Part shown: one piece after another, positions 1-64,000 of the stretch
Position numbering within the stretch: position 1 is the stretch's first letter
Layout of the letters: each line of letters begins with the position of its first letter
Origin: Planctomycetales bacterium 71-10
Lineage (GTDB): Bacteria > Planctomycetota > Planctomycetia > Isosphaerales > Isosphaeraceae
DNA: 64,000 nucleotides
Direction of reading: 5' to 3'
Assembly (NCBI GenBank): GCA_001898385.1
Contig: MKTT01000075.1
Location: 1-64,000 of the forward strand
Program-made: the position numbers and the translations under genes
Notes under the pieces: model-generated
The model's database searches: none
What the model was told of the DNA's origin: nothing
The model's input: only the letters and a program-made list of their open reading frames with translations

Positions 1-159
1 CTCCTCCAGGCGCAGGCCGTCGGCGTCGACCAGGTCGTCGCGCCAGGGGCCCTGGAGCCACCAGCCGACGTCGCCGGCCTGCACGAAGGTCCATTCGGGG
101 GGCTTGAACATGCGGCCGTCCATCGCCCTCGCCCGGAATCCGGGGGTCATGACAGTCAT
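1..159 (-). CDS. Partial CDS, possibly a Kdo/WaaP-like kinase (N-terminus only)
   Basis: A minus-strand reading frame runs off the window edge. It starts at ATG 159 (or in-frame ATG 150) and reads MTVMTPGFRARAMDG..., then ...WWLQGPWRDDLVDADGLRLEE. The start overlaps the stop of the upstream glycosyltransferase in an ATGA arrangement, so the two are probably translationally coupled. Only about 50 residues are visible. A short 'GLRLEE' run and the neighbouring glycosyltransferase recall lipopolysaccharide-kinase-like proteins of surface-glycan loci, but this is a guess: no catalytic motif lies inside the window. Confidence 0.45.
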   Translation of the reverse strand, partial: MTVMTPGFRARAMDGRMFKPPEWTFVQAGDVGWWLQGPWRDDLVDADGLRLEE

Positions 160-1298
160 GGGCCTGTTCCGATCCCTCTCGGCCCCGCCGCGGCGCGCCG
201 GTCGGCGCGGTCGCCGTGCGGGAGGCCCCCGGGGGTGCGGGTCCGTTCCCTGGTGAAGTTCGGTGCGCGGGCGGGGGCCGGCGGGGGGGCCGGCCCGGGG
301 GGGGCGTCGGCCCCGGTCGCGGCGGCGACGAACGCCGCGGACCAGGCCGCCGTCGAGTATCCCGATTCCAGCCGCAGCCTCGCCTCGCGCCCCATCCGAT
401 CGCGGGCGACGGGGTCGGCGAGGGCCCGCACGGCCGCGGCCCAGTCGTCGTCGGACGTCGCGAGGAACCCGGTCGCGCCGGGCTCGATCATCTCGACGTG
501 CGAGCCGACCGGATTCGCGATCACCGGCAGGCCGGCCGCCTGGTACTGGAGGATCTTCAGCCCGCACTTCCCCCGGCTCCAGTCGTCGTCGGGGATCAGG
601 CCGACCCCCGCGTCCCCCTTCGCCAGCTCCTCGGCCTCGGTCGCCTCCGACCACGGGACGGCGACGACCTCCACGCCCTCGAAGCGCGGGAAGCGGTCGC
701 AGATCACCCGGAGCCGAAGCCCGGGGAACTCGCGGCCCAGGCGCTCCCAGGTCGGGCGACGGGCCTCGATCCCCTGGAGCGTGCTGGACGACCCGATCCA
801 GACCAGTTCCGGCGGCCCGCCGCGGCGCGACGCCTCCTTGACCGGGTAGCCGGCCGGGTCGACGCACGTCGGGATGGTCCGGACCCTCTCCGGCGGGGCC
901 CCGGCGCGGAGGGCGGCGTCGGCGAGGAAGTCGTTCCCCGCCAGGACGACGTCGGCCGCCCGCACCGTCCGCGCGAACCGGCCGGCGCGCCGGCGCGAGG
1001 CCGTGCCGCGGGGATCGTAGGAGTCCCGGAGGAACACGGCGTCGTCCAGGTCGAACGCCAGATGCCGGGCGTGGCGGCGGAGCAGCGAGAGCTGCCAGGC
1101 CGGCAACAATTTGCGCTGGAGGAGCACCGCGTCGTACCGCGAGGCCGACCGCAGTTGCCGCAGCCGGGGGACGAGCCCGCGCGCCAGGGGCTCGCACGCC
1201 AGCGACCAGCCGGCGTCGTGCAGGGCCGGTTCGAACGCCCGGACGCGGTATCGGCAGCAGACGTGGTCGGGGGAGTCGACCAGGGCGAGCAGTCTCAT
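156..1298 (-). CDS. Glycosyltransferase, GT4/GT1-like
   Basis: The 380-residue protein has the two-domain GT-B look. The N-terminal half starts MRLLALVDSP and includes AFDLDDAVF and VVLAGNDFLA. The C-terminal half carries the donor-binding stretch around CGLKILQYQAAGLPVIANP followed by GSHVEMIEPGATGFLA, the usual E-x7-E-like region of GT4 enzymes. No signal peptide is seen, so it is probably cytoplasmic and transfers a sugar from a nucleotide donor onto a surface glycan or lipid. The last 50 or so residues are Pro/Ala/Arg-rich and disordered. The downstream gene overlaps its stop. Substrate cannot be told from sequence. Confidence 0.85.
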   Translation of the reverse strand: MRLLALVDSPDHVCCRYRVRAFEPALHDAGWSLACEPLARGLVPRLRQLRSASRYDAVLLQRKLLPAWQLSLLRRHARHLAFDLDDAVFLRDSYDPRGTASRRRAGRFARTVRAADVVLAGNDFLADAALRAGAPPERVRTIPTCVDPAGYPVKEASRRGGPPELVWIGSSSTLQGIEARRPTWERLGREFPGLRLRVICDRFPRFEGVEVVAVPWSEATEAEELAKGDAGVGLIPDDDWSRGKCGLKILQYQAAGLPVIANPVGSHVEMIEPGATGFLATSDDDWAAAVRALADPVARDRMGREARLRLESGYSTAAWSAAFVAAATGADAPPGPAPPPAPARAPNFTRERTRTPGGLPHGDRADRRAAAGPRGIGTGP

Positions 1299-2083
1299 CC
1301 CGTCCTCCGTGACGGTTCGTCGGCCTTCCCGGCGGCGTCGGCGCAGGCCCGCGCCGCCGAAGACGGGGGGATCTTAAACGGAACCGCGAAAGAAACCAAG
1401 CCCGAAGCGAAGGTCCGCCCGGCCGGACGGGACGCGCCGATCGGGCCGGCGGCGGAGATCCCACTAGACTTCCGAGGACGATTTATAAGAGGATTTAATC
1501 GCCGAATCGATCCCGTCCCTCTCGGCCGTCCCACCGGAGCGTATGAGACAGTCCCTGCTAGTCGCGCTCGCAGTCCTGGCGTGGCTCGGGGCGTCCCCTC
1601 GCGGGGCGGCCCTCGGGGCACCGTCCGGGCAACGTCCGGGCGCGACGGCGGAGCCGGCCTGGTCGTCGAGCTCCGGCCGCGAGTCGGCCCCCTCGCCCGA
1701 CGCGACGCCCCCCCGAATCCTGGAGGGGAAGCGGGAGAAGAACGAGAACGACACCGAGGCCCCCGCCGGCCTCGGCTCGGTCCCCGACGGCGCTTCCAGG
1801 CTCGCGCCCCCCTCGCACTCCCGGCCGCGCGCGCCGCGCGACCGCGCCGCGGGCCTGGGTCCGCCCGCTCGCCTCGCACGCTTGCGTTGCTGATCGGCCG
1901 CCGCCGATCGGCCCGCGCGCCTCTCCCCCTCGACGACCCCCGATCGGTGATCGCCCCGGCCCGGCCGCGCCCCCCCCGCGCCGAAGGGCCGCGACCCGCA
2001 CCGAACCCACGGCGTCCGCCGCCCGACGCGGCGCGGCGGACGAGCGACCTCGCCCCCCACGCTCGCACGGAGAAATCCGCCCG
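1299..2083. other. Intergenic region with one candidate small gene
   Basis: This 785-base stretch separates the leftward glycosyltransferase from the rightward SbtA-like gene. An AT-rich segment near 1480-1500 (containing TATAAG) stands out from the GC-rich background and could be a promoter for the small secreted-protein candidate at 1543. From about 1894 to 2083 I see only GC-rich sequence without a convincing gene. Confidence 0.5.
1543..1893 (+). CDS. Candidate small secreted protein
   Basis: The 116-residue frame begins MRQSLLVALAVLAWLGAS, a plausible Sec signal peptide ending near AALG-A. It continues as a Pro/Ser/Arg-rich low-complexity chain with no recognisable domain. An AT-rich segment with TATAAG lies about 60 bases upstream and a GGAG lies only 3 bases before the ATG, which is short spacing. 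Codon third positions are GC-rich, but that is also true of many shadow frames here, so the gene remains uncertain. Confidence 0.4.
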   Translation: MRQSLLVALAVLAWLGASPRGAALGAPSGQRPGATAEPAWSSSSGRESAPSPDATPPRILEGKREKNENDTEAPAGLGSVPDGASRLAPPSHSRPRAPRDRAAGLGPPARLARLRC

Positions 2084-3625
2084 ATGACCCCGAACCGCCC
2101 CTTTCGCCTCGCCGCGATCGTCGCCCTCGCCCTCGGGTCGCTCGCGATCGCCCGGCCGGCGCGGGCCGACGACCTGCGCGGGCCGATCAAGTCCATCGAC
2201 GTCGACAACAACAGCCTGGTGATCCACGACGAGGCCACCCGGCGCGACGTCACCGTCCACTTCAGCAGGGCCACGACCCTGAACCCGGCGGGCGGGAAGG
2301 TCCAGACGCTCAAGGGCCTGAAGGTCGGCACGAACATCCTCGTCTCCGACGCCGTCACCGCCTCCAGGATCACGGTCGATCCCGGCGTCGTGGAGCCGCC
2401 GAAGGTCCAGCTCGACTCCATGCTCCAGGAGTTCTGGCACAACTTCCGACACAACCTGTTCAAGCCCCTGCTCCTCTTCTTCTACCTCGGCTTCCTCGTC
2501 CCGATCCTGCGCGTGCAGTTCGAGTTCCCCTACGTCATGTACCAGGCCCTGACGATCTACCTGCTGATCGCCATCGGCTGGCACGGCGGCGAGGAGTTGG
2601 CGCACCTGAGCAGCGGGTCCATCGGCCCGATCCTCATGTTCATGGCGGTCGGCTTCCTGGCCAACGCGATCATCGGCCTGACGGCCTTCGGCCTCCTCCG
2701 GGCCTTCACCCGGATGCGCCGGGTCGACCAGGCGACCGTGGCCGGCTATTACGGGTCGGACTCCGCCGGCACGTTCGTCACCGCCCTGGGGGTGCTGGGG
2801 ACGGCCCACGTCGGCTTCGACGCCTACATGCCGGTCATGCTGGCCGTGATGGAGATCCCCGGCTGCCTCGTGGCCCTGTATCTCGTCTCCTATTACCGGG
2901 GCCGGGGGATGGACGCCCTGGGCAACATGCCCGACGAGGCGGGTTTCGACCCCGAGGCCAGGCCGCTCGTCGCGGCCGTCGACGGGCACGGCCACGACCC
3001 CCACTCCCAGGCCGTCCAGGACGAGGTCGAGATGGCCCTGGAGCGGATGGACCGTGCGAATCTCGACGGCGGCCACGGCGGCAAGAAGGGGTTCATCGAC
3101 GGCAAGCTGCTCCACGAGGTCTTCCTGAACACCGGCCTGTACCTGCTCTTCGGCGGCATCACGATCGGCTTCATCAGCGGCCTTCAGGGGGACGAGGTCA
3201 CCCGCGCCGACGACAGCTTCTTCGTCACCCTGTTCCAGGGCGTCCTCTGCCTCTTCCTGCTGGAGATGGGGATGACCGCCAGCCGCAAGCTGAAGGACCT
3301 GAAGACGGCCGGCTGGCCCTTCGTCCTCTTCGGGGTGCTGGCCCCGAACCTGTTCGCCGCCATCGGGATCGTGATCGCGCACGCGTTCGCCTGGGCGACG
3401 GGGACGCACTTCCAGCTCGGCACCTACGTCCTGTTCTCGGTCCTCTGCGGGTCGGCGTCGTACATCGCCGTGCCGGCCGTCCAGCGGTTGGCGATCCCCG
3501 AGGCCAGCCCGACCCTGCCGCTGGCCGCGTCGCTCGGCCTGACGTTCTCTTACAACGTCACCGTGGGCATCCCCGTCTACATGGAGATCGCCAAGGCCGT
3601 CGTCCGCGACTTCCCCATCGGCTGA
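2084..3625 (+). CDS. SbtA-like Na+-dependent bicarbonate transporter with exported N-terminal domain
   Basis: The 513-residue protein begins with a signal peptide (MTPNRPFRLAAIVALALG... cleaved near ARA-DD). A small predicted beta-rich extracytoplasmic domain follows (about residues 30-105, 'IKSIDVDNNSLVIHDEATRRDVTVHF'). From about residue 125 it is a polytopic membrane protein in two halves. Segments such as LLLFFYLGFLVPILRVQFEFP and VAGYYGSDSAGTFVTALGVL match the SbtA/DUF897 bicarbonate transporter family. A hydrophilic loop with DGHGHDPHS joins the halves. The family takes up bicarbonate with sodium. The exported front domain is not part of the usual SbtA, so this looks like a fusion. It appears to be transcribed alone. 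Confidence 0.8.
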   Translation: MTPNRPFRLAAIVALALGSLAIARPARADDLRGPIKSIDVDNNSLVIHDEATRRDVTVHFSRATTLNPAGGKVQTLKGLKVGTNILVSDAVTASRITVDPGVVEPPKVQLDSMLQEFWHNFRHNLFKPLLLFFYLGFLVPILRVQFEFPYVMYQALTIYLLIAIGWHGGEELAHLSSGSIGPILMFMAVGFLANAIIGLTAFGLLRAFTRMRRVDQATVAGYYGSDSAGTFVTALGVLGTAHVGFDAYMPVMLAVMEIPGCLVALYLVSYYRGRGMDALGNMPDEAGFDPEARPLVAAVDGHGHDPHSQAVQDEVEMALERMDRANLDGGHGGKKGFIDGKLLHEVFLNTGLYLLFGGITIGFISGLQGDEVTRADDSFFVTLFQGVLCLFLLEMGMTASRKLKDLKTAGWPFVLFGVLAPNLFAAIGIVIAHAFAWATGTHFQLGTYVLFSVLCGSASYIAVPAVQRLAIPEASPTLPLAASLGLTFSYNVTVGIPVYMEIAKAVVRDFPIG

Positions 3626-4198
3626 CCCCGCCCCCCCGGACGGCCCCGCCCCCGCCCCCCGCGCGGGCCGGCGGGGACCGCGCCGGGGGGGCGACCGGCC
3701 TTCGCGGCGACGTCCGATTTCGTGCGATTTCCTCGCGGAATCGCAACAGCTTCGCCGCCGCCGCTTTATCGGCGGGCTCGCTGTAAGCGCGTCCATCGCC
3801 GCCCGGCCCGCCCCGACCGATGGGTCCTTGACATGGGGGGCGCGGCCGGGCATTTTCGGTCGCATCGCCGGAACATGAATCGCGCGTCGAGATCGAGAGG
3901 ATCGAGACCCAAAGCCAAGCCGATCGCGGTCGCCGCCCCCTTCCGCGCATGATCGCAACGACCGCCACGGGCCGTCGGCCGGGGCGTCGTCCCGGGGCTT
4001 CCCGGGCGCACGCTTTGCACTGCGGTCCGGGCACACCTTCGAGGCGCACCAGAGTACGGCCCTCCGCTCCTGAATGCGGCCCGCGCTTCCGTTCAGGAAC
4101 GAGGACCGGCGCGATCCCGCCAGACCGGGGCCCGCCGGTGGACGACAAGGACGTCGTCCCCGTCCTCCCCCACCCCGACCTCACGGAAGGCCGACGCG
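3626..4198. other. Intergenic region, no gene seen
   Basis: This 573-base gap follows the SbtA-like gene. Its first 60 bases are extreme GC with C-runs that could fold. A TTGACA at 3828-3833 is followed 17 bases later by CATTTT, a weak match to a -10, so a promoter for the yjbQ gene is possible but poor. Short frames here are shadows with arginine-rich, unstructured translations. Confidence 0.5.
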
Positions 4199-4621
4199 AT
4201 GAAGTCGCTGACCCGACACCTCACGTTCAACATCCCGACCCGCATGGGCTTCCTGAACATCACCCGCGACGTCGAGTCCCTCGTCCGCGAGAGCGGCGTG
4301 AAGGAGGGCCTGGTCCTGTGCAACGCCATGCACATCACGGCCTCCGTCTTCATCAACGACGACGAGCCGGGGTTGCACGAGGACTACAAGCAGTGGCTCG
4401 AAGGGCTGGCCCCGTTCGACGCCTCGCCGTCCCGCTACCGTCATAATCGGACCGGCGAGGACAACGCCGACGCGCACATGAAGCGCCAGGTCATGGGCCG
4501 CGAGGTCGTCGTCGCGATCACCGACGGCAAGCTCGACTTCGGCCCCTGGGAGCAGATCTTCTACGGCGAGTTCGACGGCCGCCGCCCCAAGCGCGTGCTG
4601 GTGAAGATCCTCGGGGAATGA
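4199..4621 (+). CDS. yjbQ: YjbQ/UPF0047 family protein
   Basis: The 140-residue protein is full length for the UPF0047/YjbQ family. Family hallmarks are visible: [22 protein letters not shown], then [34 protein letters not shown], and the C-terminal [16 protein letters not shown]. coli YjbQ has thiamine-phosphate synthase-like activity in vitro, but the cellular role is unclear. It stands alone between two intergenic regions, with a small unknown gene 69 bases downstream. Confidence 0.92.
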
Positions 4622-4690
4622 GCGCGGTCGCCGGGTGGCGACGAGACGACGCCCCGTCGGCGATGACGGCACCGATCGAGGCCCGCGAGG

Positions 4691-5146
4691 ATGAATCACG
4701 CCCCCGACACATTCACCCTGGGGACGCAACACGCCAAGCAGCTGAAATTCCCCGTCGTCGCCTTCCATCGAGATTGCATCATCGTCTACAGGAACATCGA
4801 CGACTTGACCAGAATGCCACTATGGTCGTCGGCATCCCGATACGCCGATTCGACCCTGCTCCTCGGAATGAACAGGCGCTCGGAATACAGGACGTACAAG
4901 ATCCTCGACACGCGCAGGGTCCGCTCGGCCGCGAACTGGCGACTCCTCCTGATCCTGCACGTCAACGTCGAATTCATCGTTCGCGACGCCACGGAATCCA
5001 CGAGCGTCGACGTCCTCAAGTCGATCATCCTGGATGACATCAAGAGCAACGACATCTGGGACGAAGTCTGCGACTCCAGAGAGGCCGCATCGGACGCCAT
5101 CATCAAATGTACCACTCTGGGGGATATCTTCGATTTCTTCGTTTGA
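4691..5146 (+). CDS. Hypothetical protein, atypical composition
   Basis: The 151-residue protein (MNHAPDTFTLGTQHAKQLKF...) matches no family I recognise. It has no signal peptide or membrane segment, and looks like a mixed alpha/beta cytoplasmic protein ending ...TLGDIFDFFV. Its codon use contains more A/T third positions (Ile ATC/ATT, Lys AAG, Asn) than its neighbours, as does the following intergenic stretch. This may reflect recent acquisition. The start is the first ATG in the frame. Confidence 0.65.
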   Translation: MNHAPDTFTLGTQHAKQLKFPVVAFHRDCIIVYRNIDDLTRMPLWSSASRYADSTLLLGMNRRSEYRTYKILDTRRVRSAANWRLLLILHVNVEFIVRDATESTSVDVLKSIILDDIKSNDIWDEVCDSREAASDAIIKCTTLGDIFDFFV

Positions 5147-5603
5147 CCGCGGAATCGACGGGATCGGACATCTTCCGGGGGAAATTCCCGGTTCGATGAA
5201 ATCTCCGGGCCCGGTTTGCGGATCATGCCAGAGTCGGGACCTCACGCTCCTTGGCAATCCGGTCGAACGCGACGAAACGGGAGCGGCCCGATATGGGGCC
5301 GAGCCGTATCGACGATCCCGACGGTCTCTCGCGCCGGGCCATCGGCCCAAACTAGTTCCGCACGAGATTCGAGCGATCCGCCATCGTCCCCTCTCCCGCC
5401 GGGAGAGGGGATGTCGGTCGTCTCCGGCCGTTCGCAACGACGGCCGTCCCCAGAGTCCTGATGGGCGGAGAAAACCAAGTCGACTTCGACGTTCAAAGCC
5501 AAATCAATCGACGCCGTAAACCTATATCCACAAACCACATATAACCCAAAACCACCGCCGCCGACGGCCGATCGGCGTGACGAACGGACCCAGGGCCGGC
5601 CCG
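5147..5603. other. Intergenic region with hairpin, no gene seen
   Basis: This 457-base gap lies between a rightward hypothetical gene and the 3' end of the leftward DUF1501 gene. It is less GC-rich than the genes, especially near 5510-5560. It holds a strong hairpin at 5388-5410. Frames in it are short shadows. Confidence 0.5.
5388..5410. repeat. Perfect hairpin, REP-like
   Basis: CCCCTCTCCC (5388-5397) is followed by a 3-base loop and GGGAGAGGGG (5401-5410), an exact inverted repeat. No T-run follows on either side, so it fits a REP/BIME-type palindromic unit better than a classical terminator. It resembles the hairpins inside the element at 9326-9612. Confidence 0.55.
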
Positions 5604-7064
5604 TCAGATGAGTTGATGGATCGGCTCGGCGCCCTCGACGCCGACGAGCTTCTGGTCGAGGCCGCCGTAGAAGTAGGAGAGGGCGTCGGGGTTGAAGCCG
5701 AGGCGGTCGAGGATCGTGGCGTGGAGGTTCTTGACGTGGAAGCGGTCGTCGACGGCGCGGCTGCCGATCTCGTCGGTCGTGCCGACGCTCGTCCCGCCCT
5801 TGATCCCGCCGCCGGCCAGCCAGACCGTGAAGCCGTAGGAATTGTGGTCGCGGCCGGTCCCCTCGGCGTTCTCGGCCGTCGGCTGGCGGCCGAACTCGCC
5901 GCCCCAGACGACCAGGGTCTCGTCGAGCAGCCCCCGGCGCTTCAGGTCCTTCAGCAGGCCGGCGATCGGCTTATCCGTCCGTCCGGCGTGCTTGGTGTGG
6001 TTGGAGACGATGTCGCCGTGGGCGTCCCAGTTGTCGTCGTTGTGGGCGCCGCCGGAGTACACCTGGATGAACCGCACCCCGCGCTCCACCAGGCGGCGGG
6101 CGAGCAGGCACTTGCGGCCGAAGTCGGCCGTCTCGGGGCGGTCGATCCCGTAGAGCGTCCTCGTCTCCTCGGACTCCCGGGAGTAGTCGACGGCCTCGGG
6201 GGCGTGCCGCTGCATCTGGAAGGCCAGCTCGTAGCTGGCGATCCGCGCGGCCAGCTCGGAGTTCTCGGCGCGGGTCGCCCGGTGCTCCTCGTTCTTCTCG
6301 CGGAGGCGGTCGAGCAGCCGGCGCTGGAGGGCTCGGTCCACCCCCTGCGGCGGGGTGAGGTCGTGGATCGGGACGCCGTCGGCGCGGATCACGGTCCCCT
6401 GGTAGACGGCCGGCATGTAGCCGCTCGACCAGTTCTTGGGGCCGCTGATCGGGCCGCCGGTCTTGTCGAGCATGACGACGAAGCCGGGCAGGTCCTGGTT
6501 CTCCGAGCCCAGCCCGTAGGTCACCCACGAGCCCAGGCAGGGGTGGCCGCTGAGGATCCGGCCGCTGTTCATCATCAGCATGGCCGAGCCGTGGATGGGA
6601 GACTCGGCGTACATGGAGTGGACGAAGGCCATGTCGTCGACGCAGGTCCCCAGGTTCGGGAACAGGTCGGAGACCATCTTGCCGCACTCGCCGTAGGGCT
6701 TGAACGCCCACTTGGGCCCGACCACGCGGCCCTCGTTCTTCTTGCCCCCCCGGCCGAACGTCTTCACCTGGATCGTCTTGCCGTCCAGCGGGTAGAGGTC
6801 GGGCTTGTAGTCGAACGTGTCGACGTGGCTGGGCCCGCCGTACATGAACAGGAAGATGACGCTCTTGGCCTTCGCCGGCCTGGGCGACGCCTTGGGGGCC
6901 AGCGGGTTGACGAACGGCGCGAGGCCGTCGGCCGCGCGGGCCTGGCGGGCGAGGAAGCCGTCGGACGACAGGAGCCCCGCCAGCGCCGTCGCCGTGAAGC
7001 CGCCGCCCGTCTCCCAGAGGAACTCGCGCCGGGTGCGCCCGCAGAACTGGTCGTGATGGCTCAT
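5604..7064 (-). CDS. DUF1501 family protein, Tat-exported
   Basis: The 486-residue protein starts MSHHDQFCGRTRREFLWETGGGF, a twin-arginine signal (RRxFL), so it is probably exported folded. The body matches DUF1501, a planctomycete-abundant, alkaline-phosphatase/sulfatase-like fold: FLFMYGGPSHVDTFDYKPDL, SPIHGSAMLMMNSGR, GAHNDDNWDAHGDI, LVVWGGEFGRQPT and GRDHNSYGFTVWL. ATG 7064 is chosen because it precedes the Tat signal; the open frame continues upstream only as shadow. It follows the DUF1549/DUF1553 gene by 14 bases, the standard two-gene arrangement in planctomycetes. The substrate of these pairs is unknown. Confidence 0.93.
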   Translation of the reverse strand: MSHHDQFCGRTRREFLWETGGGFTATALAGLLSSDGFLARQARAADGLAPFVNPLAPKASPRPAKAKSVIFLFMYGGPSHVDTFDYKPDLYPLDGKTIQVKTFGRGGKKNEGRVVGPKWAFKPYGECGKMVSDLFPNLGTCVDDMAFVHSMYAESPIHGSAMLMMNSGRILSGHPCLGSWVTYGLGSENQDLPGFVVMLDKTGGPISGPKNWSSGYMPAVYQGTVIRADGVPIHDLTPPQGVDRALQRRLLDRLREKNEEHRATRAENSELAARIASYELAFQMQRHAPEAVDYSRESEETRTLYGIDRPETADFGRKCLLARRLVERGVRFIQVYSGGAHNDDNWDAHGDIVSNHTKHAGRTDKPIAGLLKDLKRRGLLDETLVVWGGEFGRQPTAENAEGTGRDHNSYGFTVWLAGGGIKGGTSVGTTDEIGSRAVDDRFHVKNLHATILDRLGFNPDALSYFYGGLDQKLVGVEGAEPIHQLI

Positions 7065-7078
7065 GGCGGCGCCCCTGT

Positions 7079-9229
7079 TCAATCTATATAGAGGAAGGCG
7101 TTGGCGTTGAGCGTCAGCAGGGCGTATTGCACCAGGGCCGCCCGCTCGGAGAGCCCCGCCTCCTCGCGGAGCGAGCGCAGGAAGGCGACGTCCCGGGCCG
7201 ACTCGTCGGCGGCGGGCTCGCGGCCGGTGGTGAGCCGGACGGCCTCGCGGACCTGGGCGGCGAGGTCCCCCTCGCGGCCGGCGGCCAGGCGGTCGGCGAA
7301 CCTCGCGGCCTGCTCGTTGGCGAACGAGCCGTTCAGCAGGCCGAGGGCCTGCGTCGGGACGGTCGTGGTGTAGCGCACGGGGCAGCTCGAATCGGTGTCG
7401 GCCGCGTCGTGGGTCGCCAGGATCGGCAGGGCCAGCGACCGCTTGACGTGGACGTACACGCTCCGCCGCGCCGCCTCGTCCGGGGGCGAGACCTTCCACC
7501 CCTGCCCCGGCACCGACTGCCCGGCCAGCACCTCGTCCGGGATCGGCGGGCAGACCCACGGCCCGCCGGCCCTGTCGTTCAGCACGCCGCCGACCGACAG
7601 CATGGCGTCGCGGACCTCCTCGGCCGTCAGGCGACGCATCGGGAACCGCTGGAACTTCTGGTTCGCCGGGTCCTTCGCCAGCGCCTCCGGCGAGGGCCGC
7701 GACGACATCCGATAGGCGCTCGAAAGCATGATCAGGCGATGCATCCGCTTGACCTTCCAGCCGCCGTCGACCAGCTCCGCGGCCAGCCAGTTTAGCAGCT
7801 CCGGATGCGTGGACGGCTCGCCCAGGCTGCCGAAGTCGTTGGGCGAGGGGACCAGGCCCCGGCCGAAGTGATACTGCCAGAGCCGGTTGGCGAACACCCG
7901 CGCCGTCATCGGGTTGCGGCGGTCGGCCAGCCACTCGGCCAGCGCCCGCCGCTTGCCGGGGCCGACGCCGAACGTCGGGGCCTCGCCCAGCGCGACCGGA
8001 ACGCCGGGCTCCACCTTCGGGCCCAGGAGCGCGGGGTTGCCGCGGAGCAGGACGTGGGCCTCCTCGCGGCCCTTCGAGACGGCCCCCATCACCTCGACCT
8101 TCTCGGGCCCGACCTTCCGCGTCTCCAGGCCGGTCTGCCGGCCCATGTCGATGAAGAAGGCCAGCAGCCGGTAGTAGTCGGACTGGGGGATCGGGTCCTT
8201 CTTGTGGTCGTGGCAGCGGGCGCAGTTGACCGTCATCCCCAGGAAGACCTGGCCGACGGTGGAGACGATGCCGTCCAGCACCTCGTACTTCGCCAGCGGC
8301 CTGTCGGCCGGCTCGTCGTCCCAGGGGCCGAGGCGGTAGAAGCCGGTGGCGACGTGGGCCTCGACCGAGTCGGGGGCGACCTCGTCGCCGGCGAGCTGTT
8401 CGAGGATGAAGCGGTCGAACGGCTTGTCGCGATTGAAGGCGTCGACGACGTAGTCGCGATACCGCCAGATGAACGGCTTGGCGGCGTCGCGCTCGAAGCT
8501 GTTGGTCTCGGCGTAGCGGACCAGGTCCAGCCAGTGCCGGCCCCAGGCTTCGCCGTATCGCGGCGAGGCCAGCAGGCGGTCGACCAGGCGTTCGAAGGCG
8601 TCGGGCGCGGGGTCGGCCTCGAACGCCTCGACCTCCTCGGGCGTGGGGGGGAGTCCGGTCAGGTCGTAGGTCGCCCGGCGGATGAGCGTGCGGCGGTCGG
8701 CCTCGGGCGCGGGGGCCAGGCCGTCGGGCTCCAGCCGGGCGAGGATGAAGGCGTCGATGGGCCCGCGCCCCCAGCCGGCGTCCTTCGCCGCGGGGACCGC
8801 GGGGCGGACGACCTCGGCGTAGGGCCACGACGCCTCGGGCTCGGGGGCCGCCTCGGCGACCTCCTTCGCGGGCTCGCCCCCCGGCCACGGCGCACCGGCG
8901 GCGACCCAATCGGCCAGGGCCTTCACCTCGTCGTCGGGCAGGCGGTTGGAGGGGGGCATCTCCAGGCCGTCCTCGTAGCGGATCGCCTTGAGGAGCAGGC
9001 TGTCGGCCGGGGCGTCGGCGTCGATGGCCGGGCCGAGGTCCCCCCCCTTCTCCAGGCCGTCGCGGCCGGCGACGCTCAGGCCGCCTCGGGTCTTCTCGCC
9101 GCCGTGGCACTTGAGGCATCGCGTCGCCAGGATCTCCCGGGCCTTCGCGAAGTCCGCCTCCTGCCCCCGCGCATGGGAAGCCAGGCCGAGGGACGCGAGC
9201 CCGAGCGCGAGCAGCCGGCGGGTGAGCAT
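7079..9229 (-). CDS. PSCyt1-DUF1549-DUF1553 cytochrome-type protein
   Basis: The 716-residue protein begins with a signal peptide (MLTRRLLALGLASLGLASHA) and then a cytochrome-c-like heme site CLKCH at residues 38-42 (PSCyt1). DUF1549 follows (PIDAFILARLEPDGLAPAPEA..., LARCHDHKKDP around the middle: a second CxxCH, NCARCHDH). The C-terminal DUF1553 contains NRLWQYHFGRGLVPSPNDFG and ANEQAARFADRL. ATG 9229 is chosen because it opens the signal peptide; an in-frame ATG at 9319 would add 30 unlikely residues. It heads a two-gene operon with the DUF1501 protein. The pair is assumed to act together outside the cytoplasm, possibly in polysaccharide degradation. Confidence 0.92.
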   Translation of the reverse strand: MLTRRLLALGLASLGLASHARGQEADFAKAREILATRCLKCHGGEKTRGGLSVAGRDGLEKGGDLGPAIDADAPADSLLLKAIRYEDGLEMPPSNRLPDDEVKALADWVAAGAPWPGGEPAKEVAEAAPEPEASWPYAEVVRPAVPAAKDAGWGRGPIDAFILARLEPDGLAPAPEADRRTLIRRATYDLTGLPPTPEEVEAFEADPAPDAFERLVDRLLASPRYGEAWGRHWLDLVRYAETNSFERDAAKPFIWRYRDYVVDAFNRDKPFDRFILEQLAGDEVAPDSVEAHVATGFYRLGPWDDEPADRPLAKYEVLDGIVSTVGQVFLGMTVNCARCHDHKKDPIPQSDYYRLLAFFIDMGRQTGLETRKVGPEKVEVMGAVSKGREEAHVLLRGNPALLGPKVEPGVPVALGEAPTFGVGPGKRRALAEWLADRRNPMTARVFANRLWQYHFGRGLVPSPNDFGSLGEPSTHPELLNWLAAELVDGGWKVKRMHRLIMLSSAYRMSSRPSPEALAKDPANQKFQRFPMRRLTAEEVRDAMLSVGGVLNDRAGGPWVCPPIPDEVLAGQSVPGQGWKVSPPDEAARRSVYVHVKRSLALPILATHDAADTDSSCPVRYTTTVPTQALGLLNGSFANEQAARFADRLAAGREGDLAAQVREAVRLTTGREPAADESARDVAFLRSLREEAGLSERAALVQYALLTLNANAFLYID

Positions 9230-9325
9230 GCGGTTCGGCCTCTGGGGGTGACTCGGGGCGGGGATGGAGGGCGGGCGCGGCTCCAATGCACGGTAAACAA
9301 CCCAGGCGTCGCCGGTCAAGCCGGA

Positions 9326-9612
9326 CCGCGCGGCGGGTGTGCCTTGGGATTTTGGCGAATCGCGTCGGAGTCGCGGGAGCCATCATGACGGCCTTCCCCC
9401 CTGGCGGGGGAAGGTGGCCCGGAGGGCCGGATGAGGGGGACGACGAGCGAGACGGCCGTCGGGATCCCGAGCCGGTCGGGCGGGCCTTCGAAACCCGACG
9501 GCGCCGGTGCATCGCGTCCCCCTCATCTGACCGCTTCGCGGTCTGTCTTCCCCCGCGAGGGGGGAAGACGTCCAAGGCGATCCGCCAAATTCCCAAGGCA
9601 CGCCCCGCGCGG
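9326..9612. mobile_element. MITE-like inverted-repeat element (about 287 bp)
   Basis: Imperfect terminal inverted repeats flank the region. The left end reads GTGCCTTGGGATTTTGGCG from 9339, and the right end, read on the minus strand from 9602, is GTGCCTTGGGAATTTGGCG. The palindromic CCGCGCGG at 9326-9333 and 9605-9612 extends both ends. Inside are two strong hairpins of C-run/G-run arms (about 9393-9413 and 9546-9569) and an inverted pair GATGAGGGGGACG / CGTCCCCCTCAT. It has no coding capacity. It fills the space between two genes and looks like a non-autonomous element or a composite REP unit. A target duplication is not clear. Confidence 0.6.
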
Positions 9613-9616
9613 CCGG

Positions 9617-10351
9617 TCAGGGGGCCTTCGGGCCCTCGAAGCGGAGCACGCCGTAGTCCTCATACTGGTGGAAGTTGGCCTTCGTGAGCGGGGCGCTGCT
9701 CATGATGACGGGCTTCGTCCCCTCGGCCCCGTAGTCGTAGCGGCAGACGGCGAAACGCCAGGAGTCGCCGACCTTCGGCCGGCCGCCGGTGAGGGCGAAG
9801 GCGGTCCAGGGGATGCGGCCCTCGACGGACCACCCCTCGTCGACGTCCCCCGACTTGTCGAGCGTCCCGCGGAGGGCGACGGCGGCGCGGTGGCCCAACT
9901 CCGGCTCGTCCCGGAACGGATGGCCGAGGGGGGCCCGCTTCGGGAACGCGACCTCGAACACCACGGCGCGGGGGTTGGCCTGGAACTCGTAGTAGGCGGG
10001 GGCGTCCGACGGCTTGAGGAACAGCTCGAAGACGTCGCCCTCCCACAGGTAGTCGTTGCGGGCGGTGCCGAAGGCCCGCAGCTCGGCGTCGTCCATCTCG
10101 CCTGCGTAGTACAGGGCGTCGTCGTCCCAGGCGAGCATGGCCTTCGTGCCGGGGCGGGACTCGCCGAGCCAGAAGGCGGCGAAGTCGGTGATGGGCCTGG
10201 CGTCCTTCCAGCAGGCGTCGTCGAGCTTGCCGTCGAGCTTCGGCGGCTCGGCCGCCCGACGGCAGGCGGCCGTCCTGGTGGTGGGGGGTTCGGCGAAGGC
10301 GGCCGGGGCCAGCACGGCCGCGACGGCCAGGATCGCGAGGGTTCGGGGCAT
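9617..10351 (-). CDS. Secreted carbohydrate-binding (CBM9-like) protein
   Basis: The 244-residue protein has a signal peptide (MPRTLAILAVAAVLAPAAFA-E). One CBM9-like/DOMON-type beta domain follows: PKLDGKLDDACWKDARPI, AMLAWDDDALYYAGEMDD, LWEGDVFELFLKPS, YYEFQANPRAVVFEVAF, GWSVEGRIPWTAF and WRFAVCRYDYG. These are the usual order of family 9-like carbohydrate-binding modules found alone in planctomycetes. It probably binds glycans outside the membrane and has no catalytic domain. It is transcribed away from the MFS gene. Confidence 0.88.
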   Translation of the reverse strand: MPRTLAILAVAAVLAPAAFAEPPTTRTAACRRAAEPPKLDGKLDDACWKDARPITDFAAFWLGESRPGTKAMLAWDDDALYYAGEMDDAELRAFGTARNDYLWEGDVFELFLKPSDAPAYYEFQANPRAVVFEVAFPKRAPLGHPFRDEPELGHRAAVALRGTLDKSGDVDEGWSVEGRIPWTAFALTGGRPKVGDSWRFAVCRYDYGAEGTKPVIMSSAPLTKANFHQYEDYGVLRFEGPKAP

Positions 10352-10401
10352 CGGGGACGTCTCCGGAGTGGGGTCGGTTGACCCCTCCTTAGAATGAACG
10401 C

Positions 10402-11655
10402 ATGACCCACCAACCCCGCCGAGCGCGGGGCCATCCTTATTCAGGGCGGCGTATGATCGCGCGACGGACGGTCTGGATCATGGCGGTCGGCAGCGGGCTG
10501 TCGGTCGCCAACCTCTACTATAGCCAGCCCCTGCTGGAACGCATGGGGGTGGAGTTCGGGGCGTCGGCCTCGAAGATGGGGGTCGTGGCGACGGCCACGC
10601 AGGTCGGGTATGCGACGGGGATGCTCCTGCTCGCCCCGCTGGGCGACCTGGTGGAGCGCCGCAAGCTGATCGTGGCGACCCTCGCCGCGACGGCCCTGGC
10701 GCTGGCGGCGGTGGCGGTCTCGCCGGGCTTCGCGTGGCTGGCGGTCGCCAGCCTGGTCCTGGGGGCGGCGACGGTCACGCCCCAGGTCATCATCCCGTTC
10801 GCCGCGGCGATCGCCGAGCCCCACGAGCGCGGGAAGGTTGTGGGGACGGTGATGAGCGGGCTGCTGATCGGCATCCTGCTGGCGCGAACGGCCAGCGGGT
10901 TCCTCGGCTCCCGCCTGGGATGGAGGGCGGTCTTCTGGCTGGCGTCCGGGCTGATGGTCGCCCTGGCGGCCGTGATGGCCCGGGCCCTGCCCCGCTCGTC
11001 GCCGACGCTCGCCGGGACGTCCTACGGGGCGCTGATGCGTTCGATCGTCGGCCTGGTCCGCGACCTGCCGGCCTTGCGGGCGTCGGCCCTGTTCGGGGGG
11101 CTGGCGTTCGCGTCGTTCAGCGTCTTCTGGACGGTCCTGGCGTTCCACCTGGCGACGCCGCCGTTCCATTACGGCAGCGACGTCGTCGGCCTGTTCGGCC
11201 TGGTGGGCGCCGCCGGGGCCGCCGCCGCGCCGCTGGTGGGGACGTTCGCCGACCGCCGAGGGCCGAGGCTGTCGATCGGCCTGGGGCTGGCGACGATGCT
11301 GGCGTCCTACGGGGTGCTGGCCGCGTTCGGCCGGACGCTGACGGGGCTGGTCGCGGGCGTGCTGCTCCTGGACCTGGGCGTCCAGTGCAACCACATCTCG
11401 AACCAGACCCGGATCTACGGCCTGTTGCCCGAGGCCCGCAGCCGGCTGAACACGGTGTACATGGTCGCCTTCTTCCTGGGCGGCTCGCTCGGCTCGGCGG
11501 CGGGCGCGGCGGCCTGGCCGCGATACGGATGGCCGGGGGCGTGCGCGGTCGGCGCGGGGTTCGTGCTGGCGGCGCTCGGCGTGTTCGCCGCCACCCGCCG
11601 CGAGCGGCCGACCTTCGTGCGCGAGCCGGTCACGACGGCCGAGGCCCCGGCCTGA
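10402..11655 (+). CDS. MFS transporter, probable drug/metabolite exporter
   Basis: The 417-residue protein has the 12-helix major facilitator pattern. The signature GDLVERRKLIV follows helix 2, VTPQVIIPFAAAIAEPHERGKVVGTVMSG covers helices 4-5, and a second-half GTFADRRGPRLSIG loop is present. The start at ATG 10402 would give a charged 17-residue leader; ATG 10453 (MIARRTVWIM) is a good alternative. Its closest style is the YtbD/AraJ-like DHA1 exporters. The gene ends 26 bases inside the 3' end of the leftward permease gene. Confidence 0.88.
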   Translation: MTHQPRRARGHPYSGRRMIARRTVWIMAVGSGLSVANLYYSQPLLERMGVEFGASASKMGVVATATQVGYATGMLLLAPLGDLVERRKLIVATLAATALALAAVAVSPGFAWLAVASLVLGAATVTPQVIIPFAAAIAEPHERGKVVGTVMSGLLIGILLARTASGFLGSRLGWRAVFWLASGLMVALAAVMARALPRSSPTLAGTSYGALMRSIVGLVRDLPALRASALFGGLAFASFSVFWTVLAFHLATPPFHYGSDVVGLFGLVGAAGAAAAPLVGTFADRRGPRLSIGLGLATMLASYGVLAAFGRTLTGLVAGVLLLDLGVQCNHISNQTRIYGLLPEARSRLNTVYMVAFFLGGSLGSAAGAAAWPRYGWPGACAVGAGFVLAALGVFAATRRERPTFVREPVTTAEAPA

Positions 11656-12640
11656 GCCGGCCGGCCAGCTTCCGGGCCGACGCCCCCCAATGCCCGCGGT
11701 GGACGTCGGCCATGACGGCCAGCACGATCACCGCGCCGCTGATGAGCCGCTTGGACGGCTCGCTGGCGCCGACGTGGTCCAGGCCGGTCTGGAGCACGGC
11801 GATGATGAGGACGCCGAGGAAGCTCCGCAGCACGGAGCCCCGGCCGCCCATCAGGCTCGTCCCGCCGATCACCACGGCCGCGATCGCCCCCAGCTCCAGC
11901 CCGACGCCGCCGTTGGGGTCCGCCGACGACACCCGCGAGACCTGGAACACCGCCGCGATCGCCGCGCACAGGCCGGAGAGGACGAACGTCAGCAGCTTCG
12001 TCGGCCTCGGGTCCACGCCCGAGAGCCGCACCGCCTCCTCGTTCGTGCCGATGGCGATCATGTACCGGCCCAGCACCGTCCGCGTCAGCAGGACGTGCCC
12101 CGCCGCCACCAGCAAGAGCGCGATCAGGAAGCTCGCCGAGGCGCCCAGCCCCGCGATCGGGTGCGACAGCCACTCGACCCGCGCGCCGATGTACTTCGTC
12201 TCCGACCGCGTCAGCAGGTACGTCGCCCCCCGGGCCGACTCCAGCATCCCCAGCGTCACGATGAACGACGGGATCGACCAGTGCACGGTGATGAATCCGT
12301 TCACGAGCCCGCACGCCGAGCCGGCCGCCAGGCAGAGGAGCAGCGCGACCGGGAACGGCAGGCTCCAGTCGACCATCGCGATCCCCAGCACGGCCCCGCA
12401 CAGGGCCATCACCGAGCCGACCGACAGGTCGATGCCGCCGATCACCAGCACCAGCGTCATCCCGACCGCCACGGCGGTCAGGTCGGCCGACTGGTTGACG
12501 ATCGTCTTGACCGTCTGCGGCGACCAGAAATGGTCGCTGAACCGGCCGAACAGCGCGGACAACGCCGCCAGCACGACGAGCATGCCCAGCACGTCGCCCA
12601 CGCCCCGCCAGTCGAACCCCGGCCGCTTCGCCTCGCCCAT
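11630..12640 (-). CDS. Sugar ABC transporter permease, RbsC-like
   Basis: The 336-residue integral membrane protein matches the RbsC/XylH (BPD_transp_2) family. It contains AVGMTLVLVIGGIDLSVGSVMAL, FIVTLGMLESARGATYLLT, the EAA-like AIGTNEEAVRLSGVD loop, and a final GLDHVG...PSKRLISGAVIVLAV. ATG 12640 is chosen because it lies 2 bases after the ATPase stop and starts MGEAKRPGFDW; an upstream in-frame ATG at 12670 lies inside the ATPase gene. It should form the membrane channel for the ATPase and binding protein of this locus. Substrate is probably ribose or another nucleoside-derived sugar, inferred from the nucleoside hydrolase neighbour. Confidence 0.9.
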   Translation of the reverse strand: MGEAKRPGFDWRGVGDVLGMLVVLAALSALFGRFSDHFWSPQTVKTIVNQSADLTAVAVGMTLVLVIGGIDLSVGSVMALCGAVLGIAMVDWSLPFPVALLLCLAAGSACGLVNGFITVHWSIPSFIVTLGMLESARGATYLLTRSETKYIGARVEWLSHPIAGLGASASFLIALLLVAAGHVLLTRTVLGRYMIAIGTNEEAVRLSGVDPRPTKLLTFVLSGLCAAIAAVFQVSRVSSADPNGGVGLELGAIAAVVIGGTSLMGGRGSVLRSFLGVLIIAVLQTGLDHVGASEPSKRLISGAVIVLAVMADVHRGHWGASARKLAGRLRPGPRPS

Positions 12641-12641
12641 G

Positions 12642-14159
12642 TCAGCCGCCCGCCCCCGCTCGGTTCGCATACCCCCGGAACGCCGCCGCCAGGAGCTTCT
12701 CCTCGGTCCACTCGCCGCGCGCGAAGGTCTCGACCAGCCGGCCGGCCGAGACGACCGCGATCCGGTCGCAGATGAGCATCAGCTCCTCGACCTCGCTGGA
12801 GACCACGACCACGCCGGCCCCCTTCGCCGCGATCTCGTCGATCAGCCCGTACACGGCGAACTTGGCCGCCACGTCCACGCCCCGCGTGGGCTCGTCGAAC
12901 AGCATGACCCGAGGCCCGCGCAGGAGCCATCGGCCGACGAGCACCTTCTGCTGGTTGCCGCCGCTGAGCTGCCCCGCCGGCTGCTCCGTCGAGGCGTACG
13001 CGAGCTGCACCCGATCGCCCATCGCGACGACCTCCGCCCGCTCCTCCCTCGGCTTCAGGAAGCCGAGCGGCCCGGTGAACGGGCCGAGCTGGCCGAGCGT
13101 GGCGTTGAGCCGGATCGACCGCGGCAGGAGCAGGCCCTCGGCCTTGCGGTCCTCCGGGACCATCCCCAGCCCGGCGCGGACCGCCTCGCGGGGCGAGCGG
13201 AACCGCCGCGGAGGCCCGCCGGCGACCGAGACCTCGCCCGACTCGGCCGCGTCGGCCCCGAAGATCGCGCGCAGAAGTTCCGTCCGGCCCGAGCCGACCA
13301 GGCCCGAGACGCCGACGACCTCGCCGGCGCGGACCTCGAAGGAGACGTCGCGGACGCGGTCGCCGCGCGAGAGGTTGCGGACGCTCAGGACGACCTCGCC
13401 CGGCGCGCGGGCGTGGCGGACCTCGTCGCGCGAGGGGACGGAGCCGACCATCAGCCGCACGGCCTCGTCCAGGTCCAGCTCCGACGCCGGCCGCACGGCC
13501 ACCAGCTTGCCGTCGCGCAGGACGCCGATCCGGTCGGCGATCCGACGGACCTCGTCCAGCCGGTGGCTGACGTAGACGATCGCCGCCCCTTCGGCCTTCA
13601 GCCGGGCGACCTCGGCGAACAGGCGGTCGACCTGGGGGGACGTCAGCGCGGCGGTGGGCTCGTCCAGGATCAGCACCCGGCACGGCCGCGCCAGGCTGCG
13701 GGCGATCTCCACGAGCTGCCGCTCGCCGACGCCCAGCCGCGACGTCGGCGTCTCCGGGTCGACCGACCCCAGCCCGACCCGCGCCAGCGCCTCCGCGGCG
13801 CGTCGGCGAAGCTCGGCGAAGCGGACCAGCCCCAGGCGCGTCGGCAGGCGGTCGAGGAACAGGTTCTCAGCCACGGTGAGCGTCGGCAGGACGGTCAGCT
13901 CCTGCTGGACGATCTGCACGCCCAGCGCCTCGGCCGCGTGCTTCGAGGTCGGCCGGTACGCCTCGCCCCCGAGCGTCATCGCGCCGGCGTCCGGCGGCCC
14001 GAGCCCGGCCAGGATCCGCGCGAGCGTGCTCTTGCCCGCCCCGTTCGCCCCCATCAGCGCCAGGACCTCGCCCGGATGCAGGTCCAGGTCCACGGCGCGC
14101 AGGACGGGGGCGGCGTAGCTCTTGCTCAGGCCGCGGATGGACAGCAAAGGTTCGGTCAC
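12642..14159 (-). CDS. Sugar ABC transporter ATP-binding protein, RbsA-like
   Basis: The 505-residue protein has two fused ABC domains as in RbsA/XylG. The first has Walker A GANGAGKSTL, signature LGVGERQLVEIARS and Walker B VLILDEPTAALT. The second has a degenerate Walker A (GLVGSGRTELLRA), signature LSGGNQQKVLVGRW and MLFDEPTRGVDV. Degeneracy in the second site is normal for this family. The start is GTG 14159. The permease follows after 2 bases. Upstream, where the binding-protein gene would be expected, sits the AAA/DUF4276 pair instead; the binding protein resumes at 16146. Confidence 0.92.
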   Translation of the reverse strand: MTEPLLSIRGLSKSYAAPVLRAVDLDLHPGEVLALMGANGAGKSTLARILAGLGPPDAGAMTLGGEAYRPTSKHAAEALGVQIVQQELTVLPTLTVAENLFLDRLPTRLGLVRFAELRRRAAEALARVGLGSVDPETPTSRLGVGERQLVEIARSLARPCRVLILDEPTAALTSPQVDRLFAEVARLKAEGAAIVYVSHRLDEVRRIADRIGVLRDGKLVAVRPASELDLDEAVRLMVGSVPSRDEVRHARAPGEVVLSVRNLSRGDRVRDVSFEVRAGEVVGVSGLVGSGRTELLRAIFGADAAESGEVSVAGGPPRRFRSPREAVRAGLGMVPEDRKAEGLLLPRSIRLNATLGQLGPFTGPLGFLKPREERAEVVAMGDRVQLAYASTEQPAGQLSGGNQQKVLVGRWLLRGPRVMLFDEPTRGVDVAAKFAVYGLIDEIAAKGAGVVVVSSEVEELMLICDRIAVVSAGRLVETFARGEWTEEKLLAAAFRGYANRAGAGG

Positions 14160-14220
14160 GACGGGATCGTTTCCAATTCGATTGCCGGGGTCGTCGATGT
14201 CTGAACGCCGACGTGAAGCG

Positions 14221-14833
14221 TCAAAGCGCCTGGCCGCCGCTCAACTCCAGGATCGTGTTCAGGAACGCCTTGAGTTCCGGACAGGCGGCGACGGCCACGC
14301 CGAGATCCTGCCCCTTGAGGATTCGACCGGCGTCGCGAGTCTTGATATACCCATCCCTCTTTGCCGATGCGAAAGACCTCCGCGAGCCGATATGCCGGCG
14401 AATTGCCGTGATTCACCCGCTCCGGATTCGATCCCGGGGAGCGTCGATTGCAACCCGTGATTTCCTTGATCCTGTCCCAGTACGGCAAGAGCCACGCTTC
14501 GAAGTCATGGAGTGCAACGTGGGGATGGAACCTCGGTTCCTCACCGACCCATTCCCGCGTCTTCGACTTCGCGACCTGGGCCGTCGGAAACACATACGGC
14601 GTCGTTCCCGTATAAACGTCCGTCAGGGCGACCACGGCGTCCGCCTGTCGGCTCCCGGCCCGAAGCAGGTTCTCTACGATTCGCTTCAACTTCTTCTCTG
14701 TCGGGATCCGTCCGTCGTAGGAGGTGAAATCCAACCGCGGCATCCGGCCCGCCAGCCGCTTCTTGAGGTAGTCGACGAGGTGAGGCTTGAAGGCGGTCTC
14801 GGTCTTGCCTTCGACGAGCACGGCGATCCTCAC
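14221..14833 (-). pseudogene. DUF4276 (Toprim-like) protein, frameshifted
   Basis: The frame opens ATG 14833 with MRIAVLVEGKTETAF, the VEGxTE motif of DUF4276/RloB-like Toprim proteins (Glu8). Other acidic sites follow: ALTDVY (Asp72) and HDFEAWLLP (residues 109-115). Up to GKEG (residue 160, near 14353) it reads well. Beyond that the original frame turns into arginine-rich nonsense and runs to 14156. Shifting by one base at 14350-14353 restores a natural ending, GYIKTRDAGRILKGQDLGVA... to a TGA at 14221-14223, giving about 203 residues. So there is an apparent one-base insertion: a real mutation, a sequencing error or recoding. The start overlaps the AAA ATPase stop by 4 bases. Confidence 0.8.
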
Positions 14834-15999
14834 GGCTTCGCTCCCATGCGGCCCATCCGCCAGACTTCGTCCGGGGTGTAGTCCTCAAGCCACGACGTCA
14901 GGTCGAGTTCGTCGGCCCATTCGAACTGGGCCTCCCCATCCTCGCCGACGTTGACGGTGAGCACTTCGCTCGGCTCCAGGAACCGTACCAGACGGTCGGC
15001 ATGGGTGGCGACGATGAGCTGCGTGCGTCGAGACGCTTCGCGTAGCAGGTCCGCCAGCAGGGAGAGCAGTTCGGGATGGAGGCTGACTTCCGGCTCGTCG
15101 ATCATCGTTACGGCCGGCAATTCGGGGCTATGAAGCAAAGTCGCGAGCCAAAGGAAGCGGAGAGTCCCCTCCGACAACTGGTGGGCGGCGAAGGGCGTCC
15201 GGCTCGTCTTCTCTTTCCAGGTCAAGGAAAGAGTCCCCGTCGCCACCGGCGGGAAATTGAGCCGTTCAAATCCGGGGAATCCCGCCTCCAATGTGGCCTC
15301 GATGGCGTCGAATCGATCTCGGTCCGTCTCTCGGAGGGTGTAGAGGCACGAGACGAGATCCTCGCCGTCGTGCCCCGGCAGCTTCGCGTCCTTCATCTGC
15401 TGCGGGAGCCTTACAGGAGCCCTGCTTCCCACGTCCAGCACGTGATAGTGCGTCGAGGACGCGAGGCGCTTTCGGAAGTCCTCCGGCTCCCGATACATCT
15501 TGGGAACCTGGGACAGCGCCGTCTCCTTCTCGTCGTAGTCCCAGGTCGGTTTCACCAACCCTCGCTTCTCCGGAGTCGGATCGAAATAGCGGACCCTCCC
15601 CAAGCGGGATTCAAGGTGCTTGAACGGATGGGACTTCCCCTGATCCTGCTCCAGGGTCTCTTCGATGATCTGATATCCAACGCCTATCGGTTCCAGATCG
15701 AGGTCATAGACCAGGGGTTTCCGGTCCGCGATAGCCATGGCCAATGTGAAGCGCATGGACCGCTTTCGGTCTTCCTTCGTCGCGACCAGGTTCGTCAGGT
15801 TGGCGTCGATCCCGCTCATCTCGCTCAACGACGACGCGAGCCTCCCCGACGCCGAGTCCGCAAGCAGCGAAAAGACGTCCAGCAATGAGGTCTTGCCGCA
15901 ACCATTGGCCCCGATGACGACGTTCAGGCGTTTCAGAGCGATGTCGCTGTCGTTGAGCCGACGGAAGCCCTGAACCTTAAGGCTCTCGAAATAACTCAA
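14830..15999 (-). CDS. AAA family ATPase (OLD/RecF-like), putative defence protein
   Basis: The 389-residue protein starts at TTG 15999, with GGAG 7 bases upstream. It reads MSYFESLKVQGFRRL, the usual opening of RecF/OLD-type ATPases. Walker A is GANGCGKTS (residues 30-38). The Q-loop/signature region is HQLSEGTLRFLWLATLL, Walker B is VTMIDEPEVSLHPEL and the switch His is in LIVATHADRLVR. The downstream partner is a DUF4276 Toprim-like protein joined by a 4-base overlap. Together they are a split version of the ATPase plus Toprim arrangement of OLD and PARIS-like nucleases. An anti-phage role is inferred from architecture only. Base composition is less GC-rich than the ABC genes on both sides. 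Confidence 0.88.
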   Translation of the reverse strand: MSYFESLKVQGFRRLNDSDIALKRLNVVIGANGCGKTSLLDVFSLLADSASGRLASSLSEMSGIDANLTNLVATKEDRKRSMRFTLAMAIADRKPLVYDLDLEPIGVGYQIIEETLEQDQGKSHPFKHLESRLGRVRYFDPTPEKRGLVKPTWDYDEKETALSQVPKMYREPEDFRKRLASSTHYHVLDVGSRAPVRLPQQMKDAKLPGHDGEDLVSCLYTLRETDRDRFDAIEATLEAGFPGFERLNFPPVATGTLSLTWKEKTSRTPFAAHQLSEGTLRFLWLATLLHSPELPAVTMIDEPEVSLHPELLSLLADLLREASRRTQLIVATHADRLVRFLEPSEVLTVNVGEDGEAQFEWADELDLTSWLEDYTPDEVWRMGRMGAKP

Positions 16000-16145
16000 C
16001 GGATGGCTCCAAGCCGGTCGCGCTTGCCACTGGTCCCGTCACGTACGATACAAGACGACGCAGCCGACGGCCCATCTATTTCCCATCGAGGAGCCGTCGA
16101 CCTCGGTCGAGAGTCCACCGGAAACACCGCGATCGCGCCCGCCCT

Positions 16146-17117
16146 TCACTTCTTCACCACCAGGTCGACCGGCGTGGTGCGGTCGGCGGGGCTCTCCTTC
16201 TTGGCGATCAGGTCGAGGGCGTACTGGAGGCCGAAGACGGCGAGCTGGTCGGCGTGCTGGTCGACGGTGGCCAGGATGGTCCCCTCCTGGATCGCGTCGC
16301 GCACGGCGCCGATGCCGTCGTAGCCGACGATGAGCACCTGGCCCGAGCGCCCGGCCGCCTTCACGGCCGCGACGGCCCCCAGCGCCATGCTGTCGTTGCA
16401 GCACATCAGGGCCTTGATCTCCGGATGCTCGCTCAGCATGGCCGAGGCCACGCGGTTGGCCTGGGCGATCTCCCACTGGGCGCTCTGCGAGTCCACCACC
16501 TTCAGGTCGGCCGCCTTGGCCGATTCCTGGAAGCCCAGCAGCCGCTGCTGGCCGTTGAACGCGGTTTTGAGGCCCTCGACGATCGCCACCGGGTCGCCCG
16601 CCTTGAGCTTGCCGGCCAGGTAGTCCCCCGCCAGCTTCGCCCCGGCGCGGTTGTCGGGGCCGACGAACGGGACCTTGATCCCCTGCTCCGCCAGCACGGC
16701 GTCGTCCAGCTTGTTGTCGATGTTCACCACCGCAATCCCCGCCTCCTGCGCCCGCCGGCACGAGGAGACCAGGGCCTTGGAGTCGGCCGGGGCGATCACG
16801 ATCGCGGCCACCTTCTGGCCGATCATCTCGTCCATCAGCGCGACCTGGCGGGCGATGTCGCGCTCGTCCTTGATGCCGTTGACGATCAGGTCGAAGTCGC
16901 CGGCGTGCTCGGACTGATACTTCTTCGCGCCGTCGGCCATCACCGAGAAGAACTCGTTGGCCAGCGACTTCATCACCAGCGCGATCCGGGGCTTGCCGGG
17001 CGTCGCCGGCGCGGGGACCGCGCCGGGGGCGGCGGCCGGGCCCGCGGCGGGCTCGCCGCCGTTGCAGCCGGCCAGGGCGATCAGCACGAACGCGGCGATC
17101 GGGGTGCGGATCCTCAC
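16146..17117 (-). CDS. Sugar-binding lipoprotein, RbsB-like
   Basis: The 323-residue periplasmic binding protein has lipobox ALAGC (Cys18) and a Pro/Ala linker. It then shows the type I fold of RbsB-like proteins: PRIALVMKSLANEFFSVMADGAKKY, AAIVIAPADSKAL, GIAVVNIDNKLDD, VPFVGPDNRAGAKLAGDYL, AIVEGL, EIKALMCCNDSMALGAVAAV, VLIVGYDGI and ILATVDQHADQLAVFGLQYAL. The start is GTG 17117, overlapping the stop of the nucleoside hydrolase gene (GTGA), so the two are translationally coupled. It should serve the RbsA/RbsC genes further down, from which it is now separated by the ATPase/DUF4276 pair. Confidence 0.9.
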   Translation of the reverse strand: MRIRTPIAAFVLIALAGCNGGEPAAGPAAAPGAVPAPATPGKPRIALVMKSLANEFFSVMADGAKKYQSEHAGDFDLIVNGIKDERDIARQVALMDEMIGQKVAAIVIAPADSKALVSSCRRAQEAGIAVVNIDNKLDDAVLAEQGIKVPFVGPDNRAGAKLAGDYLAGKLKAGDPVAIVEGLKTAFNGQQRLLGFQESAKAADLKVVDSQSAQWEIAQANRVASAMLSEHPEIKALMCCNDSMALGAVAAVKAAGRSGQVLIVGYDGIGAVRDAIQEGTILATVDQHADQLAVFGLQYALDLIAKKESPADRTTPVDLVVKK

Positions 17118-18145
17118 GGCCGGCCCCCTTCCCGGCGGTCCGGCGGCTGGCTGGAGAGCTGGACCAGGGCCTCCACCACGCGGGCCTTGCGGGCCTCGTC
17201 GGGGAGGATCAGGTAGCGGCTGCGGCCGTTCGCGTTCGCGACGTACTTCGTGAAACCGTCCTTCTCGACGGTCACGTCGCCGGGCGAGGAGAGGTCGAAG
17301 TAGCCGCGGTCGGGGTGGATGGCGTAGAGGACGCTGGTGAGGTCCCACGTCGGCCGGTTGTGCGGCGGCGGCATGTAGAGGTAGTACGCCTCGGCCAGCG
17401 GGTGGTGCTTCACATACTTGTAGTCGCGCTCGATGCTCGTCGCCGGGTACGGCACGGCGACGCCGATCTCGAAGCCGCTGAAGACCAGCTCCGTCGGCCA
17501 CTCCGCCACGAGCTTGGCGCAGCTCGGGACGTCCTTGATGACGTTGTATTCGATGAAATGGGCGTTGCCGTCGATGGGCTGGAACGAGCCGGCCATCAGC
17601 GACAGGACCTTGACCTTCGCCTTGACCAACTCCTTGCCCGTCAGCGGGGAGACGTCGTCGGCGGGGGTGTCGAGCAGGCGGGCGAGGTTCGTGGAGAAGC
17701 CCACCTGGACGATCGCGACCGACTTGTCGGGCTGCGACACCAGCGCCTTGCGGAGCACGGCCGTCGCGGTGGGGGCGTCCTTGAGGTCGTGGGGGTAGCG
17801 GGGCTTGCCGTCGTCGGTCGCGTCGACCATCGGCAGGTACTTGCCGTCCTCCTTCGCGCCGCCTTCGACGACGCCGACGGGGACCTCGCCGCGGCCGTAG
17901 AAGGTGTTCACCAGGTCGACGAACGGGGCGGCCTTGGGGTTGTCGACGCTGACGGTGACGGCCAGCAGCTTGCAGTCGCCGCGGGACTCGGCCGCGTGGA
18001 TCACGCCCAGGGCCAGGACGTCGTCGACGTCGCCGCAGATGTCGGTGTCGAAGATGACGCCGAGGGGTTCGGCGGCCCTCGCCGCGGGGATCGCCGGCGC
18101 GAGGAGGAACGCCCCCGCGACCAGGCCCAAGCAGACGCCTCGCAT
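17114..18145 (-). CDS. Exported inosine/uridine-preferring nucleoside hydrolase
   Basis: The 343-residue protein has a signal peptide (MRGVCLGLVAGAFLLAPAIPAARA). The nucleoside hydrolase calcium site VIFDTDICGDVDDVLAL (DxDxxxDxDD) follows at about residues 30-45. VDNPKAAPFVDLVNTFYGRGEVPVGV and a C-terminal PTWDLTSVLYAIHPDRGYF continue the family pattern. It should split nucleosides to base and ribose outside the cytoplasm. It is the first gene of the operon with the sugar-binding lipoprotein, consistent with release and import of ribose. Confidence 0.88.
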   Translation of the reverse strand: MRGVCLGLVAGAFLLAPAIPAARAAEPLGVIFDTDICGDVDDVLALGVIHAAESRGDCKLLAVTVSVDNPKAAPFVDLVNTFYGRGEVPVGVVEGGAKEDGKYLPMVDATDDGKPRYPHDLKDAPTATAVLRKALVSQPDKSVAIVQVGFSTNLARLLDTPADDVSPLTGKELVKAKVKVLSLMAGSFQPIDGNAHFIEYNVIKDVPSCAKLVAEWPTELVFSGFEIGVAVPYPATSIERDYKYVKHHPLAEAYYLYMPPPHNRPTWDLTSVLYAIHPDRGYFDLSSPGDVTVEKDGFTKYVANANGRSRYLILPDEARKARVVEALVQLSSQPPDRREGGRP

Positions 18146-18366
18146 CGTTTCGCCCTCGGATTGTCGGCCCGACCCGGGGCCGCGTGCATCGGGTAGGTGG
18201 ACGGTCGGGGGCTACTCTAACGGAGCCGCGGGGGCCGGGCAACCGCCCGCCGGGGCCGGCCCGATTCCCGCGGGTCGCGCCTCGCAAACGCGCGCCGGAC
18301 GGCGTATGGTGGCGAGGTCCGCCCGGCCGCCGGGCGGCGACGCCGTGTCAGGGAGCCTCCCCGACC

Positions 18367-19308
18367 ATGAACACCCCCGACAGCCCCCGCGACGACCGAC
18401 CCGTCGGGGCCAGCCGGCGCGACGTCCTCCGGGCCACCGCCGGCGCGGCCGCGCTCGGCCTCGCGGGCGCGGGCCAGACCACCACCACCAGGGCCAACGC
18501 CATGCCCCTCATCAAGAACGGCCGGATCAAGCAGTCGCTCGTCCACTGGTGCTACGAGCCCTACTGGAAGGACTATGACGCCTTCATCCAGGTGGCCAAG
18601 GACCTCGGCTGCACCAGCGTCGAGCTGGCCCCGCCGGCCATGTACCCGCACCTGAAGGCCGCCGGCCTCACCAACGCCATCGCCCAGATCGACATCAGCC
18701 CGGATCCGCCGTTCTCCAAGGGCTTCAACAACCCGGCGAACTGGGACCGCGTCATCGCCGCCACGAAGAAGTCGATCGACGAGTGCGCCGAGTACGGCTA
18801 CAAGAACGTCATCTGCTTCACCGGCTACGCCGAGGGGATCTCCCCCGAGCAGGGCGCCGCCAACTGCGTCGAGGGCTTCAAGAAGATCGTCCCCTACGCG
18901 GCCGAGAAGGGCGTCACCCTCTGCCTGGAGATACTCAACACCCGCGCCGACGACCACCCGATGAAGGGCCACCCCGGCTACCAGGGGGACCACGTCGACT
19001 ACTGCGTCGACATCATCCGCAAGGTGGGCTCGCCCAACCTGAAGCTCCTGTTCGACTTCTACCACGTCCAGATCATGGACGGCGACCTGATCCGCCGCCT
19101 CCACCAGATCAAGGACGTCATCGGCCACATCCACACCGCCGGCAACCCCGGCCGCGCGGAACTGGACGCCAGGCAGGAGATCTACTTCCCGCCGCTCATG
19201 CAGGCCCTGATCGACATCGGCTACGACGGCCACGTCGGCCACGAGTTCATCCCCACCCGCGACCCGCTGGAAGGGCTGAAAGAGGCCGTCGCCCTCTGCG
19301 ACGTCTGA
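18367..19308 (+). CDS. Hydroxypyruvate isomerase-like sugar phosphate isomerase/epimerase, Tat-exported
   Basis: The 313-residue protein has a Tat signal (ASRRDVLRATAGAAALGLAGAG). A TIM-barrel of the xylose-isomerase-like/Hyi family follows: HWCYEPYWKDYDAFIQVAKDLGCTSVELAPP, VTLCLEILNTRADDHPMKGHPGYQGDHVDYC with the metal Glu, LKLLFDFYHVQIMDGDL, VIGHIHTAGNPGRAELD and GYDGHVGHEFIPTRDP. Metal ligands Glu, Asp, His and Glu are all visible. ATG 18367 is chosen since it opens the Tat signal. Tat-exported members are common in planctomycetes; the substrate is not known. Confidence 0.88.
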   Translation: MNTPDSPRDDRPVGASRRDVLRATAGAAALGLAGAGQTTTTRANAMPLIKNGRIKQSLVHWCYEPYWKDYDAFIQVAKDLGCTSVELAPPAMYPHLKAAGLTNAIAQIDISPDPPFSKGFNNPANWDRVIAATKKSIDECAEYGYKNVICFTGYAEGISPEQGAANCVEGFKKIVPYAAEKGVTLCLEILNTRADDHPMKGHPGYQGDHVDYCVDIIRKVGSPNLKLLFDFYHVQIMDGDLIRRLHQIKDVIGHIHTAGNPGRAELDARQEIYFPPLMQALIDIGYDGHVGHEFIPTRDPLEGLKEAVALCDV

Positions 19309-19379
19309 TCGCCGCGACCCACAACGCGGCAGGGCCCTTTGTCGTCCGGCGACGGGCCCCGCCGCACCGAGAGGAATTC

Positions 19380-19934
19380 ATGGCGAACCGTTCCTACCTC
19401 CTCGCCGTCGACGACGCGTCGGCCACCTGGTCCGACGCCCCCGAGCGCGAGATCGTCGCCGAAGGGATCAACGAGATCCCCGTATTCTGGGCCGGCCTCT
19501 TCGTCCGCGAGGACAGGCAGGCCGACGCCTACGAAGGCGAGGGCGACAAGCCCCTGACGATCCCGAACTGGTGCGTAGAGATGGCGACCGCGAAACACCG
19601 GCTCGCCGCCCGTCGTCGACCGATCGGCGACCTCCTCGACAAGCGATCGCGGGAGATCTGGTTCTCGTTCGTCGACCACCTCTCCGCCGTCGAGTCGGTC
19701 TATCTCAAGACCAACGCCGCGGAGGTCTGGGCCCTGGACCCGGACGGCTACGAGGGATACTGGGCCAAGCTCCTGCACCTCTTCGCCGAGCCCGACATCC
19801 GCAGCCTGAAGGCCGCGGTCGAAGCGAACGACCTCTCCTTCGAAGACGGGTCGATCGGCTGGGACGACGCCGAGGAGACGATCTGCAAGCTCGCTGGCGC
19901 CGACCATATCCAGGAAGTCCCCTGGCTGGATTGA
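19380..19934 (+). CDS. Hypothetical protein
   Basis: The 184-residue protein starts at ATG 19380 after a GAGAGGAATTC (AGAGG about 5 bases before the ATG). It reads MANRSYLLAVDDASATWSDAPEREIVAEGINEIPVFWAGLF and is rich in Trp, Asp and Glu, with no membrane segment. It resembles uncharacterised single-domain proteins that bind no known cofactor; I do not recognise a family. It lies 71 bases after the isomerase gene and could share its transcript. Confidence 0.75.
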   Translation: MANRSYLLAVDDASATWSDAPEREIVAEGINEIPVFWAGLFVREDRQADAYEGEGDKPLTIPNWCVEMATAKHRLAARRRPIGDLLDKRSREIWFSFVDHLSAVESVYLKTNAAEVWALDPDGYEGYWAKLLHLFAEPDIRSLKAAVEANDLSFEDGSIGWDDAEETICKLAGADHIQEVPWLD

Positions 19935-20007
19935 CCACCCGGGCGTCCGCCCGGCACCCGAGAAGATCATCTCAGGGGCAAGAGGGTTCCGAACGAACGG
20001 GCGGGCC

Positions 20008-20670
20008 TCAAGGATGTTCGATCTCGTCCTCGCGGCCCTCGTCGCCGGTCGCGCCGAGGTGGAGCCCCATGGAGCCACCGCCCATATCCCCGCCCATGCC
20101 CCCCATCCCCATCCCGCCCCCGCCCTTACCTTCCTCCTTGCCTCCGCCTTCCTTTCCCCCCTTGACGATGACCCGCGAGGGGCCCTGGCGCGGGATCTCG
20201 ACGCCTGTCGGGATGGGGCCGAGGTCGAGGGCCTCGCGGATGAAGTCGCGGAGCGAGACGACGAGTTCCGCGGTCTCGACCGTGCGGCCGGCGACGAGTT
20301 GGCTCGCGGCGCGGGCAGCGAGCGCGACCTGTTCCTCGGTGCCGAGCAGGATGATGTCCGAGAGCGCGGCCTCGACGGCGTCGCGGACGCGCCGCGCCCG
20401 CTCGGCCCCCGGGGCCTCCTCGGCGTCCTTCAGGTCCCGCTTATGGCTGGGGTCCACGATCAGGCTCCCCGTGAACGAGCCCCCCAGCGCCTTGTACGCG
20501 GCGATCAGCGTGCGCAGCCGCTCGTTGATCTGGCGGTTCTCGCGGTCGCGACGCTGCTGGACCGACTGCATGACCGCCAGGCGGATCGCCACGCCGACGA
20601 GCGTCACCAGGGCGAGCCCGACGAAGCTGAGGACCATCGCCGTCCAGGAGCTGAAGTCGAGATTCCTCAT
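20008..20670 (-). CDS. Membrane-anchored hypothetical protein with Gly/Met-rich tail
   Basis: The 220-residue protein has one N-terminal membrane helix (about residues 11-34, AMVLSFVGLALVTLVGVAIRLAV). A helical region with basic coil (QQRRDRENRQINERLRTL) follows, then a conserved-looking segment KALGGSFTGSLIVDPSH...ALSDIILLGTEEQVALAARAASQLVAG, and a low-complexity GGGGMGMGGMGG tail. The ATG at 20670 directly precedes the helix. It diverges from the helicase gene across a 141-base gap. Function unknown. Confidence 0.75.
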   Translation of the reverse strand: MRNLDFSSWTAMVLSFVGLALVTLVGVAIRLAVMQSVQQRRDRENRQINERLRTLIAAYKALGGSFTGSLIVDPSHKRDLKDAEEAPGAERARRVRDAVEAALSDIILLGTEEQVALAARAASQLVAGRTVETAELVVSLRDFIREALDLGPIPTGVEIPRQGPSRVIVKGGKEGGGKEEGKGGGGMGMGGMGGDMGGGSMGLHLGATGDEGREDEIEHP

Positions 20671-20811
20671 GAGTCGACGCGTCCTCCGCGGGAATTGCCG
20701 GCCGACGGCCCGGGGCCGGCCATAGGCGCTGGATTGAGGAATTGTTACATTCTTGGTTTGATTTTCGCGGGTGGGAAGCGGCCGGGGCGAGGGAAGGGAA
20801 GGTTCACGCGG

Positions 20812-22536
20812 ATGGGCGAGAAGGGTTCGAAGAAGGTGGTCGAGTCGGGTTTCGGTACGCTGGGGCTCGACCCCCGGATCCTGGAGGCCCTGACGGCCCT
20901 GGGCTATGAGGAGCCGTCGCCCATCCAGCGCGAGGCGATCCCGATCCTGCTGACGGGCAAGGACCTGGTCGGCCAGGCGGCCACCGGCACGGGCAAGACC
21001 GCCGCGTTCGCCCTCCCCCTGCTCCACCGGCTGTCGCTGGAGGACAAGAAGCGAGCCCGCCCCTACGCCCTGGTCCTCGTGCCGACGCGCGAGCTGGCCA
21101 TGCAGGTCGCGGAGGCCGTCCACCGCTACGGCAAGCCGATCGGCGCGTCCGTCCTCCCCGTCTACGGCGGCCAGGCCTACGGCCCCCAGATCCGCGCCCT
21201 GGAGCGCGGGACCGACATCGTCATCGCCACCCCCGGCCGCGCGCTCGACCTCATCAAGCGCAAGACGCTGCGGCTCGACGGCATCCGGATCGTCGTCCTG
21301 GACGAGGCCGACGAGATGCTGGACATGGGGTTCGCCGAGGACATCGAGGCGATCCTGTCCGACACCCCGGCGGAGCGCCAGACGGTCCTGTTCTCGGCCA
21401 CGCTGCCGCCTCGGATCGCGGCGATCGCCAAGAAGCACCTGACCGAGCCGCAGAAGGTCCAGATCAAGCCCGAGCCGTCGGCCGCCGGGACCGTGCCGCT
21501 GGTCAAGCAGACCGCGTACATCGTCCCCCGCGGCCACAAGCTGGCGACCCTGGGGCGGGTGCTCGACATCGAGAACCCCACCTCCGCCATCGTCTTCTGC
21601 CGCCGCCGCAACGAGGTCGACGAGCTGGTCGAGACCCTGGGCGCCCGCGGCTGCCGCGTCGAGGGCCTGCACGGCGGGATGACCCAGGAGCAGCGCAACC
21701 GGGTCATGAAGAAGTTCCGGTCGGAGACGGCCGAGCTGCTCATCGCCACCGACGTCGCGGCGCGCGGCCTGGACATCCAGCAGCTCTCGCACGTCATCAA
21801 CTTCGACGTGCCGGTCGAGGCCGAATCCTACGTCCACCGCATCGGCCGCGTCGGCCGCGCCGGGCGCGAGGGGGTGGCGATCACCCTGGCCGAGCCCCGC
21901 GAGCACCGCCAGCTCCGGATGATCGAGCATGCCACCGGCCAGAAGATCGCGATCGAGAAGATCCCGACCGTCGCCGACCTGCGGGCCCGCCGCCTGGAGC
22001 TGACCCGGGCGTCGATCCGCGAGTCGATCGTCGCCGGCGAGCTGGAGAATTACCGCGTGATCGTCGAGTCGCTGGCCGGCGAGTTCGACGTGATGGACGT
22101 GGCGATGGCCGCGGCCAAGCTGCTCCACCAGTCGATCGCCACGGACGACGGCGAGGAGGAGGAGATCCCGGACGTCGAGCCGTTCCGCGACCGCCCGTTC
22201 CGCGACGCCCGCGGGGGCCGGCCCGGCCCCGGCCCTCGCGGCGGCGGCTTCGCCGGCCCGCGCGAACGCCGGCCCCGCGGCGAGCGCGGCGCGAACATGA
22301 CGCGCCTGTTCGTCGGCGCCGGCCGCTCCGCCGGCGTGCGGCCCCAGGACCTGGTGGGGGCGATCACCGGCGAGGCCGGCCTCAACGGCCGCCAGGTCGG
22401 CGACATCGACATCGCCGACCGCTTCTCGCTCGTGGAGGTCCCCAGCGAGCTGGCCGACGCCGTCATCGACGCCCTCCGCGGCAGTCGCATCAAGGGCCGC
22501 AGCGTCGTCGTCCGCCGCGAACGCGGCGAAGAATGA
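20812..22536 (+). CDS. DEAD-box RNA helicase with DbpA RNA-binding domain
   Basis: The 574-residue protein has the full DEAD-box set: Q motif (GFGTLGLDPRI...PSPIQREAIP), motif I ATGTGKT, Ia PTRELA, Ib TPGR, II DEAD, III SAT, IV IVFCRR, V ATDVAARGLD and VI HRIGRVGRAG. After an Arg/Gly-rich linker (about residues 460-495) comes a C-terminal DbpA/CsdA-type RRM (MTRLFVGAGRSAGVRPQDLVGAITGEAG). It should unwind structured RNA, probably in ribosome assembly or mRNA decay. ATG 20812 is chosen; GGGAAGGGAAGG lies upstream. Confidence 0.95.
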   Translation: MGEKGSKKVVESGFGTLGLDPRILEALTALGYEEPSPIQREAIPILLTGKDLVGQAATGTGKTAAFALPLLHRLSLEDKKRARPYALVLVPTRELAMQVAEAVHRYGKPIGASVLPVYGGQAYGPQIRALERGTDIVIATPGRALDLIKRKTLRLDGIRIVVLDEADEMLDMGFAEDIEAILSDTPAERQTVLFSATLPPRIAAIAKKHLTEPQKVQIKPEPSAAGTVPLVKQTAYIVPRGHKLATLGRVLDIENPTSAIVFCRRRNEVDELVETLGARGCRVEGLHGGMTQEQRNRVMKKFRSETAELLIATDVAARGLDIQQLSHVINFDVPVEAESYVHRIGRVGRAGREGVAITLAEPREHRQLRMIEHATGQKIAIEKIPTVADLRARRLELTRASIRESIVAGELENYRVIVESLAGEFDVMDVAMAAAKLLHQSIATDDGEEEEIPDVEPFRDRPFRDARGGRPGPGPRGGGFAGPRERRPRGERGANMTRLFVGAGRSAGVRPQDLVGAITGEAGLNGRQVGDIDIADRFSLVEVPSELADAVIDALRGSRIKGRSVVVRRERGEE

Positions 22537-22626
22537 GGCTCCTCGGCCGGAGGTCGAAGCGCATCAGGACGGCCCCCGGCGGGGCCGCCTTCGTCCGGTC
22601 GCGATCACGGAGAGGAGTGCTCCGTC

Positions 22627-23292
22627 ATGACCGTCGATGAAATCCTCGCGCGGCTTGAAACCCTGGGCGACGCCGCCCGGCGGAAGCACAACGCGAAGGC
22701 CGGCGCGCCGGACGACCAGTTCGGCGTCAAGCTCGGCGACATCCGGGCGATGGCGAAGGAGCTCAAGGCCGATCGCGAGCTGGCGATCAAGCTCTGGGAG
22801 ACCGGCAACGTCGAAGCCCAACTCCTCGCCACGCTCATCATCAAGCCCAGATCGCTCTCCGCAGACGAACTCGACGCGCTCACCCGGTCCGTGACCTGCT
22901 CGCAGGTGGCCGACTGGCTGAACTCGTATGTCGTGGCGGAACATCCCGAGAAGGAGTCGCTGCGCGAGAAGTGGATGGAGGCGAAGGATCGCTGGGCCGC
23001 CCGCGCGGGCTGGCACCTCACCGCCGGCCGCGTCAACAAGAGCGGCGACGGCCTCGACCTGCCGATGCTGCTCGATCGCATTGAAAGCGACATGCCGGAG
23101 GCGATGCCGGAGGTGCAGTGGACCATGAACAACACGCTCGCGGCGATCGGCATCCACCACCCCGAGCACCGCGAGCGCGCCGTCGCCATCGGCGAGCGGA
23201 TCGGCCTGTACCGCGACTGGCCGGCGTCCAAGGGCTGCACCCCGCCCTATGTACCGACGTGGGTGGGCGCGATGGTCAAGCGCCGGGGCTGA
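22627..23292 (+). CDS. AlkD-like DNA alkylation repair (HEAT-like repeat) protein
   Basis: The 221-residue helical protein matches the PF08713 AlkD-like family: FGVKLGDIRAMAKELKADRELAIKLWETGNVEAQLLATLI, then DWLNSYVVAEHP and EVQWTMNNTLAAIGIHHPEHRERAVAIGERIG. AlkD excises alkylated bases, but many family members with this short form are uncharacterised. The stop overlaps the next start (TGATG), so it is likely co-translated with the YdeI-like gene. Confidence 0.85.
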   Translation: MTVDEILARLETLGDAARRKHNAKAGAPDDQFGVKLGDIRAMAKELKADRELAIKLWETGNVEAQLLATLIIKPRSLSADELDALTRSVTCSQVADWLNSYVVAEHPEKESLREKWMEAKDRWAARAGWHLTAGRVNKSGDGLDLPMLLDRIESDMPEAMPEVQWTMNNTLAAIGIHHPEHRERAVAIGERIGLYRDWPASKGCTPPYVPTWVGAMVKRRG

Positions 23293-23882
23293 TGCGTATG
23301 GACCCCGTCTTCTTCGAATCGCCCGAGGGATTCCGGGCGTGGCTCTGCGAGAACCACGCCACGGCGGCCTTCCTGCTGGTGGGCTTCCACAAGAAGGGCG
23401 CGGGCCGCAAGAGCATGACCTGGCCCGAGTCGGTGGACGAGGCCCTCTGCTTCGGCTGGATCGACGGCGTCCGCAAGGGCATCGACGCCGAGAGGTACTC
23501 GATCCGGTTCACGCCGCGCAAGAAGGGGAGCGTGTGGAGCGCCGTGAACATCGCCCGGGTCCGGGCCTTGACCGAACTCGGTCGCATGCAGCCGACCGGC
23601 CTGGTCGCGTTCGAGGCGCGGAGGGAGGACCGGTCGGGCATCTGCAGCCACGAGCAGGGGCATGTCGATTTGCCCGAGGTCTACCTGGGCCTCCTGCGGG
23701 AGAACCCGGCGGCGTGGGAGTTCTACGAGAAGCAGCCCGCGTCCTATCGGAAGGCGGTCAACTGGTGGGTCGTGGGCGCCAAGAAAGAGGAGACGCGCCG
23801 TAGGCGGCTGGATTCGCTGATTGCGCATTCGGCCCTGGGCGATCGGGTGCCGCAGTTCACCTGGAAGAAAGCGTCGGGGTGA
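23292..23882 (+). CDS. YdeI/OmpD-associated family protein
   Basis: The 196-residue protein starts at ATG 23292, overlapping the previous stop, or at ATG 23298 (MDPVFFESPEGFRAWL). Family hallmarks are AAFLLVGFHKKGAGRKSMTWPESVDEALCFGWIDGVRKG, SIRFTPRKKGSVWSAVNIARV and the C-terminal helix with YRKAVNWWVVGAKKEETRRRRLD. Members are linked to peptide/bacteriocin resistance in other bacteria, but biochemistry is unknown. It is the last host gene before the prophage left end. Confidence 0.88.
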   Translation: MRMDPVFFESPEGFRAWLCENHATAAFLLVGFHKKGAGRKSMTWPESVDEALCFGWIDGVRKGIDAERYSIRFTPRKKGSVWSAVNIARVRALTELGRMQPTGLVAFEARREDRSGICSHEQGHVDLPEVYLGLLRENPAAWEFYEKQPASYRKAVNWWVVGAKKEETRRRRLDSLIAHSALGDRVPQFTWKKASG

Positions 23883-24284
23883 ACGATTTGCTCCCGGCGG
23901 CAATGATGGGAAGACTCCCACAGGAATTGCGCGACCAGCAGAACGGCGAGAGGAACCGTCGGAACGACGGGCCCTGATCGAGCGACGGGTGAAGTGGACT
24001 TCACCGAGAAAAACCGGCCCCTGGGGGTTCCGGATGGCCTAAGACGGCCGATATTGAAAGTGCCCCCCGTAGGACTCGAACCTACAACCCGCTGATTAAG
24101 AGTCGGTGGACGAGTCTACGCAGGCGTCAGGGATTCGCGGATCGCGACGACCCGGACGTCCCTCCGTCACGCCCCGCCGATCCGGATCCGGATTCGGGGG
24201 GCGGCGGCCGGCGGATCGCCGCGGGCGCGCGCATGATCGCTCGGGGGGCGACGGACGCCCCCGCGACCCGAGGGAGCGACCATC
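23883..24284. other. Host-prophage junction region without genes
   Basis: This 402-base stretch holds host intergenic DNA to 24060, the left attachment repeat at 24061-24104, and about 180 bases of phage DNA before the integrase start. Frames here are shadows. Confidence 0.6.
24061..24104. repeat. attL, 44-bp tRNA-Lys 3' fragment
   Basis: These 44 bases are identical to 59886-59929 and correspond (minus strand) to the anticodon stem-loop through the 3' end of tRNA-Lys. The identity stops exactly at base 24105 and before 24061. The tRNA 5' half is missing here, so this copy is the remnant at the distal end of the integrated phage. Confidence 0.92.
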
Positions 24285-25232
24285 ATGACGCCCGTGCCGT
24301 TCGCCGAGTTCGAACGCCAGGTCCTCAAGCTGTACGACCCCGCCCTCCGCAAGCCCAACACCGCCAAGCAGGTCCGCCAGGTCCTGCGGGAATTCGGCGC
24401 GCTGCCGGCGGTGCAGACCACGGCCGACCTCGACCCGACCGCGATCGCCCACTGGATCGCGGCGCACCCCGAGCGATCCGCGGTGACGATCGAGTCGCTG
24501 CTCCGGGCGCTGGGGCCGCTGCTCAAGTTCGCGGTGTTCAAGGGGTGGCTGGACCGCTCGCCGCTGGAGTACCGGGGGCCGTCGCAGTGGGTCCGGCCCG
24601 ACGATCGGCCGGAGCCCAAGGCGCGGCCGGGGAGCCGGACGCTGGGCGAGGTGGGCCGGGTGCTGGAGCTGGCCGACGCCGAGGCCCGGGCGGGCGGCTG
24701 GGAGCGGAAGCGGCTGCGGGCCCTGGTGTACTGCTACGCGTACCTCGGGCTGCGCGGCGGCGAGGCGGTGCATCTCTGGCGGACGGACGTGGACCTGGCC
24801 GCCCGGACGGTCAAGGTGCAGGCCCACCGCGAGGACCGCTGGACGCCCAAGACTTTGCAGTCGGCGGCGATCCTGCCGATCGCCCGGCCGCTGGAGCCCG
24901 TGCTGAGGTACTGGCTGCGCCAGACCGGCTGTCGCTGGCTGTTCCCGGGGGTGCGGCGGCGCGGGCCCTGGACGGGCGGGGCCGCCGGCCAGTCGCCGCT
25001 CGACCAGGTGCGGGAGCTGGGGAAGCGGGCCGGCGTCCCGGACCTGACGATCCATTCGCTGCGCAAGACGGTCGGCACCTACGCCAAGACGTGGGGGCTC
25101 GGCCAGCTCGAGCTGAAGGGACTGCTCCGGCATTCGGACGTCGAGACCCAGGCGTGGTACGACGACGGCCCGGCCGAGGCGCTGCGGCCGGCGGTCTCGC
25201 GGGTGTCCTACCCGATGTCGCAGGCCGGCTGA
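24285..25232 (+). CDS. int: Tyrosine recombinase/integrase
   Basis: The 315-residue protein has an N-terminal SAM-like core-binding region (residues about 5-105) and a catalytic domain. The active-site Arg is in YLGLRGGEAVHLW, the His-x-x-Arg box is HSLRKTVGT, a second His is in LLRHSDVETQAWY and the nucleophile Tyr is in that last segment. It sits directly inside attL, as expected for the enzyme that recombines the phage into the tRNA-Lys gene. No excisionase is recognised beside it. A sigma-factor gene follows after 117 bases. Confidence 0.93.
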   Translation: MTPVPFAEFERQVLKLYDPALRKPNTAKQVRQVLREFGALPAVQTTADLDPTAIAHWIAAHPERSAVTIESLLRALGPLLKFAVFKGWLDRSPLEYRGPSQWVRPDDRPEPKARPGSRTLGEVGRVLELADAEARAGGWERKRLRALVYCYAYLGLRGGEAVHLWRTDVDLAARTVKVQAHREDRWTPKTLQSAAILPIARPLEPVLRYWLRQTGCRWLFPGVRRRGPWTGGAAGQSPLDQVRELGKRAGVPDLTIHSLRKTVGTYAKTWGLGQLELKGLLRHSDVETQAWYDDGPAEALRPAVSRVSYPMSQAG

Positions 25233-25349
25233 CGGCCGGGGGCCCCGCGGAGGCCCGCAGATCCGCCCCTGACGCGATCGCGGCCCCTCGGGCGGCTTCC
25301 CGGCCGGCCGGGGCCGCGGGCCGTTCCTGCGCGAAGGGAGGGCCCTCCC

Positions 25350-26087
25350 TTGCGGCGTAGCCCTTTCCCGGCCCGCCGGCCGCCGCGGCGGGTCGTCAAG
25401 GACGCGTTCCACGCGACGCTGGGCGCCGTCCCGCTCCTCACCGCCGAGGAGGAGGTCGAGCTGGCCCGGCGTCGCGACGCCGGCGACGGCGAGGCCCTCG
25501 ACCGGCTGATCGTCGCCAATCTCCGCTGGGCGGTCCGCGTGGCGACGCGGCACCGGCACGTCCACGGCGGCGACCAGGACGACCTGGAGCAGGCCGCGAT
25601 CGGCGGGCTGATGAGGGCGGCCCGGAAATTCGACCCGGACCGGGGTGTGAGGTTCAGCACCTACGCGACGTGGTGGATCCGCCAGGCCCTCGCCCGCCAC
25701 GCCGGCGAGGCCCGCCTCATCCACGTGCCCGAGAACCCGCAGGCCCGGGCGTCCGAGGAGGCGGCGAGGGCGAGGGCGATCGCCTCGATCGACGAGCCGA
25801 ACGAGCACGGGTCGACCCCGTCCGAGCTGCTGGCCGATCGCGGAGAGGCGCCGGAGGAGGCGATGCGGCGGGAAGAGGCCGCCGGCGTGCTGGCCGCCGC
25901 CGTGCGCCGGCTGGGCCCGCGCGACGCGGAGGTCCTGCGCCGCCGCTACGGCCTCCAGGGCGGCGAGCCCGAGACCCTCAAAGAGGTGGGCGACCGCCTC
26001 GGCCTGACGCGGGAGCGCGTCCGGCAGATCGAGAAGCGCGCGAGGGAGCGCCTGGCGAGGCTGCTGGCGCCCGCGGTCGCGAACTGA
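25350..26087 (+). CDS. Phage-encoded RNA polymerase sigma-70 factor (first of two)
   Basis: The 245-residue protein starts at TTG 25350, preceded by GGGAGGG 7 bases upstream. It lacks region 1.1. Region 2 is clear: LDRLIVANLRWAVRVATRHRH then DLEQAAIGGLMRAARKFDP and FSTYATWWIRQALARH. Region 4 has the helix-turn-helix LKEVGDRLGLTRERVRQIEKRARERL. It should redirect host RNA polymerase to phage promoters. It lies between the integrase and a protein with an alpha-CTD-like segment, in the rightward left-end operon. A second sigma factor is at 51361-52086. Confidence 0.92.
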   Translation: MRRSPFPARRPPRRVVKDAFHATLGAVPLLTAEEEVELARRRDAGDGEALDRLIVANLRWAVRVATRHRHVHGGDQDDLEQAAIGGLMRAARKFDPDRGVRFSTYATWWIRQALARHAGEARLIHVPENPQARASEEAARARAIASIDEPNEHGSTPSELLADRGEAPEEAMRREEAAGVLAAAVRRLGPRDAEVLRRRYGLQGGEPETLKEVGDRLGLTRERVRQIEKRARERLARLLAPAVAN

Positions 26088-26176
26088 CGCGGCCCGACGC
26101 CGGCGAAGGTCGCCGGGGCGGGCGTCGTGCGCGCCCCGGCCGTCCCCACCGACCCGAACGAGACCGGAGAGAGACC

Positions 26177-27211
26177 ATGATGAGCCCCGAGCTGCTGGAG
26201 GAGCTGAAGGCCGCCCTGGTGCGGAAGGAAGAGGCGAGGGAGCGCTGGGCGAAGCTGGAGCTGGAGGCGGGCGAGGCCCGCGCCGTCGCCCTGGAAGCGA
26301 AGAAGGATTTCCGGGCCGTCTGCGACGAGCTGGAGGAGATCGAGTCGGAGATCCGCACCGGGCTGACCGGGATGCCGCTGGTGGACGCGGCGACGGTGAA
26401 GCGGGCCGCACCCGATCGCGAGGCCGAAGAAGACTACTCGGCCATGTGGTCGCGGCCCTGGCTGCACTCGACGAAGCTGTGGGTCGCCGGCGAGACCGTG
26501 GAGGTGGAGATCGGGTACAAGCCCGAATACCACGGCGGGAGCCTGCGGTTCGGCCCCCCGCTCGATACGGCCGGATACGCCCACTACGGCGTGGGCAAGC
26601 TGGCCGACGGCGTCCCCGTCGACCTCCCGGAATACTACCGCTCGCGGCCCTACGAATACGCCGAGCGGCTGGCCTACCTGCTAGCGAGGCTGACGACCAA
26701 GTCGGGCGACGCGAAGCCATCGGACGCGGCCGACGCCCCGGCGTGGCGAGCCGTTCCGCTCGGCGACCTGAACCTCCCGAAGGACACGAAAGCCGCCCTG
26801 CGACGCTGCGGCGTGTTCTCGGCCGGCGACCTGGCCGACGCGATCGACCTCGGCGTGGACGACGCGCGGCTCGACGTGAACACGGAAGCCATCATCGTGC
26901 CCGACGGCCCGTGGAGGAACGTCGTCGATTGCGTCGAGGACCTCCGCAACGGACGGCCCTTCGCGACGATCGCGGTCGAGGTAGAGGTCGTACGACCGAC
27001 GGCGGCCGAGGAGGCCCGCGCCGAACGCGACGGCCTGACGATCGAGGAGTCGCGGGCCGTCGACGCCGAGGTCGCCAAGATCGTCACGACCGCGGGCGGA
27101 CGGTACATACCGCCGTCGAAGGCCGACGAGCGGCCGGTGAAGCCGGCGAAGGGCACGAAGCGCGGGGCGTCGTCCGCGGCCGTCGGGGCCGCGGCGGCGA
27201 CGACCCCATGA
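26177..27211 (+). CDS. Hypothetical phage protein with coiled coil and HhH/alpha-CTD-like segment
   Basis: The 344-residue protein starts at ATG 26177 after GGAGAGAGACC. Residues 1-60 form a charged coiled coil. The middle (90-165) is a predicted beta-rich region with YKPEYHGGSLRFG. Residues about 193-225 (VPLGDLNLPKDTKAALRRCGVFSAGDLADAI) have the spacing of the helix-hairpin-helix in the RNA polymerase alpha C-terminal domain. The tail is disordered and basic. Being next to a sigma factor, a role in transcription is possible but only inferred. Its stop overlaps the next ATG. Confidence 0.75.
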   Translation: MMSPELLEELKAALVRKEEARERWAKLELEAGEARAVALEAKKDFRAVCDELEEIESEIRTGLTGMPLVDAATVKRAAPDREAEEDYSAMWSRPWLHSTKLWVAGETVEVEIGYKPEYHGGSLRFGPPLDTAGYAHYGVGKLADGVPVDLPEYYRSRPYEYAERLAYLLARLTTKSGDAKPSDAADAPAWRAVPLGDLNLPKDTKAALRRCGVFSAGDLADAIDLGVDDARLDVNTEAIIVPDGPWRNVVDCVEDLRNGRPFATIAVEVEVVRPTAAEEARAERDGLTIEESRAVDAEVAKIVTTAGGRYIPPSKADERPVKPAKGTKRGASSAAVGAAAATTP

Positions 27212-27573
27212 GCGGCCGGCGGTACGAGTACTTCGAAGTCGGCGCGTCCGGGCGGTACGGCGGCGTCGGGGAGGTCCTCGCCGCCGCCGAGCTGGCGAAG
27301 CGGGACGGCGTCGCCACCGTCTACGGCATGCCGATCGGCGGCTCCGTCCTGGATTACGAGGTCCTCGGCTGCGTCCGGCGGAGGGACGGCGTCGTCGAGC
27401 TGACGGGCGTGGAGCCGGCGTCCCTGGGCTGCTGCCCGCACTGCGGCTGCATCGACGTCGACCCGCTCGACGAGGGGTGGGACGAGCTGGTCTGCACCGC
27501 CTGCGGCGTGACGTGGAGTCTAAGCGAGCTGCTCAATCCGGCCGAGGGGCCGGGGGAAGGAGGCCCGACGTGA
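27208..27573 (+). CDS. Small zinc-ribbon-like protein
   Basis: The 121-residue protein starts at ATG 27208 inside the previous stop (ATGA). The N-terminal half reads YFEVGASGRYGGVGEVLAAAELAKRDG; the C-terminal half has a probable zinc ribbon, CCPHCGCIDVDP and then CTACGVTW, about 27 residues apart. Function unknown. It is in a tight run of small Cys-rich genes. Confidence 0.7.
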   Translation: MSGRRYEYFEVGASGRYGGVGEVLAAAELAKRDGVATVYGMPIGGSVLDYEVLGCVRRRDGVVELTGVEPASLGCCPHCGCIDVDPLDEGWDELVCTACGVTWSLSELLNPAEGPGEGGPT

Positions 27574-27779
27574 TGCATCCGACGTGGATCGTCGCGGGCT
27601 TGGTCGTGATCGCCCTCGCCGTCGCGCTGGCCGTCCGTCTGAACCGGGCGGTCCGGCGTTGCCCGCGGTGCGGCCGGGGGGAGGTCGATCTGGTCGCCGA
27701 GGGGGAGGGCTGGGCCGAGCGCTGCCGCTCGTGCGGGTGGACGGCGGACGTCGGCGTGGACGACGTCCGCGTGTGGTGA
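27573..27779 (+). CDS. Small membrane-anchored zinc-ribbon protein
   Basis: The 68-residue protein has one N-terminal membrane helix (WIVAGLVVIALAVALAVRL) and a C-terminal four-Cys ribbon, CPRCGRG and CRSCGWT, about 20 residues apart. ATG 27573 (or GTG 27570) shares a base with the previous stop. An inner-membrane protein with a cytoplasmic zinc ribbon is the simplest reading. Role unknown. Confidence 0.68.
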   Translation: MHPTWIVAGLVVIALAVALAVRLNRAVRRCPRCGRGEVDLVAEGEGWAERCRSCGWTADVGVDDVRVW

Positions 27780-27858
27780 GGGGAGGCCGCCCGCCGCGAT
27801 CGGCGCGGCGGGCGGGGAGTTCAAGCGAGGGAGCTTATTCCGAGAAGGGGGGCCCGGC

Positions 27859-28086
27859 GTGATCCAGCTCATCCTGACCTGCGACGTGTGCGGCAAGCCG
27901 GGGCCGTCGGCGAAGACCGACGGCGTCGCGCCGAGGACGACGATCGAGGGCCTGCGATCCAGCAAGGGGTGGTCCCGCTGCCGCAGGCGGCACACGGAGT
28001 CGATGCAGGACCACTGCCCCGACTGCCTCGCCGAGCTGAGGTCGAGGCAGGCGACGCGGAACGGCACCACCCGGAGGCGGACGTGA
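27859..28086 (+). CDS. Small Cys-rich protein
   Basis: The 75-residue protein starts at GTG 27859, preceded by GAGAAGGGGGG. CDVCGKPG near the N-terminus and CPDCLAEL near the C-terminus form a likely zinc knuckle, separated by a basic segment. The next gene starts inside its stop (GTGA). Function unknown. Confidence 0.65.
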   Translation: MIQLILTCDVCGKPGPSAKTDGVAPRTTIEGLRSSKGWSRCRRRHTESMQDHCPDCLAELRSRQATRNGTTRRRT

Positions 28087-28349
28087 CGCGAGCGGCGGCG
28101 TCGCGCGACGCCCGGCTCGTCCCCGGCGAGTTCGTGGAATACACGCGCGGGGCGATCGACAGGATGCACGTCCCCGGGGCGATCGATCAGCCGCACGAGG
28201 GGCTGTGGGGCGTCGTCGTCTCCGTGAGCGACCACCCGCACGGCGGCCTGGTCGTCTGGAGGCATCAACGAGGCGAGGCGAAGACCTTCGGCTGCTATCT
28301 CTGCCGATGCGGGAGCGACTTCCGAGAAAGGGCGTGCGATGGCGACTGA
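28083..28349 (+). CDS. Hypothetical phage protein
   Basis: The 88-residue frame starts at GTG 28083, overlapping the upstream stop, and contains EFVEYTRGAIDRM, LWGVVVSVSDHPHGGLVVWRH and a terminal FGCYLCRCGSDF. The Val-rich beta pattern suggests a small beta-barrel. No family is recognised. Confidence 0.55.
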   Translation: MTRAAASRDARLVPGEFVEYTRGAIDRMHVPGAIDQPHEGLWGVVVSVSDHPHGGLVVWRHQRGEAKTFGCYLCRCGSDFRERACDGD

Positions 28350-28722
28350 CGAACCTGGAACGAATGGGGCGAAGGAACCGACGACCCACGACTATTCGCG
28401 GCCCGTCTGGGGCCACGCCTGCGAGGTCACGGCGATCCGCGACGGGGGCGCCGAGGTCGACGGCCACGGGTGGGGGCGCGGGATCGAGGTCGGGGACTTC
28501 CTGATCCTCGACGACGGCCGGGGGCTCACGACGCGGTACAAGGCGGCCCGGGTCCGCTACTGCGACGACCCTCCCGACATGTGGTTCGCCACGCTGGCGT
28601 TCGCCCCGAGGCCGGGTCCTCCGGAGCCCGTGCGCAGGGGGCCTTACGACGTGACCGGGATCATGCAGGGGCTCTATGAAGCCCCCGGACGCGACGGCCG
28701 GAAGGGAGGGGTGCTGGGATGA
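28339..28722 (+). CDS. Hypothetical phage protein, ASCH/beta-barrel-like
   Basis: The 127-residue protein (MATDEPGTNGAKEP...) has GIEVGDFLILDDGRGLTTRYKAARVRYCDDPPDMWFATLAF. The string 'V-GD-FLIL-x-TRYK-V' resembles small beta-barrel proteins of the DUF3850/ASCH type that read RNA or modified nucleosides; this is a weak similarity by eye. It overlaps neighbours on both sides by a few bases, so it belongs to the same operon. Confidence 0.62.
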   Translation: MATDEPGTNGAKEPTTHDYSRPVWGHACEVTAIRDGGAEVDGHGWGRGIEVGDFLILDDGRGLTTRYKAARVRYCDDPPDMWFATLAFAPRPGPPEPVRRGPYDVTGIMQGLYEAPGRDGRKGGVLG

Positions 28723-29690
28723 ACGACGAACTCGAATCGATCGACCCGATCGACCCGATCGACCGGATGGCGGCGGACGTGACGGCGGCCTGGAGCGCCC
28801 GGCGGGCGTGCGGGCCGCCGGGGCCGGGGGACGTGGTGCGGGAGGACGGGGCCGGGGTGGAGCTGACCGTCGGTCGGGTGGACGAAACGGTCCTGCCGCC
28901 GGCGGCGTGGTGCGGGCTGGGGGGCGGGGAAGACCTCTGGGGGGCCCGCTGGATCCCGGTCGACCGGCTGAAGGTCGTGCGCAGGGCGGCCGACCCGGAC
29001 GCGCCCGGGGACGACGTCGCCGAGGCCCTGGGGGACGCCGTCGACGTCGCCCTGGAGTGCGGCGAGGTCCACCTGGGGGCCGCCCTGGTGATGCTCCTCC
29101 GCCTCCGCGAGGGGGGCCGCGAGAAGGAGGCGGTCGAGCGGCTGATGTTCCTGGCGGCGGATTCGGGGATCGGGCCGGAGGGGGGAGTCCGGCCGGCCTG
29201 GCACATCCGGGAGGGGGACGTCGTCCGCCCGAGGCGGGGCGGGCCGGCGATGCGGGTCGAGCGGATCGAGATGGGCCCCGAGCCGCCGCGGGCCCTCTGC
29301 GAGTTCCTGTATCGGACGCCCGACTGGTGCAACGTCGGCCGGACGGCGTACTTCCCGCTCGACGTCCTGGCCCGGGCCGACGGCTCGCCGATCGCCCCGC
29401 CGACGAGCGTCCGCGAGCTGCTGGATCACCTGCGGCGGCGGCCGATGGTGCGGATCACGGGGCCGTCGCCGGGCTCGCCCGTCCCGTCGGCCCGGACGAC
29501 GGCGTTCGCGCGGTTCGAGGGGGGCCGACTCTGGTTCAAGGACGGCCGGCACATCCCCCTGGCCTGCACGCTGACGCCCGGGGCGGCGGCGTCGGAGGCG
29601 GGGATCGAGTTCGACGCCGCCGGGTTCGTCGTCACCAAATTCGGCGTGAAGATCCGCGTCGACTACCTGCCGTCGCCGGCCGACGGCTGA
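28719..29690 (+). CDS. Hypothetical phage protein
   Basis: The 323-residue protein starts at ATG 28719 in the stop of the preceding gene. It begins with an Asp-Pro-Ile repeat (IDPIDPIDRMAADV). Residues about 100-160 form a helical region (LGAALVMLLRLREGGREKEAVERLMFL), then come beta-rich segments with GDVVRPRRGGPAMRVERIEMG. Nothing identifies a function. It ends 28 bases inside the oppositely oriented gene 29663-29878, closing the rightward left-end operon. Confidence 0.68.
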   Translation: MNDELESIDPIDPIDRMAADVTAAWSARRACGPPGPGDVVREDGAGVELTVGRVDETVLPPAAWCGLGGGEDLWGARWIPVDRLKVVRRAADPDAPGDDVAEALGDAVDVALECGEVHLGAALVMLLRLREGGREKEAVERLMFLAADSGIGPEGGVRPAWHIREGDVVRPRRGGPAMRVERIEMGPEPPRALCEFLYRTPDWCNVGRTAYFPLDVLARADGSPIAPPTSVRELLDHLRRRPMVRITGPSPGSPVPSARTTAFARFEGGRLWFKDGRHIPLACTLTPGAAASEAGIEFDAAGFVVTKFGVKIRVDYLPSPADG

Positions 29691-29878
29691 TCCGCCGGCG
29701 GGGCCGCGCCGGCGTCGTCGCCGGCGCGGAGGCAGGCGAGGCAGTCGGCGGGCGCGACCTCGCGGCCGAGGCGGGTGCAGGACCCGTAGCGGCAGCCGCA
29801 GGCGGCGGGGGCCTTGCACGCGCAGGCCCTCGCCCGCGCCAGGAGGGCCAGATCCTCGGCGAGGGACGGGGGGATCAT
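29663..29878 (-). CDS. Small Cys-rich phage protein, last gene of the late operon
   Basis: The 71-residue protein starts at ATG 29878 in the overlap with the preceding gene (ATGA), which decides the start. It reads MIPPSLAEDLALLARARACACKAPAACGCRYGSC with eight Cys residues in the N-terminal two thirds. It may bind metal. No family is recognised. Confidence 0.6.
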   Translation of the reverse strand: MIPPSLAEDLALLARARACACKAPAACGCRYGSCTRLGREVAPADCLACLRAGDDAGAAPPADQPSAGDGR

Positions 29879-30564
29879 TCGTGCAAGCTCACGGAGTAGG
29901 CCCCATTGTGGGGGGACCCCGCCAGGCTGCGCGTCCCGCCGCACGTCGCGGTGGCCAGCGAGCCGCCGGCGTCGGGCGTCCAGGCCGACGCGACGGCCGC
30001 GGTGCATGCCGAGTAGGTCGCGTACGGGGCCGTGCGGAGCACGGTCAGCCGCAGGGACGGGCCGATCGGGCCGACCTCGAACGTGTACCCGGCCGCCGAC
30101 CCGGACCAGCCGGCGACGCCGGACTTGGAGACGGCGACGGGGCCGAAGCCGGAATCCTCGAAGGTCAGGACCCCGGCCTGCGGGTAGGGGATCGCCGGGA
30201 CGGACTGATAAGCATCCGCCGCGTGGATGAAGTTGTCCCCGGATCCCTGGGGACGCCAGCCGATGAGGTCGCCCGAGTCGAGGCCGGAGATGAGGACGCG
30301 GTAGCCCGCGCCGGCCGCGAGCGAGGCCCCCGCCCAGGTCCTGGCCCGGCAGCGCGGGACGTCGGAGACGCGGACCGTCCACCCGGACACGGACGAGGAG
30401 GGGATCGGGAGCCTGACGAGGCCGTCGACGTCGGCGACGCCGTCGGCCATGACGGCGCCGCCGCCGTCCCAGAGGGTGACGCGGCCGTGGGGGCACGGGC
30501 CGTCGACGGCCGTCCGGAGGGAGGCCGTGATCGTCCAGCAGCAGCACTTGCGCCGGGTCAGCAT
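29875..30564 (-). CDS. Hypothetical structural phage protein
   Basis: The 229-residue protein starts at ATG 30564 (MLTRRKCCCWTITA). The Ser/Gly/Thr-rich beta pattern, AGYRVLISGLDSGDLIGW and GVLTFEDSGFGPVAVSKSGVAGWSGSAAGYTFEVG, suggests a tail-tip or appendage protein. It lies at the end of the tail block, next to the large tail protein. The open frame upstream of this ATG is shadow of the neighbouring genes. Confidence 0.65.
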   Translation of the reverse strand: MLTRRKCCCWTITASLRTAVDGPCPHGRVTLWDGGGAVMADGVADVDGLVRLPIPSSSVSGWTVRVSDVPRCRARTWAGASLAAGAGYRVLISGLDSGDLIGWRPQGSGDNFIHAADAYQSVPAIPYPQAGVLTFEDSGFGPVAVSKSGVAGWSGSAAGYTFEVGPIGPSLRLTVLRTAPYATYSACTAAVASAWTPDAGGSLATATCGGTRSLAGSPHNGAYSVSLHE

Positions 30565-30923
30565 TGGAGGGGGGTCGCGAGGACGGTGCCGGACTGGTCG
30601 GCCTGGACGGCGACGCGCTGGCCCGCGTAGAGGGAGGCGACGGGGTCGGGGTTGACGACGGCGACGGAGCCGCCCGACGGGGCCCAGCCGCCGGAAGAGT
30701 TGCAAAGGTCGACCATGCCGGAGGCGCCGCCGGCGATGGCGGCGGACACGGTCCCGACGCGGAGGCCGCCGCCCGACGGCGCCGCGAACCCCGCCTGCGC
30801 CGCCTGCATGCGCTGGCGCTGGTCGAGCTGGTCGAGCTTGGCCTCGGCGCGGAGGGCCCGCTCCTCCATGCGGCGGAGGGCCAGCTCCAGGCGGTCGAGG
30901 CGTGCGTCGGAGTAGCTGGGCAT
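30558..30923 (-). CDS. Small tail-region protein with coiled coil
   Basis: The 121-residue protein starts at ATG 30923, one base into the stop of the large tail gene (TGATG). Residues 8-40 are a charged coiled coil (LDRLELALRRMEERALRAEAKLDQLDQ). The rest is Gly/Ala/Val-rich with VDLCNSSGGW. A small tail appendage or assembly protein is a reasonable guess. Confidence 0.65.
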   Translation of the reverse strand: MPSYSDARLDRLELALRRMEERALRAEAKLDQLDQRQRMQAAQAGFAAPSGGGLRVGTVSAAIAGGASGMVDLCNSSGGWAPSGGSVAVVNPDPVASLYAGQRVAVQADQSGTVLATPLQC

Positions 30924-33445
30924 CACTGGTACCCCAGGCCCGGGCCGCCGACGCCGGGGCGGCGCGGGGCGTCGTCCCCTTCGCCGGCGATGCGGGCCAG
31001 CTCGGCGTCGATCGCCCGGTCTTTCTGCCTCTGTTCCTCGGCGGCGATCGCCCCCGGGGTCGTCGGCGTCTCCCTCGGGCCGGGGCCGGTGGGGTTCCCG
31101 AGGGCGTGGGAGAGGCGGGAGGCGTCGCGGGCCGAAGACTTCTCCGCCCGGTCGCGGGAGTCGGCCCGGCCGTCGGCCTCGGCCATGTTCCGGGCCCAGT
31201 CCTTGCCGAGGGCCCCGGCCAGGCCCTGGGCGTGCTCCAGCGAGCCGGCCCGGATCGCCTTCCGCCGGTCCTCGGAGATGACGCGATCGGGGCGGGAGGC
31301 GGCGAGCTTCCGGCGGCCCTCCGACTCGGCATCCCGCCCCGCGCGGGCCTTCGCCCGGTCGGCGGCGCGATCGTCCTCGGAGACGGAGGCGTACTTGCGG
31401 TCGGAGCGGTAGGGCCTGTTCGTCGTCCGATAGGGGCGGTCCTTCCGGTACTCGCGCCCCGCCTCGTAGCGGCCCGATGCGTCGCCGCCCGGCGTCGACC
31501 AATCGGCGTCGAGCATCGCCGCGGCGGCCCGGACGTCGTCGCCCTCGTCGGGCCGGGGCGCGGCCGCGGCCGTCGGGCCGGGCGTCCGGAGCGACGCCCC
31601 CTCCAGCGCCCCGTGCGAGCCCCACGACGGGTGCGAGTAGAGGCGATCGCCGCTGAAGGCTTTCAAGCGGTTGCTGAAGGCGACGCGGGTGATCCACTCC
31701 GAGCCGCCGCCGGAGAGCGGGGCCCAGTCGAGGACGACGGACCGCGCGAGGGCGGCCATCGACTCGTACCCCGTCGTCCCGCCCGCGCGGGCCAGGCCGA
31801 TCGCCGCCCCCTTGGTCAGGGCGGGCGTCAGCTTGCCGTAGTAGGTGATCGAGCCCTCGCAGACGGTGTTCTTGACCGTGTCGAGGATTTCTTGCGCGAG
31901 CTGCGTCCGGGCCGTCGCGTCGCGGTAGTCGAGCCAGCTCGGGTCGTCGACGACGAGGGCCTGCTCGACGCCGTCCTCGGAGTGGGCGGTCCCCTCGTAG
32001 CCGCTCGACGGGACGGTCGCGGAGAGCGCCCCGCGGCTGTAGGGGACGAGGACCTTGACCTCGCAGGGGGCGGCCCCCCAGGGCTTGTTGATGGGCGCGT
32101 GGAAGACGATGTATCCGTCGGTGGTCCCGTCGTAGGGGACGACGTCGAAGGTCAAAGGAAACTCGTTGTACGGCTTGTTGCAGCCGGTCGACCAGCAGAT
32201 CACCGCCTGGGGCGTCGTGGTCATGACGACCTGGCCGTCGGCCGGGGCCCAGGGGACGGCGTGGCTGAACCGCTCGACCAGGTGCCGCGCGACGTAGGCG
32301 TTGTTGATGAGGAGCTTGCGCCAGACGAGCGACTTGGGGCTGTACATGCCGCGGATGCTGTAGCGCGTGTAGCCGGAGTTGTTGAACGGGACGTCGACCG
32401 TCAGGGCGGACGTCCCGCCGGCGGAGAGGGCCGTGCAGGCGGTGATGCGGCGACTCTCGCAGAAGGTCAGGCCGGTCGCGACGGGGTTGTAGGCGCAGAC
32501 CTCGGCGACGACGCCCGGCCAGTAGTTCGCGGCCCACGTCCTGGCCGCGTCGTCGGATTGGACGGTCAGCGTGGTCGACGTCATCGCCGTCACGTCGCCG
32601 AGGTCGGCCGCGTCCTTCGGCTGCGTGAAGTCGCTCTCCTGGTAGGTCGACTCGTCGCCGGAACTCCAGCCCTTGCTCAGGCCCGAGTCGGCGAAGTCGA
32701 GGTAGGCGGCCTGGACGTCGGCCCCGCCGCGGTAGACGACCCGGGTGAAGCATTCCGAGTGGTCGCGGGAGAGGCGGTCGACGACGATCGGGTCGGAGTC
32801 CAGGGTCAAGGTCAGGGGCGTCAGGTCGGTCAGCTGGGACTTGATCTTGATGGAGCCGTCGGCGGGGTCGATCCAGGCGACGTATTTGTTGCACCATTTC
32901 CGCAACAGCGCCCGGACCGCGTTCCAGAGCCCCCCGGTCAGGTACACCGGCTCGGGCGGGACGACGACCAGGGCGGCGAGGTCGGCCGGGGCGTAGGAGG
33001 CGACGCCGATCGCCGCCAGCTCCGCCGCGTGGAGGTCGAACAGCCGCGTCAGGATCGCGCCGACGGACAGCCCGGCGTCGATCGGGACGTAATCGTCGTC
33101 GGTCGGCGGCAGGTTGTAGGCGAGCCGGCCCGTGCCGTCGGCGGCCGTGACGGCGACGCGGTTGGCGAGCCATTCCAGGCCCATCGCCTTGTAGCCGATC
33201 TGGATCGGCCCTCGGCCGATGGAGCTGGGGTAGCTGCCGACGATCGCCCCCTTGAAGCAGGTGACGCCGTCGACGATCAGCTCGCAGGACGCGCGGGGGC
33301 CGAACGCCCCGGGGAGCGTGGTGCAGACCTCCGAGAACTCCAGGGAGTCGAACCCGGAGTCGACCTGGAGGACGAGTCGGTCGAGGACGATCCGCGCGGC
33401 GGGTCGGTCGACCTCGACGCCGGCGATCTTGAGGACGGACGCCAC
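30923..33445 (-). CDS. Large tail protein, possible tail hub
   Basis: The 840-residue protein starts MASVLKIAGVEVDRPAARIVLDRLVLQVDSGFDSLEFSEVCTTL. Beta-rich modules follow (about residues 20-110 and 150-330) like those of tail hub/late-control proteins (gp27/D-like folds). Residues about 330-610 are more beta-rich sequence. From about 620 it becomes a charged low-complexity tail (RPYRTTNRPYRSDRKYAS, then many Arg/Ala/Asp). It follows the tape measure gene, the usual place for distal tail proteins. The hub call is inferred from position and fold pattern, not from a motif. Confidence 0.65.
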   Translation of the reverse strand: MASVLKIAGVEVDRPAARIVLDRLVLQVDSGFDSLEFSEVCTTLPGAFGPRASCELIVDGVTCFKGAIVGSYPSSIGRGPIQIGYKAMGLEWLANRVAVTAADGTGRLAYNLPPTDDDYVPIDAGLSVGAILTRLFDLHAAELAAIGVASYAPADLAALVVVPPEPVYLTGGLWNAVRALLRKWCNKYVAWIDPADGSIKIKSQLTDLTPLTLTLDSDPIVVDRLSRDHSECFTRVVYRGGADVQAAYLDFADSGLSKGWSSGDESTYQESDFTQPKDAADLGDVTAMTSTTLTVQSDDAARTWAANYWPGVVAEVCAYNPVATGLTFCESRRITACTALSAGGTSALTVDVPFNNSGYTRYSIRGMYSPKSLVWRKLLINNAYVARHLVERFSHAVPWAPADGQVVMTTTPQAVICWSTGCNKPYNEFPLTFDVVPYDGTTDGYIVFHAPINKPWGAAPCEVKVLVPYSRGALSATVPSSGYEGTAHSEDGVEQALVVDDPSWLDYRDATARTQLAQEILDTVKNTVCEGSITYYGKLTPALTKGAAIGLARAGGTTGYESMAALARSVVLDWAPLSGGGSEWITRVAFSNRLKAFSGDRLYSHPSWGSHGALEGASLRTPGPTAAAAPRPDEGDDVRAAAAMLDADWSTPGGDASGRYEAGREYRKDRPYRTTNRPYRSDRKYASVSEDDRAADRAKARAGRDAESEGRRKLAASRPDRVISEDRRKAIRAGSLEHAQGLAGALGKDWARNMAEADGRADSRDRAEKSSARDASRLSHALGNPTGPGPRETPTTPGAIAAEEQRQKDRAIDAELARIAGEGDDAPRRPGVGGPGLGYQ

Positions 33446-33457
33446 GGGGGCCTCGCG

Positions 33458-35047
33458 TTACTGGTAGTAGGGGTCGCCGCCGTATTGCTGGCGGCCCATC
33501 TGGGCGTCCAGCTCCGCCTGCCACTTGCGTTGGGCCTGCCAGACGGCCTGCTGGAGGGCCTGGCGGATGGAGGCGACGTCGGGCCCGGCGGCGGTCTGGG
33601 CGGCCTCGCGGGCCAGGTCCTGGAGGACGGACGGGTTGGCGTCGGGGAATTCCTGCCGGGCGATGCCGGCGGCGGTCTGGTAGGCGGCGTCTTCCTGGGC
33701 CCGCAGGCGGTTCCCGGGGAGCGAGTCGCGGGCTGCCTGCTCGCGCTGGCGTTCGGCCCGGTCGCGGTTCCCCATCAGGATCTTCGTCTCGCGGTCCTCG
33801 GCGTCCCGGCGGCGCCTCGCGTCGGCGGCCTCGACCTCCGCCGCGTCCTTATTCTGGGCGTCCCGCTTCCGGATGTACTCGGCCTCCTGGTCCTCCATGT
33901 TCCGACGGCGGAGGTCGTCGGCGGCCTCGACCTCGGCCGCGTCCTGGTTAGCGACCTGCTCGCGCCATTCGGCCTCGACCTTGGTGCCCTGGGCGTTGAG
34001 CTGGTCGACGAGCTTCTTGTCCTTGGCATGGGCCAGGCCGCCGCGCGTGGCCCCGATCCAGCCCTTGACGTTGCCCGGGTCGAGGGACAGCATCCGCGAC
34101 GCGGCGACGTCGTCGCCCTTCAGGGCCGAGGCGACGACGTCGCCGGCCTCCTTGTGGAGCTTGGCGGCCTCGGCGTCGATCTGTTCCTGCACCTGCTCCT
34201 GGAGCTTGTCGTAATATTCGTCGCGGGAGAGCTGGTAGACCGCCCCGTCCTTCCCCTTGGCGATGATCTGGTCGCGGCCGGCCCGCTCGTCGCGGCGGCG
34301 GTAGAGGTCCAGCTCGCGCTGGCGGGCCTCCAGCTCGCCGACGCGGCCCGACCGCCGTGACTGCTCCAGCAGCGTCCGCCCGGCGCGTCGGACGGCGTCG
34401 TCCGGGCCGCCCGAGTCGTTGACGACCTTCTGGGCGACCGCCGCGGCGTCCTTGTCGAGCCCCTCGGCGTCGGCGGCCTTCCGGGCCTTGTCGAACGTCG
34501 CCTGCTTCTCCTTCTCGGCGGTGACCTCCTTCTCCAGCTCGACGCGCCTCGCCGTCGCGTCGTTGTACTCGGCCAGCTCGGAGTCCGTGAGCCAGCCCTT
34601 CTCCCGCAGCTCCTTCAGACGGTCCTGCAAGGTCTTCAGGGCTTCGGACAGCCCCCCCAGGCGGTCCGCGGCCTTGGGGACGTCGTTGGAGCCGTCGACC
34701 ATCGCCGAGAAGGCCGCCTTGAGGGGCGGGATGGCGAAGTAGGCGGCCAGGCCGACGGCCGTCATCAAGCCGGCGAGTCCCGGGCCGCCGCCGAGGGCCG
34801 TCGCGAGGCCCTCGATATTGTTCAACACGCCGCCGATCCCGCCCTGCGCGAAGTCCTGGAGGAACCGCCCCCCCTCCAGCACGGAGCGGCCGAAGTTGCG
34901 CGTGGAGCCCTCGGCCTTGTCGGCGGCGCCCGCCAGCTCCTCCAGCTTGGACTTCGCCCCCTGGGCCTTGTCGCGCAGGTCGTCGAGGTCCTTGGCCCCG
35001 GTGACCTGGAGGAGGAGCTGGACGACCTCGTCGTTGCTCATCGCCAC
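33458..35047 (-). CDS. Tail tape measure protein (short)
   Basis: The 529-residue protein starts at GTG 35047, which has GGAG at 7-base spacing; ATG 35041 (MSNDEVVQLL) is an alternative. The N-terminus VVQLLLQVTGAKDLDDLRDKAQGAKSKLEELAG is typical of tape measure proteins. A hydrophobic, Gly-rich segment (GGVLNNIEGLATALGGGPGLAGLMTAVGLAAYF, residues about 72-106) and long coiled coils (residues 130-230, 350-440) follow. It is short for a tape measure, implying a short tail if the usual length rule holds. It follows the tail tube gene in the reading direction. Confidence 0.82.
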   Translation of the reverse strand: MAMSNDEVVQLLLQVTGAKDLDDLRDKAQGAKSKLEELAGAADKAEGSTRNFGRSVLEGGRFLQDFAQGGIGGVLNNIEGLATALGGGPGLAGLMTAVGLAAYFAIPPLKAAFSAMVDGSNDVPKAADRLGGLSEALKTLQDRLKELREKGWLTDSELAEYNDATARRVELEKEVTAEKEKQATFDKARKAADAEGLDKDAAAVAQKVVNDSGGPDDAVRRAGRTLLEQSRRSGRVGELEARQRELDLYRRRDERAGRDQIIAKGKDGAVYQLSRDEYYDKLQEQVQEQIDAEAAKLHKEAGDVVASALKGDDVAASRMLSLDPGNVKGWIGATRGGLAHAKDKKLVDQLNAQGTKVEAEWREQVANQDAAEVEAADDLRRRNMEDQEAEYIRKRDAQNKDAAEVEAADARRRRDAEDRETKILMGNRDRAERQREQAARDSLPGNRLRAQEDAAYQTAAGIARQEFPDANPSVLQDLAREAAQTAAGPDVASIRQALQQAVWQAQRKWQAELDAQMGRQQYGGDPYYQ

Positions 35048-35065
35048 GATGACGCTCCGATCCGA

Positions 35066-35956
35066 TCAGACGACGGTCAGGGCGCAGTCGGTGCCGGCGC
35101 CCTGGTCGTAGAAGCTCTCGATCGAGACCGTCTGGTAGGCCGGGCCGGAGAGCGGGATCCGGTCGGCGACCGCGGCGGTGTAGTCCTTGGTCTTCAGGTC
35201 GAGCGTGACGGACTTCGTCGGCGAGGTCCGGGCCCAGCCGAGCGAGACCGCCAGGGCGGTCTGGGCCTCCAGGGCGGCCCTGAAGGCGGTGGAGACGTAT
35301 TGGAGGTCGACCTGGACGTCGACGTCCCGGCCCCCGTAGTAGCAGCTGGTGATGTAGCGTTTCTCGTCCCAGGTCCCGGTGAGGATGTTGGTCACGTCGA
35401 CCGTGATCCCGCGGTAGAGCCCGATCGCCGATCCGCCGACGGTGATCAGGCCGTCGGTCTCCACGTGCTCGTAGGGCACTTCGGACGGGAAGACGTCGTC
35501 CAAAGGTTGGGCGAGGGTCGTCAGCGAAGCGTCGAGCCGCTGGGCCACCCAGCCGAGCTGGACGATGAGATAGTCCTGGTCGGCCTGCGAGACGATCTTG
35601 AGGCTCTTGACCTTGGCCCCCAGGTAGCCCTGCACCCGCACGCTGTCGAAGAAGTCGAGCGTATAGCTGCCGAGGTCGTTGGACGTCAGGTTGAACGCGG
35701 CCCCCAGCAGGACCGCCGCCTGCGTCGGGTACATGAGGGTCGTGAGCTGGCCGCCGTAGGCGGTGCGGGCGGCGACGCGCTGGCGGCGGCGGTTGCCGCC
35801 GTCGGCCGAGCGGATGATCTGGGCCAGCGGCGCGGGCCGCATGGTGAACGCGTCGTCGGCGTGCAGCCGGCACCAGGTCGCGGCGCCGGCGCCGTTCCGC
35901 ACGCCGTAGGTGGTCTCCGGCGTGATCTTCAGCCAGGATTGGGCGCCCCAGGGCAT
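35066..35956 (-). CDS. Phage tail tube protein
   Basis: The 296-residue protein (MPWGAQSWLKITPETTYGVRN) resembles the Phage_tube_2 type of tail tube protein. It opens with KITPETTYG, and a beta-sandwich follows: AYGGQLTTLMYPTQAAVLLGAAF, YTLDFFDSVRVQGYLGAKVKSLKI, GLITVGGSAIGLYRGITVDVTN and LSGPAYQTVSIESFYDQGAGTD. It should polymerise into the tail tube. Its place just before the tape measure supports this. Confidence 0.82.
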   Translation of the reverse strand: MPWGAQSWLKITPETTYGVRNGAGAATWCRLHADDAFTMRPAPLAQIIRSADGGNRRRQRVAARTAYGGQLTTLMYPTQAAVLLGAAFNLTSNDLGSYTLDFFDSVRVQGYLGAKVKSLKIVSQADQDYLIVQLGWVAQRLDASLTTLAQPLDDVFPSEVPYEHVETDGLITVGGSAIGLYRGITVDVTNILTGTWDEKRYITSCYYGGRDVDVQVDLQYVSTAFRAALEAQTALAVSLGWARTSPTKSVTLDLKTKDYTAAVADRIPLSGPAYQTVSIESFYDQGAGTDCALTVV

Positions 35957-35977
35957 GCGAGGAGTCCTTTCGGTCGG

Positions 35978-36493
35978 TCAGGGGGTGTTGACGTGGAGGG
36001 TGCAGGTCAGCGTGCCGGTCGCGGTGGCGAACCGGACGACCTGGTCGTCGGCCGCGTCCTTGACCACGACGCCGAACCCGGGCCTGGTGAGGGTGGGCTT
36101 GATGATGCCCGCGTCGTGGAAGAACGACCGGCGGGCGTCGCGCAGCTCGACGGTCTTCCCCGGCCAGAGGGCCCGGCGGACGGCGGCCCAGAGGTTCAAG
36201 AGCTGGTCGACGTCGCTGCCGATCACGGCGGCCTCGATCGTCAGCTCGCAGGCCAGCTCGTGCTGCCCCTGGTTCGTCCAGCCCGACGTGCAGCCCGTGG
36301 GCGTGATCCGCAGGTAGGGGCAGTTGGCGACCGTCGGCTCGTCGACGTCGGCGACGTCGCCGGTCCAGGCGTGCATCGTCACGCCGCAGGCCCGGAGCGT
36401 GGGGTCGTCGGCCAGGACCTGCACCACGGCGCGCAGGGCGATCGTCTCCTCCGCGGGGGGGAGCGGGAGCTTGGGCGAGCCGATTTCCGACAT
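35978..36493 (-). CDS. Tail completion/terminator-like phage protein
   Basis: The 171-residue protein (MSEIGSPKLPLPPAEETIALRAVVQVLADDPTLRACGVTMHAW) has N-terminal helices followed by beta strands: YLRITPTGCTSGWTNQGQHELACELTIEAAVIG, then LLNLWAAVRRALWPG. The layout and its place before the tube gene resemble tail terminator/completion proteins of siphoviruses. No diagnostic motif. Confidence 0.6.
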   Translation of the reverse strand: MSEIGSPKLPLPPAEETIALRAVVQVLADDPTLRACGVTMHAWTGDVADVDEPTVANCPYLRITPTGCTSGWTNQGQHELACELTIEAAVIGSDVDQLLNLWAAVRRALWPGKTVELRDARRSFFHDAGIIKPTLTRPGFGVVVKDAADDQVVRFATATGTLTCTLHVNTP

Positions 36494-36496
36494 GGG

Positions 36497-37039
36497 TCAG
36501 GCTTCCTTGAGCTTCCGGCGGACGAAGGCTTGCAGCATCGACCGGGCCTGACGCTCGGTGTCGGGCCGGACGTGGGCCAGGTCGCGGACGGGCAATCTCC
36601 CCTCGCCGCGGAAGTGGCAGGGGAGGAAGGGCCGACCGGCGGGGTCCAGGACGTTCTTCCACGCGCCGTAGGCGACCCAGGCCCGGTCGGAGAGCCGCTG
36701 GTGGGCGGTGACGAAGTTCTTGATCGACCGCGAATCCTTCCGCCGCGGCGCCAGGGCCGGCCCGTCCATCGTCCGGTACCAGGACGTCGTCGGGTTGTCG
36801 TTCGGTCGGTTGAGGATGACGAACGTCGCGGAGATCCGCCGCTTGGGAGGCTTCGGCCGGTATTTGACCGGCGTGATGGGCCGGCCGTAGCCGTCGATCC
36901 CGGCGAGGATCCCCGCCTCGTTGTCGCGGTCGAGGAGGTCCTCCCAGTCCAGCAGCAGCCCCGTCATGTCGAGCGCGGAGAGCGAGCCCGCCTTGCGGAT
37001 GAGGCGGTCGAGTCCGGTCGTGATGAGCTTCGCGGGCAC
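36497..37039 (-). CDS. Head-tail joining/HK97 gp10-like protein
   Basis: The 180-residue protein begins MPAKLITTGLDRLIRKAGSLSALDMTGLLLDWEDLL. It contains GYGRPITPVKYRPKPPKRRI and a C-terminal RPDTERQARSMLQAFVRRKL. The basic 'IMPVK-RP' middle and helical ends are like virion morphogenesis (gpG/HK97 gp10) proteins that join head and tail. The assignment is mostly positional. Confidence 0.55.
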   Translation of the reverse strand: MPAKLITTGLDRLIRKAGSLSALDMTGLLLDWEDLLDRDNEAGILAGIDGYGRPITPVKYRPKPPKRRISATFVILNRPNDNPTTSWYRTMDGPALAPRRKDSRSIKNFVTAHQRLSDRAWVAYGAWKNVLDPAGRPFLPCHFRGEGRLPVRDLAHVRPDTERQARSMLQAFVRRKLKEA

Positions 37040-37040
37040 G

Positions 37041-37232
37041 TCAGGGCTTGGGAGGGGTCTCGGGCTCGGGCCTGGGTTCGAAGCGGATCCCGCCGTCGCC
37101 GGGGTACGGCTCGCGGTGGTCGGCTTCCATGACGAGGATGGGGCCGGGGATGCCGCGCGGGAACGCGGCGCAGGTCCACCGCCGGTCGTCGACGAAGTGC
37201 CGGCATCGGAGGCAGATGGGATCGACGGTCAC
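37041..37232 (-). CDS. Small Cys-containing phage protein
   Basis: The 63-residue protein starts at GTG 37232, overlapping the upstream stop (GTGA), which decides the start. It reads VTVDPICLRCRHFVDDRRWTCAAFPRGIP, with CLRC-x9-C as a possible metal site, and ends FEPRPEPETPPKP. Small proteins of this pattern are common in phage head-tail blocks; role unknown. Confidence 0.62.
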   Translation of the reverse strand: MTVDPICLRCRHFVDDRRWTCAAFPRGIPGPILVMEADHREPYPGDGGIRFEPRPEPETPPKP

Positions 37233-38569
37233 GGCCGGACGCCCCCGAGCTTGTCGTAATACTCCAGGATCTCCTCGGGAAGTGTACGCCCGGCCCGAAG
37301 CATCGCATACACCTCGGCCACGAACTCCTTGCGCTGGGTCGCCGCGTAGCGGGAGACGTGGCGGACGATCGCCTCGCGGAGGGAATCCCGGACCGGCAAG
37401 CCGGTCATGGCGGCGTAGTCCGCCAGGCCGAGCGCGTGGCGGTGGGCCCGGTGGCCCAGCTCGTGGTGGACGACGTCGGCGTAGGAGTCGCCCACCCACC
37501 AGCCGGTCTCGCGCATCCGGGTCAGCTCCGCGGGGTCCGACCAGGTCGTCGCGAACGGGTTGATCCAGATCGTGTCGGAGACGGCCTCGTAGGCGGCCGG
37601 GACGTTGGGGACCCTCTTCCCCAGGTATTTGTCCGCCGCCTTCCGGTCGAGGACGACGACCTTCGCTCCCAGCGAGCGGGCCAGGCGGGCGGCGTCGGCG
37701 GGCGTCCGGACGACGGCCGGGGCCGGCGGGGGCTTCGGGGCCGCCTTGGGCCGGGGCTTCGCCGGCGGGGCGGCGGGCGGCGGCCCGGGGGGCGGCGACG
37801 GCCGCAGGCCCAGCCTCGCCCGCTCGGCGGCCCGCTCGGCCCGCCCGCGGAACCCGCTGAACGAGCCGTCGGCGATCCCCCGGCGGATCGACGCGGCCGA
37901 GCCGCCCTGGAGCGTGTAGACGTCGCCGTTGATCTCGACCTGGCCGATGCGGCGGTTGGCCTTGGGGATCGCGTTCGCGGGATTCTTCGGGACGTAGGGC
38001 GGGACGCGGTCCACCAGGAATTTCGGCCGGCCGTCGGGATACGTCGGCGTCGCGGCCGTCGGGGTCGTCGCCCGGCCGGCGAGGTAGTCCTCCCACCAGG
38101 CGGCGGCCCGGCGCCGGGCCTCGGCGAGCGACGCCGGCGAGAGGCCGATCACGTCGCGGACCGGGACGCCGTCCCCCTTGCGGTGGATCTGGAGGATGCG
38201 GCCCCAGGGCTTCCCGGTGTGGGGGTCGACGAGCCAGCCGAAGATCGCGCCGTCGGGGGTCGCCTCGCCGACGAACAGCGACCGCGTCCGGCTGAGGCCG
38301 TGGGCCGGCTGGAGCGCGGGGCCGACCGGGTCGGCCGGGCCCATCGCTGATCGCCGGTGCGCGATCGTCGCCGCGGCCAGGGGGGCCATCTCGCGGCCGA
38401 AGCGGTCCAGGCCCCGGGCCAGCTCGCGGGCCTTGGTCTCCTTGGCGAACTCGACGAAGGCCCGCCAGTAGGCGAGGCGGTCCGCGGCGTCCGCGGCGCG
38501 CACCGAGGCCGGCTCGCCGCCGGAGACCCGGAATCGGGCCGGTCGCGGGATCGTCGTCGGGGAGGCCAT
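37229..38569 (-). CDS. Phage metallopeptidase-domain protein (HExxH)
   Basis: The 446-residue protein starts at ATG 38569, one base into the stop of the gene before it. The N-terminal 250 residues are helical with KPWGRILQIHRKGDGVPVRDVIGLSPASLAEARRRAAAWWEDYL, similar to phage head-morphogenesis proteins. A Pro/Ala linker (residues 257-290) leads to a C-terminal zinc-peptidase-like domain with VVHHELGH (HELGH, residues 369-373). No third ligand can be assigned safely. It may process virion proteins or aid entry. The frame continues upstream of ATG 38569 only as shadow. Confidence 0.75.
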   Translation of the reverse strand: MASPTTIPRPARFRVSGGEPASVRAADAADRLAYWRAFVEFAKETKARELARGLDRFGREMAPLAAATIAHRRSAMGPADPVGPALQPAHGLSRTRSLFVGEATPDGAIFGWLVDPHTGKPWGRILQIHRKGDGVPVRDVIGLSPASLAEARRRAAAWWEDYLAGRATTPTAATPTYPDGRPKFLVDRVPPYVPKNPANAIPKANRRIGQVEINGDVYTLQGGSAASIRRGIADGSFSGFRGRAERAAERARLGLRPSPPPGPPPAAPPAKPRPKAAPKPPPAPAVVRTPADAARLARSLGAKVVVLDRKAADKYLGKRVPNVPAAYEAVSDTIWINPFATTWSDPAELTRMRETGWWVGDSYADVVHHELGHRAHRHALGLADYAAMTGLPVRDSLREAIVRHVSRYAATQRKEFVAEVYAMLRAGRTLPEEILEYYDKLGGVRP

Positions 38570-39405
38570 CAGGTGAAGAGGGTGTTGGTCGCGGCGAGGG
38601 GGATGTAGAGGTCGGGCCGGCCGTCGCCGTCGAGGTCGATCGCGACGGACGACATGCCGTCCAGCTCGTCCTCGGCGAGCCGGGAGTACCAGCCGGCCCG
38701 GCCGGCGTGCTGGGGGTTGACGCCGACCTGGGCCCGGGCGACCAGCTCGACGGCCTTGTAGGTGCAGGCCAGGGCGACCTGGGGCGTCACGAGGAGCCTG
38801 TCGGCGGCGAGCCAGTCGAGGACGATCGTCGACGGCCCGAGCGGCCGGCGGGGGACGCCCCACGCCAGCGCGGCGGCCGAGTGCTCGCCGTAGATCCCCA
38901 GGCCGCCGGCCCGGTAGTTCGCGGCGACGATCGCGTCGAGCCAGTTGCGGGCCTTGACCCGCTGCCGCAGGAACCTCGCCTGGTCGTCGCGGGCCTGGAG
39001 GTGGGCGAGCCAGGGGGCCTCCTCGACCATCAGCTCGTAGGAGCCGTAGGGGGCGATGGAGGCCGTGGCGTCGGCGACCGGGGACGGCGTGACCTCCAGC
39101 GTGCCGTCGAGGAGGGCCGCGACGGCGTCGCCCCGCGTCGCCGTCGCCCGGAGGCGGTAGCGGCCCGGCTCCAGCGCCGCGGACGCCGCGGCGGCCAGCG
39201 ACAGCCGCCAGGTCCCGGACGGGGCGTCGAGCCAGCTCGCCGTCGGCCCGCCGGCGATCGGGGCCGTCGAGCCGCCGGGCCAGAGCGTCGCCGAGAGGGC
39301 GTCGCTCGCCAGGAAGACGGAGACCGCGTCGCCGTCGTAGTCGGCGGCGACGAAGTCGCGGACGAGCGACGCGCCGCGGGGGACGGTCAGTGCGATTCCG
39401 GCCAT
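38569..39405 (-). CDS. Head-tail region protein with terminal DxDxDG motif
   Basis: The 278-residue protein has a beta-rich N-terminal domain (TVPRGASLVRDFVAADYDGDAVSVFLAS, RYRLRATATRGDAV). A helical middle follows (YGSYELMVEEAPWLAHLQARDDQARFLRQRVKARNWLDAIVAANY), and the C-terminus has VAIDLDGDGRPDLYIPLAATNT, an EF/FG-GAP-like calcium motif. Position between fibre-like and metallopeptidase genes suggests a head-tail adaptor or decoration role, but the family is not recognised. Confidence 0.65.
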   Translation of the reverse strand: MAGIALTVPRGASLVRDFVAADYDGDAVSVFLASDALSATLWPGGSTAPIAGGPTASWLDAPSGTWRLSLAAAASAALEPGRYRLRATATRGDAVAALLDGTLEVTPSPVADATASIAPYGSYELMVEEAPWLAHLQARDDQARFLRQRVKARNWLDAIVAANYRAGGLGIYGEHSAAALAWGVPRRPLGPSTIVLDWLAADRLLVTPQVALACTYKAVELVARAQVGVNPQHAGRAGWYSRLAEDELDGMSSVAIDLDGDGRPDLYIPLAATNTLFT

Positions 39406-39415
39406 GCGGGTCCCG

Positions 39416-39604
39416 TCAGGTCGAGGGGGTCGGGTCGAGGATCTTCGCGCGGCTCGGGTCGACCGCCCCGAACGCGGCGGCGGCCGGCGCCGTCGGCAGG
39501 CTCAGGATCGGCGGCGCGACGAGCGCCGGGGCCGGGGGCGTCGGCGACGCCCCGAGCGAGCCGAACGGGGCGAGCGAGCCGTAGGGGCGGAGGGCGCCGA
39601 ACAC
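39416..39604 (-). CDS. Small Pro/Ala-rich phage protein
   Basis: The 62-residue frame starts at GTG 39604, preceded by GAGGAG at about 9 bases. It reads (V)FGALRPYGSLAPFGSLGASPTPPAPALVAPPI, a repeat-like Gly/Ser/Pro sequence. The good ribosome site and tight spacing to both neighbours argue for a real gene. Function unknown. Confidence 0.55.
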   Translation of the reverse strand: MFGALRPYGSLAPFGSLGASPTPPAPALVAPPILSLPTAPAAAAFGAVDPSRAKILDPTPST

Positions 39605-39607
39605 GGG

Positions 39608-40087
39608 TCAAGGCTCCTCGTCGTCGGGGACCAGTTCGCCGGCGAAGAAATCTGCGGCCATCTGAGCGAACCTGGCCCCCATGGCCTCGATCTCGGCCGC
39701 CAGGGTGGAGAAGACTTCCGAGTAGCCGGGGATGCGAGGGCGGATCAGCGGTGCGGGCCCGAACGTGGGTTCGACGGCAGGCGCGAGGACGGCGGGCTCG
39801 CCGGTCTCGGGGTCGGGGTCGCCGTAGACGGGCGGGACGTAGGCGGACAACTGCTCGGGCTGGCCGTAGACGGCGGGCTGCTCCTCGGGCTCGATCGGAT
39901 AGACCTCGACCTTGATCGGGCCCGCGCCGGGGACCGTCCAGGCGTCGGCCCGGAAGAACTCCCAGGTGATCGCCGCCCGCCTCTTGCCGTGATCGAAGGC
40001 GTGCAGCCGCTGCCACGCCATGGCCTCGATCAACTCGCTGGGCTTCGACGGGTCGGGGATCGAGACCCGGATGAATTTAGACGCCAT
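39608..40087 (-). CDS. Hypothetical structural phage protein
   Basis: The 159-residue protein starts at ATG 40087 (MASKFIRVSIPDPSKPSELIEAMAWQRLHAFDHGK). Residues 60-125 are Pro/Glu-rich; the C-terminal 30 are helical and acidic (AAEIEAMGARFAQMAADFFAG). No family is recognised. Confidence 0.65.
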   Translation of the reverse strand: MASKFIRVSIPDPSKPSELIEAMAWQRLHAFDHGKRRAAITWEFFRADAWTVPGAGPIKVEVYPIEPEEQPAVYGQPEQLSAYVPPVYGDPDPETGEPAVLAPAVEPTFGPAPLIRPRIPGYSEVFSTLAAEIEAMGARFAQMAADFFAGELVPDDEEP

Positions 40088-40097
40088 GGCGCGATCC

Positions 40098-40685
40098 TCA
40101 GTAGGCGAAGCTGCCGACCGCACCGGCCGGCGGGACGCCCGCGCAGTGCGGGGACCAGGGATCGATGAAGATCCCCTGGAGCGGGGCGAGGGAACTGGAA
40201 TTGCCGCGAGAGAAGCGGAAGACGACCGACCCCGTGAAGGCCGCGAGGACCCAATAGGAGCTGTACTGGAAAGCATTGGCCTTGGTGTAGGCGCCGAGGA
40301 CGGTCGCCCCGTCCATCACGTCGACGACCGACGTCCGGTTCGGGGCGGACGGGTCCATGCAATAGACCTGGGCCAGGTGCCACGCCGAATCGGTCGCGGA
40401 CACGGTGCAGGTCATGTAGCCGGCCGTGTTGATGTACCAGCCCCCGTAAGATCGGGCCGTCCCGGCCTTGTTGGTGAGGGCGTAGCCGTCGGCCATCGTC
40501 GGCGAATAGCCGGCGATCCAGGACAAGCCGGTCTGCCCCGAGATCGCGATCGCGTAGCCGGCCGGGATGTCGTTCCAGTCGGCGGGGGTCGCGTCGCCCG
40601 CGGCCATCCGGACCGCCTGGCGGCCCCTCGCGCCGATCCAGTCGCCGTCGCGATAGTTGTCGACGCCGAGGTACACCGCGCCCAT
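40098..40685 (-). CDS. Fibre-associated beta-sandwich protein, possible carbohydrate binding
   Basis: The 195-residue protein starts at ATG 40685 within the stop of the fibre-like gene (TGATG). The C-terminal pattern VVDVMDGATVLGAYTKANAFQYSSYWVLAAFTGSVVFRFSRGNSSSLAPLQGIFIDPW resembles jelly-roll modules attached to secreted glycan-active proteins, which end in 'G-V-R-NSG-A-VSGIFF'-like strands. Adjacent to a fibre gene, it may form the receptor-binding tip. Similarity judged by eye. Confidence 0.65.
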   Translation of the reverse strand: MGAVYLGVDNYRDGDWIGARGRQAVRMAAGDATPADWNDIPAGYAIAISGQTGLSWIAGYSPTMADGYALTNKAGTARSYGGWYINTAGYMTCTVSATDSAWHLAQVYCMDPSAPNRTSVVDVMDGATVLGAYTKANAFQYSSYWVLAAFTGSVVFRFSRGNSSSLAPLQGIFIDPWSPHCAGVPPAGAVGSFAY

Positions 40686-41878
40686 CAGCGGTTCCTCCGG
40701 CCGTGCTTGATGTAGACCTCCACCGATTGGACGCCCGTGCCCGGCGCCGGCGACGATGCGCAGGAGGCCGCGAAGACGTCGCCCTTGGCGATCGCGAGGT
40801 CGGATATCGAGCCGGCCGCGATCGTCACGACGGCGGTGTTTGAGGCGACGACGGCTTGTGTGGCGATGGTCGTGCCGTTTTTCGTGACGACCAGCGTGAA
40901 CCCGCCCGACGCTCCGTTGACGTTGGCCTTGATGAGGATTTCGAGGATCTTCCCGGGCCACGTCGCGATCCGCGACGCCGAGGCCCCGGCGGCCAGGTCG
41001 ACGCCGGACGCCAGCAGGTACGACAGGTCGTAGCCGCCGGCGTTGCCGTCGGCGTCGACGCCCGACGCCTGGACCCCCAGCGTGTTCAGGTGCTTGAGCT
41101 GGTCGCCGGAGCCGCTGGACTGCGTGCTCTTGTCCACGAGGGTCTGGGCCCCCGTGAGCGCGACGTAGGACGCGAGGGCCGACGACAGGCCCGAGGGTGA
41201 GACGTAGTCCGTCCCGGCGACGGCCTGACTGACGGCCGTCCCGTTGCCCTTCAGGATTCCGACGATCGAGCACGTCAGGGTGATGGCGGGCGTCGTCGTC
41301 GCGTTGGCCACGGACCCGCCCAGGCCGTTGGCCGAGGCCACCGACACCGTCGTGACGGTCCCGGAGCCGCCCCCGCCGCCCGCGTACTGCGGGATGTTGA
41401 GCGTCGAGCCGACCAGCGTGGCCGCGCCGCTCGTCCCGGTGGTGGTGAGCGTGAGCGAGCCCTGTTTGCCGGCGAGGCCGGCGTTCAGGGCCGCCGTGGT
41501 CGCATAATCCCCGAGCGTCGTCGCCAGGGCCGTCGAGGTGACGCACGTCGCGATCGCCGCCCACAGCGCGGCTTCGTCGGCGGCGAGCGGGACGCAGGCG
41601 GCGACGTCGCCGACCTGGACGGCCGGGTCGACGTAGCCGGGGACGTTGCCCGCGCACGTCAGGGCGTCCCCCGAGACGCCGGTCACGAGGACGGCGCCCT
41701 GGAGGGCCTCCGAGCCGGCCGGCCCGCGGAAGATAGCCACCGGCATCGGCGACGACGGGGTCGGGTTGGCGGCGGCGAACGCCGCCCCCTTCCCCGTCGC
41801 GAGCGTCAGCGTCGGGCCGCCGGCCGCCCGGGCGAGCGCGGCCGGCCCGACGGCGGCGTCGGCGTGGACGTAGGCCAC
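40685..41878 (-). CDS. Tail/head fibre-like protein
   Basis: The 397-residue protein is Ala/Gly/Thr/Ser-rich. It contains GSGTVTTVSVASANGLGGSVANATTTPAITLTCSIVGILKGNGTAVSQAV, a module found repeatedly in phage tail fibres. Before it are short helical repeats (TTLGDYATTAALNAGLAGKQGSLTL). The C-terminal 150 residues are a beta domain (VNGASGGFTLVVTKNGTTIATQAVV). It lies directly after the coat gene, so it may be a capsid fibre rather than a tail fibre. Confidence 0.72.
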   Translation of the reverse strand: MAYVHADAAVGPAALARAAGGPTLTLATGKGAAFAAANPTPSSPMPVAIFRGPAGSEALQGAVLVTGVSGDALTCAGNVPGYVDPAVQVGDVAACVPLAADEAALWAAIATCVTSTALATTLGDYATTAALNAGLAGKQGSLTLTTTGTSGAATLVGSTLNIPQYAGGGGGSGTVTTVSVASANGLGGSVANATTTPAITLTCSIVGILKGNGTAVSQAVAGTDYVSPSGLSSALASYVALTGAQTLVDKSTQSSGSGDQLKHLNTLGVQASGVDADGNAGGYDLSYLLASGVDLAAGASASRIATWPGKILEILIKANVNGASGGFTLVVTKNGTTIATQAVVASNTAVVTIAAGSISDLAIAKGDVFAASCASSPAPGTGVQSVEVYIKHGRRNR

Positions 41879-41888
41879 GGTTCGGCCC

Positions 41889-43025
41889 TCAGCTCTGGAT
41901 CAGGATCCCGAAGTCCGGGCGGATGACGGCGGCGACCATCGCGTAGTCGAGCGTCATCAGCCAGCCGGCCTTCAGGTGCTGGTAGGAGAGCATCAGGCGG
42001 AACGGCAGCCCCTGGATCATCACCAGGCGGCTCTGGACGGAGCCGTTGTTGACCAACTCCAGCGGGCGGACGGCCAGCGCGATCGCGTACTTGTTCATCG
42101 CGACCGACGTGTACGTGACGCGCTGGTAGGTCTTCCCGGAGCCGGTCGTGCCGGCGTAGCCCTGCGAGAGGACCAGGGCGGTGTCGGACGTCACGGCCTC
42201 GACGCGGTAGTAGGCCGTGTCGGTCGCGACCTTGATCCAGGAGCCGACCGGGGCCTGGGTGGTGAAGGCGGTTCCGGTCCCCGTGACGGCCGTCGAGCCG
42301 TTGGTGACGGCGATCGTGCCGGTCAGGTTGGCGGTGGTCGAGGTCGGCATCTGCTGGTCGACCTTGCGCGTGTAGTTGAACGCCGGGGGCGTGCCCGGGC
42401 CGTCGGCGGCGTTCTGCCGCGTCTGGTTGGCGATCACCGCCCCGACCAGGTTCTCCTGGTACCAGTTGGAGTCGGTGAGCATGTTGCGGTGGACGTTGTT
42501 GTGGACCACCAGGGAGCAGGACGCGGGGTCCTGGACGGGGACCTTGGCGCCGGTGAGGACGTCCCAGGCGTTGGCGGCCGTGCCGATCGGGATCGACGCC
42601 GGCGTCGCCGACTGGAGCGCGGGGTACGCGTTGAAGTTGCCCGCGGTCAGCAGGGCCGCGATGGCGCCGTTGGCGTACTCGCAGGCCCGCTTGTAGCAGG
42701 GGTCGATGAACTGGTCGAGGATGTCGGTCGCGGTCTGGAACTGCTCGAAGTCCCGGACGAGGATCGCCTTGCCCGGGCGCTGGCCCCAGGCCATGTCGAC
42801 GTAGCCGGGGTTGAGGTCCTCGGGGGTCCAGTCGTTGTTGGCCTGGTCCGTCATGGCCGCGACGTCCGGGAAGTAGATCCGGATGGTCTGGCCCTGTCGG
42901 GCCACGGCGGGGCGGACGTCGAGGTAGACGGAGCCGAGGAGGCCGAGGCGTGCGACCTTGGCCTTGTTGTAGTCGCCTGCGGCGGCGGTGAGCCGCTCCA
43001 GGAATCCGGTGATCGTGTTGGCCAC
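41889..43025 (-). CDS. Major coat protein, P22-like, with inserted beta-domain
   Basis: The 378-residue protein starts at GTG 43025 with AGGA 8 bases upstream. The N-terminal FLERLTAAAGDYNKAKVARLGLLGSVYLDV, GQTIRIYFPDVAAM and the C-terminal MNKYAIALAVRPLELV...GLPFRLMLSYQHLKAGWLMTLDYAMVAAVIRPDFGILIQ follow the P22 coat pattern. Residues about 234-303 (TGTIAVTNGSTAVTGTGTAF...VLSQGYAGTTGSGKTYQ) are a beta module commonly seen in phage appendage proteins, here placed inside the coat. A scaffold gene precedes it. Confidence 0.87.
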   Translation of the reverse strand: MANTITGFLERLTAAAGDYNKAKVARLGLLGSVYLDVRPAVARQGQTIRIYFPDVAAMTDQANNDWTPEDLNPGYVDMAWGQRPGKAILVRDFEQFQTATDILDQFIDPCYKRACEYANGAIAALLTAGNFNAYPALQSATPASIPIGTAANAWDVLTGAKVPVQDPASCSLVVHNNVHRNMLTDSNWYQENLVGAVIANQTRQNAADGPGTPPAFNYTRKVDQQMPTSTTANLTGTIAVTNGSTAVTGTGTAFTTQAPVGSWIKVATDTAYYRVEAVTSDTALVLSQGYAGTTGSGKTYQRVTYTSVAMNKYAIALAVRPLELVNNGSVQSRLVMIQGLPFRLMLSYQHLKAGWLMTLDYAMVAAVIRPDFGILIQS

Positions 43026-43144
43026 GGGCGAGTCCTATGTGCTCGCCGACCGGGCCCGGGGAGGGCCCTCGGCGGCCGGGGGGCCGCGGGATGGGATGGG
43101 CGGTGCGAGACGGGCGACGCCCCCGCGTCGGCCCTCGGCGGCGG

Positions 43145-43804
43145 TCAGACCTCGCCGCGTGCGACCCGCTCGGAGGCGGCCGCGCTGATCTTCTCGAAGT
43201 TGTTGAAGCTGTAGACGGGGTCGGAGAGCTGGTCGTCGGTGAACTTCGGGGCGGTCGTCGTCGAGCCCCCCTGCCCGTAGGCCGGGCCGGGCTTCGGGGC
43301 CGGCGGCGGCGTGGTCGTCGTCGAGCCGTCGGCGGGCGGGGGCGCCCCGGCCTCGGCCTCGCCGAACAGGTACCCGCGCTTGCCCTTCTGGTCGGCGATG
43401 GCCTGCTTCATGGCGGCCTCGTCGACGGCGTCGGCCTCGGGCTTCCAGCCGGAGAGCTGGTAGAGGTCGTCGGTCGCGCCCGGCTTCACGCCGGCCTCGC
43501 CGGCGAGCCGGTCGAACACGGCGCGATGCTTCAGGCCGCGCAGCTGGGCCGTCAGCTCCTCGACCTTCCTCGCCGAGGTCGACCCGTCGGCCTTCTCGCG
43601 GAGGGTCGTCACCTCGGACGTGAGGCCGTCGACCTGCGTCTTGAGGCCGTCGGCCCGGATCTTCTCCTGGTTGTACTTCTCCAGGTAGCCGCGGGCCTTG
43701 GCGGCGAGGCGGGCGATGGTGCCCGCGTTCTCGGCGCGGCGGGGGCGTTCAGAGCCGCCGCCGGCGGCGTCGGCGTTGGGGTTGAGCAGCAGTCGGGGGA
43801 ACAT
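43145..43804 (-). CDS. Phage scaffolding protein
   Basis: The 219-residue protein has a central coiled coil (residues 30-95, AKARGYLEKYNQEKIRADGLKTQVDGLTSEVTTLREKADG) and Pro/Thr-rich linkers. The C-terminal segment is helical (DPVYSFNNFEKISAAASERVARGEV). Position between portal and coat genes and the coiled coil fit a capsid scaffold. The 119-base gap to the coat gene has a GC-rich hairpin and no gene. Confidence 0.78.
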   Translation of the reverse strand: MFPRLLLNPNADAAGGGSERPRRAENAGTIARLAAKARGYLEKYNQEKIRADGLKTQVDGLTSEVTTLREKADGSTSARKVEELTAQLRGLKHRAVFDRLAGEAGVKPGATDDLYQLSGWKPEADAVDEAAMKQAIADQKGKRGYLFGEAEAGAPPPADGSTTTTPPPAPKPGPAYGQGGSTTTAPKFTDDQLSDPVYSFNNFEKISAAASERVARGEV

Positions 43805-43807
43805 CGG

Positions 43808-45379
43808 TCAATCGTCTCCGTCGGGGTCGTCTTCGTCGTCGCGTCCGGGGGCCGGCTCGGCCGGGCCGTCGGGCGGAGTCTCGTCGTCGTCCGGATTCGG
43901 CTCGGGTTCCGGCGGCTTGCGGAGGACGGCCTCCGCGTATTTGGGGGCGACCTTCCGCAGCTCGGCGTCGTCGGCCTCGATCTGGGCGACGATCGCGAGG
44001 GCCTGGTCGCGCGGGACGCCGTACCACTCGCCGATCGCCTGGAGCTGGGACTTCCAGCCGACGGCCACCTCGCCCGTGATCATCTCCAGGCGGTCGGGCG
44101 TGGGGATCGCCAGCGACGGCTGGGGCCAGCCGAGGGAGAGCCGGCCGGACTTCGCGGACGCGACCAGTTCGGGGCGGTCGTAGTGATGTCCCGAGCATAG
44201 GAGGATCAGCCGGGCCAGGTCCTGCTCGTAGACGCCGAAGGGCCCCCGGCGCTTGCGGGCCCGGCCCAGCAGCGGGGCCTGCTCGACGATCAGGCTGATG
44301 CCGCTGGCGACGCCCTGCTGGTCCATCCGGACGGCCGAGAGCGGGGCCCGCGCCGCCTCCAGGACCTGGTTGACGTAGTTGAGGCAGTCGGTCCACGCCC
44401 CGGCCACGTCGATCGTCGCCTGCAAGTGGCCGATCTCCGCCCCCTGCCCCGTCGTCATGCCGCCGGGCGTCGGGATCGCCCCGCCCTCGGCGAGCCGCAG
44501 GAACCGCCCAGGCTCCAGGACCGGCGTCCAGCCCCGCGGCATCCCCTTGACCCAGGCCACGGGGTTGAGGTGCTTGTGGATGCTCTCGTCGAGCCGCGAG
44601 AGCCGGTCGTCGACGCGGATCTCCGCGTCGACCAGCAGGTCGCCGGGCGAGGACGTCCAGAACTGCTGGATGGGCAGGTCGAAGTGGACGAACGCGAAGG
44701 GGACGACGCCGTAGGTGTTGGCCACGGCCTCGACCTGCTCCGCGACCCGGCCGCCCGACGTGCCGGCGGCCTTGGTGGTGACGAAGGTCCTGACCTCGTC
44801 CTTCGTCCACAGGCGGTAGCGGGTCTGCAAGTCGAAGCGGTCGATGGTGCAGACGGCGGCGGCCCGGGCGGGCTCGTCGGGATCGACCCAGACCTCGAAA
44901 TGCTCGGCCGACCAGAGCCGGAGCGTGATCGGCTTCTCCGCCTCGCCGGCGGCGGCGTCGACCTGGATGGCGGCGACCTCCGAGCGGTGGGCGAGCTGGT
45001 CGGCCCGTGCCATCACCGCGTCGACGTGGTTGTCGGAGTAGACCTGGTCGAGCCAGGTTTGCCCGGCGTCGTCCGACCAGGTCCGCGACGGCCCGGGGCA
45101 GTAGAGGTGGTCCGTCAGGACCTCGATCACCTCGCGCGAAAACCCGCTCTCCCGGTGGGGCCGGCCCTGCTGGTCCCAGCTCGACTCCGCGTCGCGGCGG
45201 AAGTAGTCGCAGTAGCGCTCGCCGTCGTAGTCCCAGAACGCGGCGTTGCGCGCGGCGCGGTCGCGGCGGTCCTTGCCGCAGGGGAGGCCCTTGGCCACCT
45301 CCTCGGCGATCGCCGCGACGTCGATCGTCGCCGGGCGGCCGGCCGTCGCCGGGTCGGTCTTGAAGATGCGGGAGAGCAT
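43808..45379 (-). CDS. Portal protein
   Basis: The 523-residue protein resembles portal proteins: EVIEVLTDHLYCPGPSRTW, then APLSAVRMDQQGVASGISLIVEQAPLLGRARKRR and VYEQDLARLILLCSG. The C-terminal 50 residues are acidic and Pro-rich (PEPEPNPDDDETPPDG). It should form the dodecameric ring through which DNA enters and leaves. Gene order TerL, small gene, portal, scaffold, coat is canonical. Confidence 0.87.
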   Translation of the reverse strand: MLSRIFKTDPATAGRPATIDVAAIAEEVAKGLPCGKDRRDRAARNAAFWDYDGERYCDYFRRDAESSWDQQGRPHRESGFSREVIEVLTDHLYCPGPSRTWSDDAGQTWLDQVYSDNHVDAVMARADQLAHRSEVAAIQVDAAAGEAEKPITLRLWSAEHFEVWVDPDEPARAAAVCTIDRFDLQTRYRLWTKDEVRTFVTTKAAGTSGGRVAEQVEAVANTYGVVPFAFVHFDLPIQQFWTSSPGDLLVDAEIRVDDRLSRLDESIHKHLNPVAWVKGMPRGWTPVLEPGRFLRLAEGGAIPTPGGMTTGQGAEIGHLQATIDVAGAWTDCLNYVNQVLEAARAPLSAVRMDQQGVASGISLIVEQAPLLGRARKRRGPFGVYEQDLARLILLCSGHHYDRPELVASAKSGRLSLGWPQPSLAIPTPDRLEMITGEVAVGWKSQLQAIGEWYGVPRDQALAIVAQIEADDAELRKVAPKYAEAVLRKPPEPEPNPDDDETPPDGPAEPAPGRDDEDDPDGDD

Positions 45380-45383
45380 CGGC

Positions 45384-45614
45384 TCAGTGGGGCCCGATGG
45401 TCAGGTCGAAGGGGTAGCCGCGGTAGACCACCTGGAAGAACAGCGACGACAGGGCCTCGTTCGCGGTCTCCCCCGTCCCCTCGCAGGCGGAGTCGCCGGA
45501 GCCGAGGCGGGCCTTCCACGGTCCGTTCGGGTCGCGGCCGATGCGGATGTCGTTCGTCGGGGCGGCCGGCTCGGGGTCCGGCGTCGGCTCGGTCGGGGTC
45601 TCTTCGTCGGCCAT
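45384..45614 (-). CDS. Small phage protein between terminase and portal
   Basis: The 76-residue protein reads MADEETPTEPTPDPEPAAPTNDIRIGRDPNGPWKARLGSG. It has an acidic Pro-rich start and a beta-rich end (SLFFQVVYRGYPFDLTIGPH). It is separated by 4 and 15 bases from its neighbours. Function unknown. Confidence 0.65.
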   Translation of the reverse strand: MADEETPTEPTPDPEPAAPTNDIRIGRDPNGPWKARLGSGDSACEGTGETANEALSSLFFQVVYRGYPFDLTIGPH

Positions 45615-45629
45615 CGGTCTAACCTCGGT

Positions 45630-47060
45630 TCAAGCAACGCGGGAGAAGGCGAACGACTGGATCAGGGCGTCGGCGACGTCGGGCGAGTGGCCCAGCTTGG
45701 CCGACCACTGTTTCTTGGGGAGGAGCTGCACCTGGGTCCGGACGCCGCACTCGTAGGTGAGGGCTTCCAGCGCCCGCTTCAGCCGCTCCCAGTAGTCGCC
45801 GATCGGGATGGCGAACGGGGCGGCCCCGCCGGCGGCCGTCGGGTCGAGGCGGTTCTTGAGGTTCCAGGCGGCCTCGGTGCGGAGGTTCGTGAAGTGGGCC
45901 GGGTCGAGCGGCCGGCCCTCGCCGGCGTAGGCGACGGCCGTCACGCCGTGGTGCCACAGGTGATGCGGGAAGTCGCGGCCGATGCCGAGCGAGTCGTAGC
46001 TGATCCGCTCGTCGGGGACGTTCCAGATCTGCCGCAGCCGGCTCACTTCCGCCGCGGCCTCGGGGAGCCCCATCGCATTCCCGTGGGTCACCTGGAGGAC
46101 GCCCAGGTCGTCGCGGACGAGGACGACGGAGGAGTCGCGGCCGACCCCTTCGCCCAGGTCGACGGCGATGCGGCGGGTCTGGTGGATCGGGTGGTTGATC
46201 GGGTAGGCCGGCCGGATCACGGTGGCCGCCCAGTCGAGCCACGCCCCGGGGATCAGGGCCTCGGAGCTGGCGATCGGGATCTCGGCCTTGATGTGGCTGC
46301 GGACCCACAGGCCGTCCTCGCCGTGCATCCGGTAGGCCGACCGCAGGAACGTCCGGTCGGCGAGGCCGCGGGGGCTCTCCTCCAGGTCGATGTCGGGGCT
46401 GTCGGTCGACGGGATCCGGATGGCGTTGATCGACTCGGCCGGCGGCCTTCCCAGCCGGGCGTCCTCCTCGCCCATGCGGATCCGGCGGACGAACTCGCCG
46501 TCGGGCCGGATCGGGTTGCCGATCGCCAGCAGCCGGACGTACTTCAGGGAGTCGAGGGCGTACCAAATCTCGTCGAGGACGCCCGACGCCTCTTCGATGA
46601 TGACGAGGACCTTGCGCTCGTGCTGGCCGCTCGCCCGCTCGACCGACGTCGTGCTGTATCCGAGGGCCTGCCAGCCGCTCCGGGCGTCGACGGCGCACAC
46701 CTGGGGGCTCGTCTTGACCCCGGTCGTGACCTTCGCCCCGAGCGGGATCACGGCGTTGTCGACGGCCCGCCGGACCTCCTTCCAAGTGACGCTGCCGAGC
46801 AACGTCTGCGAGGGCCCGGTGACGATCACCAGCGAGTTCGCCCGGGTGTAGAGCCACCACGGGATGATGTCGCCGAGGAGGTAGTCCTTGCCGGTCGCGT
46901 TGCCGCTGTAGCAGATCGTCTGCCGATACTTGACCACCGACTCGGCGACCTCGCGCTGGCGCCACCACAGGGGCGCCCGGCCTAGGATCGCGCTGTTGAA
47001 CAGGTCCGGGTCGCTATGGCACCTCGCCAGCAGGGAGATCAGCCTCTCGCGTTCGTTCAC
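45630..47060 (-). CDS. terL: Terminase large subunit
   Basis: The 476-residue protein has Walker A YSGNATGKD (Lys58) and Walker B VLVIIEEA (Glu156/Glu157), with the downstream LLAIGNP coupling motif. The C-terminal nuclease domain shows IAVDLGEGVGRDSSVVLV with the first acidic residue, RISYDSLGIGRDF, and ends PDVADALIQSFAFS. It should drive DNA packaging and cut concatemers. Its start overlaps the terminase small subunit gene by 47 bases. Confidence 0.92.
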   Translation of the reverse strand: MNERERLISLLARCHSDPDLFNSAILGRAPLWWRQREVAESVVKYRQTICYSGNATGKDYLLGDIIPWWLYTRANSLVIVTGPSQTLLGSVTWKEVRRAVDNAVIPLGAKVTTGVKTSPQVCAVDARSGWQALGYSTTSVERASGQHERKVLVIIEEASGVLDEIWYALDSLKYVRLLAIGNPIRPDGEFVRRIRMGEEDARLGRPPAESINAIRIPSTDSPDIDLEESPRGLADRTFLRSAYRMHGEDGLWVRSHIKAEIPIASSEALIPGAWLDWAATVIRPAYPINHPIHQTRRIAVDLGEGVGRDSSVVLVRDDLGVLQVTHGNAMGLPEAAAEVSRLRQIWNVPDERISYDSLGIGRDFPHHLWHHGVTAVAYAGEGRPLDPAHFTNLRTEAAWNLKNRLDPTAAGGAAPFAIPIGDYWERLKRALEALTYECGVRTQVQLLPKKQWSAKLGHSPDVADALIQSFAFSRVA

Positions 47061-47400
47061 GGTGTTCCGCCAGGGCCTCCGCCTTCCCGACCAGGTCGGC
47101 CAGGCTGTCTTCCTTCTTCCCCTCGAACTTCCGCCGCATCAGGTCGAGGGCCTGTTGCTTCAGGACCAGGCCGCCGAACTGGGCGATGGCTCGAATCGCG
47201 GCGATCCGCGTCCGCGGCGGGATGGGAAGGCCGTTGCCGCCGGTGTCGTCCTCGCCGGAGACGAGGTTGACGAGCGTCTGGAGGATGTCCCGCTTCACCC
47301 GCGGGGGGATCGGCCAGTCCTGGCGGAGGGCCTGCTCGATCAGCTTGAGGTCCGACCGCGACGGGACGCCGTCGGCCCCCTCGTCTTCACGGTCTTCCAC
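47014..47400 (-). CDS. terS: Terminase small subunit
   Basis: The 128-residue protein is helical with SDLKLIEQALRQDWPIPPRVKRDILQTLVNLV, RTRIAAIRAIAQFGGLVLKQQALDLMRRK and a charged tail. It directly precedes and overlaps the large subunit, so the assignment rests on position and helical content. It should bind the packaging site. Confidence 0.75.
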   Translation of the reverse strand: MEDREDEGADGVPSRSDLKLIEQALRQDWPIPPRVKRDILQTLVNLVSGEDDTGGNGLPIPPRTRIAAIRAIAQFGGLVLKQQALDLMRRKFEGKKEDSLADLVGKAEALAEHRERTREADLPAGEVP

Positions 47401-47430
47401 GGGCGGCGGACTCCGGGGGCCGGGCCGCCG

Positions 47431-47952
47431 TCAACGCGCTCGAAGGGCCGACGTTAGGCGGAGGGCGAGTCGATAGAAGACCTGCGTGGCCGAGAGGCGG
47501 ACCTGCGCCGCCCCTGCGGTGAGCGTGACGGTCGTCAGGCCGTCCTGATCCTCGGGCTGCATCACCGCGAGGATCTCCGACGGCTTGAGCCGGATGCCAC
47601 CGAAGTCGATCGGCGCATCCAGCTCGTCGAGCGGGACGGAGGGCCCGATCGGGATGCCGAAGCCCTTCACGACGGCTTCGACGTTGTTCACGACGCCGGC
47701 CAGGCCGGACGCTTTCAGGTCCTTGACGCCCTTCGCAGCCTGCTTATCGCTCGCCGGGGCGACGGCCGTGGCCTCGTTGATCCGCTTGACGACGCTCTCG
47801 GCGGCTCGGCCCTTCAAGCTCAGGACTCCGCCGCGTTCCAGGTAGACGTCGCAGCCGCGGACCGGCACGCCGTCGCATAGAGCGACGTAATCCCTGACCT
47901 CGACGATGGCGTCGCGCCGGACGTACCTGCCTGCGGTGATCTCGATCAGCAT
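47431..47952 (-). CDS. Hypothetical phage protein
   Basis: The 173-residue protein starts at ATG 47952 after GGGGGAG at 9 bases. N-terminal beta segment MLIEITAGRYVRRDAIVEVRDYVALCDGVPVRG is followed by helical GRAAESVVKRINEATA and a mixed C-terminal half. Not recognised; it is immediately before the terminase genes in transcription order. Confidence 0.68.
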   Translation of the reverse strand: MLIEITAGRYVRRDAIVEVRDYVALCDGVPVRGCDVYLERGGVLSLKGRAAESVVKRINEATAVAPASDKQAAKGVKDLKASGLAGVVNNVEAVVKGFGIPIGPSVPLDELDAPIDFGGIRLKPSEILAVMQPEDQDGLTTVTLTAGAAQVRLSATQVFYRLALRLTSALRAR

Positions 47953-47968
47953 CGGCCAGACTCCCCCT

Positions 47969-48064
47969 TCACCAGGTACAGGGCCATTCCGCCATGAGCA
48001 GGTAGAGGCCGGTCGCGGCGAGGATCGCCAGCTCGACGGCCTCATCCCGCGTCGGGCGTCGCAC
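47969..48064 (-). CDS. Candidate tiny protein, 31 aa
   Basis: A short frame starts at GTG 48064, 4 bases after the stop of the preceding gene, and ends at 47969. It reads VRRPTRDEAVELAILAATGL then YLLMAEWPCTW. It is too short for family assignment and has no clear ribosome site, though coupling to the upstream stop is possible. Could be a small membrane-associated phage peptide or chance. Confidence 0.32.
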   Translation of the reverse strand: MRRPTRDEAVELAILAATGLYLLMAEWPCTW

Positions 48065-48068
48065 GTCG

Positions 48069-48476
48069 TCAGGCCGCCGCGTCGTCGTAGCCGAGGAGCG
48101 TCTGGACGAGGTAGTCGCCCGGGACCTCCAGCACGCTCGGGATCGCCAGCGTGTAGGGGTCGACGCCCTCGGGCGGGACGGGGTCGGTCCGGACGCTGTA
48201 GGGGTAGTCCGACGCGAGCCACGCCTCGACGGTCGTCGGCACGGGCTCGCCGGGCTTCACGAAGTAGGCCCGGGTCTCGGCCGGGGCGGCCTGGACGGCC
48301 GGGTCGAACGACGGGTACGTCAGCACGACGCCCCCCTCGCCCAGGCCCTTGATCGCGGGCTTCACGTCGGCCTTCGTCGGCGCGGGCGGCGTGACGATCG
48401 GTTCCGGCTCCGGGGTCGGGGTCGCCGGGACCTGGAGGAAGACGCCGATCGAGGAGCCGAGTTCGAAGCGGAGCAT
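48069..48476 (-). CDS. Hypothetical phage protein
   Basis: The 135-residue protein (MLRFELGSSIGVFLQVPATPTPEPEPIV) has a Pro-rich linker and then a compact beta domain with VVLTYPSFDPAVQ, TRAYFVKPGEPVP and DYLVQTLLGYDDAAA. Function unknown. The 5' end overlaps the small membrane-protein candidate at 48362-48583. Confidence 0.62.
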   Translation of the reverse strand: MLRFELGSSIGVFLQVPATPTPEPEPIVTPPAPTKADVKPAIKGLGEGGVVLTYPSFDPAVQAAPAETRAYFVKPGEPVPTTVEAWLASDYPYSVRTDPVPPEGVDPYTLAIPSVLEVPGDYLVQTLLGYDDAAA

Positions 48477-48583
48477 CGTGAAGAGACCCTTTCGACGAGA
48501 GGTTCGAGGATGAGGCGAAAGGCCAGCTCGCCGGCCAGCGGGAGGCAGGCGAGGCCGGCCAGGGCGAAGACGATGGAGGTCAT
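48362..48583 (-). CDS. Candidate small membrane protein
   Basis: The first 35 residues read MTSIVFALAGLACLPLAGELAFRLILEPLVERVSS, a convincing membrane helix. The remaining 38 are Ser/Arg-rich and overlap the next gene, looking like read-through. Either the gene is real with a junk-like tail, or only a short peptide is made. It is in a block of membrane/exported genes that might contain lysis functions. Confidence 0.4.
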   Translation of the reverse strand: MTSIVFALAGLACLPLAGELAFRLILEPLVERVSSRCSASNSAPRSASSSRSRRPRPRSRNRSSRRPRRRRPT

Positions 48584-48623
48584 TGCAGGCGGAGGAAACC
48601 CCAGGGGCCGACGGCCGACCGCG

Positions 48624-48944
48624 TCACGCGGGGCCGCCGCCGTCTTTTGGGACGAAAGCCCCCATCAGCCGCTCCAGCTCGTCGTCGACCCCGTCGTCGA
48701 CGACCCGGTCGATGAGCCTGGCCGCCGCCCGTCGGCGACGCTCGTCGCGGACCCAGTCGGCGGCGACCAGGACGGGGTGGCGGTCGGGGGCCGCGGCGAC
48801 GGCCGGCATCGCCGGCGAGACGAAGCGGGGCGAGGCGGCCGGGACCGCGGCGGCCCGGCGACGCCAGGCCGAGACGCCGGCGACGGCCAGGCACAGCACG
48901 AACAGGGCGGCCGAACAGGCCAGGGCGATCTGCCCGTGGGTCAT
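48624..48944 (-). CDS. Small membrane protein
   Basis: The 106-residue protein has one N-terminal helix (IALACSAALFVLCLAVAGVSAW) and a basic stop (RRR). A cytoplasmic tail follows, with ADWVRDERRRRAAARLIDRVVDDGVDDELERLMGAF. Position before the terminase block, among exported proteins, suggests a possible lysis or membrane role, unproven. Confidence 0.62.
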   Translation of the reverse strand: MTHGQIALACSAALFVLCLAVAGVSAWRRRAAAVPAASPRFVSPAMPAVAAAPDRHPVLVAADWVRDERRRRAAARLIDRVVDDGVDDELERLMGAFVPKDGGGPA

Positions 48945-48953
48945 GGCGACGTC

Positions 48954-49415
48954 TCAGCGGGGTCGGAGGACGGAGCGGACGGCGATGAGGACGCCGAGGA
49001 TGCAGAGCGCGACGCCGGCGGCGTAGAGCATCAGCTCGCCCGGCGGGACGCCCCCCGGCTCGACGGGCGGGCCGGGGTCCGGTTCGGCCGGCGGATCGGG
49101 CTTGCACCGCTCGGCGACGGCGGCGACCTCCGCCAGCGTCCGCGGGTCGGACGCGCGGATGGTCCGGCCGTCGCTCGCGAGGCGGGCGGCGACGACGCCG
49201 TTGGTTTCGAAGGCCGGCCGGGCCGGGGCCGGGTCGGGCCGGTACTCGACCGGGCGGAACTTGCCGTCGGCCGTCTCGACCGACCAGACCCACAGCTCCC
49301 GCGGCCCGACGACGTGGACCCGGTGCAGGCCCGGTCCCGACGTCGCCGGCGAGGCGGGCGCGTCGTCGTCGGCCTGGGCGGCGACGGCCAGGGCGAGGAT
49401 CAGCGTGGGGATCAT
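48954..49415 (-). CDS. Exported protein with C-terminal membrane helix
   Basis: The 153-residue protein starts at ATG 49415 with a signal peptide (MIPTLILALAVAAQA). A small beta domain follows (LHRVHVVGPRELWVWSVETADGKFRPVEYRP), then a Pro-rich linker and a C-terminal membrane helix (ELMLYAAGVALCILGVLIAV). Planctomycete-style exported domains look similar. Function unknown. Confidence 0.68.
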   Translation of the reverse strand: MIPTLILALAVAAQADDDAPASPATSGPGLHRVHVVGPRELWVWSVETADGKFRPVEYRPDPAPARPAFETNGVVAARLASDGRTIRASDPRTLAEVAAVAERCKPDPPAEPDPGPPVEPGGVPPGELMLYAAGVALCILGVLIAVRSVLRPR

Positions 49416-49462
49416 GGTCGGGCTCCTCGGACGTCGGCGTCCGCGGGAGGGTGTGCGAGGAC

Positions 49463-49681
49463 TCAGGCGGGACCGAACCGAAACCGCGGGCCGAGCAGGT
49501 CGACTCTCGTCAGCTTCATGAGGCAGTAGCGGCACAGCCCGCCGGGCCGGGGCTCGGTGGCCGCGCCGCATTTGGTGCAGGCGACCGGGGCGAGGGGGAC
49601 CGGGGCGGGGATCGCCGCGGCCGGGATCTGCTCGCGGACGATCAGCCAGCGCTCCGCTCGGGGTTCTTGGCGGGTCTGCAC
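49463..49681 (-). CDS. Small zinc-ribbon protein
   Basis: The 72-residue protein starts at GTG 49681 with GAGGAG 5 bases upstream, which decides the start. It carries CTKCGAATEPRPGGLCRYC, a compact four-Cys ribbon, and ends LLGPRFRFGPA. It fits a small nucleic-acid or protein-binding regulator. Confidence 0.65.
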   Translation of the reverse strand: MQTRQEPRAERWLIVREQIPAAAIPAPVPLAPVACTKCGAATEPRPGGLCRYCLMKLTRVDLLGPRFRFGPA

Positions 49682-49713
49682 GGTCTCTCCTCTCGGCTTC
49701 GATCTGCGAGGGG

Positions 49714-50847
49714 TCAGGACGGCCGGACGGCGGTCGACGCCCGGTAGGCGTTGCGGGCCGCCATCAGCCAGAGCAGGTTCGAGGGGAGCAGCAGCGCCGC
49801 CGAGGCGAGCAGCAGCGCCGCCGCGTAGTAGAGCGAGTCGTCGAGCCCGGGCGGCAGCCGGAGCCACACGAACCCCCAGCCCTTGCCCCCGTCCGGGAAG
49901 CGGCGGGCGAACTCGGCCGCGGTGACCCAGCGGTACTTGCCCGGGTCGTTGTTGTCGATGATGCAGGCGACGGCCTCGTCGAGGTGCGCGTCGCTGATCA
50001 TGTGATGGACCGGCTTGCCTTCGTACAGCTCGCCGGTGTTGGTCGTGGAGCCGACGGGGTAGCCCTTGGCGTTGTAGGCCCGGACCAGGTCCGTCCCCTC
50101 GCCCTCCCAGCTGAACCACTTCTCGTCGGGGAGCACTTCCTTGAGGAGCTTCTCCAGCTTCTCGGGGTAGTACCCGCCCGGCTCGGCCTTCGCCCGCTTC
50201 CACAGCTCCGAGCCCTTGCCCGACTCCAGCCCCGGCACTCCCTGGTACATGCCGTTGGCGAGGATCGAGGAGATGACGCACAGCCCCGCGCCGTCGACGT
50301 CGGAGCCCTCGTTGCGGATGTGCATCTCCGCCGGGATCGGGGCGTTGGCGACGACGGATCCCAGCCGCGGCTCGGTCGTGACGACCTCGGCCCGGCCGGT
50401 CGGGAGCTGCTGGGCCCGGGCCGGGCCGGCCGTCGCCAGGATCGCCAGGGCGGCGATCGCGAAGTGGTTGACCGCGCGGCTGAACCGGCGGTAGCCGAGG
50501 CCGCCGGCCGTCTCGGGCTCGGCCGGGCCGGCGGGCGGGGCGACGACCGCCCGGCACTCGACCTTCAGCGACTCGGAGACGGTCGGGCGGAGCTGGGCCC
50601 GCATCTCCTCCAGGACCTCGGGCCCCATCAGCCGGGCGATCTCGGCGTTGGTGACCCGCTTCTCCTCGCGGGTGGAGAGGACCGGGTACAGGTCGCCGTC
50701 CTCGACGGGGAGGCCCTCGCGGACCTTGGCGAGCACGGACCGCTTCGCCGTCTCGTAGACGACGATCGCGTCCTTCGACTTCTCGCCGGCGGCCTTCAGG
50801 TGGCTCAGCTCGGCCTGGGTGATCCGGTCGGCGGGGGGGCGTTCCAT
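49714..50847 (-). CDS. Membrane protein with papain-like/C39-type cysteine peptidase domain
   Basis: The 377-residue protein has a cytoplasmic N-terminal region (1-120) with helical YETAKRSVLAKVREGLPVEDGD. One helix comes at about 127-145 (FAIAALAILATA). A domain at 165-330 has a Cys in GAGLCVISSI (residue 190), HHMISDAHLDEAVACIIDNN (His281/282, Asn299/300) and YRWVTAAEFARRF, which is the Cys-His-Asn/Asp order of papain-like peptidases. A second helix follows at about 338-364. It could cleave peptidoglycan peptides or a protein. No family member known to me has both flanking helices in a phage setting. Confidence 0.68.
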   Translation of the reverse strand: MERPPADRITQAELSHLKAAGEKSKDAIVVYETAKRSVLAKVREGLPVEDGDLYPVLSTREEKRVTNAEIARLMGPEVLEEMRAQLRPTVSESLKVECRAVVAPPAGPAEPETAGGLGYRRFSRAVNHFAIAALAILATAGPARAQQLPTGRAEVVTTEPRLGSVVANAPIPAEMHIRNEGSDVDGAGLCVISSILANGMYQGVPGLESGKGSELWKRAKAEPGGYYPEKLEKLLKEVLPDEKWFSWEGEGTDLVRAYNAKGYPVGSTTNTGELYEGKPVHHMISDAHLDEAVACIIDNNDPGKYRWVTAAEFARRFPDGGKGWGFVWLRLPPGLDDSLYYAAALLLASAALLLPSNLLWLMAARNAYRASTAVRPS

Positions 50848-51278
50848 CGTGCGGTGGACCTCTTGAGGGCCCGTCGTTCGCGACGGGACAGGTGCTTCGC
50901 GGGGGGGCGGGGGTCGGGCCGCGGGTCGGTCCGCGGGTCGCGGTCGAGCCGCGGGTCGCCGTCGAGGCCGGAAGCCCCGCAGCGCTCGCAGTAGAGCCAC
51001 GAGCCGCGGGGGATGGGCCCGTGGTGCGGGCACTCGGGCGTCAGCTCCTCGCCCCGATCGCCGAGTTCGACGCGGACGAACGGCGGGCAGCCGTACATCG
51101 GCGTGACCGGCGGCTTCCATTCCTCCGGCGCCCGGAGGTCGTGCTCGATCGCCCCGGCGGCCCTCAGCCCGGCCTGGACCGACCGGACCGACATGCCCTC
51201 CCGGAGGGCGATCTCGACGGGGGTGAACCCCTCGTCGCGGTACCAGAGCAGCACCGCGGACATCAGGTGCGACGGCAT
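50805..51278 (-). CDS. HTH and zinc-finger-like regulatory protein
   Basis: The 157-residue protein starts at ATG 51278 after GAGGGG. Residues 1-45 form a helix-turn-helix-like segment (YRDEGFTPVEIALREGMSVRSVQAGLRAAG). Then CPPFVRV, CPHHGPIPRGSWLYCERCG provide a Cys/His cluster. The C-terminus is basic. It overlaps the next gene by 43 bases and follows the sigma factor, so it may be a regulator of the late operon. Confidence 0.65.
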   Translation of the reverse strand: MPSHLMSAVLLWYRDEGFTPVEIALREGMSVRSVQAGLRAAGAIEHDLRAPEEWKPPVTPMYGCPPFVRVELGDRGEELTPECPHHGPIPRGSWLYCERCGASGLDGDPRLDRDPRTDPRPDPRPPAKHLSRRERRALKRSTARWNAPPPTGSPRPS

Positions 51279-51360
51279 CCCCAGGCCCCTCGCTTCGTCT
51301 ATAGAGACGGTATCGCACGCCCCCGACGGCCCCGACGCGGCGGGCCCCGACGGCGGTCCC

Positions 51361-52086
51361 TCAGCCCTTGCGGCGGTTGGGGTTGCACTTTTTCGGGTAC
51401 GCGCAGGACTTGCGCCGCCGCTCGTGCCGGCGCGACAGCTCCGCCCGCAGCCGGTCGAGCGCCGTCCGGGCGATCCGCCGGACCGCGAAGACGCTGCACC
51501 CGATCTCCTCCGCCGTCCGCTTCAGCGACGCCGGCGGCCCGCCGTCGAGGCCGTAGAGCCGACCGACGACGTGCCGCTGGATCATCGGCAGCGCCGCCAG
51601 CCCCTCGCCCAGGTCCTCGTCGGGCTCGGGATCGGGCCGGGCCGCGGCGTCGTCGACGCCGACGGGGAGATACTCCGCGGCGAGGATCCGGGCCGCGGCG
51701 TCCCTCGCCGCGCGGCGGCCCGGCGTCAGCGCCGCGCCGTCGCCCCCGGATCGCAACACGGATTCGATATATTCTGGAACGTGGATTATTCGGGCGGCGT
51801 CGAGGGCCCGCGCGATATAGAGATGCATCCATCTCGCGGCATAGTTTCCGAAGCGGACGCCGGGGTGGGCGACCGGGTCGTACTTCGCCGCGGCGCGGAC
51901 GATCCCGAAGACGGCCTCCTGCACCAGGTCGGCGACGTCGACCGGCCCGCGCCGGCCCGCCGCCCGGGCCAGCTTCCTCGCCAGCCCCATGTGCTCCATA
52001 ACCAGGCGATTGCGGGCGTGGTCGTCGCCCGCACGGGCCCGGCCGCAGAGGATGCACTCCTCGGCGTGCGTCAGCCGTCCCTGCAT
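51361..52086 (-). CDS. Phage-encoded RNA polymerase sigma-70 factor (second), first gene of the late operon
   Basis: The 241-residue protein starts at ATG 52086 after GAGGTG at 5 bases. Region 2 is ARNRLVMEHMGLARKLARAAG then VADLVQEAVFGIVRAAAKYDP and FGNYAARWMHLYIARAL. Region 4 HTH is LKRTAEEIGCSVFAVRRIARTALDRLRAEL. Extra cysteines at the ends (ECILCGRA; KSCAYPKKCNPNRRKG) may bind metal. It is the promoter-proximal gene of a leftward run to 29663 that encodes all head and tail proteins, so it probably drives late expression. This is an inference from position. Confidence 0.88.
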   Translation of the reverse strand: MQGRLTHAEECILCGRARAGDDHARNRLVMEHMGLARKLARAAGRRGPVDVADLVQEAVFGIVRAAAKYDPVAHPGVRFGNYAARWMHLYIARALDAARIIHVPEYIESVLRSGGDGAALTPGRRAARDAAARILAAEYLPVGVDDAAARPDPEPDEDLGEGLAALPMIQRHVVGRLYGLDGGPPASLKRTAEEIGCSVFAVRRIARTALDRLRAELSRRHERRRKSCAYPKKCNPNRRKG

Positions 52087-52248
52087 CGTTGCACCTCATC
52101 GCGGTCGCGTCATCGCATCGCTTGGATGATAGTGTTTTTTAAGGGCCTCATGCGGGCTTTTTTGGGGGCCGCGGAGGGGCGGAAATCGTCCACGACGTTC
52201 ACGTGATGGACGGCCCGCCGCCCCCGGGTCCGTACACCGTAACCATCT

Positions 52249-52302
52249 GGCTACGACCGTAGCCCCCCGGTATCCTGGGTGCAGCGTAGCCGGGCGGCTA
52301 CG
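52249..52302. promoter_or_regulatory. Two inverted repeats, likely operators
   Basis: GGCTACG (52249-52255) faces CGTAGCC (52258-52264) across 2 bases. A second pair, CGTAGCC (52285-52291) and GGCTACG (52296-52302), lies across 4 bases. The four heptamer copies fall between the leftward sigma gene and the rightward recombinase/repressor genes. That is the place for operators of a lysogeny switch. The Cro/CI-like protein at 53037 is a candidate ligand. Confidence 0.6.
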
Positions 52303-52342
52303 GAACCGGCCGCCCGCCGCATGAATCACGGGGGAAATCGCG

Positions 52343-53053
52343 ATGGATGTCGACGGCTACGTCCGGGTCTCGACCGAGGAACAGGCGCGCGGCGGCGTCT
52401 CGATCGAAGTCCAGACCGCCAAGGTCCGGATGTACTGCGAATTGCATGGATTGACGTTGCGGGAGATCATCGCCGACGAGGGCCGATCCGGGAAGGACCT
52501 CGACCGGCCCGGCCTCCGCCGCGCCCTCGAACGGCTCCGGTCGGGCGAGTCCGAGGGGGTCGTCGTCGCCAAGCTCGACCGGCTCTCCCGGTCGGTCGCC
52601 GACTGGAACGCGCTCATCGTCGAGTTCTTCGGCGAGCGGGCCGGCCGGCAATTGTTCAGCATCGGCGACAGCATCGACACCCGGACCGCGGCCGGGCGGC
52701 TGGTCCTGAACGTCCTCATGTCCGTCGCCCAGTGGGAGCGCGAGACGATCGCCGAGCGCGTCTACGACGCCATGCAGTACGTGAAGAAGATCGGGAACCG
52801 GGCCGGCCAGATCCCCTACGGCCGCCGGCTCGCCAACCCCGGCGACCCCGACGACACGCGCCTGGAGGACGTCCCCGAGGAGGTCGCGACGGTCGCCCTG
52901 ATGCTGGAGCTGCGCCGCGGCGGCTGGTCCCTCGGCCGGATCGCCCGCCACCTGACCGACCGGGGGGCGCCCACCAAGTCCGGCGCGACGACCTGGTCGA
53001 AGTCGTCGGTCCACGCGATCCTCCGGAGGTGCGAACGTGCCATCGCCTCGTAA
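52343..53053 (+). CDS. Serine recombinase (resolvase/invertase family)
   Basis: The 236-residue protein has the N-terminal resolvase domain: YVRVSTEEQARGGVSIEVQ with catalytic Ser10, GVVVAKLDRLSRSV and the FSIGDSIDTRTAAGRLVLNVLMSVAQWERETIAERV core. A shortened recombinase domain follows (GQIPYGRRL..., VATVALMLELRRGGWSLGRIARHLTDRGAPTK). It is too short for a typical large serine integrase. A repressor-like gene overlaps its 3' end. With a tyrosine integrase also present, its job is not integration alone; inversion or a nested element are possible. Confidence 0.9.
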   Translation: MDVDGYVRVSTEEQARGGVSIEVQTAKVRMYCELHGLTLREIIADEGRSGKDLDRPGLRRALERLRSGESEGVVVAKLDRLSRSVADWNALIVEFFGERAGRQLFSIGDSIDTRTAAGRLVLNVLMSVAQWERETIAERVYDAMQYVKKIGNRAGQIPYGRRLANPGDPDDTRLEDVPEEVATVALMLELRRGGWSLGRIARHLTDRGAPTKSGATTWSKSSVHAILRRCERAIAS

Positions 53054-53279
53054 GGCGGCCCCCCCGCCGCGGGCCACGATCGGCGAGCAGCTCCGCGCGG
53101 CGATCGAGAAGTCCGGCCGGACCCAGTACGACATCGCGAAGGAGGCGGGGATCCACCGGATCCTCATCTCCCGCTTCGTCTCCGGCGTCCGCCCCTCGCT
53201 CTCGCTGGAGACCGTCGACGCGCTCTGCCGCGCCCTCGACCTCCAGCTCTGCCCCGGCCGGCGGAAGCCGAAGGGGTGA
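53037..53279 (+). CDS. Cro/CI-type HTH regulator
   Basis: The 80-residue protein starts at GTG 53037, with GGAGGTG 5 bases upstream, inside the end of the recombinase gene. The whole body is an HTH_3 fold: IGEQLRAAIEKSGRTQYDIAKEAGIHRILISRFVSGVRPSLSLETVDALCRALDLQL. It is a strong candidate for the lysogeny repressor or Cro-like switch protein, with the inverted repeats at 52249-52302 as possible operators. Confidence 0.88.
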   Translation: MPSPRKAAPPPRATIGEQLRAAIEKSGRTQYDIAKEAGIHRILISRFVSGVRPSLSLETVDALCRALDLQLCPGRRKPKG

Positions 53280-53417
53280 CCCCCTCCCCTGCCCCGCCGG
53301 CACATGGGCGCAAGTCCATTGGAGCGGGCGCGCGCCTCGCGCCGATACCTGGACGGCCGGGCCGTCGAGCCGTCCCGGCGGCCGGGACGGCCGATCGTCC
53401 GGGGAGGGGCCGACGTC

Positions 53418-53708
53418 ATGGCGGGCAGGAAACCCAGGGCGGCCGGCCCGACCGGCCGGGCCGAGGCGGCGAAGGCGGCCGGCGGGCCGAGGCGGACGAA
53501 GACGACGCTGCGGCTCGGCGACCAGGTCCGCCGCGAGCTGGCCGTCGTCGCGGCCGAGCAGGGCCGCGACATGGCCGACATCGCCGAGGAGGCCCTGGCG
53601 TCGCACCTCGGCAAGTTCGCCGTCATCCGCGACTTGCGACGCCGGGCGGGGGCGACGACGGAAGGTGAGCCGCCGGCGGTCGAGCCGGGCGAACCGGCCG
53701 CGGCGTGA
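53418..53708 (+). CDS. Ribbon-helix-helix-like protein
   Basis: The 96-residue protein starts at ATG 53418 (MAGRKPRAAG) after GGGGAGGGG; the in-frame ATG at 53304 lacks such a site. RTKTTLRLGDQVRRELAVVAAEQGRDMADIAEEALASHLGKF has the strand-helix-helix spacing of MetJ/Arc-type DNA-binding proteins or of ParB-linked RHH proteins. Probably a small regulator. Confidence 0.65.
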   Translation: MAGRKPRAAGPTGRAEAAKAAGGPRRTKTTLRLGDQVRRELAVVAAEQGRDMADIAEEALASHLGKFAVIRDLRRRAGATTEGEPPAVEPGEPAAA

Positions 53709-53721
53709 GCGGGTCGGGGGG

Positions 53722-54000
53722 TCAGCACAACCCCTTGGTCGCGACCGGGACGCCGTCGCGGATCGTCCACTCGTAGCGCGGCAGGTCCCACGCGAGGACG
53801 TAATCGGGCGTCGGGTCGAAGTCTTCGCAGTCCGCGACGTAGCGGACCGCGTTGGACGCGTAGTCGTATTGCGCCTCGACGACGACGCAGCGCCCCATGA
53901 TCGCCCGCAGCTCGGCCAGCTCCGCGGGGCTGCCGTCGCGGATCTTTTGCAGCGGGAGGCGGAAGACGCCGAGGCGGGGGCGGCGGTACGAGTCGAACAT
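53722..54000 (-). CDS. Hypothetical phage protein
   Basis: The 92-residue protein starts at ATG 54000 (MFDSYRRPRLGVFRLPLQKIRDGSPAELAELRAIMGRC). A beta-rich C-terminal half (VVVEAQYDYASNAVRYVADCEDF) follows. The next gene on this strand begins 5 bases upstream of its start. Unrecognised. Confidence 0.6.
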   Translation of the reverse strand: MFDSYRRPRLGVFRLPLQKIRDGSPAELAELRAIMGRCVVVEAQYDYASNAVRYVADCEDFDPTPDYVLAWDLPRYEWTIRDGVPVATKGLC

Positions 54001-54005
54001 CGTCG

Positions 54006-54275
54006 TCACTCCAATCCGGTCGGGCCCGGCTTGTCGCATCTCGGGCGTCCTCGGTCGACCTCGTCGTAGAGCCTGGCCAGCCTCGCATCCCACTCGACCC
54101 GGTGGCGCAAGTCTTTGTACGCTGCGACCAGCACCATCGGCCCAACCGCGACGATCGCGACCAAGGCGAACGCCAGAATCGCGATCAGGCAGCATCCGAG
54201 CAGGAAGAAGATGACGGTCTCGAATTGGTGGTGGATCGCGTGGTCCATCCAGCGGAGCGTCTCGGCGTCGAGCAT
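54006..54275 (-). CDS. Small membrane protein
   Basis: The 89-residue protein has a long hydrophobic segment, probably two helices (about residues 20-52, VIFFLLGCCLIAILAFALVAIVAVGPMVLVAA), and a charged C-terminal tail. Small two-helix proteins in prophages include holins and superinfection proteins; nothing specific decides it here. Confidence 0.6.
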   Translation of the reverse strand: MLDAETLRWMDHAIHHQFETVIFFLLGCCLIAILAFALVAIVAVGPMVLVAAYKDLRHRVEWDARLARLYDEVDRGRPRCDKPGPTGLE

Positions 54276-54574
54276 CGTCCCCTCGCTTCGCTTCGAACCG
54301 CCACGGGCCGGGCGTCCTCCCGTCGGAGGGGCCCGGCCCGCGGCCTACTCGCTCGGACGGTGGGCTGAAGAGCTTTCCCCGCTCGCCGGCACCCGGACGC
54401 CGGTCCGCTTCGCGATTCGCACGTTTCCGCCCGGGTCAAGGGCCCCCGTCCACGCCTGCCATACGCCGGGTCGGCGATACGTGCATGCCCCAAGTGGTGT
54501 GGCATGCACCGATTATGCGAGCATAGGCCCGGCCGGGCAAGGGGTTGCGCCGGCCGGGCCGCCTCGGAACTATC

Positions 54575-54799
54575 TCAGGACCGGCCGGCCGCCGTCTTGG
54601 CCCCCTCGACCACCTCGAAGACGTCGTCGCGAGGCTGGCAACTCCGCATCACACCGAGCGCCCGAGCCGTCCGGGCGTCGACCATCTCGTCCATCCGGGC
54701 GACGGCGTCATCGCCCGGCGACTTCAGCCGGTCGTGCAACACCCGGCCCTGATACTTCAGATCCCGCACCACGTCCTCAGCCGACGTGCGTCGCGCCAT
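54575..54799 (-). CDS. Small helical phage protein
   Basis: The 74-residue protein starts at ATG 54799 with GGAGAG at about 8 bases. It reads MARRTSAEDVVRDLKYQGRVLHDRLKSPGDDAVARMDEMVDARTARALGVMRSC. It is helical and mixed charge, with no known motif. The 299 bases between 54276 and 54574 hold only shadow frames, no gene. Confidence 0.6.
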   Translation of the reverse strand: MARRTSAEDVVRDLKYQGRVLHDRLKSPGDDAVARMDEMVDARTARALGVMRSCQPRDDVFEVVEGAKTAAGRS

Positions 54800-55045
54800 G
54801 ATCCGACTCTCCGAGTCCCGCCGCCTTCAGCCGGGCGGCTCCGGCGGAGACGTCATCCGACCCCTCCGAACGCCCCATACGAGATGCCTCGCTTTTGTGA
54901 CGGGGGACCTCACACAATTTCGAGCTCCCGGATGTACCGACGATTGCGACCGAAACTCTGAAATCGAGCAACGCCCGGGGTTGATCATTCTACTTAGAAG
55001 CCGCGGACGTCGCGGCGCAGAGCAGACATTCAGAGTGCAACGCAC

Positions 55046-55384
55046 ATGTCCAATCTCAGCATTCGTCGGCGCGTGGTCCAGGCGGCGTTCGAGGATCTCA
55101 CCAACATCGCAGCCAACGGCGGCTCGCCAGCCAGGGCGTTCCAGGCCGTCACGGATCTGCTGGAAGCCCTATCCGACATGTGGGCTTCGATCGAAGTCGC
55201 TCGGATGTCAGGCCCATTCAAGGAGCTGACCGCGATTTACAACGCCGCGATGGTATCGGAGGGGGACGACACGCTGAAGATCGACTGCACGGAGTTCTTC
55301 GACGGCCTCGCTGCCATCGTCGACTCGTCCAAGGAGATGTGCTCCCTCACCGCCGGCACCCTTCGCGAGATCGCAGCTCACTGA
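55046..55384 (+). CDS. Hypothetical phage accessory protein
   Basis: The 112-residue all-helical protein (MSNLSIRRRVVQAAFEDLTNIAANGGSPARAFQAVTDLLEAL) starts at ATG 55046. Its codon use has more A/T than the structural genes. It stands alone on this strand between leftward genes, a typical cargo-gene arrangement. No function recognised. Confidence 0.6.
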   Translation: MSNLSIRRRVVQAAFEDLTNIAANGGSPARAFQAVTDLLEALSDMWASIEVARMSGPFKELTAIYNAAMVSEGDDTLKIDCTEFFDGLAAIVDSSKEMCSLTAGTLREIAAH

Positions 55385-55429
55385 ACTGATGCCGGTCGGG
55401 CGGCTCGCCACCTCCCGGCCGGCGGATTT

Positions 55430-55681
55430 TCACGGCGCGTTCGGATCGTCGGAAGTCAGTCGAATCGTGCGGTGGCCGACGATCTCGTACACGCCCTTTC
55501 CCTTCCGTCTCACCCTATCTCTATCAGCCGTGAAGATCGACTTCACACCGGGCATTTCGCCGTTGGGATCGGCGGTCGTGAAGGCGTCGATGATGTCGAC
55601 GTAGACCTGGAGCGTGTACTCCCTACCCGACTCGTCCTTCGCCTTGAACGTCTGGATCAGGTCCCGCCTCTTGATCGCCAT
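55430..55681 (-). CDS. Small conserved-type hypothetical protein
   Basis: The 83-residue protein starts at ATG 55681 with GGGAGG at 3-4 bases. It reads MAIKRRDLIQTFKAKDESGREYTLQVYVDIIDAFTTADPNGEMPGV, then SIFTADRDRVRRKGKGVYEIVGHRTIRLTSDDP. Proteins of this pattern occur in many bacterial chromosomes and mobile elements without known function. Confidence 0.72.
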   Translation of the reverse strand: MAIKRRDLIQTFKAKDESGREYTLQVYVDIIDAFTTADPNGEMPGVKSIFTADRDRVRRKGKGVYEIVGHRTIRLTSDDPNAP

Positions 55682-55712
55682 GATCCCTCCCGCCTCACAT
55701 CTTCGGCCGTTT

Positions 55713-56090
55713 TCAACGCCCCGCACGGGGCGGCACGTCACACTCGACCCGGCCGGGGCATCGCAGATTCGCCACGAACCGCTCGACGTCTTCCATCCGC
55801 CGGAACCGGCCCTCGCGCGCCATGCGTTGCACCAGCTCGGCGTCCGCCCTCGGCCAGCGCCCGAAGCCGACGCCGTTGACGCGGAGGTCGACCAGGTCCA
55901 CGTCCTCGGGGCCCAGCGGGAGCAACGCCTCGATCAGCAGGCCGATCGGCCCGAGGACCAGGCCGAACGCGACCCCCTCGGCGATCGGCCGACGCCGGAC
56001 GCTCGCGATGTACGCCCCCCCGCCGCCGAACGCGCAGGCCCAGAAAGCGACGGCGAGCGTCCCGACCACGGCGAGGGCTTCGGCCGTCAT
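55713..56090 (-). CDS. Small membrane protein with cytoplasmic tail
   Basis: The 125-residue protein has two membrane helices (ALAVVGTLAVAFWACAFGGGGAYIA and GVAFGLVLGPIGLLIEALLPL) and a charged C-terminal domain with FGRWPRADAELVQRMAREGRFRRMEDVERFVANL. Sits 3 bases downstream of the RHH-like gene, so likely the same transcript. Confidence 0.62.
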   Translation of the reverse strand: MTAEALAVVGTLAVAFWACAFGGGGAYIASVRRRPIAEGVAFGLVLGPIGLLIEALLPLGPEDVDLVDLRVNGVGFGRWPRADAELVQRMAREGRFRRMEDVERFVANLRCPGRVECDVPPRAGR

Positions 56091-56093
56091 CGC

Positions 56094-56336
56094 CTACTTC
56101 CCCTTCCTCCCCCGCGCCGGGGACTCAGGATCGGCCGTCGCCCCGCGCAACGCCTCGGCGTGCAGCCGCTCCGCGTCGCGCTGGGCGGTTTCGACGATCG
56201 TCCGGCTGATGTATTCCGCGACGGATTCGCCGGTGTAGCCGGATGCGATTTTCGCCCACTTCAGCGACTCGGGGGTCAATCGCACCGTCGAGGTTTTGGG
56301 CTCTTTCTTTTCCATCACCGCCGCCCGAGTGCTCAT
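56094..56336 (-). CDS. Ribbon-helix-helix (CopG-like) regulator
   Basis: The 80-residue protein reads MSTRAAVMEKKEPKTSTVRLTPESLKWAKIASGYTGESVAEYISRTIVETAQRDAERL. The TVRLTPES strand and two helices fit an RHH protein like antitoxins or phage regulators. It lies just downstream of a strong leftward promoter (56390-56418). No toxin partner is recognised beside it. Confidence 0.72.
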   Translation of the reverse strand: MSTRAAVMEKKEPKTSTVRLTPESLKWAKIASGYTGESVAEYISRTIVETAQRDAERLHAEALRGATADPESPARGRKGK

Positions 56337-56389
56337 CGTCGATATCCCCTACGCCGACCACATCTTACCCGGCGATCGCCCACGTCGCG

Positions 56390-56418
56390 ATTCTACACCG
56401 ATGTACATAAAGGGTCAA
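56390..56418 (-). promoter_or_regulatory. Sigma-70-type promoter, leftward
   Basis: On the minus strand TTGACC (56418-56413) is followed after exactly 17 bases by TAGAAT (56395-56390), near consensus in a very GC-rich background. It points at the RHH gene 54 bases downstream. Confidence 0.72.
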
Positions 56419-56445
56419 CGCGGCCAAAAACCTCAACGTAGGCAA

Positions 56446-56474
56446 TTGACACATTGGCCACATCGCGGTAGTAT
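56446..56474 (+). promoter_or_regulatory. Sigma-70-type promoter, rightward
   Basis: TTGACA (56446-56451), a 17-base spacer and TAGTAT (56469-56474) form an almost perfect promoter pointing at the gene cluster from 56580. The -35 boxes of this and the leftward promoter are 27 bases apart, so one regulator could control both. Confidence 0.78.
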
Positions 56475-56579
56475 GCAGCGGTTCGCTCGGTGGTTCGAGC
56501 GGCGCATGACGAGGGCCGCGGCGTGCTGACACACGCCACGGCCCGGAGACTCCCCCACCAACCCTGCGGAGAGAGAGAC

Positions 56580-56990
56580 ATGGCGACTGTAGCCCACCCC
56601 GAGAGTGGACGCAAGGCCACCCGGGCCTGCGCCGGCGGCTGCGGGCGGAAGATCGCGAACACGGGCCCTTACGGGGTGAAGCACTGCGAGGCGTGCGCCG
56701 ATCGGGTCTCGGCCCGGGAGTCGCTGGAGCACCTCCTTTCGGCCGGCGACCCGGTGATCGTCCGCCTGGCGGCGTGCTGGCTGGGGACGCTGGACATGGA
56801 CGCCCCGGCGTGGCGGGACGCGCTCCTGCGGGCCGAGGTCGAGGAGGCCGTCGACAGGGCGTTCAACGCCTACCTGAAGCGCGACGAGGAGAGGGCCCGC
56901 GCGATCCGCTACCGGGCCGAACGGGACCGACGGGCCGCGGAGGGGCGGATCCCGACGCTGGGCGACGACGACCTGGACCTCCCCTTCTGA
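56580..56990 (+). CDS. Hypothetical early phage protein, zinc-ribbon N-terminus
   Basis: The 136-residue protein starts at ATG 56580 after GGAGAGAGAGAC. ACAGGCGRKIANTGPYGVKHCEACADR is a Cys4-type motif; the rest is helical (ESLEHLLSAGDPVIVRLAACWLGTLDMDAPAWRDALL...) with an acidic end DDDLDLPF. The acidic terminus resembles an SSB-type protein-binding tail, though no OB fold is seen. First gene after the strong rightward promoter. Confidence 0.68.
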   Translation: MATVAHPESGRKATRACAGGCGRKIANTGPYGVKHCEACADRVSARESLEHLLSAGDPVIVRLAACWLGTLDMDAPAWRDALLRAEVEEAVDRAFNAYLKRDEERARAIRYRAERDRRAAEGRIPTLGDDDLDLPF

Positions 56991-57006
56991 CGCGGGAGGA
57001 TCGATC

Positions 57007-57240
57007 ATGGAACGGCGGGTCCCCCTGATGATGAAGCTGACCGCCGACCGGCTGCTGAAGCTGGCGGCGGCGCGGGAGATCAGCCGCGAGCGCCCGGGCC
57101 GCGAGGTCCGGGTGTACGCGGCCCCCTCCGGCCGGACGGTGGTCCGGCTCGACCGCGACGACGTGCAAGGCCCCGGCGAGCCGATCGCCGTCTATCGCTG
57201 CGGAAGGCTGGTCGCCCCCGAGACGGGAGGAGTCCGATGA
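57007..57240 (+). CDS. Small basic early protein
   Basis: The 77-residue protein starts at ATG 57007 after GGAGG. It has a helical basic N-terminus (LMMKLTADRLLKLAAAREISRERPG) and beta strands (EVRVYAAPSGRTVVRLDRDD). The next gene begins inside its stop (ATGA). Function unknown. Confidence 0.65.
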   Translation: MERRVPLMMKLTADRLLKLAAAREISRERPGREVRVYAAPSGRTVVRLDRDDVQGPGEPIAVYRCGRLVAPETGGVR

Positions 57241-57680
57241 AGTTGAAGGTGTCGATCGCGGGCCCCGGCGGCGCGTCGGCCGAGGTCCTGGCGGAGCTGG
57301 CCGACGGCTCCACGCCCGACCAGGTCCGCGACGCCGTCCGGCTGCACGCCGCGGCCCTCCGCGCCGGCCTGGGCGACGAGGCCCCGCCGGCCGCCGAGGA
57401 CGACGGCCCCAGGCCCCGCCGCAACGGGCCGCCGCCCCCGCGCGACAACGACGGCGGCAAGCCCCCCGAGAACGGCCGCCAGCTCCTCGCGTGGGCCGGC
57501 GACCGGGGATGCAAGCGGCGCGTGTTCGAGCTGAAGGACGCCTGGGAGTTCCCGGACCAGGTCGTCTCGTGGGGCCGCGACGAGGCGATCGCGGTCTACA
57601 ACGAGCTGCTGAAGGAGGCCGACCGGCCCGCCCCCCGGGGGGGCTACGGTCGCAACCGCTACGCCGGCGGTCGCGCCTGA
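57237..57680 (+). CDS. Hypothetical early phage protein
   Basis: The 147-residue protein starts at ATG 57237 in the upstream stop. Residues 1-45 (MKLKVSIAGPGGASAEVLAELADGSTPDQVRDAVRLHAAAL) form a compact alpha/beta start. A Pro/Arg/Asp-rich linker (55-85) follows, then LLAWAGDRGCKRRVFELKDAWEFPDQVVSWGRDEAIAVYNELL. Possibly nucleic-acid associated; no family. Confidence 0.65.
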   Translation: MKLKVSIAGPGGASAEVLAELADGSTPDQVRDAVRLHAAALRAGLGDEAPPAAEDDGPRPRRNGPPPPRDNDGGKPPENGRQLLAWAGDRGCKRRVFELKDAWEFPDQVVSWGRDEAIAVYNELLKEADRPAPRGGYGRNRYAGGRA

Positions 57681-57709
57681 TCCGGCCCGATCCGGCGCGG
57701 ATCCCCCTT

Positions 57710-57730
57710 GCCGCGCCCGCCGGGCGCGGC
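57710..57730. repeat. GC-rich hairpin after early genes
   Basis: GCCGCGCCC (57710-57718), 3-base loop, GGGCGCGGC (57722-57730) form an exact hairpin 30 bases after the stop at 57680. No T-run follows, so termination is uncertain. A second small hairpin (57771-57788, CAGGGGG/CCCCCTG) is close by. Confidence 0.45.
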
Positions 57731-57891
57731 TAGCCTGGACGGGTCCGTCGCCCCATTGCGACGGCGCATGCAGGGGGCATTCCCCCTGGAATCGGTGGTC
57801 TGAAGTCGACGGCCGACCGGCCCCGCTCGTCGCGGGCCGCGTGCTCGTCCGTCCCGTCCGTGTCTGACCGAAACCCGAAGCCCGATTCGCA

Positions 57892-57913
57892 CGCCATTCC
57901 GGCAAGATCGTCG
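57892..57913 (+). repeat. 22-bp repeat, copy A
   Basis: These 22 bases (starting CGCCATTCCGG) are identical to 59739-59760. A looser match continues for another 30 bases, including GAAGAGAG, in both places. Copy A lies 30 bases before the ATG at 57944. Could be a leader, a phage-sigma promoter element or a protein-binding site. Confidence 0.6.
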
Positions 57914-57943
57914 TGCAAGTCGAGCGTAGAAGAGAGCCAATCC

Positions 57944-58201
57944 ATGAACGCCCGAAGAAAGTCCGCATCCGCGGACCCCGTCCCTCGTGCGCGCCGAACG
58001 GGACCATCCTACGGCCCGTCGGTGTACGGATCAACCCCGGACATCCCCGACGAGCACGAAATCCCGTTCCCCCTCGCGGGGGACGTCTGGATCTCGGACG
58101 AGTACGTCTGCGTGACCGCCGTCCCGGCCGACGAATGGCCGGAGTGGACGGACCTGGTCGCATTCGGCGCGTCCTCCGTCGGGGGGGCCGGCCATGTCTG
58201 A
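57944..58201 (+). CDS. Small hypothetical early protein
   Basis: The 85-residue protein starts at ATG 57944 after AGAAGAGAG; the in-frame ATG 57860 is upstream of the repeat and less likely. N-terminus is basic/disordered (MNARRKSASADPVPRARR). The C-terminal half reads HEIPFPLAGDVWISDEYVCVTAVPADEWPEWTDLVAFG. The next gene overlaps its stop. Confidence 0.6.
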   Translation: MNARRKSASADPVPRARRTGPSYGPSVYGSTPDIPDEHEIPFPLAGDVWISDEYVCVTAVPADEWPEWTDLVAFGASSVGGAGHV

Positions 58202-58532
58202 CCGGACCCACGACGGGGGGCGTCGGAAGCGACGGAAAGCCCGAGCCGCGTTCATCCGCGGCCGGATCCTCGCCTACCTGGCGCGAAACCCCGGCCATCA
58301 CGGCGCGGGGGCGATCCACGTCGGCTCGGACGAGCTGAGGGGGGTCGACCCGGCCGAGCTGTGGCCCCACCTCCGCAACCTCTGCGACCGCGGCCTGGTG
58401 TTCGTGAGCTACGTCACGATCGTCCAGCCGTGCCACGGCTTCAAGTTCTCGCAGACCGTCCCCGCCTTCAGCCACTGGCGGCACTTCATCGGCTGGGCGC
58501 CGACGCCGCCCGGGGGGGGCGGCGATGGCTGA
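58194..58532 (+). CDS. Winged-helix-like early protein
   Basis: The 112-residue protein has a very basic start (MSDRTHDGGRRKRRKARAAFIRGRILAYLARNPGHHGAGAIH). A winged-helix-like segment follows, LRGVDPAELWPHLRNLCDRGLVFVSYV. It may bind DNA as a replication or regulatory factor. It overlaps the neighbours on both sides (8 bases each). Confidence 0.62.
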   Translation: MSDRTHDGGRRKRRKARAAFIRGRILAYLARNPGHHGAGAIHVGSDELRGVDPAELWPHLRNLCDRGLVFVSYVTIVQPCHGFKFSQTVPAFSHWRHFIGWAPTPPGGGGDG

Positions 58533-59631
58533 CGTCCTCGCTTTCGACCCCGACGCCTGGGCCCCTCCGTTCATCCCGCCGGACGGGTTCAACTTCGTCC
58601 AGGCCCCGCGCGTGCGCATCTGCCGGACGGCCGCCGACGTCCTCGACGCGATCCTGTGCTGGATCAAGCCGGGGCAGACCACCGTCTACGTGACCGACGA
58701 GGACCTCTCCGTCGCTCTGTGGCGGCTCGGGAGGCCGAAGTCCCTCCGGTTCGTCCAGAAGGGCCTTAACGCGCTCCAGTGGAAGTTCGGCCTGATCGCC
58801 CGGTCGCGGGTGAGGAAGGGGCGTGATCTTGTTCGACAAATCACGCTCAATTTCACGCTCGCCGGGGGCCGGGATCGCAAGCCCAAGTCGAAATCGGCCA
58901 AGACGATCGGGCCGAAAAATTTTGGACCACCGGTCGCACCGACGGGCGCATCCCCTTCGCCCAATGGGGCGGTTTCTCTAGATGCATCTAGAGAACAAGA
59001 GAAAAGCAACAGGGCGGGAGCCGCCGACGCGGGGGATGGGACCCCCTCGTCGTCTCCCGCCGGTGCGGGAGGGGACGCCTGGGGCGGCGCGCCGAGCACC
59101 CCGAAGGAGGCCGCGGCGTTCCTCCGGGCGAAGATCGCGGAGTTCGCCGAGTCCAAGGCCGTCGAGCCCCCGCCGCCGCGCGAGCCCTCCCCGCGCGGGC
59201 CCAGGCGGGAGCGGCCGCGCGAGGTCGAGCGAGAGGAGCGGCCGGAGGAGCCCCCGGGCGACCCGGTCTCCCGCGCCGAGTGGGAGGCCCGCCGCCAGGC
59301 CCTGGCCGACGCGCCCCTCGACCAGCTCGCCGCCCTGGCCGCGCTGGGGAACCGGGAGGCGCGAGCGGAACTCAACCGCCGGCATCACGCGGAAGTCGAA
59401 GCGGCGAAGCTGGCTGCGGCGACCCAAGTGGGCGTCGACCTGGGGAGCGGGCCGGACCGTTCCGTGGCGTGCGTCCTCGACGCCGAAGGCCCGATCGTCG
59501 TCCGCGACCTCGATCCCCCGCCGAAGGCCGAGGCCCCGCCGCGCGGGCGCGACTCCCCCGAAGTGATCCCGCCGCCGCCGGCCGACAAGCCTCGGCGCGG
59601 CCTCCTCGGCCGGCTGTTCGGTCGGGGCTGA
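58525..59631 (+). CDS. Putative phage replication-type protein, winged helix and disordered linker
   Basis: The 368-residue protein begins MADVLAFDPDAWAPPFIPPDGFNFV. Residues 35-115 (AADVLDAILCWIKPGQTTVYVTDEDLSVALWRLGRPKSLRFVQKGLNALQWKFGLIARSRV) look like a replication-protein-type winged helix. Residues 115-200 are low complexity, then a helical Arg/Glu-rich stretch, a segment with VGVDLGSGPDRSVACVLDAEGP (RNaseH-like strand), and a Pro-rich end. A perfect palindrome lies within the gene (58974-58995). Placement as the last early gene and the nested site recall lambda O with its internal origin, but no ATPase or primase motif is present. Confidence 0.62.
   Translation: MADVLAFDPDAWAPPFIPPDGFNFVQAPRVRICRTAADVLDAILCWIKPGQTTVYVTDEDLSVALWRLGRPKSLRFVQKGLNALQWKFGLIARSRVRKGRDLVRQITLNFTLAGGRDRKPKSKSAKTIGPKNFGPPVAPTGASPSPNGAVSLDASREQEKSNRAGAADAGDGTPSSSPAGAGGDAWGGAPSTPKEAAAFLRAKIAEFAESKAVEPPPPREPSPRGPRRERPREVEREERPEEPPGDPVSRAEWEARRQALADAPLDQLAALAALGNREARAELNRRHHAEVEAAKLAAATQVGVDLGSGPDRSVACVLDAEGPIVVRDLDPPPKAEAPPRGRDSPEVIPPPPADKPRRGLLGRLFGRG
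58974..58995. repeat. Perfect 22-bp palindrome, possible origin or operator
   Basis: The half-site TTCTCTAGATG is followed directly by its exact reverse complement. It is strikingly AT-rich for this region and sits inside a coding sequence whose protein could bind it. No flanking iteron copies are apparent. Confidence 0.6.
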
Positions 59632-59738
59632 TCGAGCCCGTTTCCGACCGCGCCCCCGGTGCGCGCCGGGGGAGACCCGATCGGCCATGGACGGCCCTCT
59701 CGATTGCCACGAAGCGATGAAGAGAGAAACCGCCCGCG

Positions 59739-59760
59739 CGCCATTCCGGCAAGATCGTCG
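59739..59760 (+). repeat. 22-bp repeat, copy B
   Basis: Identical to 57892-57913. It lies in the 254-base stretch between the last phage gene and attR, which otherwise contains no gene. The similar trailing GAAGAGAG is also present, but the following short frame reads into the tRNA and is not convincing. Confidence 0.6.
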
Positions 59761-59885
59761 CGCGGGCGGTCGAAGAGAGACCAGAACCAATTCGACAGGA
59801 GCGAACCCATGCCGAGAATCGGCCCATGGCCCTGCCTGCTCGTGACTTGTGTAGAGTGTCCGGGACTCCCCTCGGACTCTCGTAA

Positions 59886-59958
<73 letters not shown>

Positions 59959-60092
59959 GTGGCAGGTGGGATTGATAGGAACATCATGACGCTCGAAGGG
60001 GCGGAATGCAAGAGGGCGATGGGAGGATTTCCGGAATTCGGGCGGGGAGGCTCCGGACGCCTGGAAATGTGGGATTCGAACGGCGGGGGGGC

Positions 60093-60098
60093 TATAAT
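60093..60098 (+). promoter_or_regulatory. -10 box TATAAT
   Basis: A perfect TATAAT lies 52 bases before the ATG at 60151. No good -35 is visible at 16-18 bases upstream. Confidence 0.5.
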
Positions 60099-60150
60099 TC
60101 TGCGGGACGGACTTGCGGGCGGACAGGGACGGGCGCGGGGGAGGGCGGGG

Positions 60151-60921
60151 ATGCGGAAGGACTTGGACGACGTCATCCAGGGCTGGCCGTACGACCCGGA
60201 GCCCGGGGAGGTCCTGGCTCGCGAGGTCCGCGCCCGCGACGGTCGCAGCGTCTTGCAGATCCGCATCGAGCTGGGCGTCCTCCAGCTCGAAGTCGCGGGG
60301 CGGCCGGACGGCTCCCGACCCCACGGGGCGACGACCTACCTGGACTACCTGCGCCATCACGCGGCGAACCGCGGCCCCGGCGACAGCGGGGGGCCGGGCT
60401 GGACCATGTCGCAGCACCACTGCGTCGAGGCCGACCGCGAGTTCGTCCAGTTCTACCACCGCCGCATGGCCTGGCTCTCGCTCCGCCGGTACGAGATGGC
60501 CGTGCGCGACTCCGACCACACCCTGGCCCTGATGGATTTCGTCCGGAAGCACGGGGCGGACGAGGATTACGTCGCCTCGCACGAGCAGTTCCGCGGCCTC
60601 GTCCAGTTCCACCGCGCCCAGGCCCTGGCCGCCCTGGCCCTCGAACGCCGGCGGCCCGAGGAGGCCATCGACGCCCTCCGCGACGGCGTCGAGAAGCTGA
60701 CCCTGCACCAGCGAGCCTGGTGGGACGAGCGCGACTCCTCCGAATCCCCCGACCCCTCCCTGATCGAACAGCTCCGGCTCAACGAGCAGGAAATCCGCCG
60801 CAACTTCGCCGTCGAGAAGACCTTGCGGGAGCAACTCGACGAGGCCGTGGCTCGCGAGGATTACGAGCAGGCCGCACGCCTCCGCGACCAGATCCAGGCC
60901 CAGGCCCGCGGTCGTCGCTGA
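60151..60921 (+). CDS. UVR-motif (UvrB/UvrC interaction) protein
   Basis: The 256-residue protein starts at ATG 60151 (MRKDLDDVIQGWPYDPEPGEVLAREVRARDGRSVLQIRIELGVLQLEV). A TPR-like helical middle holds HRAQALAALALERRRPEEAIDALRDGVEKL. The C-terminal UVR motif is LREQLDEAVAREDYEQAARLRDQIQAQ, as in UvrB, UvrC and ClpC/McsA proteins. Planctomycete proteins of this kind are uncharacterised; protein-protein docking is the usual role of the motif. Confidence 0.85.
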   Translation: MRKDLDDVIQGWPYDPEPGEVLAREVRARDGRSVLQIRIELGVLQLEVAGRPDGSRPHGATTYLDYLRHHAANRGPGDSGGPGWTMSQHHCVEADREFVQFYHRRMAWLSLRRYEMAVRDSDHTLALMDFVRKHGADEDYVASHEQFRGLVQFHRAQALAALALERRRPEEAIDALRDGVEKLTLHQRAWWDERDSSESPDPSLIEQLRLNEQEIRRNFAVEKTLREQLDEAVAREDYEQAARLRDQIQAQARGRR

Positions 60922-60934
60922 CGCTCGGCCCGAT

Positions 60935-61822
60935 TCAATGGGAGGGCCGGGACCAGTCGACCCGGTCGGCGGGGAAGACGGGGCCCTCGACGCAGACCCG
61001 GCGCAGGTCGGGACGGCCGTCGTCCTGGAGGATCGGCGTGACGCAGCTGAAGCACGCGCCGAAGCCGCAGGCCATGTGGTTCTCCAGCGAGACGTCGCAG
61101 GGGACGCCGTGGGCCCCGGCCAGCCGGGCCACGGCCGCCAGCATGGGCGGCGGGCCGCAGGCGACCAACTTCGCAGGCCTCTCGCCGGATCGGAGCCGCT
61201 CCTCCAGGAGGCCGGTCACGAACCCGGGCCGGCCGGCCGAGCCGTCGTCGGTGGCGATCTCCACGCCGATCCCGGCCCGCTCGAAGTCCTCGACGCCGGC
61301 CAGGAAGTCGGCCGACCGGACGCCGTAGAGCAGGGTCGCCGAGGAGACGGGCGGACCGACTTCGCGGGGCTGGTCGCCGTAGGTCGCCCGCCCGAGCCAT
61401 TCCCGGCCCAGGGCCAGGAACGGCGTCTGGCCGATGCCGCCGGCCACGAAGACCGCCGGGCCCGGCCCCGACGAGGGGCCGAAGCCGTTGCCGAGCGGCC
61501 CCCAGACGTCGACCCGATCGCCGGGCCGCCGTCGCGACAGGGCGGCGGTCCCGCGGCCGATGACGAGGTAGACGACGTCGAGCGAGGTCGGCTCGCCCGA
61601 GGCGTCTCGGTTCACTTCATAGAGGGCGAACGGCCGGCCCAGCAAGGGATCGTCGGCCCCCTCGCCGGGGCCGCGGACCATCACGAACTGACCGGGAAGG
61701 ATCCGCCGGGCGATCTCGGGGGCGGCGACGCGGAGGAGGAACGTCCCCCGCGCGACCTCGCGGTTCTCCAGGACGGTCGCGGCGGGGGCCGTCACGGCTC
61801 GGCTCGTGCAAAGCTCGCTCAT
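60935..61822 (-). CDS. Dihydroorotate dehydrogenase electron transfer subunit-like (PyrK)
   Basis: The 295-residue protein has a FAD domain with LPGQFVMVRGP and RPFALYEVN. An NAD domain follows (AVFVAGGIGQTPFLAL, ATLLYGVRSADFLAG, LVACGPPPMLAAVARLA). The C-terminal 2Fe-2S cysteines are in CGFGACFSCVTPI with a fourth Cys in LRRVCVEGPVF. These are PyrK features: electrons from the catalytic dihydroorotate dehydrogenase pass to NAD. No pyrD lies in the window. The start overlaps the upstream pseudouridine synthase stop by 4 bases, an odd coupling. Confidence 0.9.
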   Translation of the reverse strand: MSELCTSRAVTAPAATVLENREVARGTFLLRVAAPEIARRILPGQFVMVRGPGEGADDPLLGRPFALYEVNRDASGEPTSLDVVYLVIGRGTAALSRRRPGDRVDVWGPLGNGFGPSSGPGPAVFVAGGIGQTPFLALGREWLGRATYGDQPREVGPPVSSATLLYGVRSADFLAGVEDFERAGIGVEIATDDGSAGRPGFVTGLLEERLRSGERPAKLVACGPPPMLAAVARLAGAHGVPCDVSLENHMACGFGACFSCVTPILQDDGRPDLRRVCVEGPVFPADRVDWSRPSH

Positions 61823-63564
61823 GAATCCTCGCCCGGTCGCTTGCGCTTGACGCCCGCCGCCTTGCGCGGGGGCTTCCGCTTGGGCATCGGCCGCTTCGGC
61901 GGGCCGCCGGGGGCGGACGCCTCGGAGACCTCGCGGTGAACCCTGGGGTCCAGGCCGATGATCCGACGCCCCTTCGCCATCGGGACCGGCGGCGGGCCCG
62001 GGGGCTTGCGCTGCGCGGGGGGCGGGCCGGCGGAGCGAGGCCCGGGGCCCGCAGGTCGACCGGCCCCGGCGGGACGCGGGCGCTGCGAGGGGGGCGGGCC
62101 TTCGGGCCGCGAGGGCGGGCCGCCTTCGGGACGATAACCCTGGCCGCGCCCGCGGGGCCCCGGCGGCGGGCCGCCCTCGGGGCGATGGCCCTGGCCGCGC
62201 CCTCGCGGGCCCGGGGGCGGGGTGACTTCGGGGCGATAGCCGGGCCGGCCGGGGCCGGCCTGGCGAGGCGGCGGCGGGGCGTCGCCGCCCTCGAAATGCG
62301 GGCGGGGCGGCCGGACGCCGCTCGGCGATCGCTCGGGGCGGGCGCGTCGGCCTTCTTCGGGCCGGCCCTGCGGCGGGCGGCCCCGGCGTTGCGACGGCGG
62401 ACCGCCCTGGGCGTCCATGTCGCTCTTGCGGATGGGCCCGTCGTGGGGGCGAGGGGCGGCGGCCCCCCTCCCCTGCCCTTGCGGACGTCCCTGGCCCTGG
62501 CCCTGGCGAGGGCCGCGGCCCTGGGGGCGGGCGTCGTGCGGGAGGTCGCGCGGGGTCGCGAGGGCGACGCCGGAGGCGACCTTGCGGAGCATCTCGACCT
62601 CGGTGCGCGACAGCGGCCGGGCGTCGCCGACGGGGATCCCCTTCAGGCTGATGGGGCCGATGGCGATCCGGGTCAGCATCATGACCTTGTGGCCGAACTT
62701 CGCGAGCATCCGGCGGATCTCGCGCTTCTTGCCCTCGGCCAGGACCAGCTCCAGGACGGTGGCCTCGCCCTGCGAGCCGACGATGCGGGTGCGCTTGGCG
62801 CGGACCTTGCCGTCGGAGAGCCAGACGCCGTCGGTGAGCCGGGCCAGGACGTCCGGGGCGGGCGTGCCGGCGACCACGGCGCGGTAGATCTTCTCGACCC
62901 CGTACCGCGGGTGGGCCAGCTTGTTGGCAAGCTGGCCGTCGTTGGTCAGGATCATCAGGCCGGTGCTCTCCTCGTCGAGCCGGCCGACGGTGTAGACCCG
63001 CTCGGGGACCTCGGGGAGCAGGTCGACCACGCGGGGGCGGCCGGCGGGGTCGTCGTTGGTGGAGACGTAGCCCTTGGGCTTGTTCACGGCGTAGTAGACG
63101 TGGCGCTCGGCCTTGAGCTTCTCGCCGTCGACGGCGATCACGGCGCGGTCGGGGTGGACGCGGGCGCCCAGCTCCTTGACGGTCTTGCCGTCGACCGTGA
63201 CGCGGCCCTGGAGGATGTATTCCTCGCACGCCCGGCGCGAGCCCAGGCCGGCCTGGGCCAGCACCTTCTGGAGGCGTTCGCCCTTCTCGGCCTCGGGGCT
63301 GGACTTCAGCGGCTGCCGCCGGGGCTTGCGGGGGGCGTCGCCGGCGGGACGGCCGCCGCCGGCGCGCGGGGGCTTCCCGCCGGGGCCCGAAGGCGGGCCC
63401 TCGCGGCCGGGGCCCTGGGGCCTTCCGCCCTGCCCGAACCTCTTGGGCTTCCGCCCCGCGCCGGAGAGGCTGCGCTGCGGGCCCCCCGGCGGTTTCGGCC
63501 CGCCCCCTTCTTTCCGCGGCGGCCGGCCCTTGCCGCCGCCGGGATGCGATCTACGCTCCGCCAT
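61819..63564 (-). CDS. RluB/RsuA-family pseudouridine synthase with long disordered tails
   Basis: The 581-residue protein has a Gly/Pro/Arg/Lys-rich N-terminus (1-95), then an S4 domain (ERLQKVLAQAGLGSRRACEEYILQGRVTVDG, about 96-142). The RsuA/RluB catalytic domain carries GRLDEESTGLMILTNDG (catalytic Asp197), KIYRAVVAGTP and EGKKREIRRMLAKFGHKVMMLTRIAIGP. From about residue 330 to the end it is low complexity with repeats such as PPPGPRGRGQGYRPEGG. It isomerises uridine in rRNA. The tails are far longer than in the usual about 290-residue enzyme and may bind RNA. Confidence 0.9.
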   Translation of the reverse strand: MAERRSHPGGGKGRPPRKEGGGPKPPGGPQRSLSGAGRKPKRFGQGGRPQGPGREGPPSGPGGKPPRAGGGRPAGDAPRKPRRQPLKSSPEAEKGERLQKVLAQAGLGSRRACEEYILQGRVTVDGKTVKELGARVHPDRAVIAVDGEKLKAERHVYYAVNKPKGYVSTNDDPAGRPRVVDLLPEVPERVYTVGRLDEESTGLMILTNDGQLANKLAHPRYGVEKIYRAVVAGTPAPDVLARLTDGVWLSDGKVRAKRTRIVGSQGEATVLELVLAEGKKREIRRMLAKFGHKVMMLTRIAIGPISLKGIPVGDARPLSRTEVEMLRKVASGVALATPRDLPHDARPQGRGPRQGQGQGRPQGQGRGAAAPRPHDGPIRKSDMDAQGGPPSQRRGRPPQGRPEEGRRARPERSPSGVRPPRPHFEGGDAPPPPRQAGPGRPGYRPEVTPPPGPRGRGQGHRPEGGPPPGPRGRGQGYRPEGGPPSRPEGPPPSQRPRPAGAGRPAGPGPRSAGPPPAQRKPPGPPPVPMAKGRRIIGLDPRVHREVSEASAPGGPPKRPMPKRKPPRKAAGVKRKRPGEDS

Positions 63565-64000
63565 GGCCCACCTTCCTCGTCTTCTTCTGCGGCAGCGAAC
63601 GGGCCACCGGAACCGATTCGACCGAACTTCGGGGGCGTTGCACCCCCGCGCGGCTGGATAGTCTTCATCTTACGTTCGCCGCCCCCGTTTCGGCCAGCGA
63701 ATCCGCCCCGATCCGACTCGCTCGCGGGCTGACGCGAGGGCGATGAGCCGCCGCGGGGCTTCGCCCCCGCCTCCCCCCGCGAGGTTCGGCTTCCTTTGAG
63801 TTCGATCGCGCGACGACTGACGGCCCACACCAAGACACATTCTCATTCCATGCAACGTCTTGCAACATTTCGAGGCATCACAAGATTGGGTTCGATCGTC
63901 GAACTCGCGTCGATTTTCCGAGCCGCGCCGCGCCATCTTCACAACGGGCTGGGCATGGGACGCGGCCGGCGATGGGCCGGCGACGGGGATCGTCCCACCG
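63565..64000. other. Intergenic region at window end, no gene seen
   Basis: These 436 bases lie upstream of the pseudouridine synthase gene. There is AT-richer sequence near 63820-63900 that could contain its promoter. Short frames in it look like shadows. Confidence 0.45.

Follow-up and report, generated by a model that had tools for sequence, protein, structure and literature searches.

A HEC-01-type ATPase/DUF4276 gene pair, a candidate defence system, inserted between the genes of a planctomycete transport operon

Pairs of OLD-type ABC ATPases and Toprim nucleases are called pervasive in a survey of BREX systems (PMC12839542), and the ATPase/Toprim pairing described here is therefore not new. 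The closest described system is HEC-01, which is included in PADLOC-DB and stems from a 2024 preprint by Payne et al.; HEC denotes a Hma-embedded candidate, and these systems are reported to have come to notice originally as genes nested within a different operon (PMC12988326, PMC10855318). In PARIS, the ATPase AriA is reported to keep the nuclease AriB inactive until triggered (PMC12409363), and AriB is given as a DUF4435-type protein (PMC9122126). Further systems with related components include the two-gene AbiL operon (AbiLi and AbiLii), the class 2 OLD proteins (i.e., GajA of Gabija and free-standing OLD), and the Mad3 and Mad4 proteins of MADS.

We analysed a stretch of 64,000 nucleotides from Planctomycetales bacterium 71-10 (contig MKTT01000075.1, positions 1 to 64,000; here called the window), in which a pair of genes of this type lies within a transport operon (Table 1). 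The gene order on the minus strand is nucleoside hydrolase, binding protein, AAA_21 ATPase, DUF4276 gene, two-domain ABC ATPase, and permease. All four transport genes are whole despite the insert, and the pair lies on the operon strand, with the ATPase gene first and the start of the DUF4276 gene overlapping its stop by 4 bases (14830-14833). A first-pass annotation had proposed both the pair and its transport neighbours on either side from the letters of the sequence, and open reading frames (ORFs) and Pfam matches bore out all of these genes (E value of 1e-19 for DUF4276 in ORF 14156-14833). The extent that it gave, 14221-15999, contains both genes; the insert is wider (14160-16145), and 14221 is the stop codon of a second-frame part of the DUF4276 gene. 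We assign a probability of roughly 0.6 to the reading that the pair is a horizontally gained, PARIS- or AbiL-like system of the HEC-01 type, composed of an OLD-ATPase sensor and a DUF4276 Toprim nuclease and seated between operon genes. According to this reading, the pair would have been gained horizontally in this soil planctomycete and would have landed between the binding-protein stop and the ABC ATPase start, leaving the transport genes whole. The host operon promoter would transcribe it, and the ATPase would sense infection and hold the DUF4276 nuclease in check. Upon infection, the ATPase would free or activate the nuclease, which would cut nucleic acid and thereby stop the infected cell.

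Table 1. Features of the transport operon and its insert (window positions)
Feature	Position	Strand	Evidence
Nucleoside hydrolase gene, first of host operon	17114..18145	-	Pfam IU_nuc_hydro, E 3.4e-13
Sugar-binding protein gene (periplasmic protein); upstream insert edge at its stop codon	16146..17243	-	Pfam Peripla_BP_4, E 6.1e-53; junction versus 12 orthologous loci
Inserted DNA, about 1,985 bp, missing in relatives	14160..16145	.	Empty-site comparison; low GC
Insert leader, 146 bp	16000..16145	-	No genome match elsewhere, no match to a sigma-70-type promoter, unlike leaders of 7 planctomycete relatives
OLD-type ABC ATPase (HEC-01A), 389 aa, TTG start	14830..15999	-	Pfam AAA_21, E 1.7e-38; PADLOC
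DUF4276 Toprim-like predicted nuclease (HEC-01B), in-frame residues 1-157	14363..14833	-	Pfam; PADLOC
DUF4276 frame-change stretch	14349..14374	-	Frame comparison with family
DUF4276 C-terminal part, second frame, with conserved lysine	14221..14349	-	81% identical to Aquisphaera insulae
Insert 3' tail, up to ABC ATPase start codon	14160..14220	-	Junction comparison
Rbs-like ABC transporter ATPase gene, downstream insert edge	12642..14159	-	Pfam ABC_tran, E 1.7e-52, two domains
Rbs-like permease gene	11630..12670	-	Pfam BPD_transp_2, E 3.5e-49

To compare the site across relatives, the ABC transporter ATPase was searched against 59 genomes (the window's own, a draft of 7.73 Mb in 158 contigs, and 58 relatives). 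Matches at an E value of 1e-100 were present in 54 genomes, and 30 loci, including the window's own, were compared. An orthologous binding-protein gene (59-84% identity) lies directly beside the ABC ATPase gene in 12 of the 29 other loci, with no more than a few tens of bases between the two, and the stretches around these 12 gave no match to the AAA ATPase or to DUF4276. They belong to all five same-genus genomes, one genome of the same family (G028), and six of the same class (G039, G040, G042, G046, G049, and G057). The other 17 loci encode different sugar transporters, whose binding proteins reach about 29% identity at best or could not be found, and are uninformative. In one congener (G001; locus L003), a single base separates the binding-protein stop from the ABC ATPase start; the window has 1,985-1,986 bp between this stop and the same start context. 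The pair's ATPase was missing from all five congeners in a search at an E value of 1e-30. Because the orthologous loci are uninterrupted in congeners and wider relatives, the insertion is the derived condition. The pair was inserted exactly between the binding-protein stop and the ABC ATPase start, and it split the Rbs-like operon, as the initial reading had supposed; the related genomes, far from always carrying the pair here, supplied 12 uninterrupted loci. The locus offers a clear-cut comparison of empty and filled sites for a candidate defence pair, and it does so within a housekeeping operon, a place where searches of defence islands would not look.

The insert has a base composition of its own, which had also been remarked on at the outset. 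Its GC content is 0.619 versus 0.717 for the window; of 1,241 sliding windows of equal size, only 2 have so low a value. At third codon positions, GC is 0.79 for each inserted gene, compared with 0.93-0.98 across the four genes of the operon. A search for direct or inverted repeats linking the two insert ends found none, and neither a transposase nor an integrase was found among its contents, two genes being all that ORFs and Pfam recognised; the insert accordingly does not match a transposon or integrative element. The motif GTGA stands at both edges, but as some congeners already carry two copies at this site, we claim no target-site duplication. A scan of the insert for sigma-70-type promoters found none (0.3 expected), and terminator-like sites were near chance (2 found, 1.2 expected). 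The genome holds a single copy of the 146-bp leader, which resembles the leaders of seven planctomycete relatives no better than shuffled sequence does; the insert tail scored as low against the tails of six relatives, in a comparison made without a shuffle control. Between L052 and L070, pairs carried by different bacteria, identity is 89% over a stretch that opens 29 bases ahead of the ATPase start and closes some 45 bases short of the nuclease stop, with no likeness beyond. Because homology does not extend into the flanks, what is shared amounts to about the two genes.

A search with the defence-system models of PADLOC gave HEC-01 as the best match for both proteins, with HEC-01A for the ATPase (E value of 1.9e-71, residues 4-389 of 389) and HEC-01B for the DUF4276 ORF (E value of 6.4e-10, residues 2-152). 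HEC-01A models were matched by all 28 ATPase rows (the window and 27 relatives), and HEC-01B models by all 21 DUF4276 relatives. Judged by these models and by the shared arrangement (ATPase then DUF4276, adjacent and co-directional), the pair is a member of HEC-01, an already known candidate defence kind. It differs from HEC-01 in being embedded in a sugar/nucleoside transport operon rather than a defence operon, and in its broken DUF4276 frame. The term "defence cassette" used in the first-pass annotation has partial support: family resemblance (i.e., the HEC-01 models and an OLD/AriB-like Toprim fold) and the defence neighbours of some relatives speak for it, whereas the window copy looks frame-broken. 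A defence role of the pair is putative, suggested by its sequence relatives.

The pair was also compared with the other systems. Like PARIS, the pair consists of two separate genes for an OLD-type ABC ATPase and a Toprim nuclease, and AriB is among the structural matches of the DUF4276 protein (Z score of 7.2). In score, HEC-01A is far ahead of AriA for the ATPase, six HEC-01A models lying above the AriA match (E value of 1.1e-33). An assignment to AriB was rejected, as no AriB model appeared among the PADLOC matches up to an E value of 10 and Pfam gave DUF4276 alone. With the class 2 OLD proteins, the pair shares the ATPase family and, in its predicted model, the closest annotated Toprim fold (Z score of 10.6); the putative metal ligands and lysine stand in the same order (judged by order and spacing), but those proteins are single polypeptides, in contrast to two genes for 389 aa and about 204 aa here, and their second DxD aspartate is replaced by tyrosine in DUF4276. 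No UvrD/PcrA/Rep-like helicase gene, a Gabija feature, lies beside the window pair, whose neighbours are transport genes. AbiL is also a two-gene operon, and the ATPase matches AbiLi (E value of 6.4e-22); the AbiL matches are weaker than those to HEC-01, the AbiLii model is matched by 2 of 21 DUF4276 relatives, and neither the A. insulae protein nor the window fragment matches it. Membership in MADS was rejected: the ATPase matches Mad3 at an E value of 1.8e-25, with 85.7 bits versus an NCBI cut-off of 420, the Mad4 match has an E value of 0.041, and the neighbouring transport genes include no other MADS genes.

The ATPase gene of the window is whole and constrained (dN/dS of 0.13 versus A. 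insulae). The Walker A, SEG signature, Walker B, and switch histidine motifs are invariant in all 28 ATPase sequences, and the predicted structure (pLDDT of 89) is fitted by the heads of SMC, Rad50, and PtuA at Z scores of 18-21. The window's genome also holds a second, distant relative of this ATPase (G000:C119:48748-49392), with 33% identity over residues 174-388.

The DUF4276 model is that of the protein from A. insulae (pLDDT of 90). Foldseek returned one match below an E value of 0.001, to the C-terminal Toprim region of Burkholderia pseudomallei OLD. In structural comparison, two OLD proteins reached Z scores of 10.6 and 9.2-9.6; AriB of PARIS (7.2 and 6.8) and retron Eco2 (6.2) fall below about 8, where a match may mean merely a common arrangement, unrelated folds (e.g., asparaginase and lumazine synthase) also scoring about 6. 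Six residues (E8, E12, D72, Y74, E112, and K165) are invariant in all 21 DUF4276 relatives. In B. pseudomallei OLD, E400, E404, D455, D457, and E508 are reported to serve two metals and K562 to aid catalysis (PMC6755086). By order and spacing, E8, E12, D72, E112, and K165 match OLD E400, E404, D455, E508, and K562, and the position of D457, the second Toprim aspartate, is taken by Y74 throughout. From this, DUF4276 is predicted to be a metal-dependent nuclease whose second metal-A ligand is altered. In the literature covered, a search under DUF4276 and PF14103 found no paper, although other names may exist; the model provides a structural ground for treating the family as Toprim nucleases, with named residues to test. 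The top structural match overall was the uncharacterised archaeal protein PH0156 (PDB 2p62; Z score of 10.8, 170 residues aligned), which, to judge from the same model, may also be a Toprim nuclease.

In the window copy, the DUF4276 start frame follows the family for 157 residues and then becomes unrelated, its ORF running on for 225 residues in total to 14156, and the remaining 42 or so residues lie in a second frame ending at 14221 (intact length about 204 aa). The frame changes between 14374 and 14349, with the conserved-lysine part on the far side. A possible alternative, to which we give less than even odds, is that the pair was gained horizontally and is now a dead remnant, the nuclease having been lost by frameshift and the ATPase being a brief passenger on operon transcription. 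The frame change would remove the conserved lysine and the last helices, as this alternative expects. Against it, the ATPase is whole and constrained, the family-invariant residues are kept, and the dN/dS of DUF4276 versus A. insulae is 0.121 after the break (42 codons) and 0.125 before it. Because the tail is constrained as strongly as the part before the break, the break either arose recently or reflects an assembly error, and a draft in 158 contigs can hold single-base errors. Either the nuclease of the window copy is decaying or the assembly is wrong here, and the copy may not work; intact copies of the pair are present in relatives.

Breaks of the same kind recur among related pairs, which also fits a dead remnant. 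Of 39 loci analysed by profile searches of six-frame translations, 26 have two whole genes and 5 have two broken ones (L047, L071, L072, L073, and L075); a whole ATPase goes with a broken or nearly absent nuclease in 7 (the window, L049, L059, L061, L069, L076, and L170), while a broken ATPase with a whole nuclease was found in none. In one further locus (L068), the contig ends within the nuclease gene, which we did not score as broken. If single-gene breaks fell in proportion to gene length, the chance that seven of seven would hit the nuclease, the shorter gene, would be about 0.0006, a figure that ignores seeding bias and assembly errors in bins; all 39 loci except the window and one planctomycete locus (G089, DUF4276-seeded) were ATPase-seeded, and many are metagenome bins. 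A DUF4276-seeded search of 395 genomes from one phylum (that of G447) recovered the pair in 5, all with both genes whole; these loci, which include the genome of L060 and one distant relative, neither contradict nor prove the asymmetry. Since the nuclease alone is broken in seven loci and the ATPase alone in none, as would be expected if a toxic nuclease were held back by its ATPase, the decay pattern offers a lead that the ATPase may restrain the nuclease, and the one-sidedness predicts such restraint. An AbiLii was reported to be toxic in E. coli, and in that account AbiLi gave no antitoxicity against it, which counts against the restraint reading (PMC3985639).

Our search of genome contigs with the ATPase gave 36 loci, of which 35 (L042-L076) were used; L077, a weak match (29% identity over about 106 residues), was left out of all counts. 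A DUF4276 gene was detected beside the ATPase in 32 of 36 loci (the 35 and G089). In the phylogenetic tree, the window groups with A. insulae (100/99) in a well-supported group of seven rows made up of the window and six planctomycetes, whereas the Thermodesulfobacteriota rows require four changes, at least three of which are forced by supported branches. Presence is patchy: a DUF4276 query (E value of 1e-8) found 2 of 392 genomes of the window's phylum, and the ATPase was matched at an E value of 1e-120 or better in 3 of 59 near relatives, a count to which the window's genome contributes. Plasmids gave no match for the ATPase at an E value of 1e-40 or for the nuclease at 1e-10. Among phages, the ATPase matched solely RCS47 (28% identity; two records of one phage) and the nuclease none, and of 51 candidate stretches from viral contigs, none was confirmed to hold a DUF4276 relative.

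This distribution bears on another alternative, that the transport operon co-opted a Rad50/RecF-like module for DNA repair or stress rather than a defence system. The SMC/Rad50-like fold of the ATPase and the strand and operon that the insert shares with the transport genes are in keeping with it, and an archaeal OLD-family ATPase is reported to act in the cell cycle (PMC12796447). We consider it unlikely, as the presence of the pair is patchy (including 0 of 5 congeners and the 5 of 395 genomes above), its contexts differ between relatives, and its best models are defence candidates. That the pair is an old operon part lost by the congeners is highly improbable: its position on the operon strand and the wholeness of all genes would suit that idea, but the uninterrupted loci of five congeners, one family-level relative, and six class-level relatives would demand many parallel exact losses, and the composition of the insert is foreign.

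Returning to the horizontally gained HEC-01-type pair, we compared the settings of its relatives. In one (L074), a BREX operon surrounds the pair, with PglX on one side and PglZ-BrxL on the other; other defence genes nearby are BrxL (L060), BrxL-PglZ (L052), and type I restriction-modification genes (L071, L063, and L046), the 10 defence-neighbour proteins having been picked by eye. Many neighbours are housekeeping rather than defence genes, a point against the defence reading. In planctomycete G089, the pair stands between a NuoF-like HydB gene and an Fe-hydrogenase gene, which are adjacent and without the pair in the sister genome G206 (hydrogenase 98% identical). The sister genome here supplies the empty site for a second insertion into an operon. 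A pair between a MoxR and a DUF58 gene (L050) is suggestive only of a further operon insertion, as a tblastn-detectable DUF58 lies beside MoxR in 6 of 19 relatives, the closest of which is 53% identical. At L064 (Hsp70-like gene, pair, AzlC), AzlC stood behind the Hsp70-like gene in the compared stretch of 0 of 19 relatives, and at L045 a dihydroorotase-like gene stood ahead of the glycosyl transferase in 0 of 19. A targeting of operons was rejected: both neighbours lie on the strand of the pair in 14 of 34 loci (37 loci, 34 with both neighbours called by an ad hoc gene caller that is crude in high-GC loci) versus 75 of 142 other gene triples within these loci, and there is accordingly no preference for operon interiors. 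A broader generalisation, which we offer as speculative and doubtful, is that ATPase/DUF4276 pairs are bare two-gene units that move as little beyond their coding sequence, without a transposase, repeats, or a plasmid or phage carrier. They would settle between the cistrons of working operons, be transcribed by the host, and persist and decay nuclease-first because losing the ATPase before the nuclease would be harmful.

Several further pairs were observed. In A. insulae, a pair of the window kind (L042:6001-7781) lies between a ceramidase-like gene and a Gfo/Idh-like oxidoreductase gene. The same slot in the sister genome G571 (L164:6649-8528) holds a different ATPase/DUF4276 pair in the same order and orientation, with the ATPase 23% identical; the slot flanks are 82-86% identical, and a genome with neither pair there was also found (G584). 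In a same-family genome, a ribBA-type gene is followed at 38 bases by a third kind of AAA_21/DUF4276 pair (L171:1480-3308), another case of a pair just downstream of a housekeeping gene. Three Desulfotignum genomes (L060, L062, and L063) carry nearly identical pairs with a common downstream stretch and differing upstream neighbours, namely, BrxL, a small RHH/PIN-like gene pair (identified by eye), and a type I restriction gene with a YgjP-like gene. In the BREX operon mentioned above, the pair is immediately preceded by a second, distinct AAA_21 ATPase gene and a gene for an unassigned 267-aa protein (L074:4034-6014), so that two ATPase-led pairs may be nested in this operon.
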